From Thermoplasmatota archaeon (GTDB lineage: Archaea; Thermoplasmatota; Thermoplasmata; Thermoplasmatales; Thermoplasmataceae): a DNA stretch of 41,018 nucleotides. The notes below the pieces were generated by a model. The model did not search any database. It had not been told where the DNA came from and saw only the letters and a program-made list of their open reading frames with translations. The DNA is taken from positions 1 through 41,018 of the forward strand of contig JAMDBW010000047.1 in the NCBI GenBank assembly GCA_023487765.1, given 5' to 3'. A program made the position numbers and the translations under genes. Below are positions 1 through 41,018 of the stretch, in pieces (the stretch's first letter is position 1; every line of letters begins with the position of its first letter).

Positions 1-378
1 GTCCTGGGCGGACAGACAGCACACCTTGCCCTTGGCATGGAGAACTCCGCAAAAGGAACATCTACTCTGATTCAGACGGATTTTGAGATAATAAATGATC
101 CGACACACATACCACACAGTTCCAGCGGATATGCATTCTATGTCAAGAACACCGGTGAAGTGGCGATATTCTTCACAAACCAGACAGTGAGCGCCCTAAT
201 AAATGGTACCCTCCTGAGCGGAAGTGAAGTGAGTGTGAACTCTCCAAACGGATCTGCAGAGCTGTTACCTGGCCAGGTTGGCACAATCATGGTCAACGTG
301 ACTATCGGTACCGGATATAATCAAATAACGGTAACACTGTCCAACGGGTTGAGCAAGAATCTGGAATTTAAGATTTAA
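1..378 (+). CDS. arlG: Archaellum stator protein FlaG (ArlG), 5' end missing
   Basis: The frame is open from base 1, so the gene starts upstream of the window; the first Met (base 37) lies inside the protein and is not its start. What remains is the extracytoplasmic beta-sandwich part, including FEIINDP and the FYVKNTGEVAI stretch typical of FlaG/FlaF. The N-terminal membrane anchor is presumably cut off. FlaG works with FlaF as a stator element that ties the archaellum motor to the S-layer. Several NxT/S sequons (NQT, NGT, NVT) suit an exported, glycosylated domain. The stop is 9 bp before flaH, so the genes are co-transcribed. FlaG rather than FlaF is favoured by the KNTG motif; the pair are homologous, so this choice is less certain than the family. 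Confidence 0.8.
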   Translation, partial: VLGGQTAHLALGMENSAKGTSTLIQTDFEIINDPTHIPHSSSGYAFYVKNTGEVAIFFTNQTVSALINGTLLSGSEVSVNSPNGSAELLPGQVGTIMVNVTIGTGYNQITVTLSNGLSKNLEFKI

Positions 379-387
379 TGGTGAAAT

Positions 388-1059
388 ATGTACTTCAGCT
401 TCGGCATTGATGGTGATGAACTGGACAGGAGAATGGGGGGCGGCCTTTACGTTGGTCAAATCGCCACGATACACGGAGGCAGCGGGGAAGGCAAGACCCT
501 CCTATGTCTCAGGCTGGCTTACGGCATGATAAAACATGGCGCCACCGTTGCCTATGTCTCCTCCCAGTTCCCGATAAGGGAATTTATTAATGAAGCTGAG
601 TCACTCGGTTATCCACTGTTTAATGAGATACTTTCTGACCAGATGTCATTTATCACTTCCGTATTCCTTATGAGGAAGAACCGGAAAGCCACCCTTGATG
701 AACTTCTTAACCTGAATGAAGTGAAAAATAAACAGGTACTTATTATTGATTCACTTCATTCCGGTATGTTCAGCGACTATGACGTAGTAGAATACTTCTC
801 CAAGCTGAGAAAATTTTCTGAGGGACGCATAGTGATAGTTACCATTAACCCGTCAGATCTGGATAAAACCAGCATGTTCAAGATTGATGAGATGTCAACC
901 ACGAGAATAGGCCTTAATTCAAAGGACCTCGCAGGAGAGAGAAAACATTCCATTGACCTTGTGAAGTTCCCGATGGCGCTGAAAAACTTCCAGCAGTCTA
1001 TCCCTTTCAGGATAGAGCCGGGAAGAGGACTGATAGTTGAGATATCAAGACAACGGTAG
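388..1059 (+). CDS. arlH: Archaellum ATPase-like regulator FlaH (ArlH)
   Basis: RecA/KaiC-like protein of 223 residues, the normal FlaH length. A complete Walker A motif GGSGEGKT is at residues 30-37 and a Walker B strand VLIIDS ends at D121. FlaH binds nucleotide at the base of the archaellum motor and modulates the FlaI ATPase; in characterised archaea it binds ATP with little or no hydrolysis. The ATG follows the flaG stop by 9 bp with a GGTGA just upstream. Its 3' end overlaps the TTG start proposed for flaI. The order G-H-I-J is the conserved archaellum order, which makes the call secure. Confidence 0.95.
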   Translation: MYFSFGIDGDELDRRMGGGLYVGQIATIHGGSGEGKTLLCLRLAYGMIKHGATVAYVSSQFPIREFINEAESLGYPLFNEILSDQMSFITSVFLMRKNRKATLDELLNLNEVKNKQVLIIDSLHSGMFSDYDVVEYFSKLRKFSEGRIVIVTINPSDLDKTSMFKIDEMSTTRIGLNSKDLAGERKHSIDLVKFPMALKNFQQSIPFRIEPGRGLIVEISRQR

Positions 1060-2614
1060 TTTTTCCACTCAATACCAGATGCGGACACAGAGGACACCGG
1101 CATTTGTCCCTGTACCGGATAATTCATTGAGGGACCAGGCCTCCCTGGACATAGTTTATCCTGTCGGAGACCCGATATTTATCCATGTACATCTGGAAAA
1201 TGGCGAGAGAATATATAATGCGATAGAACCGAACCTGACAAACGAAGAGCATGGATTCATGGAGCAGGTTCTCAATTTGATCCTGAACTATGCGTCGGAT
1301 TATCCTCCGCCTGATTCTGAAGAGATTCTCATAAAAAACCTCGATGAAATATATTCAAAGATCATTACAGTTGGATCAGCGAACAGAATCAAGACCATTA
1401 CAGCTACCGTGCGCCAGGATTTCAGGGAGAAACTGCTTTACAATATTAAGAAAGAAGTCATAGGACTTGGAGCCATTGAGCCCGTCATAAGGGACTCAAA
1501 TATAGAAGATATAAGCTGTATAGGTGCAAATGACATTTTCATTGTTCACAAGATATTCGGGTCCATAAGGACCAAGCTGTCATTCGGGGATAATGACCGA
1601 CTATCCCTGTATAGCAAGAGACTCAGTGAAAGAGTCGGAAGACCCGTATCGGACAAAGTCCCGATCGTGGACGCAACGCTTCCCGACGGATCGAGACTGT
1701 CAATTATATACAGCACCGATGTATCCGCCAGGGGCCCGAGTTTTACAATAAGGAAGTTCTCAGACGTCCCCATCAGTATAGTTCAACTCGTAAGATATAA
1801 CACCCTCTCAGCAGAGGAGGCGGCGTATCTGTGGCTGGCACTGGAATACGGCCAGAGTATATTCGTATGTGGTGAGACTGCGAGTGGAAAAACTACCGTT
1901 GTCAATGCCATGATACCATTCATCAGGCCTGAATCAAAAATATTCAGTGCGGAAGATACCCCTGAAATAAGAGCTCCGCAGGATGCCTGGCAACAGCTTG
2001 TCACAAGAGAAAGAGGTGCGGAGGAGAGCAGGGTAACCCTCTATGATCTGCTGAAAACTGCGCTGAGGTCAAGACCGAATTACATCATAGTCGGCGAAAT
2101 AAGAGGTGCGGAAGGTTCCATGGCTTTTCAGGCCATGCAGACAGGACATCCGGTCATTTCCACTTTTCACGCTGCATCTGTCAGAAAGATGATACAGAGA
2201 TTCACTGGTACTCCCATCAATATACCGGTAACTTTCATGGATAACCTTAATATCGCGCTGATACAGCAGGCAGTGTATGTGAACGGAAGGTTTCTCAGAC
2301 GTACTACCAGCATTAATGAAATTGAGGGTTATTTCGAAGAACTGGGAGGAGTCTCGACAAAACAGGTTTTTCAATGGGATCCTTCCACTGACCAGCATGT
2401 GTTCAGGGGCCTCAATAACAGTTATATACTGGAAAAACGAATAGCGGCAACTGCAGGAATGACTGATCCTAAATCGATATATGACGAGCTTTTCAAGAGA
2501 GCAAGGATAATCGAATGGATGGTGAAGACTAATGTTATGTCTTATTACAAGGTCTTTGAGCTGGTAAAGTCATTTTACGTGAAGGGGGAGGCGTCAATCC
2601 CGCTGTACGGGTGA
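1037..2614 (+). CDS. arlI: Archaellum motor/assembly ATPase FlaI (ArlI)
   Basis: Secretion ATPase of the type II/IV superfamily, 525 residues. Visible motifs: Walker A GETASGKT (279-286), the Asp box around EDTPEI (306-311), a Walker B region ending IIVGEIRG (350-357, acidic E354) and the His box HPVISTFHA (371-379). FlaI powers both filament assembly and rotation, with FlaJ as membrane platform. The chosen start is TTG at 1037, overlapping flaH by 23 nt, with GAGG at 1025-1028 and an 8-nt spacer. An ATG at 1079 would remove 14 residues but has no visible ribosome-binding site. The family call is firm; the start is not. Confidence 0.95.
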   Translation: MRYQDNGSFSTQYQMRTQRTPAFVPVPDNSLRDQASLDIVYPVGDPIFIHVHLENGERIYNAIEPNLTNEEHGFMEQVLNLILNYASDYPPPDSEEILIKNLDEIYSKIITVGSANRIKTITATVRQDFREKLLYNIKKEVIGLGAIEPVIRDSNIEDISCIGANDIFIVHKIFGSIRTKLSFGDNDRLSLYSKRLSERVGRPVSDKVPIVDATLPDGSRLSIIYSTDVSARGPSFTIRKFSDVPISIVQLVRYNTLSAEEAAYLWLALEYGQSIFVCGETASGKTTVVNAMIPFIRPESKIFSAEDTPEIRAPQDAWQQLVTRERGAEESRVTLYDLLKTALRSRPNYIIVGEIRGAEGSMAFQAMQTGHPVISTFHAASVRKMIQRFTGTPINIPVTFMDNLNIALIQQAVYVNGRFLRRTTSINEIEGYFEELGGVSTKQVFQWDPSTDQHVFRGLNNSYILEKRIAATAGMTDPKSIYDELFKRARIIEWMVKTNVMSYYKVFELVKSFYVKGEASIPLYG

Positions 2615-2621
2615 ACCGGAT

Positions 2622-4277
2622 ATGGTAGAATCAAAAGGGTTAGCAGCCATCGCCAGAATAGAACTCAAGAGAAACGAGATGATACTCATCGGAGGGACGT
2701 TCGTAGCCATAACCATATCAATCGTGCTTTATGATGTTCTGAATTACTTCTATGCCCTCGGCATTGCGGCAGTGGGGGGCTTGACGGTTATGTACGTGCT
2801 TTTGAAACCCATACTCGAACGAGACACTGCCAAAACAGACATAAATTCCAATATACCGTACTTTATGACTGCTTTTGCCACACTGTCAGTGAGTGCAGCA
2901 AACAGGATTGATATCCTGGAAATACTGTCAAAAAAAGAAAAACTCGGAATGATAGGCGAAGAGATCGGGAAGCTTGTAAATCTTGTAAAAAACTGGAGAA
3001 GGGGACTTTCAGAGGCTGCAATGTTTGTCTCCGGGAGAACCCCCAGTGAAATTTTCGAAGATTTTCTCGCAAGATTCGGGCATGCCATCAACAGCGGCCA
3101 GGATTTCGAGGAATTTGTCGAGACCGAATCGGAGACTGTGATGAACAACTTTGAGACGACGTACATGTCCGCGCTATACACCTTCGATCTTTACAAGGAT
3201 ATGTATGTTTCCATGCTTCTGTCGTTTGCGTTTCTTATAACGTTCATCATGATAATGCCCATCCTCATCCATATAAATATGATTCAGGTACTTTCACTCA
3301 GCCTTCTGACCATCATACTCGGGGAAGCACTCCTTGTATACGGAATAAAGGTGGTGCTTCCCAATGATCCCATATGGCACGATACCGGCATCAAGACTCC
3401 CCTTCAACTGAAGATAGAGCGATATACGATTTTGTCAGTCACAGCATGCCTCGCGCTTTTCGCTGCCTCAATGTTAATCCGTCTCTGGAATATTTTGCCA
3501 TTCTATGTGGTTATAGCCATCATAGTGACTCCACTTTTTGTTCCGGGATATGTGGGATCCAAGGCGGAAAGGATGGTTGCAAAGAAGGACGAAATGTTCG
3601 GCAGTTTCATCAGGTCTCTTGCCGGATCAGCTGCAGCGAGAGGCAACATGATCATAGAAGCCCTGAAAAGCATTGTCCTGCATGACTTCGGAACACTTAC
3701 AGTAGACATCAGGGCCCTTTACAGGAGACTTGCGTACAGGATTAACAATATGCAGTCTTGGAGGAATTTCAGCGCTGACACCGGGTCTCACCTTATCGAA
3801 GTGTTCTCTGAGAGCTTCGTGGAAAGTGTTGATTTGGGGGCGAATGCAGATAAAGCCGGTAACGTGGTTGCAGACAACTTTGACAGAGTCATAAGGTTGA
3901 GGAAAAGGAGACATGCTTCAGTTTCGAGCTACACTGGAGTAATATACGGAATAACCGGAGGACTGGCGTTTTCTCTGGCTATCGCATTCGGAGTCCTACA
4001 GATTATAAATAAGGTATTCACCACGTTCAATGTATCATCACTGAACTCATTCGGGATATTTGTATCACAGCCGTCATCCTCGATATTCACAATAGAAGCG
4101 TTCATAGTGGCAATACTACTGATTCATTCGTTTATAGCCGGAACTGCTCTCAAATTCGCAGATGGCGGGAAAGTTGTTCATGGACTGCATCATTTTGTCA
4201 TAATGACATGGATTGTTACAATTGTAATGTACGGAACTCTCCAGATCACGACCATAATACTTGGCGGAGCCATATGA
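2622..4277 (+). CDS. arlJ: Archaellum membrane platform protein FlaJ (ArlJ)
   Basis: Polytopic protein of 551 residues in the GspF/TadC platform family. Hydrophobic segments lie near residues 19-62, 190-250, 270-315 and 440-551, about nine helices in all, separated by two charged cytoplasmic domains that should contact FlaI. It anchors the archaellum motor in the cytoplasmic membrane. It starts 8 bp after flaI. The FlaJ call rests on position after FlaI plus the alternation of membrane blocks and large cytoplasmic loops; no single diagnostic motif was used. The following gene begins only 19 bp downstream, so transcription probably continues past the archaellum genes. Confidence 0.93.
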   Translation: MVESKGLAAIARIELKRNEMILIGGTFVAITISIVLYDVLNYFYALGIAAVGGLTVMYVLLKPILERDTAKTDINSNIPYFMTAFATLSVSAANRIDILEILSKKEKLGMIGEEIGKLVNLVKNWRRGLSEAAMFVSGRTPSEIFEDFLARFGHAINSGQDFEEFVETESETVMNNFETTYMSALYTFDLYKDMYVSMLLSFAFLITFIMIMPILIHINMIQVLSLSLLTIILGEALLVYGIKVVLPNDPIWHDTGIKTPLQLKIERYTILSVTACLALFAASMLIRLWNILPFYVVIAIIVTPLFVPGYVGSKAERMVAKKDEMFGSFIRSLAGSAAARGNMIIEALKSIVLHDFGTLTVDIRALYRRLAYRINNMQSWRNFSADTGSHLIEVFSESFVESVDLGANADKAGNVVADNFDRVIRLRKRRHASVSSYTGVIYGITGGLAFSLAIAFGVLQIINKVFTTFNVSSLNSFGIFVSQPSSSIFTIEAFIVAILLIHSFIAGTALKFADGGKVVHGLHHFVIMTWIVTIVMYGTLQITTIILGGAI

Positions 4278-4295
4278 TGGTGCTGCCACGTATTA

Positions 4296-7200
4296 GTGAC
4301 AAGCATAATATACCTAATGTTATCTAGTAAATGGATGGCTGATGCCGCTTCCATTAAGAAAACAGTGAAGAAATTGGATACTCTCGGGGAAAAATTGACG
4401 CAGTCCCTGCAGGAAGAGATTCCAGCCCTTGAGGGTGACTTAGCAGAGGCCTTACTGGAATTCAGAGCATACGATCAGGCTGCTGAGCCCGATTTTATTG
4501 AAACCGCAACGAAAATATTAAACGAACTCAAGATAAAAGACCCGGCATTCTACCCTAAATTCCTGTATGACGTCATTGGACTGGCACCTCAAAATCCGCT
4601 GCTGATAAAATTAAAATTTGACTTTCTCGCTGATAGCTCAAGGTATGAGGATATTATCAATTTACTGGAAGAAAGCAAGGATTTCATTCCGGATTCCAGA
4701 GACCTGGAGACAATCCTTTCCGCCTGCGATGCCTTGAAGAAATATGATGTCGCTGCCATTTTTCTTTCAAAAAGGCTGATCTTTTTTGAACCGCTGTTCA
4801 GGAGATACGGGGAGATCGGCTACGGACCTGAACTGGACGGTGCGATTCTACGTAATTTCCTGAATGAGAGCGAGCACAAGGATGCAATATCTTTCCTTGA
4901 ACTGCTTAAGGGTAAAGGCGCCAATATATGGGCAAGACTTAGAATCATTGAACTGCTGGAAAACGAGAATAAAGACGGGATGCTTTCCGAAATAGAACGA
5001 TTCCCGTTTCACGAGATAAGAGAATTACCGGATTTCAGGAAGATGAGTGAGGTGCTTATACGGAACAATCTGCTTTCCGACGCCTCGACTGTCCTCAATT
5101 TTGCCCTTGCCGCTTTCAATGATGATTATGAACTTCTCAAGTTCAAAGGGGAGGTTCTCCTGAAAAAAGCTGAGACTATTGAGGCGTATGAGATATTCAA
5201 AGCTCTCGCAGAGAGAAACAATACAGACCTGGGAGTCATAAAAAATGCCATTTCCCTGGCATATGACCTTAATTTATATGATGAATGCCTGGGACTGGTA
5301 AACAACTATCCGGAATCATCCAATGATATTGATATTCTCAGCAAGAAAATATATTGCGAGTTGCAGACCTCAAGGTTTAATGAGGCTTTAAACGCCATAT
5401 CGGCAGGACTTGTAAAATACCCTGACAATTTCCAGTTGCTTACACTGAGATTCAAAACACTTATGAAACTCGGTAATGAGAATGAGACGTATAATGTTGC
5501 CAGAGTCCTGATGGCAAAAGCACCGGACTACAGAGAGGCTTCGGATTTTGCCCTGGCTGCGCTGTTCAAAAGAGGCGAATTCAAAGAAATCCTTGAAATA
5601 TGCAACGCCGACGAAAATATAAAAACGAATTACATGCCAGCATTTGTATCTGCAGAGATATTCGAAGGAAAGACCAAAGATGCACTGAAGGTCGTTTCCG
5701 AGAAACCTGATCTGCTCAACGAGGATCTCGTGATCGACTCAATATTCTTCAATGTCAGGAGCGATGACATCCTGAACAGGCTGGAAGAAATTGCCTCAGG
5801 CTACAGCGACTTGAAACCGTCCTTCAGGATTGTTTCGAGCAAACTTAGGGGTACGAGACTGAATGTTGATGCGCTGACAGAGGAATACGCTAAAAATAAT
5901 GGGTCCAGAGCCGTAGCGTACATAATCACCTATGACACCGTCATTCTCAAGACAACCCCACTGTCGGAAAAGCTTCAGGGGATTTCTTCATCAATGAAAT
6001 TCAAGGATGTCAGAGCGACCCTGGATCTCATTTCACAGGCGTATAGCGGAAAATTGAGTGATGATGTCATCGATTCACCAAGGTATCTGTTTCCCATCAC
6101 TGAATCACTGATAAGAACCGGCCAGGTCGACCGGGCCGAGGTCGAACTGATAAGAACCGCACATTCAGATGATGATCCGTTCTACAGATTTAACATCGCA
6201 TCGATTGATTTTCAAAGGGGGAATTACTCCTCCTCCAGAAAGAATCTGGAATACGCTGTTCAAAAGCTGAGGAACTTCAGCTTTTTAAAACTTGCAATGA
6301 ATCTTTCGGTTGTTACAAATGAACCGAAAAGACTCAGGGAGAACCTTGAAGAGATAGTCCGGCTCAAAGCAGTGGATTTTTTTGACTTCTCGGAAGCCTA
6401 CCGGCACATCATCAGGGGAAATTTCTGGGATATGGCGGAAATACTGGTCGGTGTCGATACTGATGGTTCGACCACTAACCCCTGGATAATCAGGTTGAAG
6501 CGGGATTTGCTCATGAAAAATCGTGATTACAGGAAGGGCGAGGAACAATCCCTCCTTCTCTTCTCAACGAATCAGTTTACGATGGATGACCTGACACTCC
6601 ACCTTGACCTCATGGACAGGCAGGGAAAAATTAATGACGCCGTTAATTTTCTGCTGGACCTGGAGACAGACTTTAAAACAAAGGATCTTGAAATCATAAT
6701 AGGAGATCGATATTACGCCCTGTCAAGCTTTCAGAAAGCGCTTGTACACTATGACATTGCGATTTCCCTCGGGAGCAATCCTTCTGAAATAAGGAATTAC
6801 GCTGACACCCTGATTGAAAACAAAAAGTTTCAGGAAGCTGGCGAAATACTCAGCGGGTCGGACAATGATCTTCTTCGCCTCAAGCTTTATCATCAGACGT
6901 CAGATATTCAGGCAGCCCTCCAGCTCCTGAAAAATATGAACTTTAAGGGTGATGATGAGCAGAAAGTGGCAAAATATGCAGCAGACAACCTGTGGTATAA
7001 CACTGATGTCAGGGAACTTCTCGTAAATCTCTACAGGGAAGAAGGCTACACCTGGCTTGGAAAGATAATAGCAGCACGCACACTCAAGAACGGCGACAAG
7101 AAACTGGCACTGGAAATTTCCAGGAATCTCAACAGGAACATTCCGGATAACATGGACATAATGCGCCTGTACTGCGATGTTCTTATACAGACCGGCGAAA

Positions 7201-8024
7201 GAACGGAGGCGATTGAGTTAATCCTCCGCAGCCTGAAATTCTGCAAGAGCATGGATACATGCCAGGATATTGTTAACAACCTCCTCAGGCTCTACTACGA
7301 AGATAGAGATTTTGGGGAAATAGTCAGGTTTTATGAGACGAATCAGAAGTTTGTGGATGAAAATAGCCTTCAGTATGTAATAAGGGCATATATGGAGCTT
7401 GACCGCTTCGACATAGCGGAGAAACTGATGAGCAGGTATGAGGGTACCCTTCTGCCAAAAGATATCCATAATGAACTCAGAGACGATCTGAAAGTGAAAA
7501 AAGAGTTTATGCAGACTATCCTCTACGTGACACGCCTTCTGAAGATGGAATATAAAGCTGGAAAGAAATTTGACAGGAAGGAGGCTTTTTACAAGGCAGA
7601 CATCCCGATCGATAAAATCGAGGATGTTTTTGAATTTCTCAACAGCAGAGATTTTTATTTCGACGTAAATGAAGAGAAGTATGAAATCCTGTCAAGAGAT
7701 GTGATACAGAAGGCAGGTAAAGCTGTTGATCTGGAAAGTATAAGGGACCTGACCATAAATATAATTTTTGACAGCCTTGACAGAAAGGATCCCATAATAG
7801 CGAGAAATATCTATATTTACATAAGAGATCAACTGGACGTTGCAAGACGACCACAGATCAGGAACGAGGTATTGCTCAGGTTACTGAGGGTTGCACTTAG
7901 AGAAAACGTGAAGCACGAGGTTCTCCACGTTGCGTTCTTCCTTAAACTTGGCATATCTGAGGCTCTTGACGTGATGACACTGATGGAATACATGACAAAA
8001 ATGAACAGGGAAGGAGAAATCTGA
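4296..8024 (+). CDS. Very large helical-repeat (TPR-like) protein next to archaellum genes
   Basis: A 1242-residue protein made almost entirely of amphipathic helix pairs with TPR-like spacing, for example around residues 250-420 (AYEIFKALAERN, ALNAISAGLVKYPDN) and again around 690-900. No signal peptide, transmembrane helix or enzymatic motif is visible, so a cytoplasmic scaffold is the simplest reading. The start is unsure: GTG 4296 is the longest, with ATG at 4317 and 4335 as alternatives, none with a strong ribosome-binding site. It lies 19 bp after flaJ, and its stop codon abuts the next start. I do not recognise it as a named archaellum component. A role in motor assembly or membrane-protein quality control is only suggested by its neighbours. 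Confidence 0.85.
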   Translation: MTSIIYLMLSSKWMADAASIKKTVKKLDTLGEKLTQSLQEEIPALEGDLAEALLEFRAYDQAAEPDFIETATKILNELKIKDPAFYPKFLYDVIGLAPQNPLLIKLKFDFLADSSRYEDIINLLEESKDFIPDSRDLETILSACDALKKYDVAAIFLSKRLIFFEPLFRRYGEIGYGPELDGAILRNFLNESEHKDAISFLELLKGKGANIWARLRIIELLENENKDGMLSEIERFPFHEIRELPDFRKMSEVLIRNNLLSDASTVLNFALAAFNDDYELLKFKGEVLLKKAETIEAYEIFKALAERNNTDLGVIKNAISLAYDLNLYDECLGLVNNYPESSNDIDILSKKIYCELQTSRFNEALNAISAGLVKYPDNFQLLTLRFKTLMKLGNENETYNVARVLMAKAPDYREASDFALAALFKRGEFKEILEICNADENIKTNYMPAFVSAEIFEGKTKDALKVVSEKPDLLNEDLVIDSIFFNVRSDDILNRLEEIASGYSDLKPSFRIVSSKLRGTRLNVDALTEEYAKNNGSRAVAYIITYDTVILKTTPLSEKLQGISSSMKFKDVRATLDLISQAYSGKLSDDVIDSPRYLFPITESLIRTGQVDRAEVELIRTAHSDDDPFYRFNIASIDFQRGNYSSSRKNLEYAVQKLRNFSFLKLAMNLSVVTNEPKRLRENLEEIVRLKAVDFFDFSEAYRHIIRGNFWDMAEILVGVDTDGSTTNPWIIRLKRDLLMKNRDYRKGEEQSLLLFSTNQFTMDDLTLHLDLMDRQGKINDAVNFLLDLETDFKTKDLEIIIGDRYYALSSFQKALVHYDIAISLGSNPSEIRNYADTLIENKKFQEAGEILSGSDNDLLRLKLYHQTSDIQAALQLLKNMNFKGDDEQKVAKYAADNLWYNTDVRELLVNLYREEGYTWLGKIIAARTLKNGDKKLALEISRNLNRNIPDNMDIMRLYCDVLIQTGERTEAIELILRSLKFCKSMDTCQDIVNNLLRLYYEDRDFGEIVRFYETNQKFVDENSLQYVIRAYMELDRFDIAEKLMSRYEGTLLPKDIHNELRDDLKVKKEFMQTILYVTRLLKMEYKAGKKFDRKEAFYKADIPIDKIEDVFEFLNSRDFYFDVNEEKYEILSRDVIQKAGKAVDLESIRDLTINIIFDSLDRKDPIIARNIYIYIRDQLDVARRPQIRNEVLLRLLRVALRENVKHEVLHVAFFLKLGISEALDVMTLMEYMTKMNREGEI

Positions 8025-8636
8025 TTGCGTTACAATAACATGGATTTTCGTACTACGGAAGCTGAGGACATACTGATTGCCGTTCTGACACTTACCTTCG
8101 CGTTTACCATTGCTAAATTTTCTCGCAATGGTTTTCACGAAACGATCTTCGGTGCATTATATATTCTTCTGATCAGCTTTATTGCGGTCCTCACGGCATT
8201 CCTGTCCCACGAACTTGCTCACAGGCAGGTTGCCAGAAAATTCGGCGGTCATTCTGAATTCAGGATATGGCCAATGGGCCTGCTTGGATCGATATTCATG
8301 TCATTCTTCGGTTTCGTCGCTGCAGCACCAGGGGCGGTAAATATCGGCGGGATCTATGGCAACGAACGTATAGGGAAAACCGCCCTGGCGGGACCCGGTA
8401 CCAATATAGTTCTTGGAACCGTATTCATGGCCATCGCAATAGTCACCTTCCTCATACCGCCCATAAGTTCGGTATTCGTCAGCCTGAGCCAGATAAACCT
8501 GTATCTGGCCACGTTCAATCTCATTCCGTTTGGTCCTCTTGACGGTTTCAAGGTGTTCACGTGGGATTTAAGAACTTTTGCTGTTGTGTTTGCCATATCG
8601 ATATTCCTGTCGGTTCTGTCCTTTGCAATATTCTGA
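8025..8636 (+). CDS. Membrane zinc metalloprotease, site-2 protease (M50) family
   Basis: 203-residue polytopic protein with the zinc motif HELAH (H62, E63, H66) inside a hydrophobic helix, and the second M50 motif as NLIPFGPLDG (165-174, third ligand D173). This minimal form without a PDZ domain is common in archaea. Site-2 proteases cleave within membranes, often releasing anchored transcription factors. The start is TTG 8025, immediately after the preceding stop, with AAGGAG at 8011-8016 at an 8-nt spacing, which argues against the ATG at 8040. Translational coupling to the giant repeat protein upstream is likely. The substrate is unknown. Confidence 0.9.
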   Translation: MRYNNMDFRTTEAEDILIAVLTLTFAFTIAKFSRNGFHETIFGALYILLISFIAVLTAFLSHELAHRQVARKFGGHSEFRIWPMGLLGSIFMSFFGFVAAAPGAVNIGGIYGNERIGKTALAGPGTNIVLGTVFMAIAIVTFLIPPISSVFVSLSQINLYLATFNLIPFGPLDGFKVFTWDLRTFAVVFAISIFLSVLSFAIF

Positions 8637-8673
8637 CCTGTCGGGCGGAAATACGTGCCGGAGATGAAAATTG

Positions 8674-8949
8674 CTACTCTGCCAGCCTGGGGACCTTGAC
8701 GCCGGAATGAGTCACAAAGAAGATAGAATTCTCACCAACTTCAATCCTGTAAGTTATCCTGAATTCGAAACTCTCGTCATTGATCTCAAGGATCAGGTCC
8801 GATGAATGCGACAGATAAGCCCAGAGACCCGGCGAGGGCTTGGAGATTATGCCAAGATACAAGGGAGAGACTGATGCTATGAACCAGTTGCTGATCTCCT
8901 CTGTTGTCCTCTCTCCCCTGATCATGAACACTGCTTTTATCGTTTTCAT
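8674..8949 (-). CDS. Small conserved-looking protein of unknown function
   Basis: 91 residues, soluble, with alternating strands and helices and no recognisable motif. The reading frame is supported by a GGAAAGAGAA sequence just upstream of the ATG and by normal codon texture; a longer antisense-side frame at 8786-9088 lacks both. It is convergent with the protease gene (37 bp apart) and divergent from the zinc-ribbon gene. I cannot assign a function. It could be a lineage-specific regulator or a small nucleic-acid-binding protein; nothing in the sequence decides. Confidence 0.55.
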   Translation of the reverse strand: MKTIKAVFMIRGERTTEEISNWFIASVSPLYLGIISKPSPGLWAYLSHSSDLILEINDESFEFRITYRIEVGENSIFFVTHSGVKVPRLAE

Positions 8950-8976
8950 TTCTCTTTCCGGAATTCTGCAGAAGGA

Positions 8977-8987
8977 TTATATATTTT
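8977..8987 (+). promoter_or_regulatory. TATA box for the zinc-ribbon/EF1-beta unit
   Basis: TTATATATTTT lies about 70-80 nt upstream of the zinc-ribbon start, predicting a leader of roughly 45 nt. This unit, unlike many others here, carries a GAGG ribosome-binding site at 9050-9053, consistent with a leadered mRNA. Confidence 0.45.
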
Positions 8988-9056
8988 CCAGAAATTTGGG
9001 ACAATCTTAAGGGATCACCCAGATTAGTTATGGTTGCCTGCCCTGAATAGAGGAAA

Positions 9057-9233
9057 ATGATCAAGATGAGATACAAAGAAAACTGCACTTCCTGCGGGAT
9101 TGGACTGGTTCAAACCGGTTATGCCATATTTGAATGTCCTTCCTGTGGAGAAGAGCTTATTGGAAGATGCAAAGACTGCAGAGAGCACTCTACAAAATAT
9201 TCATGCCCTAAGTGTGAATTCGAGGGACCTTAA
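9057..9233 (+). CDS. Small zinc-ribbon protein (COG2888-type), EF1-beta partner
   Basis: A 58-residue protein with four CxxC-type knuckles (CTSC, CPSC, CKDC, CPKC), enough ligands for two zinc ions. Size, cysteine spacing and position directly before EF1-beta match the archaeal COG2888 zinc-ribbon family, annotated as putative RNA-binding proteins linked to translation. The start may be ATG 9057 or ATG 9066; GAGG at 9050-9053 is 3 nt from the first and 12 nt from the second, so neither spacing is ideal. The stop is 9 bp before the next gene, indicating one transcript. Its molecular role is poorly known in any archaeon. Confidence 0.85.
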
Positions 9234-9242
9234 GGCGATATT

Positions 9243-9509
9243 ATGGGAGACGTGGCGGTAGTTCTCAGGGTGTTGCCTTCAGATGCAGATGTGGATATCG
9301 AAGCCCTCAGAACCAGCATAACGGATAAGTTGAAACTGATCTGTGAAGTTAACAGGACAGAAGTTCAGGAAATAGGTTATGGCCTGAAAGCGATGAAATT
9401 CCAGATTATCGTGCCGGATGAGGAAGGCCGCATAGACAGGGTTGAGGAGACGATCTCCTCGGTGGAAGGAGTAGGGCAGGTAGATGCCGAGGATGTAACA
9501 CTGGTATGA
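9243..9509 (+). CDS. ef1b: Translation elongation factor EF1-beta (aEF1B)
   Basis: 88 residues, the usual archaeal length, with the ferredoxin-like betaalphabeta fold: VAVVLRVLPSDADVDIEAL at the start and the hydrophobic GYGLKAMKFQIIV strand with the acidic C-terminal GQVDAEDV. This is the nucleotide-exchange factor for EF-1alpha, replacing GDP with GTP during elongation. AAGGCG sits about 8 nt before the ATG. It is paired with the zinc-ribbon gene upstream and followed 3 bp later by a glycosyltransferase, so all three may share a transcript. Confidence 0.95.
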   Translation: MGDVAVVLRVLPSDADVDIEALRTSITDKLKLICEVNRTEVQEIGYGLKAMKFQIIVPDEEGRIDRVEETISSVEGVGQVDAEDVTLV

Positions 9510-9512
9510 GGG

Positions 9513-10595
9513 ATGAATTTTCATCTTTTCCAGAATTTTGCTTTTGATTTTTCTGTTGTTCTGATTTCCCTTGTTTTTATCGGGCTTACATACTTAGCCT
9601 TGGTACGGTCCGGGCCTGAAGAGTATGAACCGTTTGATCTCCTGTCCGCCCTGGTGATCGTTCCATGCCGCGGCCTGGATTATTCACTTGAAGATAACCT
9701 CAGAAGCCTCGCAAATCAGGATTATCCCAATTATAAAATCGTGGCTGTGACAGACACTGAGGACGACCCGGCTGTTGAGGTTGTCAGGAAAGTCGGAATC
9801 AGCTGGATGCTTGCACAAAATGTTTGCAGCAGTTGCAGCGGGAAGGTAAGGGCCCTTTCCACGGTAATAGAAAGGGAGACCCCCTGCGATCTTTATGTTA
9901 TCGCTGATTCCGACATATGTGTTGAGCGAAACTGGCTTCTTGAACTTGTTTCACCGTTCAAGTCTGCTGATTGCGGCATTTCAACAACTTTCCCGTATTT
10001 CCGGCCCATAGGTGGCTTCTGGTCAAAGGTGAAGATGGTCTGGGGTTTGGTGGGGCAGGGCATGATGGAATCAACGCTGACGAGGTTCGGATGGGGAGGA
10101 TCACTTGCTTTCAGGCCTTCATTGCTGGCTGGAGAGAATTTTGATTTTTTCAAGAGATATATATCGGACGATGTAGCACTGACCAAGCTGTGCAGGAAGG
10201 AGCGCAAAACAATAGCCTATGCGAGAAAGGCCATGCCGATAGTAAATTCCCCGGATAATTTCAATACGTTCATGGAATGGGCCAACAGGCAGACTGCCCT
10301 TACTGTGTATTCGACAAAGAGATACCTGTACTATGGCCTCCTGTTCTACGGGTCGTCAATATTCCTCTTCTCGGCATCACTCATTCTGGGTTTCACGGTA
10401 ACGCCCTTATTCCTGACGTACCTGTTGCCTTCCCTTATAAACTCTTCAAGGGCCGTAAAGAGGTCGGGAAGAATGCCGGTGACCACATTTATTCTGAATC
10501 TGATCATACCTTTCCTGTATTTCTACAACCTTGTGAAGGCGTCCAGAATGCGTGAAATTTCGTGGAGAGGGAGAGATTATCCCCTGAAAGATTGA
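9513..10595 (+). CDS. Membrane glycosyltransferase, GT2/GT21-like
   Basis: 360 residues: an N-terminal membrane helix (about 8-30), a GT-A catalytic domain and C-terminal hydrophobic segments (about 268-335). The catalytic domain shows VIVPCRG, a TDTEDD stretch, the DSD metal-binding triad (IADSDI, near 130), GWGGSLAFR, SDDVALTK and a terminal NRQ in place of the usual QxxRW. This resembles ceramide glucosyltransferase-like GT21 enzymes, which transfer sugar from UDP-sugar to a membrane lipid; the archaeal acceptor is unknown. It sits before glmM, which makes a precursor for UDP-GlcNAc, so a role in glycolipid or surface glycan synthesis is reasonable inference. Confidence 0.8.
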   Translation: MNFHLFQNFAFDFSVVLISLVFIGLTYLALVRSGPEEYEPFDLLSALVIVPCRGLDYSLEDNLRSLANQDYPNYKIVAVTDTEDDPAVEVVRKVGISWMLAQNVCSSCSGKVRALSTVIERETPCDLYVIADSDICVERNWLLELVSPFKSADCGISTTFPYFRPIGGFWSKVKMVWGLVGQGMMESTLTRFGWGGSLAFRPSLLAGENFDFFKRYISDDVALTKLCRKERKTIAYARKAMPIVNSPDNFNTFMEWANRQTALTVYSTKRYLYYGLLFYGSSIFLFSASLILGFTVTPLFLTYLLPSLINSSRAVKRSGRMPVTTFILNLIIPFLYFYNLVKASRMREISWRGRDYPLKD

Positions 10596-10609
10596 ATTCC
10601 AAGTAAATT

Positions 10610-10617
10610 CATATATG
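10610..10617 (+). promoter_or_regulatory. TATA-like box upstream of glmM
   Basis: CATATATG is 20-27 nt before the GTG start at 10637, spacing that would give an almost leaderless glmM transcript separate from the glycosyltransferase unit. Confidence 0.35.
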
Positions 10618-10636
10618 CATGTGTAATTGAAATCCG

Positions 10637-12016
10637 GTGAAATTGCCTACAACTTCAGATAAACCCCAGCTTTTTGGCACAAACGGGATCAGAGGGGTTC
10701 CCGGCAGAGACCTTACCGTTGAGTTCTCCATGGAAATTGGAAAGGCCATAGGCACCTATTTTGAGGTACCGGAAATAGCTATGGGAAAAGATACAAGAGA
10801 CACTGGTCAGATGATCTTCAATGCCGTTTCTTCAGGCATAATGAGTACAGGGAAGACTGTTGTTGACCTTGGCATTCTTCCGACGCCTGCAGTCCAGTAT
10901 TACTCCAGGATGAGATCGATTCCCGGAGTGATCATAACTGCATCGCACAATCCTCCACAGTTCAATGGAATTAAATGCATAGCGGCTGATGGAACTGAAC
11001 TGGAACGGACAGGAGAGGAGGAAATTGAGAAAATATACTACAATAAATCATATGTTCCGGCGGGATGGGAAAACGCCGGAACCGTAATATCCGATCCGAA
11101 TGCCGCTTCAGTGTATGTTCGCGGAGTGATGTCGCGCGTTGACGTTGCAGCCATAAAAGCGAGAAAGTTCCGGGTTCTTGTCGACACAGGCAATGGCGCC
11201 GCGTTCAGCACTACGCCTACGCTTCTGAGGAAACTCGGATGCAGCATGGTCACGCTCAACGCCTTCCCTGACGGGATGTTCACCTCCAGAACTTCAGAGC
11301 CGAGACCTGAAAATCTCAAGGATTTGATTTCCCTGGTGAGCAAAGGGGGATTCGACCTTGGCATAGCGCACGACGGTGATGCGGACAGGGCGGTTTTCAT
11401 TGACGAAAAGGGCAATTTTATAGATGGAGACATTACGTTGAGTCTCGTTGTGAAGAGCACCATCAAAAAAGGCGACAGGGTTGTAACGCCCGTCAGCAGT
11501 TCCGATGCCATCGATGAGATATGCAAGGAGGCAGGGGCGAAACTTATCAGAACAAAGGTTGGTGCCCCCGTTGTTTCCAGGACCATGATCGAGAATCAGG
11601 CAAAGATAGGCGGCGAGGAAAATGGCGGGATCGTATTTGGCCCGCATCAGTACTGCCGGGACGGAGCGATGACTGTGGCCCTTATACTTAATCTGATGGC
11701 CCTGCACAAGAAGAAGATTTCGGACCTCGTAAATACCGTTCCGGAATACCACATCTTCAAGACCTCGGTAGAACGCCGCAAGGAGTGGAAGTCCCTGGAA
11801 CCGCAAATACTCAGATATAGCGGATCAAATCTCCTGGATAGACAGGACGGACTGAAAATTTACCTGGAAGACGGCTGGGTATTGCTGAGACCTTCAGGGA
11901 CCGAGCCCATTATCCGGGTTTATGGTGAGTCGAAAATGAAAAAAAAGGCTGAAGAGCTTGCACTGGAGTACCACGCCTTAATATCCGGCCTTCAGGAAGA
12001 ACCGAGCTCCCTGTAG
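10637..12016 (+). CDS. glmM: Phosphoglucosamine mutase / phosphohexomutase
   Basis: 459 residues, full length for alpha-D-phosphohexomutases. Catalytic serine loop TASHNP (phosphoserine S103), metal loop DGDADR (246-251), sugar loop EENGG near 335 and phosphate loop RPSGTEP near 423 are all intact. The enzyme interconverts hexose 6- and 1-phosphates; the archaeal EENGG form is usually annotated GlmM, feeding UDP-GlcNAc, but phosphomannomutase activity cannot be excluded. The start is GTG 10637, 20-27 nt after a TATA-like box; TTG 10643 is an alternative. The last 25 bp overlap the convergent phosphatidyltransferase gene. Confidence 0.9.
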   Translation: MKLPTTSDKPQLFGTNGIRGVPGRDLTVEFSMEIGKAIGTYFEVPEIAMGKDTRDTGQMIFNAVSSGIMSTGKTVVDLGILPTPAVQYYSRMRSIPGVIITASHNPPQFNGIKCIAADGTELERTGEEEIEKIYYNKSYVPAGWENAGTVISDPNAASVYVRGVMSRVDVAAIKARKFRVLVDTGNGAAFSTTPTLLRKLGCSMVTLNAFPDGMFTSRTSEPRPENLKDLISLVSKGGFDLGIAHDGDADRAVFIDEKGNFIDGDITLSLVVKSTIKKGDRVVTPVSSSDAIDEICKEAGAKLIRTKVGAPVVSRTMIENQAKIGGEENGGIVFGPHQYCRDGAMTVALILNLMALHKKKISDLVNTVPEYHIFKTSVERRKEWKSLEPQILRYSGSNLLDRQDGLKIYLEDGWVLLRPSGTEPIIRVYGESKMKKKAEELALEYHALISGLQEEPSSL

Positions 12017-12606
12017 CTATCCGCGAACCTCCTGACTGCAGTAACATTTCCGGCAATGGCAAACCAGATCAGCAGTATCTCGACTGGAGTGATCAGTATT
12101 CCATGACTCGTGAATGAAAATGGAATGAAAAACTGGATCAGGATGAAAACAAGCATGAAAACTAGTCTGTCAGCCCTTCCCAGAATCCCAGAATAATTCC
12201 TTTTCAGGCCCAGCGCCTGAGCCTGAGTCCCCAGATAACTTGTAAGCATTACTCCTATAACTGCCATCACCCCTATGGACAATTGTGCGTATTTGCTGAA
12301 AATGAATCCCAGGAGTATGAATACATCAGCATACCTGTCGAAGACGTGATCAATAAGATCTCCCCTGCGGGAGGCCATATTTTTTAATCTGGCCAGTTTA
12401 CCGTCAATCGCGTCAAACGCAGCGGAGAGAAGGAGCGTGAAGAAACTTATCAGCATGTATAATCCGCCGGCATAGAACAGCAGCCCGGTTGCTCCCGCAA
12501 GCACCAGCGACATTACCGAAATTAAATTCGGATTGACCTTCATCAAATGGCGCGTGAGAGGAAGGAGTATCCGATCCGCCAGAGAGCGGTATGAATCCAG
12601 AACCAT
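11992..12606 (-). CDS. CDP-alcohol phosphatidyltransferase (archaeal phospholipid synthesis)
   Basis: 204 residues, about five to six membrane helices. The family signature D-x2-DG-x2-AR-x8-G-x3-D-x3-D is complete (D65, D68, G69, A72, R73, G82, D86, D90). Members displace CMP from CDP-archaeol with an alcohol to make polar lipid headgroups; in archaea the closest candidates are archaetidylinositol phosphate synthase or an archaetidylglycerol-type enzyme. The substrate cannot be told from sequence alone. It lies 21 bp after the AK6-like gene in the uppS-led operon, so lipid-carrier and polar-lipid genes share transcription. Its end overlaps glmM convergently by 25 bp. Confidence 0.88.
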   Translation of the reverse strand: MVLDSYRSLADRILLPLTRHLMKVNPNLISVMSLVLAGATGLLFYAGGLYMLISFFTLLLSAAFDAIDGKLARLKNMASRRGDLIDHVFDRYADVFILLGFIFSKYAQLSIGVMAVIGVMLTSYLGTQAQALGLKRNYSGILGRADRLVFMLVFILIQFFIPFSFTSHGILITPVEILLIWFAIAGNVTAVRRFADSYRELGSS

Positions 12607-12627
12607 CAGTCCTGAAAAGCGTTGGAT

Positions 12628-13092
12628 TCACTTAACCTTTGTTTTTACCTGCGTGATTATCCTGATACACTGTTCAGCGGCAATCCCAGGAAAGTTTTCT
12701 TCTATGCTGACACGAAAAATCCTTGGTGACGGGAGATATTCGAGGGATTCGGAGAATATAATGTCTGATCTCAGTGCATCAATGTTATCCGAAATCTTTT
12801 CGCTGGAATAGCCGCGGCCCCTGAGCGACTGTTCAACGTTTCTCTCCGCCCTTTCGAGGATTATTACTGCCTCGCACGGGAGAAGATGAGAGTAATGACC
12901 CTCGATCACCTCATTGTCTGTGACATACGAGGTTATTTTAGATCTGAGGCAGTCTATGTCAACTCCATCTTCTTCGTTGCATTCGGTAAACCCGGGAAGA
13001 TCCGACACATTCATTACGCGTATCCCCCTTGATCTGAGAATGGCGGCTACAGTGGTTTTGCCCGATCCGGGAATCCCGGTAAGACAAATCAT
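12628..13092 (-). CDS. AK6/Fap7-type adenylate kinase-like protein
   Basis: 154 residues from the ATG at 13092. P-loop GIPGSGKTT at 6-14, a short NMP-binding part with VIEGHYSHLLP, and the helical REx/KI-type segment (RNVEQSLRGRGY, KISDNID) characteristic of AK6/Fap7. In eukaryotes and archaea this kinase/ATPase takes part in 40S/30S ribosome maturation as well as having adenylate kinase activity. The start is chosen because ATG 13092 overlaps the tiaS stop as ATGA with a GGGTG five bases upstream; extending to 13125 would add 11 residues lying over tiaS. Position next to TiaS fits an RNA-related role. Confidence 0.85.
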   Translation of the reverse strand: MICLTGIPGSGKTTVAAILRSRGIRVMNVSDLPGFTECNEEDGVDIDCLRSKITSYVTDNEVIEGHYSHLLPCEAVIILERAERNVEQSLRGRGYSSEKISDNIDALRSDIIFSESLEYLPSPRIFRVSIEENFPGIAAEQCIRIITQVKTKVK

Positions 13093-14411
13093 AACGGCAC
13101 CCTGTTGAGTATTCCGGCTTTCCATGCAACTTTTTCCAGTTCGTATGGCCTGCTGATATGTCTTCTCGCAATAACGGGAACATCATATTTACCGGGAACC
13201 AGTGCCCTTTCCTGCAATCTGTATCGGGGAAGATCCTCCTTTCTCCTGCAGTTTCTGCACCTGTAATCCATGTGCCCCCTGCTTTCCATTAAATTACCGC
13301 AGGACTCACACACAGGAGAACTCCGCACAAATATCCGTGAAACCGACATAACCTCCATCTTCTCAACGTTGAGGGTCCCCCTCCTGTATGTCCCGAAAAC
13401 TCTGAGTTCATCATCCGGTTTAAGATCCCGGAACCGTTCCCTGAACTCCTTCGTTGGTTCAAATGCGGCCAGATCTATTGTGCCGGCTTCAGTTCTGAAA
13501 CCGACAAAATAGTGGGAACCTTCAATATTCCGAGGAAGGCCTTCGACATGACCTGTTGCCTCGTAAGAGCAGTTTTCCGTGAATTTTTCGGGATTATGTA
13601 TGATGTGATCATCGCTTCCCTGATTTGTGGAAAAAATGAGATATCGATCATGCGCTATCGGCAATGATTTTAGCAATTCCGGCACCGCTTCAAGTATTGG
13701 CTCATATTCAACCCCTCTGATGCCAAAAACTACAGGTGTGCGCTCCCTGGGGAAAATGGCGGCGTAGCGGTTATGCGGATCAAAGTTGTTGAAGGTTCCC
13801 GGGATTGATTCACAACGGCGCGCAATTGACTCCTTCAAGCTGGCTTCCATCCTTTCCGGCTTCGGGTACCTGTAGACCAGGAGTTCATACGTCGTACTCA
13901 ACATAGGCCACGAGATCGCGGCAGCGGCCCCGATAATCCCCCTTCCGGATTTCACCTTCAGGAATATTCCTCCATTTTCGATTATGAAATTTTCTGCGTG
14001 CTCTATGGAAACTTCACCCTGAACAGATTCCCGGTACAGTTCACGGGGGAATCTGTGCCCGGATATCACAATTCCGGGATTGGTGTCAGGGCTTCCCAGT
14101 TCCGAAAATTCCATGACCGCATCGCGAGATAGTTCCATGAGGGCATCAACTGATGGTTCTTCCAGAACTTCCGGATAACTCCTGATTTCTCTGCCGTCAA
14201 GTTTGCCTATCACAGTTTGTGCGCCCTTCCCTTTTGCAAGGTTTACAACGAGCGCCCCGTTCCCCCTTGTCTTGTATTCAATCGCGGGGTTGAGTCTGAC
14301 CAGTTGCGGAAAACCGATGACATCAAGTTCGGATCTCCTGATAATTTCGGTAAGAAGGAATGTCGTGCACATGCCTTCTCTTGAATCGGTGTCATCCAGG
14401 GCTACGAACAT
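13089..14411 (-). CDS. tiaS: tRNA(Ile2) 2-agmatinylcytidine synthetase TiaS
   Basis: 440 residues, full length. The N-terminal kinase-like domain opens with ALDDTDSREG (4-13); an OB-fold region follows; a C-terminal zinc ribbon is visible as CESCG and CRNC around 370-392. TiaS joins agmatine to C34 of the CAU anticodon of tRNA-Ile2 in an ATP-dependent reaction so that it reads AUA rather than AUG. It begins directly after the uppS stop (TAG then ATG) and its own stop overlaps the AK6 start. The match over the whole length makes this call secure. Confidence 0.95.
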   Translation of the reverse strand: MFVALDDTDSREGMCTTFLLTEIIRRSELDVIGFPQLVRLNPAIEYKTRGNGALVVNLAKGKGAQTVIGKLDGREIRSYPEVLEEPSVDALMELSRDAVMEFSELGSPDTNPGIVISGHRFPRELYRESVQGEVSIEHAENFIIENGGIFLKVKSGRGIIGAAAAISWPMLSTTYELLVYRYPKPERMEASLKESIARRCESIPGTFNNFDPHNRYAAIFPRERTPVVFGIRGVEYEPILEAVPELLKSLPIAHDRYLIFSTNQGSDDHIIHNPEKFTENCSYEATGHVEGLPRNIEGSHYFVGFRTEAGTIDLAAFEPTKEFRERFRDLKPDDELRVFGTYRRGTLNVEKMEVMSVSRIFVRSSPVCESCGNLMESRGHMDYRCRNCRRKEDLPRYRLQERALVPGKYDVPVIARRHISRPYELEKVAWKAGILNRVPL

Positions 14412-15188
14412 CTATGTGCCAAATCTCCTCTTCCTGTTCTGGTACGAGAGGATAGCCTTCAGGAAGTCTGTTTTCTTGAGGTCAGGCCAGTTGACATCTG
14501 AAAAGTACAGTTCCGAGTAAGCTGACTGCCAGAGAAGGAAATTTGAAATCCGTTCTTCGCCGCTGGTCCGGAGAATCAGGTCCGGATCCGGCAGACTTCT
14601 GTCATATAGGTATTCCCTGAACTTCTCCTCGGTTATACTGTCAATGTCCAGTTTGCCTTCCTGTATCGAGCGGTACATGTTCTTCATGGCAGCGATGATT
14701 TCCTCCCTGCCGCCATATCCGATGGCAAGGTTGAATCTGAATCTGTCGAAGTCTTTTGTCACATGTTCCACGTGGCCTATGGTTTCCCGGAGATATTCAG
14801 GAAGTTTTATTCTGTCGCCTATGACATTCACTCGAATTTTGTTGTCATAGATTCTCCTGTCCTCGAGAAGGTCAGTCAGCGCATCATTGATCAGGTGGAA
14901 GAGAAAGTCAACCTCGTTTCTGTCCCTTCTGAAATTCTCGGTGGAGAAACCGTATACTGTTACGATCTTTACCCCGGCGTCCATGCACCATTCAAGAACC
15001 TCCTCAAGTTTTTCCTTGCCGCGGATATGCCCCTCATTATCTGAAATGCCAATGCTTCTGGCGTATCGTCTGTTTCCGTCGGTTATTATCCCTATATGAC
15101 CGGGGACTTCACCCTTCCTGACCTCCTCAATCAGAAGCTTTTCGTAGACCTCAGAGGTCAGGTCTCCGATACGGTCGGCAATTCCCAT
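14412..15188 (-). CDS. uppS: cis-prenyltransferase (undecaprenyl/polyprenyl diphosphate synthase)
   Basis: 258 residues. Signature IITDGNRRYA (catalytic D37, with N39, R40, R41) near the N-terminus, and the C-terminal RTSGEERISNFLLWQ with SELYF, which form the isopentenyl diphosphate site. It makes long cis-polyprenyl diphosphates, the precursors of dolichol-type lipid carriers used for N-glycosylation and other surface glycans. It leads the operon uppS-tiaS-AK6-phosphatidyltransferase and has its own TATA-like box 27-38 nt upstream, overlapping the end of trm5. Product chain length cannot be read from sequence. Confidence 0.95.
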   Translation of the reverse strand: MGIADRIGDLTSEVYEKLLIEEVRKGEVPGHIGIITDGNRRYARSIGISDNEGHIRGKEKLEEVLEWCMDAGVKIVTVYGFSTENFRRDRNEVDFLFHLINDALTDLLEDRRIYDNKIRVNVIGDRIKLPEYLRETIGHVEHVTKDFDRFRFNLAIGYGGREEIIAAMKNMYRSIQEGKLDIDSITEEKFREYLYDRSLPDPDLILRTSGEERISNFLLWQSAYSELYFSDVNWPDLKKTDFLKAILSYQNRKRRFGT

Positions 15189-15214
15189 ATGAGTAATGAG
15201 ATTGTAAAGTGATC

Positions 15215-15226
15215 TAAATAATTATT
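15215..15226 (-). promoter_or_regulatory. TATA box for the uppS-tiaS operon
   Basis: On the minus strand AATAATTATTTA lies 27-38 nt before the uppS ATG (15188), predicting a very short leader. It overlaps the last codons of trm5, so the two operons abut. Confidence 0.4.
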
Positions 15227-16184
15227 CTCTCAATTTCCGCAATGTAAGTGAATACATGCTCTGAGTCTTTGAATAACCGTGCACCACGCGTTTGGCAACA
15301 AGTTCGAAACCCATATCCCTGAAAGTCTCCATTCTTTCCTCAAGCTCCTGCACATTGAGAATTTCATAATAATTAATGATCCCGCCGGCCTTCAGCGATT
15401 TTTTAGCGGCAATCACAAATGAGAATGCTTCATGTGGGAGATTCATGATAATCCGGTCCACGTCATGGAACTCCACTATTTTTTCTGCTGAATCGGCACA
15501 ATAGGAGGTTATTTTTCCCCGGAGACTGTTGTTTGCGACATTCTTGCGCAAAAATTCGATGGCATGCGGGTTGCTGTCTATTGCTATTATGATGGCGGCT
15601 CTTGCTTTTGCGATGTTCAGAGCGAAAGGTCCGACGCCGGCGAAAAGATCTATGACCGTTTCTCCATCCGTCACTTCCTTCGACACAAGCATCCTCTCGG
15701 TGGCCAGACGCGGAGAAAAATAAACTTTGGAAACGTCGAGCTGGAACATTATTCCGTTTTCCCTGTATTTTGTTAAGTAAATTTCTGATCCGCTGAGGAG
15801 TTTCAGGTCTCTCAGCCGGTACTCCCCGCTGATACCCCGATCCAGGTAGACTGCTTTAATATTCGGATGCGTCAGGACAAGTCTCCTTGCCAGTTCCATT
15901 GCCCTGCCTTCTTCACGTATTTTCGTTATCGCTATTTCCCCGATAAGATCAAATGCTCCGCCAGCTTCCTTTGGCAGAAATTTCGTTTTTGACAATTGCC
16001 CTTCCGCATCAACTACTTCCGATCCCGGTACTGTTTCTTGCCACGTAAAGTCCTGATTTAAAGGAATCAGAACGAAATCGCTGCCTTTCTGTATCTGGTA
16101 ATTGTTGTCAATGCCATCGGCTGACCTCATTACTGATATATACCGCTGGGCATCCTTCTTCGGAACCTTCAGATGCTTCGTCAC
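15222..16184 (-). CDS. trm5: tRNA (guanine37-N1)-methyltransferase Trm5
   Basis: 320-residue Rossmann methyltransferase. SAM motif I DLFAGVGPFAL (179-189), an acidic AIDSNPHAI motif II (201-209) and the NLPHEA catalytic motif (248-253) fit Trm5, which makes m1G37 and prevents frameshifting. The related wyosine enzyme Taw2 differs in its NLPH region, so Trm5 is preferred. A C-terminal RVVHGYSK also fits the family. The ATG overlaps the hel308 stop (ATGA), so the two are co-transcribed and probably translationally coupled. The N-terminal region is shortish, suggesting the Trm5b-type domain set. Confidence 0.9.
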   Translation of the reverse strand: MTKHLKVPKKDAQRYISVMRSADGIDNNYQIQKGSDFVLIPLNQDFTWQETVPGSEVVDAEGQLSKTKFLPKEAGGAFDLIGEIAITKIREEGRAMELARRLVLTHPNIKAVYLDRGISGEYRLRDLKLLSGSEIYLTKYRENGIMFQLDVSKVYFSPRLATERMLVSKEVTDGETVIDLFAGVGPFALNIAKARAAIIIAIDSNPHAIEFLRKNVANNSLRGKITSYCADSAEKIVEFHDVDRIIMNLPHEAFSFVIAAKKSLKAGGIINYYEILNVQELEERMETFRDMGFELVAKRVVHGYSKTQSMYSLTLRKLRE

Positions 16185-18256
16185 CTGTGTCTCCTGGCCA
16201 GGATTGTTCTGGCGTGACTGATGGTGTCTCCCGAAAGCTTTTCAGAAAAACCTGCTATCCTGGATATGTCCTCTTCCCTGGCGTTGGACAGGTCATGCAG
16301 TGTCCTGAAGCCTGCGCTATGGAGACGCCTTGCTCTGACTCTGCCTATGTTGGGTATCGCAATAAGTTCCCATACTTCTTCCTTTATGCCTTCTTTTATC
16401 CTGACATTAAGCATCTCAAAATAAGCCCTCTTTTCAGGTAGCAGCATTGATGAGAGTCGCGAAAGGGCGTAAGATATCCATTCCGCACTGCTGACCTTTG
16501 CCTGAATATCTCCGGGACCTATGCCGAACCTTTCTATTATTGCATCAATTGAGGGCTCCTTTATCCATTCCATGAGAACCATGGCAGTCTTGGCCCTCGG
16601 GTAGACGTCCTCACGGATTCGTTCCTCAATGTCGTTTTCCTGGAGGAACAATTGTATGTCGCTGGCTTCATCCGTCTTTGCTATCAGAGGGATCATTTCC
16701 GGAGCACTGCATATATAAAACAGGGTACGCTCGTCCGAAATGTTACCGTTTTCAATGTATTTCTTAAGGATGAGGGCTGAAACGGGGTCTATGTACAGAT
16801 CACTGACTATCTTGCCAAACTTCGTTACTGTAAGGTTGCCGTCTTTTTCCTGTATGAAACCGTTCTCCAGAAGAAATCCAACGGATTCTTCGAATTTACC
16901 GGAAAAAATGGAGATGTCTGTCTGGTACCCGAGGAGAGTCTTCTCATGGAACTCGATTATATCCTGGACTGAACGAGACAGTCCGGTACTTATGAGTGCC
17001 AGACTGTTGAACCTGATGAGGTCCTCTCTTCCCAGACTTGAAAATAACGGCTCCGGTTCGCTGTTAATGTATTCCCATGCATGATCCATTGAATTTTCCG
17101 ATGCTGAAAATATGAGGCCGTACCCGACGTTATCATACTTCGGGCGTCCCGCTCTCCCGAGCATCTGATGAATCTCAGTGTTGCTTATGTATCCTACCAT
17201 TCCGTCCGAGAATCTTGTTATGTCCCTTATAATCACGACCCGTGCAGGCAAATTTACACCGGCTGCCAGTGTAGGAGTCGCCGTGAGAATCTTGATTTTT
17301 CCGTTCCGGAACATGTCTTCAACCAGTTTACGCTGCACGGAAGACAGCCCTGCATGGTGAAAACATACGCCTTTCGGGATTATTCGGGCAAGAATGTCCT
17401 GATACCTGTCCGTTTCGGTGGTTCCCGGGACTTCAAAACCAATGGAGCCCATAATGGAAGTGTCTATGCCGGTGGAGATTTTTTTGGCCAGATCTTCCGA
17501 CCTTTTCCTGGAGTTGACAAACAACAGTATCTGACCACCCTGAGAGATGTAATATTCGCAGATTTTTATGATTTCATCCTTTCCCTTGAAAGTTATCTCC
17601 TCTCCGTCCTCAAACTGCATCTTTTTGTTGAAAATAACGCCTTTTTTCAGCGAAACCGGTCGAAACTCGCTCACAACGGCTTCTGCATCCAGCCACCCGG
17701 CTATGTCATTTATGTTGGAAATTGTCGCTGAAAGTCCGAGAATCTTTATGTCCGGGTTTATATAGCGCGCAGCGGAAAGGAAGGTTTCCAGCCTTGAACC
17801 TCTTCCCTCATCGCCGATAAGGTGTAATTCATCGGAAACTATGAGGGATATATCATACATGAGCGACGGATCATGATGGAAAAGGGAATCTGCTTTTTCG
17901 GAAGTGCAGACTATCACGTCATATCTCTTGATGAAATCCGGAGAAACATCGTAATCCCCCACTGACATCACTATCTTGAGACCTAGTCTCTCCATCTTTT
18001 TCAGATCATCATATTTCTCCGAAGCAAGTGCCCTCAGCGGTACTATATACATCGATTTTCCATTCCGGAGAAATTCTCTGTAGATTGCAACGTATGCAAT
18101 TAGGCTCTTCCCGGATGCCGTAGGGACTGATACTATGACATTACGGTTCTTTTCGAGAATCTTGATCGCCTCTTCCTGGTGCGGGTATAATTCGAGGTCC
18201 TTCCCGTCGAACATTTCGAGGAATTCACGGGGCAGTTCCATTTCACTCAGTTTCAT
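16181..18256 (-). CDS. hel308: Hel308 superfamily 2 DNA helicase
   Basis: 691 residues, the normal size. Visible helicase motifs: Walker A PTASGKS (45-51), motif II DELH (142-145), motif III GLSATISN, motif IVa FHHAGLS, and motif VI QMLGRAGRPKYD. After a winged-helix and ratchet region, the C-terminus carries a helix-hairpin-helix-like PNIGRVRARRLHSAG. Hel308 is an ATP-dependent 3'-5' helicase acting at stalled forks and in recombination. It is the first gene of a two-gene operon with trm5, with an A/T-rich box about 28 nt upstream. No unusual features. Confidence 0.95.
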   Translation of the reverse strand: MKLSEMELPREFLEMFDGKDLELYPHQEEAIKILEKNRNVIVSVPTASGKSLIAYVAIYREFLRNGKSMYIVPLRALASEKYDDLKKMERLGLKIVMSVGDYDVSPDFIKRYDVIVCTSEKADSLFHHDPSLMYDISLIVSDELHLIGDEGRGSRLETFLSAARYINPDIKILGLSATISNINDIAGWLDAEAVVSEFRPVSLKKGVIFNKKMQFEDGEEITFKGKDEIIKICEYYISQGGQILLFVNSRKRSEDLAKKISTGIDTSIMGSIGFEVPGTTETDRYQDILARIIPKGVCFHHAGLSSVQRKLVEDMFRNGKIKILTATPTLAAGVNLPARVVIIRDITRFSDGMVGYISNTEIHQMLGRAGRPKYDNVGYGLIFSASENSMDHAWEYINSEPEPLFSSLGREDLIRFNSLALISTGLSRSVQDIIEFHEKTLLGYQTDISIFSGKFEESVGFLLENGFIQEKDGNLTVTKFGKIVSDLYIDPVSALILKKYIENGNISDERTLFYICSAPEMIPLIAKTDEASDIQLFLQENDIEERIREDVYPRAKTAMVLMEWIKEPSIDAIIERFGIGPGDIQAKVSSAEWISYALSRLSSMLLPEKRAYFEMLNVRIKEGIKEEVWELIAIPNIGRVRARRLHSAGFRTLHDLSNAREEDISRIAGFSEKLSGDTISHARTILARRHR

Positions 18257-18320
18257 TTGCCTGAGAGCAATGCGAGAGAGGACAAAATATTTGACATCAG
18301 TAAGAAGGTTTTCCTCAGCA

Positions 18321-18331
18321 TTATTTTATTA
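18321..18331 (+). promoter_or_regulatory. TATA box for the riboflavin-reductase/SAH hydrolase unit
   Basis: TTATTTTATTA lies 21-31 nt before the ATG at 18352, consistent with a leaderless mRNA. The 95-bp gap also serves the divergent hel308 gene, whose box is probably the A/T run near 18280-18290 on the other strand. Confidence 0.45.
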
Positions 18332-18351
18332 TTGACTGCTATACGTATTAA

Positions 18352-18990
18352 ATGGTCCTCAGACCCAGGGTAGTGATAAATGTCGCACAGAGTCTCAACG
18401 GAATGATTGCGGGAACTTCCGGGAGGAGAGTGAACATTTCATCCAATGAAGATCTTATCCGTGTGCATTACCTCAGGGCCGGAATGGATGCCATTCTTGT
18501 CGGCGCGAATACAGTGATCAACGACGACCCGAAACTGCTGGTTGACCGGAATCTCGTCAGGGCTGACAGACAGCCGGTCAGAATCGTTATGGACCGCAAA
18601 CTTAAGACACCTGTCGATGCGAGGATACTGGATGGAAGCGGAAAAACCGTAATTTATACCTCACGAAATACAGGCAACCTCGAGAATGCTGAAATACGAG
18701 TCAGGAGTGAAACTCAGCTGAAAATTGAGAATATCCTCTCCGAACTGTACGATTCCGGCATAAGGAATCTCATGGTCGAAGGCGGAAAAGAAGTTATACT
18801 GGAATTTGTCGAAGCAGGTTGCGTTGACGAATTCTATCTCTTCATCGGAAATGTGCTTATAGAGGAGGGGGGTTTGAGACTGTTTAATCCTCAAACGGAA
18901 ATAAAGGACATAATAATAGATGTGAGACCCATGGAAAGAGGCGTTCTTATAAGCCTTGATCCACATTACCTGGTGAGATCATGGAAATAG
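18352..18990 (+). CDS. arfC: Riboflavin-pathway pyrimidine reductase (RibD C-terminal type)
   Basis: 212-residue single-domain RibD_C (dihydrofolate reductase-like) protein. Diagnostic stretches are INVAQSLNGMIAG, HYLRAGMDAILVGANTV, NDDPKLLVD and the C-terminal MVEGGKEVI. Stand-alone archaeal forms reduce 2,5-diamino-6-ribosylamino-pyrimidinone 5'-phosphate with NAD(P)H on the route to riboflavin and F420-type deazaflavins. The deaminase half of bacterial RibD is absent, as expected. The 3' end overlaps the next ATG by 10 nt, so translation is probably coupled to SAH hydrolase, although the pathways are not obviously related. Confidence 0.88.
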   Translation: MVLRPRVVINVAQSLNGMIAGTSGRRVNISSNEDLIRVHYLRAGMDAILVGANTVINDDPKLLVDRNLVRADRQPVRIVMDRKLKTPVDARILDGSGKTVIYTSRNTGNLENAEIRVRSETQLKIENILSELYDSGIRNLMVEGGKEVILEFVEAGCVDEFYLFIGNVLIEEGGLRLFNPQTEIKDIIIDVRPMERGVLISLDPHYLVRSWK

Positions 18991-20216
18991 CAAGTAAAGG
19001 TTATTTGAGACTGAACTGGGCCATGGAACGGATGGACGTAACTTCCCAGATTCGGGAGAGATTTCTCAGGGAGAAACCGTTTAAAGGCGTGAAAATTTCA
19101 CTGGCTTTGCATGTTGAGGCAAAAACTGGTGTCTTCGCTCTCCTGCTCAAGGAAGGCGGCGCGACCATAAGAATGGCCTCCTGCAATCCCCTCAGTTCTG
19201 ATGACAGTGTCGTGGAGTCGCTGAAGAAAGATTATGGGATGGAGGTTTTTGCCCGTAAAGGCGAAACCGAGGAAGAGTATTATGATTACCTCAATAAGAC
19301 CCTCGACCTTCAGCCCGATGTAATAATTGATGACGGAGGCGACCTCACAAAAATAGTGCATGAGGAAAGAAGAGACCTGCTGAAAAATCTCATTGGAGGA
19401 AACGAGGAGACCACGACCGGAGTCGTGAGGTTATTTGCCATGGAGAAGCAGGGAGTCCTTGAATTTCCGATGTTCGATGTCAATGACGCCGAGATGAAAC
19501 ACTTTTTTGATAACAGATATGGAACCGGTCAGAGCACACTCGACGGCATCATGAATGCCACCAACGTCCTGATAGCGGGAAAAAGAGTGGTAGTTGCAGG
19601 TTACGGCTGGTGTGGAAAGGGAATAGCAATGAGAATGAAGGGACTCGGTGCCCTTGTCACCGTGACGGAGATTAATCCTGTCAAGGCTGTGGAAGCTGCG
19701 ATGGACGGATTTGAAGTGAAGCCGATGAATTCCGCGATACGCGATGCCGATATGATTGTGACTGCCACTGGAATGAAGAATGTCGTCACCTATGACGACC
19801 TCCTTGTTTCAAAGAAAAATATTATACTGGCTAATTCCGGGCATTTCAACAATGAAATTCCTGTGAAGGAGCTGGAATCACGTTCCATGGAGCGGAATCC
19901 GGTGAGGGAAAGCGTGGTTAAATACAAACTTGAAAACGGAAACACGGTTAACCTGATTGCCGACGGCAGACTGGTCAACCTGGCGGCAGGACAAGGACAT
20001 CCCGTAGAAATTATGGATATGAGCTTTGCGATCCAGGCCCTTACTGCAGAATATCTGGTAAAGAATCACGAGAAACTGGAGAACAGGGTCTATCCGGTGC
20101 CCAGAGATATTGACCTTAACGTGGCTAACCTTAAACTCAGAGGACTCGGCCTGAAAATTGATCATTTGAGCGAAGATCAGATCAAGTATGAGAATGACTG
20201 GAAAGAAGGGACTTAG
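18981..20216 (+). CDS. ahcY: S-adenosylhomocysteine hydrolase
   Basis: 411 residues. NAD-binding loop AGYGWCGKGIAMR (206-218), substrate region TTTGVVRLF (145-152), NNRYGTGQS-type signature as DNRYGTGQSTLDGI (177-190) and the C-terminal NLAAGQGHPVEIMD. The enzyme splits SAH to adenosine and homocysteine, relieving product inhibition of methyltransferases such as Trm5 encoded nearby. Shorter than bacterial forms, as in archaea and Thermotoga. ATG 18981 lies inside the end of the upstream gene. In many archaea the homologous protein may prefer S-inosylhomocysteine; this cannot be decided here. Confidence 0.93.
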   Translation: MEIASKGYLRLNWAMERMDVTSQIRERFLREKPFKGVKISLALHVEAKTGVFALLLKEGGATIRMASCNPLSSDDSVVESLKKDYGMEVFARKGETEEEYYDYLNKTLDLQPDVIIDDGGDLTKIVHEERRDLLKNLIGGNEETTTGVVRLFAMEKQGVLEFPMFDVNDAEMKHFFDNRYGTGQSTLDGIMNATNVLIAGKRVVVAGYGWCGKGIAMRMKGLGALVTVTEINPVKAVEAAMDGFEVKPMNSAIRDADMIVTATGMKNVVTYDDLLVSKKNIILANSGHFNNEIPVKELESRSMERNPVRESVVKYKLENGNTVNLIADGRLVNLAAGQGHPVEIMDMSFAIQALTAEYLVKNHEKLENRVYPVPRDIDLNVANLKLRGLGLKIDHLSEDQIKYENDWKEGT

Positions 20217-20230
20217 GGCGTGCGTATTCA

Positions 20231-21445
20231 TTGAAGAGTATATTGCTTATTGTTCTTGACGGGCTTGGTGACAGGCCAAATCCGGTACTGAACAACAGGA
20301 CAGCTCTGCAGGCTGCATTCAGACCAAATATGAATTACCTGGCTGCAGGAGGACAGACTGGCCAGATGCATCCCGTGAAACCGGGCATCAGGTCAGGTTC
20401 AGATACTTCGCATCTTTCCCTGCTCGGTTATGATCCGGAAAAATTCTACACAGGCAGGGGGCCGTTTGAAGCCATGGGACTCGGCCTGGACGTAAGGGGC
20501 GGCGATATCGCCTTCAGGGCCAACTTCGGCACAAGAAAAGAAAACGGAGAGATTTCCGATCGCAGGGCTGGAAGAATCAGCAACGGAACAGAATTGCTGG
20601 CAAAAGACTTATCAATGAATATCGACGGAGTGGATTTCTTCGTCAAGGCAGGGGTTGAACATCGGGCTGCAATGGTGATGAGGGGCGACAACTTATCAGA
20701 CATGGTTACAGATTCTGATCCGCATGAAGTCGGTATGAAAGTTCACGAGATTTCCGCAACCGGAAAGTCAGCAGAGTTTACTGCTGAGGTGCTGAATAAA
20801 TATCTGAAAGAAGCCAGAAAAATTCTTGATGCGCACGAACTGAATCTGGAACGGAAGAAACATGGAGAACCGCCCGCAAACGAGTTGCTGCTCAGGGGCG
20901 CAGGTCTGGCACCTAAACTCCCTTTGTTCAGGGAAAAAACGGATTTGAAAGGCGCATGCATTTCGGGCATACCGATGGTGAGCGGCATTTGCCGACTGGC
21001 CGGAATGGACCTGATTAATGTAATCGGAGCAACCGGGAAACTTGACAGCAATTTCTCAGCGAAATTTGCCGCTGCTTTCGAAGCACTCGGGACTTACGAT
21101 TTCCTGATAATGAATATCAAGGCAACAGACGTGGCAGGTCATGACGGCGACGCGATTGCGAAAAAGAACGCCATCGAAAGAATAGACAGGGCAATGGAAG
21201 GCATACAGAACCATCTTGATGATTCCGTCATCTGTATAACCGGCGATCATTCCACACCCTGCGTAACGAAAGATCACTCCGGAGACCCGGTACCGATTGT
21301 CTTCAATACGTCCGGCATAAGAAAGGATTCTGTGAAGTTATTTGACGAAATTTCCTGTTCCGGAGGGGCTCACAACATCATGAGCGGAGATGTGCAGAGA
21401 ATTTTGCTGCAGTTGTCAGACAGAGCTGCGAAGTACGGCGCTTAG
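20231..21445 (+). CDS. apgM: Cofactor-independent phosphoglycerate mutase, archaeal type
   Basis: 404 residues of the alkaline-phosphatase superfamily. The N-terminal metal motif LIVLDGLGDRP (6-16), the catalytic-serine region SGSDTSHLSLLGYD (55-68), GRGPFEA and the C-terminal CITGDHSTPC with SGDPVP and GGAHN metal ligands are all present. It interconverts 3- and 2-phosphoglycerate in glycolysis and gluconeogenesis. The start is TTG 20231: the conserved N-terminus begins immediately after it and no ATG fits. AGGGCG lies about 12 nt upstream. It is probably in one unit with ahcY, 14 bp away. Confidence 0.95.
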   Translation: MKSILLIVLDGLGDRPNPVLNNRTALQAAFRPNMNYLAAGGQTGQMHPVKPGIRSGSDTSHLSLLGYDPEKFYTGRGPFEAMGLGLDVRGGDIAFRANFGTRKENGEISDRRAGRISNGTELLAKDLSMNIDGVDFFVKAGVEHRAAMVMRGDNLSDMVTDSDPHEVGMKVHEISATGKSAEFTAEVLNKYLKEARKILDAHELNLERKKHGEPPANELLLRGAGLAPKLPLFREKTDLKGACISGIPMVSGICRLAGMDLINVIGATGKLDSNFSAKFAAAFEALGTYDFLIMNIKATDVAGHDGDAIAKKNAIERIDRAMEGIQNHLDDSVICITGDHSTPCVTKDHSGDPVPIVFNTSGIRKDSVKLFDEISCSGGAHNIMSGDVQRILLQLSDRAAKYGA

Positions 21446-21626
21446 CACCACATTACTATTTTCAGCGTACCGTGCACAGGAAATTTGTTATCCCTGAAAA
21501 AATTCTCAATACTTATTAACACCCCGGATATTTCCTGAAGTTGAGTTATACATTCCGTGCCAGATTGGCTATCAGGATTGTCTTTTTTATTTGAGAGGAA
21601 GGTTTAAGTATTGTTGACAATATTTC
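21446..21626. other. Intergenic region with promoter
   Basis: 181 bp. The TTTAAGTATT at 21603-21612 is 15-24 nt before the next ATG and is a plausible TATA element. A weak 7-bp inverted pair (AGGAAAT/ATTTCCT) is far apart and probably chance. No small gene is apparent. Confidence 0.4.
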
Positions 21627-22307
21627 ATGTCAGACAACTGGATGACATCTAAAAAATTGGGATTGAAAAATTTGAGGGAAACCCTCGTCCGCCGCGGCCT
21701 CGAAAGGGACTACCTCAAGAGGAACAGGAAGGACGTTCTGATATATTCTCAGGCCAAGGGTATCTATTATTCGGTTCTATTCTCGATGCTGCTCTGGTGG
21801 ATACCAATCGCAGGTCCTGCCATTGCAGGCTATATTGGCGGCAGAAAATCGGGGAGCACTTCAAAGGCACTCACATCTTCATTGATTTCAACTTCAGTCA
21901 TACTTATGATAACGTTCATGCTGGCACCGTTCCAGACTGGAATCCCTGGAGGTGCGAACACATACTTCAGTTCTGGAGTCCTGACTCTAAGCCAGAGCAG
22001 GCTCATTGCTTATTCCGGGATTCTTACAGATATGTACACTGGTTATGGCCTCATAAAAACATTTACCATTATTCTTCCCGGCTCTCTCCTGATAATGAAT
22101 ATATTCGGCTACACCGGCGGATTTATCTCCACGTTCAAGACCCAGGAGGATGGTCTTTCTTACAGTTACATCAGCAAGAATGTTGATGACCGGATAAGAA
22201 CCATCAGGTCAGTTCCAAAAGTTCAGGCAAGCAGGAGACTGATAAGAGAATTCACAGATGGCACCAATGAGGAGGAAGATGGTGTGGGAGGTTGGAGTTA
22301 CCTATGA
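21627..22307 (+). CDS. Unknown membrane protein with glycine-rich helix
   Basis: 226 residues with a basic N-terminus (about 45 residues, many K/R), three to four hydrophobic helices between 50 and 175, and a charged tail ending in an acidic EEEDG cluster. The first helix carries WWIPIAGPAIAGYIGGRKSGS, recalling the glycine-rich small membrane-protein families found in archaea, but I do not recognise a specific family. The basic N-terminus and the acidic C-terminus suggest cytoplasmic tails. A TATA-like element just upstream indicates its own transcript, between apgM and serS, with no functional hint from either. Confidence 0.7.
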   Translation: MSDNWMTSKKLGLKNLRETLVRRGLERDYLKRNRKDVLIYSQAKGIYYSVLFSMLLWWIPIAGPAIAGYIGGRKSGSTSKALTSSLISTSVILMITFMLAPFQTGIPGGANTYFSSGVLTLSQSRLIAYSGILTDMYTGYGLIKTFTIILPGSLLIMNIFGYTGGFISTFKTQEDGLSYSYISKNVDDRIRTIRSVPKVQASRRLIREFTDGTNEEEDGVGGWSYL

Positions 22308-22336
22308 TATTCGCTTGATGATAAAAGTGTAATATC

Positions 22337-22346
22337 TTATTATATT
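22337..22346 (+). promoter_or_regulatory. TATA box for serS
   Basis: TTATTATATT centred about 28 nt upstream of the serS ATG; no ribosome-binding site is present between it and the start, which points to a leaderless mRNA. Confidence 0.5.
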
Positions 22347-22369
22347 CTTTTTCCTTCTCCTTTACAACA

Positions 22370-23698
22370 ATGATAGATATCAAACTGCTCAGAGAATCTC
22401 CTGAACAATTTTATGATGCCTCGAAAGCCAGAGGTTTTGATGGGAAATACCTGGATGAATTTTTCAAACTGGATAAGGACTGGAGAGATAATCTCAAAGT
22501 CATTAACGAGCTCAAGCATGCCAAGAACATCCAGAGCAGCCTTATTTCAGAGTTAATTAAGAAACACGATAGCCCGGAATCCGCAAAGAATCAGGTCAGG
22601 GAGATCAACTCGAAGATAGATTCGCTCGAGGAGAGCCAGAAGCTGATTGAGAAAGAACGGGAAAGAATTGCGAGGATGATTCCAAACCTTCTGCATGAAA
22701 GCGTTCCCGTTTGCATGGGAGACGAAAACAGCGTTGTCGTTAGAAGCTGGGGTACTGCAGGAGTGTGTGTGGATGATGTGAATTATTTTAAGGAAGCCAC
22801 CGCTGATTCCGGTCAGTTCCAGATTATACCGAAGCGACCGGCAAGCCATGTCGACCTCATTCAGGAACTCAACCTCGCGGATCTTGAGAGAGCTTCCAAA
22901 ACGGCTGGATCGAGATTCTATTATCTTAAGAACAGGCTTGTAAAACTTGAACTGGCCCTTGTAAATTATGCGGTTGATTTCCTCTCGGAAAGAGGGTTCA
23001 GTATAGTTGAGCCGCCTTTTATGCTAACCTACAGGGCAATGGAGGGTGCGACCGACATGGAGACATTCAAGGATACCCTCTACAAGATTGAAGGCGAGGA
23101 CCTTTACCTTGTCTCAACTTCGGAACACCCCATAGCTTCGATGTTCCTGGACGAGACCATGGAGGAAAATGATCTGCCCGTCAGAATGGCCGGAGTTTCC
23201 CCTTGTTTCCGCAGAGAAGCCGGCGCCCATGGAAAAGACACGAAGGGAATATTCAGAGTTCACCAGTTCACCAAGATTGAGCAATTTGTATTCTGCAAGC
23301 CGGAAGATTCATGGGATTTCCTTGAGGAGCTGCTGAAGAATGCTGAGGATATTTACAGGAGCCTGAATATCCCGTACAGGGTCGTGAACATATGCTCGGG
23401 CGATCTGGGAAACCTTGCGGCAAAGAAGTATGATATTGAGGCATGGTTTCCTTCCCAGGGCAAGTTCAGGGAAGTCGTTTCGGCTTCAAACGACACAGAC
23501 TATCAGGCAAGATCACTTAACGTGAAATACAGGACAAAAGAGGGTAACCGTTTCGTTCACACACTGAACAGCACTGCCATAGCCACGACAAGGACCCTTG
23601 TGGCCATCATGGAAAATTTCCAGACGCGGGATGAATCCGGCTTTGCGGTTCCAGAAGCACTAATACCGTATACCGGCTTTGATTTTATCTCAAAGTAA
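22370..23698 (+). CDS. serS: Seryl-tRNA synthetase
   Basis: 442 residues of the common (not methanogen-type) SerRS. The N-terminal coiled coil that grips the long variable arm spans about 30-105; the class II core shows motif 2 CFRREAGAHGKDTKGI with VHQFTKIEQF, and motif 3 LNSTAIATTRTLVAIMEN. It charges tRNA-Ser and tRNA-Sec-like substrates with serine. Length and motifs are intact. The gene is single and convergent with the flavoprotein gene, only 5 bp apart, with a T-run between the two stops that could serve as terminator. Confidence 0.97.
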   Translation: MIDIKLLRESPEQFYDASKARGFDGKYLDEFFKLDKDWRDNLKVINELKHAKNIQSSLISELIKKHDSPESAKNQVREINSKIDSLEESQKLIEKERERIARMIPNLLHESVPVCMGDENSVVVRSWGTAGVCVDDVNYFKEATADSGQFQIIPKRPASHVDLIQELNLADLERASKTAGSRFYYLKNRLVKLELALVNYAVDFLSERGFSIVEPPFMLTYRAMEGATDMETFKDTLYKIEGEDLYLVSTSEHPIASMFLDETMEENDLPVRMAGVSPCFRREAGAHGKDTKGIFRVHQFTKIEQFVFCKPEDSWDFLEELLKNAEDIYRSLNIPYRVVNICSGDLGNLAAKKYDIEAWFPSQGKFREVVSASNDTDYQARSLNVKYRTKEGNRFVHTLNSTAIATTRTLVAIMENFQTRDESGFAVPEALIPYTGFDFISK

Positions 23699-23703
23699 AT
23701 TTT

Positions 23704-25158
23704 TTATCGCGATCTTTCCGCATAAGCCATTTTTGCGGACGTGGTAGAATATTTTTTCCATCTGTCCAGGATCGGGAGGCGATCTTCGCTGACCTGATCC
23801 ATTACATTGAGGTAGTCCAATATTCCATTTACGGCCCTGTCAGCGTCCCTGACAGCACTTATCAGGTCCCTGTTGGAATTTGTGGAATCCCCGCCGGAGA
23901 AAAGGCCGGGAATTGATGTCATGCCTGCCTCGTTTATTATGGGCTGCCCTTGCGGTGTGAGCCTGAGCATCCGCAGGTATTCATCATCCATGAATGTATA
24001 ATCGGTTTCCTGTCCTGTCGCTTCTATTATGAAATCAACGTCAATCTCGTGAACTTTATCTTTCTGAGGTACTGGCTTAGCTCGTCCACCGGCTTCCATG
24101 ACCATCTCGTTCTGCCAGTATCGCAATTTTGTGACCGTGTTGCCTTCCTTGACGTATTCGAATGGAGTCACTTCCCACAAATAATGGACAAATTCTTCAA
24201 TAGTTTCTTCCATTTCCTCATCGGCATTCATGGAAGGATATCCCGGGCGATCTATCTCCCTTCGCCTGTACATGATATACACATTCTTAGCGCCAAATCT
24301 CATGGATGTTCGCGCAGAATCGTTAGCCGTGAAACCTCCACCTATGACAACCACGTTCTGACCTACGTCAATTCTTTCTCCAAAGCTCACCCTTCTCAGA
24401 AATTCTGTGGCGTGGATCACATTCACCGCATCGCTGCCGGGTGTCCCTGTCATGTGTGGTTTCTGATTGCCGACTGAGATGTAGACCGCATCATATCCCT
24501 TTAAGATTTCGTCGAATGTAATGTCCTTTCCTATATCTGTGTTAAGTTTAACGTCAACGCCCTGAGAGATTATAAAACCAATTTCTTTGTCCAGAACTTC
24601 CTGAGGTAATCTGTATCTGGGAATTCCGGTCTTCATGAACCCTCCGAGTGCCGGAAGCTTCTCGAAAAGAGTGACTTTAATTCCCTGTACGGAAAGATAA
24701 TATGCAGCAGTGAGACCGGACGGGCCTCCGCCAATAACGGCAACTTTTTTTCCAATGAATTTCTTTTTCGGGAGATTAAGTATTTCTCCGTAATCCGCGA
24801 ATTTATCAGCCGCGTATCTCTTCAGATGCCTTATGGCTATGGGTCCTCCAGTGTCATACATCACGCAGATATCTTCGCACAGGTGTGTACATACCCTCCC
24901 TATGATCGCCGGGAACGGTAAATTTTCAAATACTATCCGCACTGTCTGGGCCGGGTCTCCAACTGCAGTGCTGTTGATATAACCGCCAATGTCAAGGCTC
25001 GCCGGGCAGGCTTGCGTACATATATTGCAGCCAATGCACCTGCTCGCTTCAGCAACCGCTTCGCTGTTGCTGTATTCTTTTACGGGCTCCAGTACGAAGC
25101 TTTCAACCCTCTTCGCGGGGTCTTCCTGCGATATTTTGACTCGTTCAAAATTAAGCAT
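23704..25158 (-). CDS. GltD/NfnL-like FAD- and Fe-S-dependent NAD(P) oxidoreductase
   Basis: 484 residues, close to the bacterial glutamate synthase small subunit. An N-terminal Fe-S segment has [12 protein letters not shown] (about 41-52) and CTHLCEDIC (about 90-98); an FAD site [13 protein letters not shown] follows near 142; a second dinucleotide fold starts [14 protein letters not shown] near 270; and SGGDSTNSN lies near the C-terminus. The family passes electrons between NAD(P)H and a partner via FAD and Fe-S centres. No GltB-like large subunit is in the window, so the partner and true reaction (glutamate synthase, ferredoxin-NADP reductase or similar) are open. Start ATG 25158. Confidence 0.85.
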
Positions 25159-25241
25159 CCCGTGACCCTGCGTCTAAATCCCTCCCTCAATAATAAACAT
25201 TTTTTCACGGTACCCATGAATATGGTCTCTCGTTAACGCCA

Positions 25242-25634
25242 TCAGATCAATAACCTCGGAACCACTATCATGGCGAAGAACAGGTTGAAAAGAACTATGA
25301 TGCTCATTACAACATACGAAGGATTCCTCTTTAACGTGAACGAGTAGAGCGCAGTGAAGACTACCGTGATTGGCGTAAAAATGAGTATCCAGAGTCCCAT
25401 TGTGACATAATATACCCCGTCAAGTGCGATGATGCCGGGGAGTATTCCTGTGAGGGGGATAAACCTGGAATTGAACGTTGAGTTAAAATTTGCAATCTGG
25501 GAGAGCGTATAATGATCCCCCTGACCATTTATGAATAAGAGAGCGATGCCTATCAGGATGAATGACAGACTGGTCAGGACTCCCGCCTTCAGTATATGGC
25601 TTGTAATAGTATCGATATCATACTGTTTTTCCAA
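25242..25634 (-). CDS. DUF1634-family membrane protein, TauE partner
   Basis: 130 residues with three to four hydrophobic helices (about 15-35, 58-85, 88-98, 108-128). Length, helix pattern and, above all, its position directly after a TauE/SafE gene match DUF1634 proteins, which are habitually encoded with such transporters. The ATG lies 17 bp inside the transporter gene, so translation is coupled. Function is unknown; a small subunit of the transporter is the usual guess. Confidence is higher for the pairing than for the family name. Confidence 0.7.
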   Translation of the reverse strand: MEKQYDIDTITSHILKAGVLTSLSFILIGIALLFINGQGDHYTLSQIANFNSTFNSRFIPLTGILPGIIALDGVYYVTMGLWILIFTPITVVFTALYSFTLKRNPSYVVMSIIVLFNLFFAMIVVPRLLI

Positions 25635-26601
25635 TCATACCACCTCTTTTCTGGTGCAGGTATAGTCCGGTAATCATCAGCACCGCAGACACTGATGAGA
25701 TGAATATTTCAGTTGAGGGTCCGAATGCTATGAACTTTCCAAGATACAGGCCCTTGAGAAGCATTTCAATTCCAAGAAAAGACAGAATTGCAAAAAATAG
25801 CCACCTGATGTCTTTGTTGGTGATTCGGACAAGTACCTTTGCTCCAAGATAAGACCCGATGAGAACGCCTATGGCAGTAGCTGCCGCAATGAATATCTGG
25901 ATGTACCCCTCATACCAGTAGATCGTGCTGCCGGTGGCTGCCGTAATACCTATCATGAAGTTGCTCGTAGTAGTAGTAACTTTCATTGGCAGATTCATGG
26001 CCCAGTCCATTCCCAGCACCTTGAGTGCTCCGCTTCCGATTCCAAGAAGCCCAGATATTACGCCTGCAAAGAACATGATCAATTCCGCAAGCCACCATCT
26101 GACTCCTGTGTAACTCACATTTTTTTTCAGTTTTTCGTCGTAATATGAACCCTGCAACTGAAAGACTTTTGTCCACCAGTCAGCCTGCTTGTGCGGTGGT
26201 TCCTCATATTTTCCACGGTGTATAGTCGGAATCAGTGAAGTCAGCAGCACCACCCCAAAAATAACGTATATGGTCCATGAAAAGTTGTGGGCATAAACAT
26301 ACACTGCAGTCAATGAACCCACAATAGCTCCTGCAGTTGTGGCCATTTCAAGGCCGATGCCTATCTTTACGTTGGCTATTTTCTTCTTTGTGTATGCGCT
26401 CGCAGATCCGGCCGAAGTTGCAATGGTAGATATGAGGCTGGCGCCCGTAGCATATATTATCGGGACAGAGAAGAACAGCGATAATAGAGGGACAAGGACT
26501 GTCGCCCCTCCGAGTCCTGTCAGGGACCCCAGAATACCTGCAATTATTCCGGCCGCCATTATTAACAGGAATTTTGCAAGGATGAATAGAACTGCCGACA
26601 T
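25618..26601 (-). CDS. TauE/SafE-family anion exporter
   Basis: 327 residues, eight to nine membrane helices in two homologous halves. Typical glycine-rich elements are GILGSLTGLGGATVLVPLL (about 21-39) and GVISGLLGIGSGALKVLGM (near 180-198). The family exports sulfite, sulfoacetate or related sulfur anions, or imports small organic acids. A TTTATAAAATA box at 26619-26629 is 18-28 nt upstream, giving a leaderless unit with the DUF1634 gene. In an acidophile with sulfur chemistry, sulfite export is a reasonable but unproven guess. Confidence 0.88.
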   Translation of the reverse strand: MSAVLFILAKFLLIMAAGIIAGILGSLTGLGGATVLVPLLSLFFSVPIIYATGASLISTIATSAGSASAYTKKKIANVKIGIGLEMATTAGAIVGSLTAVYVYAHNFSWTIYVIFGVVLLTSLIPTIHRGKYEEPPHKQADWWTKVFQLQGSYYDEKLKKNVSYTGVRWWLAELIMFFAGVISGLLGIGSGALKVLGMDWAMNLPMKVTTTTSNFMIGITAATGSTIYWYEGYIQIFIAAATAIGVLIGSYLGAKVLVRITNKDIRWLFFAILSFLGIEMLLKGLYLGKFIAFGPSTEIFISSVSAVLMITGLYLHQKRGGMIGKTV

Positions 26602-26618
26602 TCTAACCCGTATTGCAG

Positions 26619-26629
26619 TATTTTATAAA
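26619..26629 (-). promoter_or_regulatory. TATA box for the TauE/SafE unit
   Basis: Minus-strand TTTATAAAATA 18-28 nt before the ATG at 26601. Confidence 0.45.
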
Positions 26630-26644
26630 TTAATGTCCCACCTT

Positions 26645-28519
26645 TCACGACGGGACTATTTTTCCGGAATGCAGTTCAAAGCTGGCAGAACCATAGTTAT
26701 AACCGTAATACACAATAAGCCTGTAATATCCGCTGTATGGTATCCCCTGACCTGATTCGACAGGAGTTATTGTGATATTGAAAGTTTTTCCGTTCGTGTA
26801 ATTCGAGTGGGCTTGAGAGGTCCACAGGTACCCGTTCATGTAAATCAGTGAAGTTGACGGAGTTATCCTGAAGTAAAGAGGAATCTCAGAATATTTTGAC
26901 GAATGCACTGTCACTTCAAGCGATATGGAAGTGACGTTGTCGTGAGAGATTTCAACAATGCTAAGGTTGCTGACTTCTATACTGGTTGTCTGCGGAGTGA
27001 CATAGTTATACGCAAATGGAACGGAAAGAACGGCCAGACACAATATTGCAACTGCAATCTTGGCTGCAGGGATATTTTTTAAACTGGAGCGCAGGGAAAA
27101 CCGTGAATCCCGATGCGCGTTCGTGTTGACCATTGTAGCAGGTATAACCAGGGCAACTATTGGCCAGAACATCAAATACCCGGCGAGAAGACGGTAATTG
27201 AATAGAAATATCAGGATTTGAAAAGCTGGAAACGCATATCTGATTCTACGATAGAAAGTAACGTAAAATATCAGGCTGACTATCAGCACAGCGATTACCA
27301 TCAGGGAGAAGAAACCATGATTTACCGGCCATATGTTTAGAAATGAGATCTGCGAGGGGCCGAATCCTATCCCGATTATAGGCTGGAACTCGGGTGCTAA
27401 AAGTGCGCGCACAAAAAATGACGGAGAGGAAGCAATGAAATACAGATTGACCGCAAGAAAAGCCGCGATTGCAGAAAAAATCCAGAGGGCAGAGTTTTTT
27501 CGCCCGTATTCCCGGTATATAAAATAAATCATAAAGGGAATCATGAAGACCGGTATCTGTTTAACAGATATGGCGAGGCCAATGAACATGCCCGAAAGAT
27601 AAGGATTTCTTGCACATATTAACGAGAGCATCACGAATATAACCCATAGAACATCCGGTTCTCCCTGAGTAATCTGTAAAAGATAAGCCGGATTCAATAC
27701 CAGCACCAGTGACGCGATCATGGCTATTTTCAGGTCATTCTTAAGATGGTATATCCTGAGTATGATTATTACAGGTATAATGTAAAATGGTGCGAGTGTA
27801 ACCGATGGTGAAATCCCGAGAATGTTGGCCGGAAGAAAAACGAGAATGGACAACGCCGGATAACTGAATCCAGTAACGAATCCTCCAGTCAAAATTGGTG
27901 TTGATACATTCAACATTTGATTAACCGGAAGGCCGTTGAATGCAAGACCGTAATATGAGAATACGTTGGATGTCAGAGCGGGGTTATACGGATTCAAGCC
28001 CAGGAGAAACAGATGTGCAGCGTAATAATCTATGGTCATTTCATCTGTAGGAAAGAGCGGTGAACCAGTCCACAGGTACAGCGTCCACGTTATGGTCAGG
28101 ACACATAGCACGAGATACATGAGTGCCGGTTTTGGTGAAGCTTGTCTGTGAAATCCGTAAAGAGTTTTTCCAAGGTAAATGGATGAGACTGCTGAGACCA
28201 AGATAGTTGATATTCCAGCAAGGGAATCTAGAGGCGGAAAACGTGGTGCAGTTGTTAAGACATATGGAAGCGCAATGAAAAATATCAGGAAAACCGGCCA
28301 GGTTATCTTTATATCTGCCCATTTCGGAAAAGGGTCAGTGAGTGCAAGCACGAGGGTAAAGAAACCAGCGATTATCAGGATTGACTCCAGCATAATTAAC
28401 GGGAGAGACCCATAACCCAGATAAAACGTCAAAACACCGGGAGTTATTACCAAACCGCAACTCTCGCCTATCAATGCTATTCGTGATAGCTTCTCGCGGA
28501 ATTCCGGTTCAATATTCAA
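26645..28519 (-). CDS. Polytopic GT-C/GT87-like glycosyltransferase
   Basis: 624 residues with about twelve membrane helices and a C-terminal extracytoplasmic beta-rich domain (about 515-624). The first large outside loop has TDEMTIDYYAAHLFLLGLNPYNP (about 177-199), where acidic residues of GT-C enzymes bind metal and sugar donor; a later GLAISVKQIPVFMIPF is reminiscent of polyprenol-phosphate-mannose-using GT87 enzymes. Probable reaction: transfer of a hexose from polyprenyl phosphate to a lipid or protein glycan outside the membrane. It overlaps the DPM-type gene by ATGA and is thus matched with a plausible donor synthase. The precise family is inferred. Confidence 0.7.
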   Translation of the reverse strand: MNIEPEFREKLSRIALIGESCGLVITPGVLTFYLGYGSLPLIMLESILIIAGFFTLVLALTDPFPKWADIKITWPVFLIFFIALPYVLTTAPRFPPLDSLAGISTILVSAVSSIYLGKTLYGFHRQASPKPALMYLVLCVLTITWTLYLWTGSPLFPTDEMTIDYYAAHLFLLGLNPYNPALTSNVFSYYGLAFNGLPVNQMLNVSTPILTGGFVTGFSYPALSILVFLPANILGISPSVTLAPFYIIPVIIILRIYHLKNDLKIAMIASLVLVLNPAYLLQITQGEPDVLWVIFVMLSLICARNPYLSGMFIGLAISVKQIPVFMIPFMIYFIYREYGRKNSALWIFSAIAAFLAVNLYFIASSPSFFVRALLAPEFQPIIGIGFGPSQISFLNIWPVNHGFFSLMVIAVLIVSLIFYVTFYRRIRYAFPAFQILIFLFNYRLLAGYLMFWPIVALVIPATMVNTNAHRDSRFSLRSSLKNIPAAKIAVAILCLAVLSVPFAYNYVTPQTTSIEVSNLSIVEISHDNVTSISLEVTVHSSKYSEIPLYFRITPSTSLIYMNGYLWTSQAHSNYTNGKTFNITITPVESGQGIPYSGYYRLIVYYGYNYGSASFELHSGKIVPS

Positions 28520-29580
28520 GCGATTTTTTCACCCCAAACGAAAAACGTCGAAGATATGTAAGTGAACAAGAATGCAAAGACTATCCCCACGAAATTAGAA
28601 ATAAATATATCCACATTCAAGGCAACAAGTATGTAAAAAATAATGGCATTTATTCCAATACCTCCCAGACTGTAGAAATTGTATTTTGCAAGCCTGGAAA
28701 AGAATACCTCGGAAACCACAGAATCACGTTTCCGAAAGGTAAGTCGATCGTTGAGAAAGAAATTTGAGACCACGCTTATCTCAATTGAGAATAGCTCGGC
28801 CGGGTAACCGATAACTCCGAAAAGAAGCGACAGTATAAGCTCATTCACGAGTATTCCGGAGAGCCCGACCATTACATATGAAATGAGATTACCCTTTCTG
28901 ACAAGAAGAGACAGGAATCCCATGATATCACTGTTGGTGAGGTTGCTGTGGCCATCCTTTCTCCTGTAGAATGTTATCGGGTATTCAACTACTTTCATCT
29001 TTGCGCTTTCCAGCCTTCTAAGGACATCTATCTGACCAGCATAGGAAGGGCTGACCGGTTCAGCAGACTGAGACGCGAGAAGAAAATCCATTGCGCGTTT
29101 AGAATAAACCCTGAATCCGCTCGTGGCATCTTTAACTCGGGATGAGAATGCTGATCTGAAGGCTATATTCCCGGATACACTGATGAAGCGCCTTAAAAGC
29201 TCATCTCCATTGTTACCGCCTGGAGTGTATCTGGAACCGATTACAAGATCAGCTTCGTTGTCAGTCGCACAGTCGTGCAGTTCCGGTATGTATTTTGGAT
29301 CGTGTGAAAAATCAGAATCCAGCACTATGGAATACTCGCAGCTTCCGGGGACATGCCTGAAGCCTTCGAGAATCGCAGAGACCAGTCCCATTTTCCTGCC
29401 CCGTTCTATTAAATGAACATGGGACAAGGATTCACAGAACTCCTGAGTACCGTCATTACTTCCGTCATCCACAACGAAGACATTGAACTCATCCAACAGA
29501 GGCAGAAGTCCCTGAAGATTCTTACGTTCATTGATGACCGGTATAATTATGGCTACTCCGTCTTTGCGGGTGTTGGCCAT
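28516..29580 (-). CDS. DPM1-like polyprenol-phosphate glycosyltransferase fused to GtrA domain
   Basis: 354 residues. Residues 1-225 are a GT2 domain like dolichol-phosphate mannose synthase: IIPVINERKN, FVVDDGSNDGT, the DSDFSHDP metal motif and VIGSRYTPGG. Residues about 230-354 form four helices of the GtrA/DPMS type (VGLSGILVNELIL, EISVVSNFFLNDRLTF). It should charge a polyprenyl phosphate with a hexose and the GtrA part may help place or flip it. It leads a two-gene operon with the GT87-like gene, matching a donor-maker/transferase pair. The sugar is not determined. Confidence 0.9.
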   Translation of the reverse strand: MANTRKDGVAIIIPVINERKNLQGLLPLLDEFNVFVVDDGSNDGTQEFCESLSHVHLIERGRKMGLVSAILEGFRHVPGSCEYSIVLDSDFSHDPKYIPELHDCATDNEADLVIGSRYTPGGNNGDELLRRFISVSGNIAFRSAFSSRVKDATSGFRVYSKRAMDFLLASQSAEPVSPSYAGQIDVLRRLESAKMKVVEYPITFYRRKDGHSNLTNSDIMGFLSLLVRKGNLISYVMVGLSGILVNELILSLLFGVIGYPAELFSIEISVVSNFFLNDRLTFRKRDSVVSEVFFSRLAKYNFYSLGGIGINAIIFYILVALNVDIFISNFVGIVFAFLFTYISSTFFVWGEKIA

Positions 29581-29607
29581 TAAGTTTCATCTGTGTTATG
29601 ATTGTGC

Positions 29608-29617
29608 ATTATTAAAT
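29608..29617 (-). promoter_or_regulatory. TATA-like box for the glycosyltransferase operon
   Basis: Minus-strand ATTTAATAAT 28-37 nt before the ATG at 29580, in the 141-bp divergent region shared with pdxS. Confidence 0.4.
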
Positions 29618-29684
29618 TTTTTTTGTGAAAAAAATGTTGGAATTCTGACTGCAACGTCTTCTGATCTTATTTCCGCTATAAATC

Positions 29685-29693
29685 TATATATAA
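29685..29693 (+). promoter_or_regulatory. TATA box for pdxS
   Basis: TATATATAA lies 29-37 nt before the ATG at 29722, a near-consensus archaeal box; the predicted leader is only a few nucleotides. Confidence 0.55.
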
Positions 29694-29721
29694 CTTATTT
29701 CAATCCTTATCGAGATAAATC

Positions 29722-30732
29722 ATGTCCATTGATATTTCCCAATTGAGATTTGGTGACGAGCTTCTCAAACGCGGTTTTGCAAAGATGACCAAAGGTGGCG
29801 TAATAATGGATGTCACCACCGCGGAACAGGCTTCCATTGCCGAATCGGCAGGTGCGGTTGCAGTAATGGCACTTGAAAGAGTCCCGGCCGACATAAGAGC
29901 TGCCGGCGGAGTGGCAAGAATGGCCGATCCTGAAAAGGTCAAGGAAATCCTCAAGGCAGTTTCCATCCCGGTTATGGCTAAAGTGCGGATAGGTCATCTC
30001 TCCGAAGGATACACCCTTGAAGCCCTTGGCGTTGATATGCTGGATGAAAGTGAAGTTCTGACACCGGCTGATCCATTTTTTCACCTTTATAAGAGAGAAC
30101 TGAAGGTTCCGGTGGTATGCGGTGCAAGAGTACTTCCGGAGGCTGTCAGAAGAATATTTGAGGGCGCAGCCATGATAAGAACGAAAGGAGAAGCTGGAAC
30201 CGGCAATATAATCGAGGCGGTCAGGCATATCAGAATGGTGACTGAGGGGATAAAAATACTGAAAGACCTGAGTTCAGAAGAACTCAAGAAGGTGTCCGAA
30301 ACCATGTCGTCTTCATACAAGATACTCAGGAAATCAGTCTCAACGGATCTATTCGGTTCTGCTGACTATCTCACAGATTATAATCTCTACTATGAAATGG
30401 GTGCGGATAAAATCGAAGCCGAACTTCTCAAGGTACTGAAAGAAATAAAACGCATGGGAAGACTGCCGGTAGTAAATTTTGCTGCAGGCGGCGTTGCTAC
30501 CCCGGCTGATGGAGCCCTGATGATGAAGCTTGGCATGGATGGCGTTTTTGTCGGAAGCGGGATATTCAAATCCAAAGACCCCACCAGGATGGCAAGAGCT
30601 GTTGTGGAAGCAGTGGAGAACTACGAGGACTACAAGATAATAGGTGATGTTTCTGCAGGACTTTCCGGCATGCAGGGCCTTGACATTGAACAGATGCCAA
30701 AAGAGATGAGGCTTCAGGAAAGAGGCTGGTAG
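29722..30732 (+). CDS. pdxS: Pyridoxal 5'-phosphate synthase, lyase subunit PdxS
   Basis: 336 residues with a (beta/alpha)8 barrel. Catalytic positions are conserved: D30 in VIMDVTT, Schiff-base K87 in [10 protein letters not shown], and K155 in [11 protein letters not shown]. The conserved C-terminal QERGW is present, so the TAG at 30730 is a true stop. PdxS condenses ribose 5-phosphate, glyceraldehyde 3-phosphate and ammonia to PLP. The glutaminase partner PdxT is not next to it in this window. The DUF92 gene follows at once in the same frame. Confidence 0.96.
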
Positions 30733-31479
30733 ATCATATTCAGCACCCTGAATTCCATTTTAATTCTTTCCATACTGGTAGTATTATTTGTTATTTCCAG
30801 GATATTCAACATATTTGATCTGAAAGGGACCACTGCAGCGTTTGCTGTAGGACTTGTGGTTGCTTTTCTCGGTTCTATCAACTGGCTTCTGGTACTTCTC
30901 ATTTTCGCCTTAAGCAGTCATTTCGCCACCAAGGCCTTTTTTAAAGAGAAAAAAGATAGAAACCTCCAGGAGGGCAGCTCCGGTGAAAGGCGGGTTTCGA
31001 ATATTTTTTATGCTGCTGTCATCGGGATGGTTATTTCTTCACTGAATTTTGCACTTACATTCACTCACTCCTTCCATTTTCACTATTTTGAGTTATTCGC
31101 GATTTCCCTTGCCGTTGTGAATTCCGACACATTTGCGTCCGAGATAGGAGTAATAGACAAAAAAGTCTATTTGATTACGAATCTTAAACCAACAACACCC
31201 GGCATTAACGGCGGGATTTCACTCACGGGCGAGGTTGCAGCGCTTTTTGGCGCGTTCATAGTGGCTATATCCTATGCATTCCTGTCTTCAACAGGAATCA
31301 ACGTTATACAGGTTCTCTTCGTAACTTTAATGGGTTTTACTGGATGTCAGATAGACAGTTTACTTGGTGCACTGTGGGAAAATATGGGCAAACTCACGAA
31401 AGGTGAGGTTAATTTCCTTGCTTCGTTCTTTTCTGTGCTGGCAGCCACGATTATCTTCCTGAGTTCAGGATATTATTAA
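30733..31479 (+). CDS. DUF92-family membrane protein with non-canonical start
   Basis: About 248 residues if read from the codon after the pdxS stop, with five to six membrane helices. The motif SSGERRVSNIFYAA and the phrase NSDTFASEIG fit DUF92/TIGR00297 proteins, relatives of plant phytyl-phosphate kinase VTE6 that probably act on prenyl phosphates. The first in-frame GTG (30856) would delete the first membrane helix and the FDLKGTTAAFAVG stretch, which look like genuine DUF92 sequence. Upstream in frame there is no ATG, GTG or TTG; candidates are ATC 30733 or ATA 30736, with GAGG at 30722-30725 7-10 nt away, or CTG 30748. Family call good; start unresolved. Confidence 0.75.
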   Translation: MIFSTLNSILILSILVVLFVISRIFNIFDLKGTTAAFAVGLVVAFLGSINWLLVLLIFALSSHFATKAFFKEKKDRNLQEGSSGERRVSNIFYAAVIGMVISSLNFALTFTHSFHFHYFELFAISLAVVNSDTFASEIGVIDKKVYLITNLKPTTPGINGGISLTGEVAALFGAFIVAISYAFLSSTGINVIQVLFVTLMGFTGCQIDSLLGALWENMGKLTKGEVNFLASFFSVLAATIIFLSSGYY

Positions 31480-31737
31480 TGTGGATTTTTTGCGTCCGCC
31501 GTTCCTGCTGGTGTTTCGGATACCTGTGCCTTGTCCCGATAGAAAGAACGTAGCGATCATAGTTAAAGGTCTCCGGCCTGGAACTAAAATTTCAGCATCA
31601 CTTCAAAAACTGCGGATGCCTGGCAACCGGGGCCCCTTATTCACCGGTCCCGCTTCCCTTTGTTTCCTCTGACCGGCAAAAGCTTCCGCAAAAGAACGAT
31701 GTAAATTATGTTTTGGAGTTGTTCTGTAAGATTGTCG
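31480..31737. other. Intergenic region, relatively G/C-rich, no clear gene
   Basis: 258 bp between convergent genes. An open frame from GTG 31481 to 31672 (63 codons) has no ribosome-binding site, no recognisable sequence and unusual composition. The centre, about 31570-31650, is more G/C-rich than other intergenic DNA here and contains GGGGCCCC, but I see no convincing hairpin, tRNA or terminator. I leave it unassigned. Confidence 0.4.
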
Positions 31738-32370
31738 TCATACCTTCACAAACATAATGTTTCCATTTGCAACATAGGGGCCTGAGGCGAGATTTATTGT
31801 TGCAAATAATACTTCGTTCCTGTTCAAAAGCTTTAACGCACTGCTGTTCAGAGATATTGAAATGTTGAAGGTGTGTGTGCCGCCAGTGAATGTAGTGTTC
31901 ATGTATATGGGTGAAAACAGGTTAATCGTGGCATTCTGGTAAGCGTACACAGTGGCGTTGGCAGAAGCATTCTGTTTTATCGACTGGTTAACGCTGTTGT
32001 TCAGGGTTATACCTGCTTTCTCGGTGCTATTGACAGACTGGTTGTACAGTTTATTGTACATTGTGTTGTAAGTCAGGTTAAAAAGAGTGCTGTTAAGCAG
32101 AGCCTGCGAAATTATTGATACGTTCAACGAACCGGAGGCTACCGTAGACGTCATTGACACAGTAAAATTATCGCCACTGCTTGAGTCGGAAACATTTACA
32201 ACGTACGTTTGGTTGTTTGCAACATAATTTCCGCCATTAGAGGAGGCGATATTCGAAATAGAAATTCCCGTGGTTGATGTGGGCAGTATGTGCGATGTGC
32301 CAAATGCACCACCGATAATCAGGACTGCCACAATTGCAAAGCCAATCCATCCCTTTGTATTGCTGTTCAT
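31738..32370 (-). CDS. Membrane-anchored surface protein rich in N-glycosylation sequons
   Basis: 210 residues. An N-terminal signal/anchor helix (about 9-26) is followed by a Ser/Thr/Asn-rich extracytoplasmic domain with at least 16 NxS/T sequons (for example NQT, NFT, NST, NAS, NAT, NTT). No cysteine, metal-ligand or enzymatic motif is visible. It starts 6 bp after the crotonase-like gene with GGGAG upstream, so it is the last gene of the Rieske/cytochrome b operon. A structural or accessory subunit of the quinol-oxidising complex facing the acidic exterior is possible, but this is inference from position only. Confidence 0.75.
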   Translation of the reverse strand: MNSNTKGWIGFAIVAVLIIGGAFGTSHILPTSTTGISISNIASSNGGNYVANNQTYVVNVSDSSSGDNFTVSMTSTVASGSLNVSIISQALLNSTLFNLTYNTMYNKLYNQSVNSTEKAGITLNNSVNQSIKQNASANATVYAYQNATINLFSPIYMNTTFTGGTHTFNISISLNSSALKLLNRNEVLFATINLASGPYVANGNIMFVKV

Positions 32371-32376
32371 TTTAAT

Positions 32377-33069
32377 TCATTCTCCCTTTCCTGCGGGCAC
32401 ATTTAATGCATTTTTATCATTTGAAATTCTCGATTTGGTGAGAAGCACCAGATGCTCCTCCGTGATAGCTTCCTTTATGAATCTGAGACGATTGCGCCTG
32501 GAGAGGGCAAGTCTCGGATTTTCGAGTCCGGAAATCCGATTTTTGGCATCCCCGAGCAAATTGTCGTATTTGAAGACGTAATCGCAATTCTCGCCTTCTG
32601 TCGACCCACTTAACTCTGCTGATCTAAAACGCAGGGACGACAGAGACCCTGCCATCATGCAATTGTATTCTCTGGAAAAACCGACTGTTACCCCGGGTGA
32701 TGATATTATGATATCCGTCAACAGTGCAAGTTCATAGCCGAGATCTGTTGCATCTCCGTTCAGGATTGCAAATGTCGGTTTGTCTATTGAGTACAACACA
32801 GATGCCAGTGCGCGTAGTGATTCAAGCAAAGCAGGCAGATCATCAGCTTCATCAGGTATCATGCCTTTGAAAAAAAGATCATTTTGTCCCGTGATCGCGA
32901 TACTGCCAATCGATGAATCAATGGAAGCGCCGCTAAGCGCCATCATCAACTCTTCGATAGTTTTTCTCCGTATCCTGCCTTCAGAAGATGACCTGATTAC
33001 AATCAAGCCAATGCTATCCTCGCGCCAGAACGTAACGTCATCGAATCCTTTAACCCTTATATCACTCAT
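32377..33069 (-). CDS. Divergent crotonase-fold protein in the Rieske/cytochrome b operon
   Basis: 230 residues. The middle part, KPTFAILNGDATDLGYELALLTDIIISS (about 104-131), is plainly the enoyl-CoA hydratase/isomerase core, including the second oxyanion-hole loop. The first loop is altered (DLFFKGMIPDE in place of a GADL-like motif) and the usual catalytic-glutamate segment reads GFSREYNCMMAG, with no glutamate in the expected PE-x-x-x-G context. The C-terminal helices are short. It may therefore be catalytically dead or act on another substrate. The start overlaps the cytochrome b stop by 8 nt and the next gene follows after 6 bp. Why a crotonase relative sits here is unknown. Confidence 0.7.
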   Translation of the reverse strand: MSDIRVKGFDDVTFWREDSIGLIVIRSSSEGRIRRKTIEELMMALSGASIDSSIGSIAITGQNDLFFKGMIPDEADDLPALLESLRALASVLYSIDKPTFAILNGDATDLGYELALLTDIIISSPGVTVGFSREYNCMMAGSLSSLRFRSAELSGSTEGENCDYVFKYDNLLGDAKNRISGLENPRLALSRRNRLRFIKEAITEEHLVLLTKSRISNDKNALNVPAGKGE

Positions 33070-34750
33070 TATAGAACGCAGCCCTGTATATTCTCATTAT
33101 AGTACCGGTGAAAATCATTACGAATCCCAGACCAATTCCGAATTCAGCATTTGGAACTGGCCCGACAGGATCCAATTGAGCAATAATGTATACTATGGCA
33201 ATTGTGCCTACTGCAAGCAGAGCTGAGAGCACCATTGCCGCATTCTTGCTGATTTGATACACATTAGCCCGCTGTTTCCCGTCATTGGCCTGCACATTGG
33301 ATATCCTGGCCGATTTCATGGTACCTACAGCTCCGAAGACCATTACTCCACCTGTGAACACTGTGGAAACCACATTGAGGCCATTGGCATACACCAGTGT
33401 CATTGTGAAATTCTGTCCAAATGAATAAGCAGCCAGCACCATCACAAACATGAAGATCAGGAAGGAACTGGTGATCTTTCCGGTCGTTATCTTGAAGCGT
33501 CCCTTCTTGTAAAGTCTTGACATGGCAAATACGCCGGATACCACTATCACAAAAGGTGGTACCAGAACAGCCAGTACTTCCGGTGTGGGTACAGGTATTC
33601 CGGGAGTAAGTGCGCCCCAGAGCGACAGTATTATCATGTATATGATGCCCAAAATTCCAAAAGAAGTAACTAACGGCCTGGACAGCGGATGGAGATCGTC
33701 ATTCGTATCAATGAAAGGGAGCATGAGGAAATAGACCAGCGGGACTATGCCGAATACCGCCGTTGCTGCAAGTGCAGATAGAGCCCCTGCAGCGCTGAAC
33801 AGGTTGAAATCAACAGCCTTGTAAACAAACAGCAGGAACCATGGAGGATATGCCGGAACATATGCAGCAAGCGGGCTGCTCGGAGAAACCTGCGGGAAGG
33901 GAGAAAAGAGTGCCGGGACGTTCGGCAGGAGGGCTATGACCGATGGAATAAGTATGAGAAGTCCAAAACTGTACATTGCTATTTGCGTCATGAAACTCAT
34001 ATTATATGGATACCACTTCTTGTGTTTTTCTTCCTCGGTATCAATTGCCGGTGCCTTGTGGTTTACATCCCTGTGCGCCGGCATTATTCCGTTTGCTTCG
34101 GCGAGCCAGAAGTGGGCGCCGAAAAGGCTTCCTATGCCAACTACCAGAATGATGTGCCATGCAAGCATGTGTGTGAAGAGACTGGTGGCAGTACCATTCC
34201 CGAAGAAAATAGACTCAAGGGCTGCCCCGAGAAATGGAGTGGATTGTGCAATGCCTCTTCCCACGTCAGTAGCATCTATGGAGAGAACATCTCCGGTCAT
34301 TGAGTATCCGAAGTACCCTACACCTATGGTTATGGCCAGAAGCAGGACCCCGATGATCCACTGTATTTGTCTTGGTTTCTTATACGAACCAAAGAAATAG
34401 TTCCTGAACATGTGCACGTAGACCAGAAATATCATCGCATATGCACCATAGAGGTGCGTCGTAAGCATTAGTGATCCGTACGGGACGGTGTTTATTATCC
34501 CGGCAGTTGTTCCATATGCGTCGCTGGGAACATAATATAAGAGAAGAAGCAGACCACTGATGATCTGATACACAAATGCCATGGATATGAGGGCTCCGGT
34601 CCAGTACCAGATTCCTCCTCTCTTCCTCATGTAGTCAGGTACTTTCTTGAGCGGTAATTCATCAATGTGGAGAGGATCATTTCCAAGCACGGAACTTACT
34701 GTCGGGATCTTTCCCAGTTTAGATTTTATATCTACCAATTTTATCACCAT
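33062..34750 (-). CDS. Cytochrome b of a bc1/b6f-type complex
   Basis: 562 residues, about twelve to thirteen helices. Two haem-ligand pairs with 13-residue spacing are visible: H99/H113 (TTHLYG, YVHMFRN) and H199/H213 (AWHII, GAHFW). The Qo-site motif that is PEWY in mitochondria reads PPWF here (302-305). It oxidises membrane quinol and passes electrons to the Rieske protein, pumping protons. The gene overlaps the Rieske stop as TGATG. The long C-terminal region exceeds the canonical eight-helix protein, as in other archaeal forms. No cytochrome c1 gene is present in the operon. Confidence 0.95.
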   Translation of the reverse strand: MVIKLVDIKSKLGKIPTVSSVLGNDPLHIDELPLKKVPDYMRKRGGIWYWTGALISMAFVYQIISGLLLLLYYVPSDAYGTTAGIINTVPYGSLMLTTHLYGAYAMIFLVYVHMFRNYFFGSYKKPRQIQWIIGVLLLAITIGVGYFGYSMTGDVLSIDATDVGRGIAQSTPFLGAALESIFFGNGTATSLFTHMLAWHIILVVGIGSLFGAHFWLAEANGIMPAHRDVNHKAPAIDTEEEKHKKWYPYNMSFMTQIAMYSFGLLILIPSVIALLPNVPALFSPFPQVSPSSPLAAYVPAYPPWFLLFVYKAVDFNLFSAAGALSALAATAVFGIVPLVYFLMLPFIDTNDDLHPLSRPLVTSFGILGIIYMIILSLWGALTPGIPVPTPEVLAVLVPPFVIVVSGVFAMSRLYKKGRFKITTGKITSSFLIFMFVMVLAAYSFGQNFTMTLVYANGLNVVSTVFTGGVMVFGAVGTMKSARISNVQANDGKQRANVYQISKNAAMVLSALLAVGTIAIVYIIAQLDPVGPVPNAEFGIGLGFVMIFTGTIMRIYRAAFYNE

Positions 34751-35487
34751 CAGGCTCCTGCCGTACTTATCTGTGATACCCTGGTGGTCGTTGTTCCCGA
34801 AGGAAACGGTGTTCCACCTTCAAGGTCGCTCGGTTTGCCATAAATTGCCGGGCCAATCATGCTCTTTACCCTGTATGTGTCTGTTGCAGGATCATAATCA
34901 AGAACAACATTTGGCAATGGCCTCTGTGTCGGTCCTGTAACAACTTTCGACCCATTTGCAGGATCGTAAGTGCTCCCATGACAGTTGCAATGTATGTAAC
35001 CAGTAGTACTCGTAAGACTTGGCCGGCCCGGTATTGGCGTTCCTCCCTTGTAATAGTGGATTATAGGGGGAACACACCCCAGATGCTGGCAAATTGCGCT
35101 AAATGACACAACGGATCCATACGGTCCTGCACCACCAGGAGATCTGAATACTCCTCCGGTAGCCGGTATCTGAACATTGTAAGGAGCTATTCTGACATCA
35201 TTATTATTCGTATTACCCAACCTTATCAGGAAGTTGGGATCATTATCCAGCGGGTAATAGAATATATATGTCTTCGAGCTGTTAACAACAATATCCGACG
35301 TGTGAATAGGCAGTCCCGTCACGTCGTCAACAAGAGTCAGTGTCGGGAAAGAGGTCAGGCCCGCAGCAGGGGAAATTATATTCTGTACAACACCTTTTAG
35401 GGCACCCGCAGCCGCAGCACCGGCGGAGACCACGATCATGGCTTTGAGGAAATTTCGCTTTCCTCGATCCAGGGGCTCTTCATTCAT
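34750..35487 (-). CDS. Rieske iron-sulfur protein
   Basis: 245 residues. A twin-basic KRNFLK motif followed by an Ala-rich helix (about 10-32) is a Tat-type signal anchor. The Rieske cluster boxes are CQHLGC (133-138) and CNCHGS (167-172): ligands C133, H135, C167, H170 with a C138-C169 disulfide. The 28-residue spacer between the boxes is longer than in simple Rieske proteins. It transfers electrons from quinol at cytochrome b to a periplasmic-side acceptor. First gene of the operon Rieske - cytochrome b - crotonase-like - surface protein, with a TATA-like box close upstream. Confidence 0.95.
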   Translation of the reverse strand: MNEEPLDRGKRNFLKAMIVVSAGAAAAGALKGVVQNIISPAAGLTSFPTLTLVDDVTGLPIHTSDIVVNSSKTYIFYYPLDNDPNFLIRLGNTNNNDVRIAPYNVQIPATGGVFRSPGGAGPYGSVVSFSAICQHLGCVPPIIHYYKGGTPIPGRPSLTSTTGYIHCNCHGSTYDPANGSKVVTGPTQRPLPNVVLDYDPATDTYRVKSMIGPAIYGKPSDLEGGTPFPSGTTTTRVSQISTAGA

Positions 35488-35501
35488 AATTCGAGTATGA
35501 G

Positions 35502-35513
35502 AATATATTATAA
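35502..35513 (-). promoter_or_regulatory. TATA box for the Rieske/cytochrome b operon
   Basis: Minus-strand TTATAATATATT lies 15-26 nt before the Rieske ATG (35487); no ribosome-binding site lies between, again suggesting a leaderless transcript. Confidence 0.45.
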
Positions 35514-35653
35514 GTGTTTTTCAGTCAGAGCGTCGACTTTTACGTCATTGTTATTTAATGTTTCTATTGGCTCCAATCATTTGGCACAGAAATTCATACG
35601 GTATTTGAGATATAGAATAAAGATTATTAGAAATCCCGATATCCAGAAATCTC

Positions 35654-35659
35654 TATATA
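35654..35659 (+). promoter_or_regulatory. TATA box for the RHH-like gene
   Basis: TATATA in CTCTATATAC is 21-26 nt upstream of the ATG at 35680. Confidence 0.5.
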
Positions 35660-35679
35660 CAAGTTAAGACTGTATATTC

Positions 35680-36159
35680 ATGGTTAACGAAGAGGAAAGT
35701 GAAACGGAGCAGGTAAAGACGGACGAGAAACCGAAACAGAACATCTCGGTTAAAGGGGTACGCAAGGATCTATACGACAAAGTGTTGAAATTTACAAGGG
35801 AATCCGGTAAGACTCTGGGTGACATAACAAATGAAGCTTACAGGGGCTTCCTGGCCACTGTAGAAGGCGCAAAACATCTGTCCAGAAACTTTGTCGAAGG
35901 AGCTATTAGAGGTGATATCAAGTATATAGAGAATATAAAAAATCTCACAATCGATAAAAGAGACTTTGATGAACTGAATGTCAAAGTGGCTTTCAAGAAT
36001 ATCGACACACTGACCTTCGCCGGAATCTCAACAGAGGACCTTACTAAATACGTTGAAACTATTTCCAATGTAAAAACTGTAGTAATACCGCGCGGAGTTA
36101 GTAAAGCCGCCCTGTTGCTGCGTTCAACATACGTGGATGAGATAATAACCAAAGAATAA
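35680..36159 (+). CDS. Protein with ribbon-helix-helix-like N-terminal domain
   Basis: 159 residues. After a charged, disordered N-terminus (1-22), the stretch SVKGVRKDLYDKVLKFTRESGKTLGDITNEAYRGFL (about 23-58) fits the strand-helix-helix layout of MetJ/Arc-type DNA-binding domains. The remaining 100 residues are a repeated alpha/beta pattern (KYIENIKNLTIDK, VSNVKTVVIPRG) of unknown family. It may be a transcription regulator or a small chromatin-like protein. It stands alone with its own near-consensus promoter, 67 bp before tRNA-Val. The RHH assignment is by eye and modest. Confidence 0.65.
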   Translation: MVNEEESETEQVKTDEKPKQNISVKGVRKDLYDKVLKFTRESGKTLGDITNEAYRGFLATVEGAKHLSRNFVEGAIRGDIKYIENIKNLTIDKRDFDELNVKVAFKNIDTLTFAGISTEDLTKYVETISNVKTVVIPRGVSKAALLLRSTYVDEIITKE

Positions 36160-36181
36160 GGAGCTTGAAGAGGAGCGAGAA

Positions 36182-36200
36182 AATAATATATCCATATAAG
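36182..36200 (+). promoter_or_regulatory. A/T-rich promoter of tRNA-Val
   Basis: Two TATA-like stretches, AATAATATAT (36182-36191) and CATATAAG (36193-36200); the second is 27-34 nt before the tRNA 5' end, the better spacing. Confidence 0.4.
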
Positions 36201-36226
36201 ATACGAGTATCGCTTAGTTAAGCAAC

Positions 36227-36299
36227 GGGCTCGTAGTCTAGTGGTTATGATACCGCCCTTACAAGGCGGTGGTCACCGGTTCAAATCCGGTCGGGCCCA
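36227..36299 (+). tRNA. trnV: tRNA-Val (anticodon UAC)
   Basis: Complete cloverleaf of 73 nt. Acceptor GGGCTCG pairs with CGGGCCC (one U-G), discriminator A at 36299; anticodon stem CCGCC/GGCGG encloses loop CTTACAA with anticodon UAC at 36260-36262; T stem ACCGG/CCGGT with loop TTCAAAT. CCA is not encoded and no intron is seen. Its last 14 nt are part of the repeat that recurs at 37381, so this gene is the probable integration site of a mini-element, and the functional copy was kept. Confidence 0.97.
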
Positions 36300-36309
36300 T
36301 TTACAGCCA
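36286..36309 (+). repeat. attL-like direct repeat at the 3' end of tRNA-Val
   Basis: Left copy of a 24-nt repeat: TCCG, one variable base (G here), then 19 identical nt TCGGGCCCATTTACAGCCA. It covers the last 14 nt of the tRNA and the 10 nt after it. The matching copy is at 37381-37404. Confidence 0.85.
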
Positions 36310-36476
36310 TAAGTGAGTCTTGTTTTCTAATGAATAGAGGATTTGACTGCTTAATTAACAAAATCATAGTCTGTATCGAGTTAATTCTTAGTCGCAACGT
36401 ATGTAACACTAAATCCCGGCACCATCCTCATATTTAATAGAGATTCCAACACCATGTTTAGCATAGAGAGAAATTG

Positions 36477-36534
36477 CGCTTAGGAGTTATCGATTGGTGA
36501 TTATGGTGTGTTATTATTCGGTAACTCCTAAGCG
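36477..36534. repeat. Inverted repeat, 16-bp arms
   Basis: Arms CGCTTAGGAGTTATCG (36477-36492) and CGGTAACTCCTAAGCG (36519-36534) are complementary at 15 of 16 positions, the mismatch being a G-U pair in RNA, with a 26-nt loop. It could be an insertion-sequence end pair, a protein-binding palindrome or a structured RNA. Confidence 0.7.
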
Positions 36535-36546
36535 TGTGCGAAAATT

Positions 36547-36852
36547 GAGGATAGCGACAATATAAATAGACCCTGGTTACAAGAAATAATCCTGCCTAAA
36601 GGAAAATATGATAGAGAAAGAATTGTAGACTGGAAAAAACATAGAACAGATACCAGTTGTTATCGATAAAGTATCTGCTGACAATTCAGTTGATTCTGAA
36701 AGGTACGTTATCGAATTCTACAAGAGCGGAAAAGCACTTTTTCTGTTGATGCAAATCAAATGACTTGTCTCTACCTTTTTTGCATAAATTAACAACTGAG
36801 TTTTTGAAGCATGATACAAATGTACCCAAGAACATTGCAAAAAATCGGTAGT
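36547..36852 (+). pseudogene. Decayed coding sequence with frameshifts
   Basis: Three frames in succession read like one protein. Frame one (36547-36669) contains RPWLQEIILPKGKYDRER; frame two (from ATG 36608, with a TAG at 36626) continues as IEQIPVVIDKVSADNSVDS and ends at TGA 36761; frame three then reads LPFLHKLTTEFLKHDTNV to a TAG near 36850. A TATA box (36561-36568) and AAGGA before ATG 36608 look like remains of expression signals. No family is recognised; an element-borne gene is inferred. Confidence 0.35.
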
Positions 36853-36869
36853 TATACAATGACCGCAGT

Positions 36870-37091
36870 TCACAGCAACTTAATAAATTCCTCGACAGTA
36901 AGGTCGCATTGCCTGATTATTGCCCTGAGTGTGCCTTTCGGTAATTCATCGTGGTAAGGTATCGCCACTCTTTTTCCATCTTTTTCCCGTTTCAATATTA
37001 TATGGCTTTCAACCTGCCTCCTGAATTCAAAACCAACTTTGGAAAGAGCTTTCATGGCATCTTTGCCCGAGACAGAGGGAAGTTTAGGCAT
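36870..37091 (-). CDS. hicA: HicA-type toxin (mRNA interferase)
   Basis: 73 residues, the normal HicA size, with the double-stranded-RNA-binding-like fold: LPSVSGKDAMKAL, the FEFRRQVESHIILKR strand carrying the catalytic histidine (H29), then VAIPYHDELPKGTLRAI. HicA cleaves mRNA until bound by HicB. It overlaps the end of hicB by 8 nt, so the antitoxin is translated first. The pair sits within the tRNA-Val att repeats. All key positions appear intact, so it is probably functional. Confidence 0.9.
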   Translation of the reverse strand: MPKLPSVSGKDAMKALSKVGFEFRRQVESHIILKREKDGKRVAIPYHDELPKGTLRAIIRQCDLTVEEFIKLL

Positions 37092-37299
37092 TCAGTTCAA
37101 CATTTCCGATTATGTCAATATCATGGGGAATGGCCTCACCGTCTGCCTTCATATCCTCGATAAACCCGATGATAGCTTCCTTTATGTTTGACATGGCCTC
37201 TTCCACTGTGCGGCCGTCAGATATACATCCAGGTAAAGCTGGAACCGTGGCCACATATATTCCATCCTCATCCTTCTCCAGGACCACTGTAAATCTCAT
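37084..37299 (-). CDS. hicB: HicB-type antitoxin (short form)
   Basis: 71 residues with the partial RNase H-like HicB fold: FTVVLEKDEDGIYVATVPALPGCISDG (2-28) and TVEEAMSNIKEAIIGFIEDM. It neutralises HicA by direct binding. The C-terminal DNA-binding domain of longer HicB proteins is absent, so autoregulation would need another mechanism. Start ATG 37299 is chosen over the TTG at 37302 because GGAG lies 5 nt upstream. A CTTATACC box is at 37321-37328. Confidence 0.9.
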   Translation of the reverse strand: MRFTVVLEKDEDGIYVATVPALPGCISDGRTVEEAMSNIKEAIIGFIEDMKADGEAIPHDIDIIGNVELNA

Positions 37300-37320
37300 C
37301 AATTCTCCAATAGAACAAGA

Positions 37321-37328
37321 GGTATAAG
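37321..37328 (-). promoter_or_regulatory. Promoter-like box for hicBA
   Basis: Minus-strand CTTATACC 22-29 nt before the hicB ATG, inside the right repeat of the element, so the module carries its own promoter. Confidence 0.35.
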
Positions 37329-37380
37329 ACTTTTCACTAAATTTTGCAATTTAGCAGTGCTCCCCCAACATATGACTAAT

Positions 37381-37404
37381 TCCGATCGGGCCCATTTACA
37401 GCCA
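37381..37404 (+). repeat. attR-like copy of the tRNA-Val 3' end
   Basis: Right copy of the 24-nt repeat (TCCG, A, then the identical 19 nt). It contains the last 14 nt of the tRNA with one change in the T stem, and no other tRNA sequence precedes it, so it is not a tRNA gene. Confidence 0.85.
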
Positions 37405-38029
37405 GGAGACATAGATAAGGCCGAAAAACGTGCCGATATTTTCATTTTACATCAGAAATATTAATAGTTGTCCCTAAATTTATAATTTCAAAAAATGTCT
37501 TTGCAGCCATCGGCAGGATTTCCCCTGTTGAAGGTGCCATAATACAGGAGATGATTGATACCATCAGCATCCTGAATTCCATCCGCTCTGGGGCCTGAAA
37601 TTTTTGAAATCGGGATAAGACGTAAGCATGGGAAATTGTTCGAGAACATCGGCAGGAATCATAATTCCATTCTTAGACCTTTAACAGGTAACCTACGTTA
37701 CAGGCACTCTTGACCGCATTCTCTGAGTATGCTGTGTCTCCGGTAAAATCGGTCATTTTTCCGTTGTAGTCAGGCCGGAAAACACTATCGTCGATTATGT
37801 GATTCACGGTGAAAGCCTCACCGAAATCGTGAGTCTTCCGTTCATTATGCTCAACCGTCACGTCAAATGATTCGGGAGTATTCGTTAACTCCAAAAATTT
37901 TGCCTGTGTTTTCCCTTAAGTGCTTTGGATGCACGACAGGGAGAGAATTTGATCAAAATCCCGGAATAAATAAAAAAGGCAGCATGTATTAGTTGGCCAT
38001 TCAAAACCTTATTAATCCACTGTCAACTT
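37405..38029. other. Gene-poor stretch between attR and dCMP deaminase
   Basis: 625 bp. Apart from the frameshifted remnant at 37500-37920 and a CTTATTAAT promoter-like box at 38008-38016, nothing is recognisable. With the adjoining element it makes about 1.7 kb of accessory or decaying DNA in an otherwise dense region. Confidence 0.5.
37500..37920 (-). pseudogene. Frameshifted remnant, possibly a DDE-type transposase
   Basis: The longest piece (37673-37894, from a TTG, open further upstream to about 37920) reads THDFGEAFTVNHIIDDSVF and FRPDYNGKMTDFTGDTAYS, which resembles the GDxAY region of some DDE transposases. After its stop, the next frame continues NGIMIPADVLEQFPML, and a third holds ERMEFRMLMVSIISC. 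At least two frameshifts are implied. No terminal inverted repeats were found. The transposase identity is a weak guess; the decay is clearer. Confidence 0.35.
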
Positions 38030-38551
38030 ATGCTTAACATGCCTGACCCCCGCCCGTCATGGGATCAATATTTCATGAGAATGGCATTTCTTGCAGCATC
38101 AAGGTCCAACTGTACGCGAAGAAAGGTCGGGGCGGTCATCGTCAAGGATAAGAACGTTCTTGCTACAGGTTATAATGGTCCGCCGTCCGGAACTGTTCAC
38201 TGCGATGTGGTAGGATGTATTCGCGATGAGTTAAATGTCCCTTCCGGTGAGAGACATGAATTATGCAGGGGACTGCACGCTGAACAGAATGCCATAATAC
38301 AGGCAGCGGTTCACGGCGTGAGCATAAGAGATTCAGTAATTTATGTCACGACACACCCATGCGTTGTCTGTTCTAAAATGATCATGAATTCTCAGATCAG
38401 AGAGGTAATTTACGCACAGGGATATCCAGATGAACTCTCGGAATTGATGCTGATGGAGAGCACCGTTAAGAAGCGCCGCTTCGATCTGCCTCAGGAAGAG
38501 GTCAGAATCATGCTTGGAGATTTTTACCTTCAGCCCCCCGGCAGTGATTAA
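38030..38551 (+). CDS. dCMP deaminase family protein (ComEB-like)
   Basis: 173 residues. Zinc site and catalytic glutamate: HAEQNAI (H83, E85) and PCVVC (C111, C114); the NGPPSG and CTRRKVGAV elements are typical of dCMP deaminases, with additional cysteines/histidine near 58-79 of a second, structural zinc site. The reaction dCMP to dUMP feeds dTMP synthesis. ATG 38030 is only 14-22 nt after a TATA-like box, so the mRNA may be leaderless; ATG 38039 is an alternative. Confidence 0.92.
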
Positions 38552-38555
38552 ACAA

Positions 38556-38566
38556 TTTATTTATAA
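38556..38566 (+). promoter_or_regulatory. TATA box for the DedA-family gene
   Basis: TTTATTTATAA is 21-31 nt before the GTG at 38587, which supports that start and a leaderless mRNA. Confidence 0.45.
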
Positions 38567-38586
38567 GAATCACCCATTAACCTCAA

Positions 38587-39285
38587 GTGTTTAGTATCGG
38601 TATTGCAACAATAATTTCAAATTTCATATTGCATGTTATTACTGAACTCGGCTATCCGGGAATATTTCTGCTGATGGTTATGGAGGGTGCACTCCTGCCT
38701 ATACCTTCTGAGGTTATCATGGCCTTTGGAGGCTATCTGGCCTTTTCCAATGCACTGGGACCTGTTTTCGGCATTCCAGCATTTATTGTGCTGTTGCTGG
38801 CCGGAACCCTTGGTAACGTGGTAGGGGCTTACCTTGCCTACATGCTTGGCGATTATGGCGGAATCCCGATAATCCTGAAATACGGAAAATTCTTCTTCCT
38901 GGACAAGAAATCCATAGATAAGACTCAGGTATGGTTCGAGAAATACGGGTCACTGTCGGTTTTCTTCACGCGCCTTACCCCTATTTTCAGGACATTTATC
39001 TCCATACCTGCCGGGATAGCAAAAATGAACCGCGTACATTTTATTGTCCTTACGTTCGTTGGGTCCCTGATCTGGGATTCAATCCTGATATATTTCGGTT
39101 ACATTCTGGGACCGCACTGGGAGCAAATTCTTGGATTCTTCGACGAACTGACAATTGTGGCCCTGGTGGTAGGTGCGGCAATAGCCATATGGTGGCTCAG
39201 TACAGAATTCAAGAAAAGAAAGAGAATTAAAAGAATAAAAGAGAAAAAAATTCAGGACCGCGGCACTGCTATGGAAAGGAAGTAA
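38587..39285 (+). CDS. DedA-family (SNARE-associated) membrane protein
   Basis: 232 residues, about five helices including re-entrant segments. Family marks: GYPGIFLLMVMEGALLPIPSEVIM (about 19-42), GNVVGAYLAYMLGDYGG, and FFTRLTPIFRTFISIPAGIAKMN (about 120-142), with the conserved arginines. DedA proteins are linked to lipid-carrier recycling (polyprenyl-phosphate flipping), phosphatidylethanolamine flipping and proton-motive-force maintenance. The C-terminal 30 residues are strongly basic. Start GTG 38587. The last 34 bp overlap the convergent small membrane-protein gene. Confidence 0.92.
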   Translation: MFSIGIATIISNFILHVITELGYPGIFLLMVMEGALLPIPSEVIMAFGGYLAFSNALGPVFGIPAFIVLLLAGTLGNVVGAYLAYMLGDYGGIPIILKYGKFFFLDKKSIDKTQVWFEKYGSLSVFFTRLTPIFRTFISIPAGIAKMNRVHFIVLTFVGSLIWDSILIYFGYILGPHWEQILGFFDELTIVALVVGAAIAIWWLSTEFKKRKRIKRIKEKKIQDRGTAMERK

Positions 39286-39428
39286 ATTACAAAACCCAGT
39301 GCCGCAAATACTGCCACATCGACTATCGGTATCTTCAGGAAGTGGAATAGTAGCCCTCCCAGTTCTATCAGAAAAATGCCTGCGAAGAAAAGCGGATATC
39401 TCACACTGCTAAGATTTCTTTTTGCCAT
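39252..39428 (-). CDS. Small two-helix membrane protein linked to succinate dehydrogenase
   Basis: 58 residues, mostly two hydrophobic helices (about 11-30 and 35-54) with a basic N-terminus. It begins 12 bp after the stop of the succinate dehydrogenase membrane gene, with AGGTGA at 39435-39440 six bases before ATG 39428; this site overlaps the previous stop, so coupling is likely. ATG 39434 is too close to that site. It may be a second small anchor (SdhD-like) subunit; it has no histidine pair for haem, apart from one in LLFHFLK. Family unknown. Confidence 0.7.
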   Translation of the reverse strand: MAKRNLSSVRYPLFFAGIFLIELGGLLFHFLKIPIVDVAVFAALGFVIYFLSIAVPRS

Positions 39429-39439
39429 TTTCATTCACC

Positions 39440-40156
39440 TCAGTGTATCAGCATTATATTGGGCAGGACTCCGGCCTGCAACCCCCTGATGTACAGGTCA
39501 ACGAGGAAGAACAAGGTCAGACTGATCCACGCCAGTGTTTCATGGTGCAGGTTTATCTTTGTCTGGCTGGTGAACAGTTTCTGCCTGACATTATGTTTGC
39601 AACTGAAGCAGTCAGTGTTCCCGCCGATAAGGTGTCTCACCGCGTGGCACGACAGAGTGTAGAGCGTCACAAATATGGCATTTATTCCAAGGAGAACTAT
39701 GCCGAGTGTGATTCCTCCTTCGGTCACTATTGCGAGATATATGTCATAGAAAAAGAACGGAAGTATCAGAATGGCGAAATACATAAACCACCTGTGCAGA
39801 TTCTCAATTCTGAATAACCTTGTTTCTCCAGTGTATTCCCTTCCCTTTGTTTCCGCCCTGAAACCGATCTCACACGCTCTCGGGTGATTGAAGATATGCC
39901 TGTGGTAATCTTTCCTGTAAGCATAACATGTGAGCCTGAAAAGACCGATGAACGGGAGTATCAGAACCGTGGGGGAATAGAATGGATCGATGAGTCCGTT
40001 TACCTGGTCAGTCATTGGATAAATCATCATTAAGTATATTCCGAGAACTATCATGAGAATAAACGTTCCAACCCTCCAGTTGAGTTCCAGGAATTCTGAA
40101 GGTATGAGCCTGGTCATTGCTCTGTTTGTCTTCTGTTTCGGGTCATTTGATATCAT
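39440..40156 (-). CDS. sdhC: Succinate dehydrogenase membrane (cytochrome b-like) subunit
   Basis: 238 residues, about five helices. Histidines suitable as haem ligands are in NLHRW, SCHAVRH and NLHHETLAW. A CFSC motif is in the loop GNTDCFSCKHN. It starts right after sdhB (one base apart), in the usual position of the anchor subunit that passes electrons from the Fe-S protein to quinone. Sequence similarity to well-known SdhC proteins is not obvious, so this call relies on order, topology and histidines. It is longer than canonical SdhC (about 130 residues) and may replace both anchors. Confidence 0.75.
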   Translation of the reverse strand: MISNDPKQKTNRAMTRLIPSEFLELNWRVGTFILMIVLGIYLMMIYPMTDQVNGLIDPFYSPTVLILPFIGLFRLTCYAYRKDYHRHIFNHPRACEIGFRAETKGREYTGETRLFRIENLHRWFMYFAILILPFFFYDIYLAIVTEGGITLGIVLLGINAIFVTLYTLSCHAVRHLIGGNTDCFSCKHNVRQKLFTSQTKINLHHETLAWISLTLFFLVDLYIRGLQAGVLPNIMLIH

Positions 40157-40909
40157 TTATGCAACACTCCTTTCCTTTGTTTTTCTCTTCTTAATAAGTC
40201 TGGCAAGCGGGTCATAGAAATTGTCGACTGCCCTTTCCTTCTCCTGTATTATGGCGTTATCCGTGATATGAATGTGTTCCGGGCAAACGTCCTGGCAGCA
40301 TTTCGTGATATTGCAGAAACCCAGTCCGCCAACTTGATCCAGCATTCTGGATCTATCTACAGAGTCAAGAGGATGCATATCCATTGATGCGGCCTTGACA
40401 ACATGCCGTGGTCCGAAGTAGGGTGTTGAATGTTCCCTGATCACGTGGCACACATCCTGACAGAGAAAGCATTCGATGCACTTTCTGAATTCTTTTGATC
40501 TTTCGACGTCCATCTGCTGCATTTTCCAGGGAGATTCCATATCTTCTCTGGGAGTGAATTTTGGAATCTTTCTCAGGGTGTCCCAGTTCTCACCGACGTC
40601 AGTTACAAGATCCTTTATGAGCGGAAATGCACCCATTGGCGTAACCGTGATTTTATGCCCGACTGTATCCACCCGGGTCTTGCACATCAGTTTCGGCATT
40701 CCGTTAATCTCGGCAGAGCAGGAGCCGCATTTTGCTGCCTTGCAGTTCCACCTTATGGCAAGTGTTGTGTCCAGTTTCTCCTGAACATACCTGACTGCGT
40801 CGAGAACTACCATCCCGTCAACATAAGGTACCTCAAATTTCTGGAGTTGCCCTTTTTGATCGACTGACGGGTCCTGCCTGTAGATATTTAAAATAATTTT
40901 TTCTTCCAT
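40157..40909 (-). CDS. sdhB: Succinate dehydrogenase iron-sulfur subunit
   Basis: 250 residues. [2Fe-2S] ligands in NCKAAKCGSCSAEI plus a later C76 (C56, C61, C64, C76); then CIECFLCQDVC (C144, C147, C150, C154) and CNITKCCQDVCP (C199, C205, C209), matching the [4Fe-4S]/[3Fe-4S] arrangement of E. coli SdhB with spacing C-x5-C-x3-CP. An extra C204 next to C205 is unusual and could alter the third cluster. Electrons pass from SdhA to the membrane subunit. The ATG overlaps the sdhA stop (TAATG). Confidence 0.95.
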   Translation of the reverse strand: MEEKIILNIYRQDPSVDQKGQLQKFEVPYVDGMVVLDAVRYVQEKLDTTLAIRWNCKAAKCGSCSAEINGMPKLMCKTRVDTVGHKITVTPMGAFPLIKDLVTDVGENWDTLRKIPKFTPREDMESPWKMQQMDVERSKEFRKCIECFLCQDVCHVIREHSTPYFGPRHVVKAASMDMHPLDSVDRSRMLDQVGGLGFCNITKCCQDVCPEHIHITDNAIIQEKERAVDNFYDPLARLIKKRKTKERSVA

Positions 40910-41018
40910 TAATAGACCTCCTGCTTGACAAGTTCCATTAATTCTGCCGGTATTGCCGGTACCGGCTCTGTGTCCAATTTCATTCCTCCACCCGAACGTC
41001 TGGACATAGCACTGGCAG
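40909..41018 (-). CDS. sdhA: Succinate dehydrogenase flavoprotein subunit, C-terminal end only
   Basis: The last 35 codons before the sdhB start are open to the window edge and end TAA (overlapping the sdhB ATG by one base). The piece includes SAMSRRSGG and PAELMELVKQEVY. Identity as SdhA is inferred from the gene order A-B-C; the fragment itself carries no flavin motif. Confidence 0.65.
   Translation of the reverse strand, partial: ASAMSRRSGGGMKLDTEPVPAIPAELMELVKQEVY

Follow-up and report, generated by a model that had tools for sequence, protein, structure and literature searches.

Why is the core gene pair of complex III accompanied, in many heat- and acid-loving archaea, by a gene for a protein with the shape of a fatty acid enzyme? 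The question is raised by a window of 41,018 nucleotides, contig C35 of a Thermoplasmata assembly (1.33 Mb, 70% complete), in which a Rieske protein, a cytochrome b, a crotonase-like protein and an anchored protein are encoded one after the other. A preliminary description of this DNA had regarded the four genes as linked by overlaps or 6-bp gaps and as lacking a cytochrome c1. Both statements hold: The coordinates (Table 1) agree with one minus-strand operon, in which the Rieske and cytochrome b genes overlap by one base (34750) and a gap of 6 bp separates the crotonase gene from the fourth gene, and the few CxxCH motifs of the window all occur outside the operon, at other sites and in short frames. 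Moreover, no CbsA-type heme protein was seen in the operon. The Rieske protein carries the cluster boxes CQHLGC and CNCHGS, scores above the PF00355 cut-off and has a Tat-like N-terminus of the KR variant (GKRNFLK), and the cytochrome b retains all four heme-ligand histidines (99, 113, 199 and 213) and has PPWF in place of PEWY. As judged from its sequence, the core pair fits an archaeal complex of the SoxL-SoxN type without cytochrome c1 in the operon. Two further frames lie nearby: A 159-aa ORF without a family (35680-36159) is located upstream of and divergent from the Rieske gene, with an intergenic promoter region common to both, and a respiratory-looking, multi-spanning membrane protein of 238 aa with several histidines is encoded at 39440-40156 on the minus strand.

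Table 1. Features of the operon in the window; the SoxL2 and SoxC/SoxN model matches are strong but under the equivalog cut-offs, and the ECH_1 match is weak.
Feature	Position	Strand	Match
Rieske [2Fe-2S] protein, SoxL2-like	34750..35487	minus	PF00355; TIGR03171 E 1e-57
Cytochrome b, SoxN/SoxC-like, 562 aa	33062..34750	minus	NF041076 SoxC E 3.5e-140
8-base overlap of cytochrome b stop and crotonase start, ATGAGTGA	33062..33069	minus	
Putative crotonase-like accessory protein, 230 aa	32377..33069	minus	ECH_1 PF00378 E 4e-8
Anchored glycoprotein-like protein, 210 aa	31738..32370	minus	matches no family

The product of the third gene has a crotonase fold according to AlphaFold (pLDDT 92) and, in agreement, Foldseek, by which hydratases and the chromodomain-Y crotonase domain are its nearest structures; neither a signal nor a membrane span was found in it. 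The active-site positions were read by alignment to the archaeal 3-hydroxypropionyl-CoA dehydratase 5zai. The earlier claim that no catalytic glutamate is obvious turned out to be half right: The position of the second glutamate is occupied by Arg133 and the Gly/Ala positions of the oxyanion hole are substituted, but Glu113, the equivalent of rat Glu144, is retained. The window protein thus has the fold of an enoyl-CoA hydratase, but neither the pair of catalytic glutamates nor the oxyanion hole. All 15 members of the Thermoproteota type have the second glutamate, and 14 of the 15 have the first. Among the Thermoplasmatales members the first is found in 51 of 57, the second position holds mixed residues, and the oxyanion Gly/Ala are mostly lost. 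The crotonase evolves two to four times faster than the cytochrome b. Its dN/dS of about 0.1 (0.08-0.12) indicates purifying selection, less strict than that on cytochrome b (0.02-0.03), so it is not decaying. All 71 full-length linked members share Trp15 (window numbering) in an N-terminal motif, as compared to none of 24 paralogues, and this tryptophan is also present in L176, as read by eye from the DNA. At the level of sequence, this signature sets the linked family apart from ordinary enoyl-CoA hydratases. As for monophyly, the best tree does not unite the linked members, and their grouping is also not rejected (AU p 0.11).

The three-gene order is not unique to this genome: Conserved within an archaeal family, it is also encountered in a second phylum. 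Rieske, cytochrome b and crotonase genes are contiguous in nearly all genomes of family f1 that have them (synteny reading). When named genomes were searched with cytochrome b alone and then scanned with the crotonase profile, the same triplet was found in Marsarchaeota G1 and G2, a Thaumarchaeota MAG, two unclassified archaea, E-plasma and Cuniculiplasma. It is also present in Thermoproteales. The 8-base overlap of cytochrome b and crotonase recurs in 54 of 72 scored gene pairs from outside the Thermoproteales, some genomes being counted via two collections. Among 398 Thermoproteota genomes, 13 carry the crotonase family, as set by a score gap (carriers at least 134 bits, next best at most 110). 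This cytochrome b is present in every one of the 13, and the crotonase adjoins it or sits on the same short contig in 12. In 61 Thermoplasmatales genomes, the presence of the crotonase and of the SoxN-type cytochrome b is concordant in 58 (both 37, neither 21, one alone 3; Fisher P about 4e-13, uncorrected for kinship), the cytochrome b matches of G012, G025 and G039, which are broken, short or at a contig edge, being scored as present. Where the order has been rearranged, proximity is often kept: The crotonase gene is divergent and about 1.5 kb from the Rieske-cytochrome b pair in Thermoplasma, 0.9-3.3 kb off in family f3 (with an intervening sulfocyanin-like gene in L058), and beside cytochrome b in convergent or reversed orientation in some Thermoproteales. 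In Thermoplasma and f3 it lies beside a second type of cytochrome b. Proximity that outlasts rearrangement and the position beside the second type point to more than plainly inherited order. In the cytochrome b tree, the crotonase-linked genes are spread over four separate clades. The linkage has its exceptions. Most second Rieske/cytochrome b copies lack a crotonase; in G042 and G212 the crotonase is located apart from cytochrome b; and G008 has a lone crotonase (L055:7440-8129), such a cytochrome b not having been found in this 76% complete assembly. The Sulfolobales have the same core complex and no crotonase, thus the crotonase is not essential to the chemistry. In G012 (L056:7293-10374) the entire operon is split into many frames, reflecting either a pseudogene or sequencing errors.

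The preliminary description had proposed the two unexplained proteins as extra subunits of a quinol-oxidising complex. For the crotonase, the gene order conserved within the family and in the other phylum gives good support to a cytoplasmic accessory protein; the case for the fourth protein, present in about 6 of 30 genera, is weaker. We regard a functional association of the crotonase with complex III as highly probable, and we favour, with less assurance, the idea that the crotonase is a cytoplasmic accessory protein dedicated to the archaeal SoxL-SoxN complex, most likely as a stable subunit. Membership in one operon is not proof of a common complex. In our proposal, an acyl-CoA-binding crotonase would be the ancestor, the Thermoproteota version would still have a potentially active site, and the Thermoplasmatales version would be a pseudoenzyme retained for its shape. 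Synthesis of the protein would be translationally coupled to that of cytochrome b, to whose cytoplasmic face it would most likely bind as a stable subunit, in the manner of the MPP-derived Core proteins; we infer the binding to cytochrome b, the stoichiometry and the side of the membrane. The sequon-rich fourth protein would be an optional partner on the outer face, gained in a few genera.

For this fourth protein, the suggestion of 16 or more sequons can be made precise: Exactly 16 N-x-S/T sites are found in 210 residues, as compared to 7.4 ± 2.2 in composition-preserving shuffles (P about 1.5e-4). The count is 12-17 in most relatives and 7 in a shorter copy (L066). The genome of the window also encodes an STT3-type oligosaccharyltransferase. 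In the model (overall pLDDT 85), an N-terminal membrane helix is joined to an Ig-like sandwich that carries a long helical hairpin; the pLDDT exceeds 90 in the ectodomain and is low in the anchor. Conservation is highest in the anchor (0.71 versus about 0.5). The protein occurs in 14 genomes, in 13 of them at the crotonase locus (G029 at a contig end); a weak match in G021 is located away from the crotonase, and all strong matches adjoin it. A search of PDB sequences returned one chance-level match only, and a fold search only generic Ig-like sandwiches with low TM-scores. Two candidate identities were rejected, that of CbsA, as the alignment has no invariant His or Met (ectodomain heme ligands), and that of a blue-copper protein, as there are no conserved ligands. 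The idea that the protein shields the outer face in acid is unsupported because relatives of the same family with the same operon do without it. The best reading is that of a lineage-specific partner on the outer side, added locally.

A second crotonase is found at complex I. In the genome of the window, a generic-looking paralogue (L292:1172-1909, G000:C69) is the last gene of the complex I operon, in the order NuoM-NuoN-ORF121-crotonase, and is oriented convergently to TatC-TatA; no Pfam family matches the 121-aa ORF. The paralogue adjoins TatC in 23 Thermoplasmatales genomes (loci L293-L322 were read), with NuoN in view in most, and it ends the complex I operon in up to 23. In the tree, the crotonases of complexes III and I are placed next to each other, and the support for this is moderate (82/84). 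Since all cases of complex I linkage come from one family, they amount to little more than one observation. In G039 (family f4, L063:4913-8739), Rieske, cytochrome b and crotonase genes are followed by convergent TatC-TatA. The score of this crotonase, a possible intermediate, falls between those of the complex III and the complex I type. It is tempting to speculate, though only tentatively, that archaea recruited crotonase folds as dedicated parts of both complex III and complex I, with a separate paralogue for each, and that the complex III version might still be catalytically competent in the Thermoproteota, which would make the complex bifunctional, and a pure scaffold in the Thermoplasmatales. 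If true, such a bifunctional complex would be comparable to the plant bc1/MPP complex.

A transient role in assembly is a close second to that of a stable subunit. The crotonase might be an assembly or maturation factor, attaching in the cytoplasm to newly made cytochrome b or, prior to Tat export, to the Rieske protein and then leaving, a possibility we take seriously but do not prefer. The protein is cytoplasmic and co-translated with cytochrome b, the Rieske protein carries a Tat-like signal, TatC/TatA adjoin the linked crotonase in G039 and are found close to the operon in Thermoplasma and L058, 23 genomes have the complex I-linked crotonase convergent with TatC, and ACAD9 provides a precedent (PMC6056720). 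However, in the cases seen the Tat genes are on the opposite strand and not co-transcribed, complex I has no evident Tat substrate, and the gene overlap favours one-to-one amounts. It is unlikely that the operon contains a working acyl-CoA enzyme that serves metabolism by passing electrons from acyl-CoA or quinone precursors to the quinone pool, with the Thermoplasmatales proteins merely diverged. The Thermoproteota members do retain the glutamates and the GxG turn, and the ECH_1 match covers most of the domain, but the second glutamate and the oxyanion-hole glycine/alanine are not conserved in the Thermoplasmatales, where the operon is nevertheless kept most tightly, and no genes for acyl-CoA dehydrogenase, ETF or Men proteins were seen beside the crotonase in the loci read. 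As the active site has been lost there, the Thermoplasmatales crotonase is probably a structural or assembly part of the respiratory complex rather than an enzyme. Finally, a neighbourhood retained by descent without any functional link is very improbable: although conservation is largely within family f1, this reading is largely refuted by the recurrence in another phylum, the proximity surviving inversions, the position near the second type of cytochrome b where the first is absent or apart, and the coupled presence and absence of the two genes.

The conserved third gene is a concrete candidate for an extra component of archaeal complex III, and would explain a gene until now annotated as enoyl-CoA hydratase. 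We found no crotonase in archaeal complex III in the open-access literature, subscription journals possibly holding a notice of it, and no complex of the SoxL-SoxN type among the solved structures. With the crotonase/enoyl-CoA hydratase superfamily (PF00378), the protein has fold and sequence in common; unlike these enzymes, the Thermoplasmatales protein has lost the active site, has Trp15 and shares an operon with complex III. The Rieske protein and cytochrome b of the window belong to the same families as those of the bc1-analogous SoxL2-SoxN-CbsAB-OdsN complex of the Sulfolobales and Thermoproteus tenax, and the absence of cytochrome c1 is common to both. SoxL-SoxN of T. tenax are described as a bicistronic operon with CbsAB divergent (PMC3189178). 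The arrangement in L251 matches this layout, but here a crotonase-like gene lies 15 bp downstream of SoxN, and the passages found of the T. tenax description make no mention of one. In the Sulfolobales, the ABM-like OdsN follows SoxN in place of the crotonase (L203:3032-3394, L225:7941-8279 and L231:7701-7994; 97-120 aa). OdsN was rejected as a counterpart since it is, as read from its sequence, an unrelated small ABM-like (dimeric alpha-beta barrel) protein. Human ACAD9, which is derived from an acyl-CoA dehydrogenase and serves the complex I assembly (MCIA) complex (PMC6056720), resembles the archaeal crotonase in that both are fatty acid oxidation folds tied to respiratory complexes; the fold and the target complex differ. 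The MPP-derived Core proteins of mitochondrial complex III have an enzyme fold and are located on the matrix side, catalytically active in plants but not in yeast (PMC8847149); they demonstrate that the retirement of an enzyme into a respiratory complex does happen. Core proteins and crotonase are unrelated in fold and enzyme class, and membership in the complex is shown for the former and proposed for the latter, but they are alike in the graded loss of catalysis between lineages. The archaeal crotonase may be a second instance, independent of the first, in which a respiratory complex took in a retired metabolic enzyme, and living lineages would still show both active-looking and inactive-looking stages.
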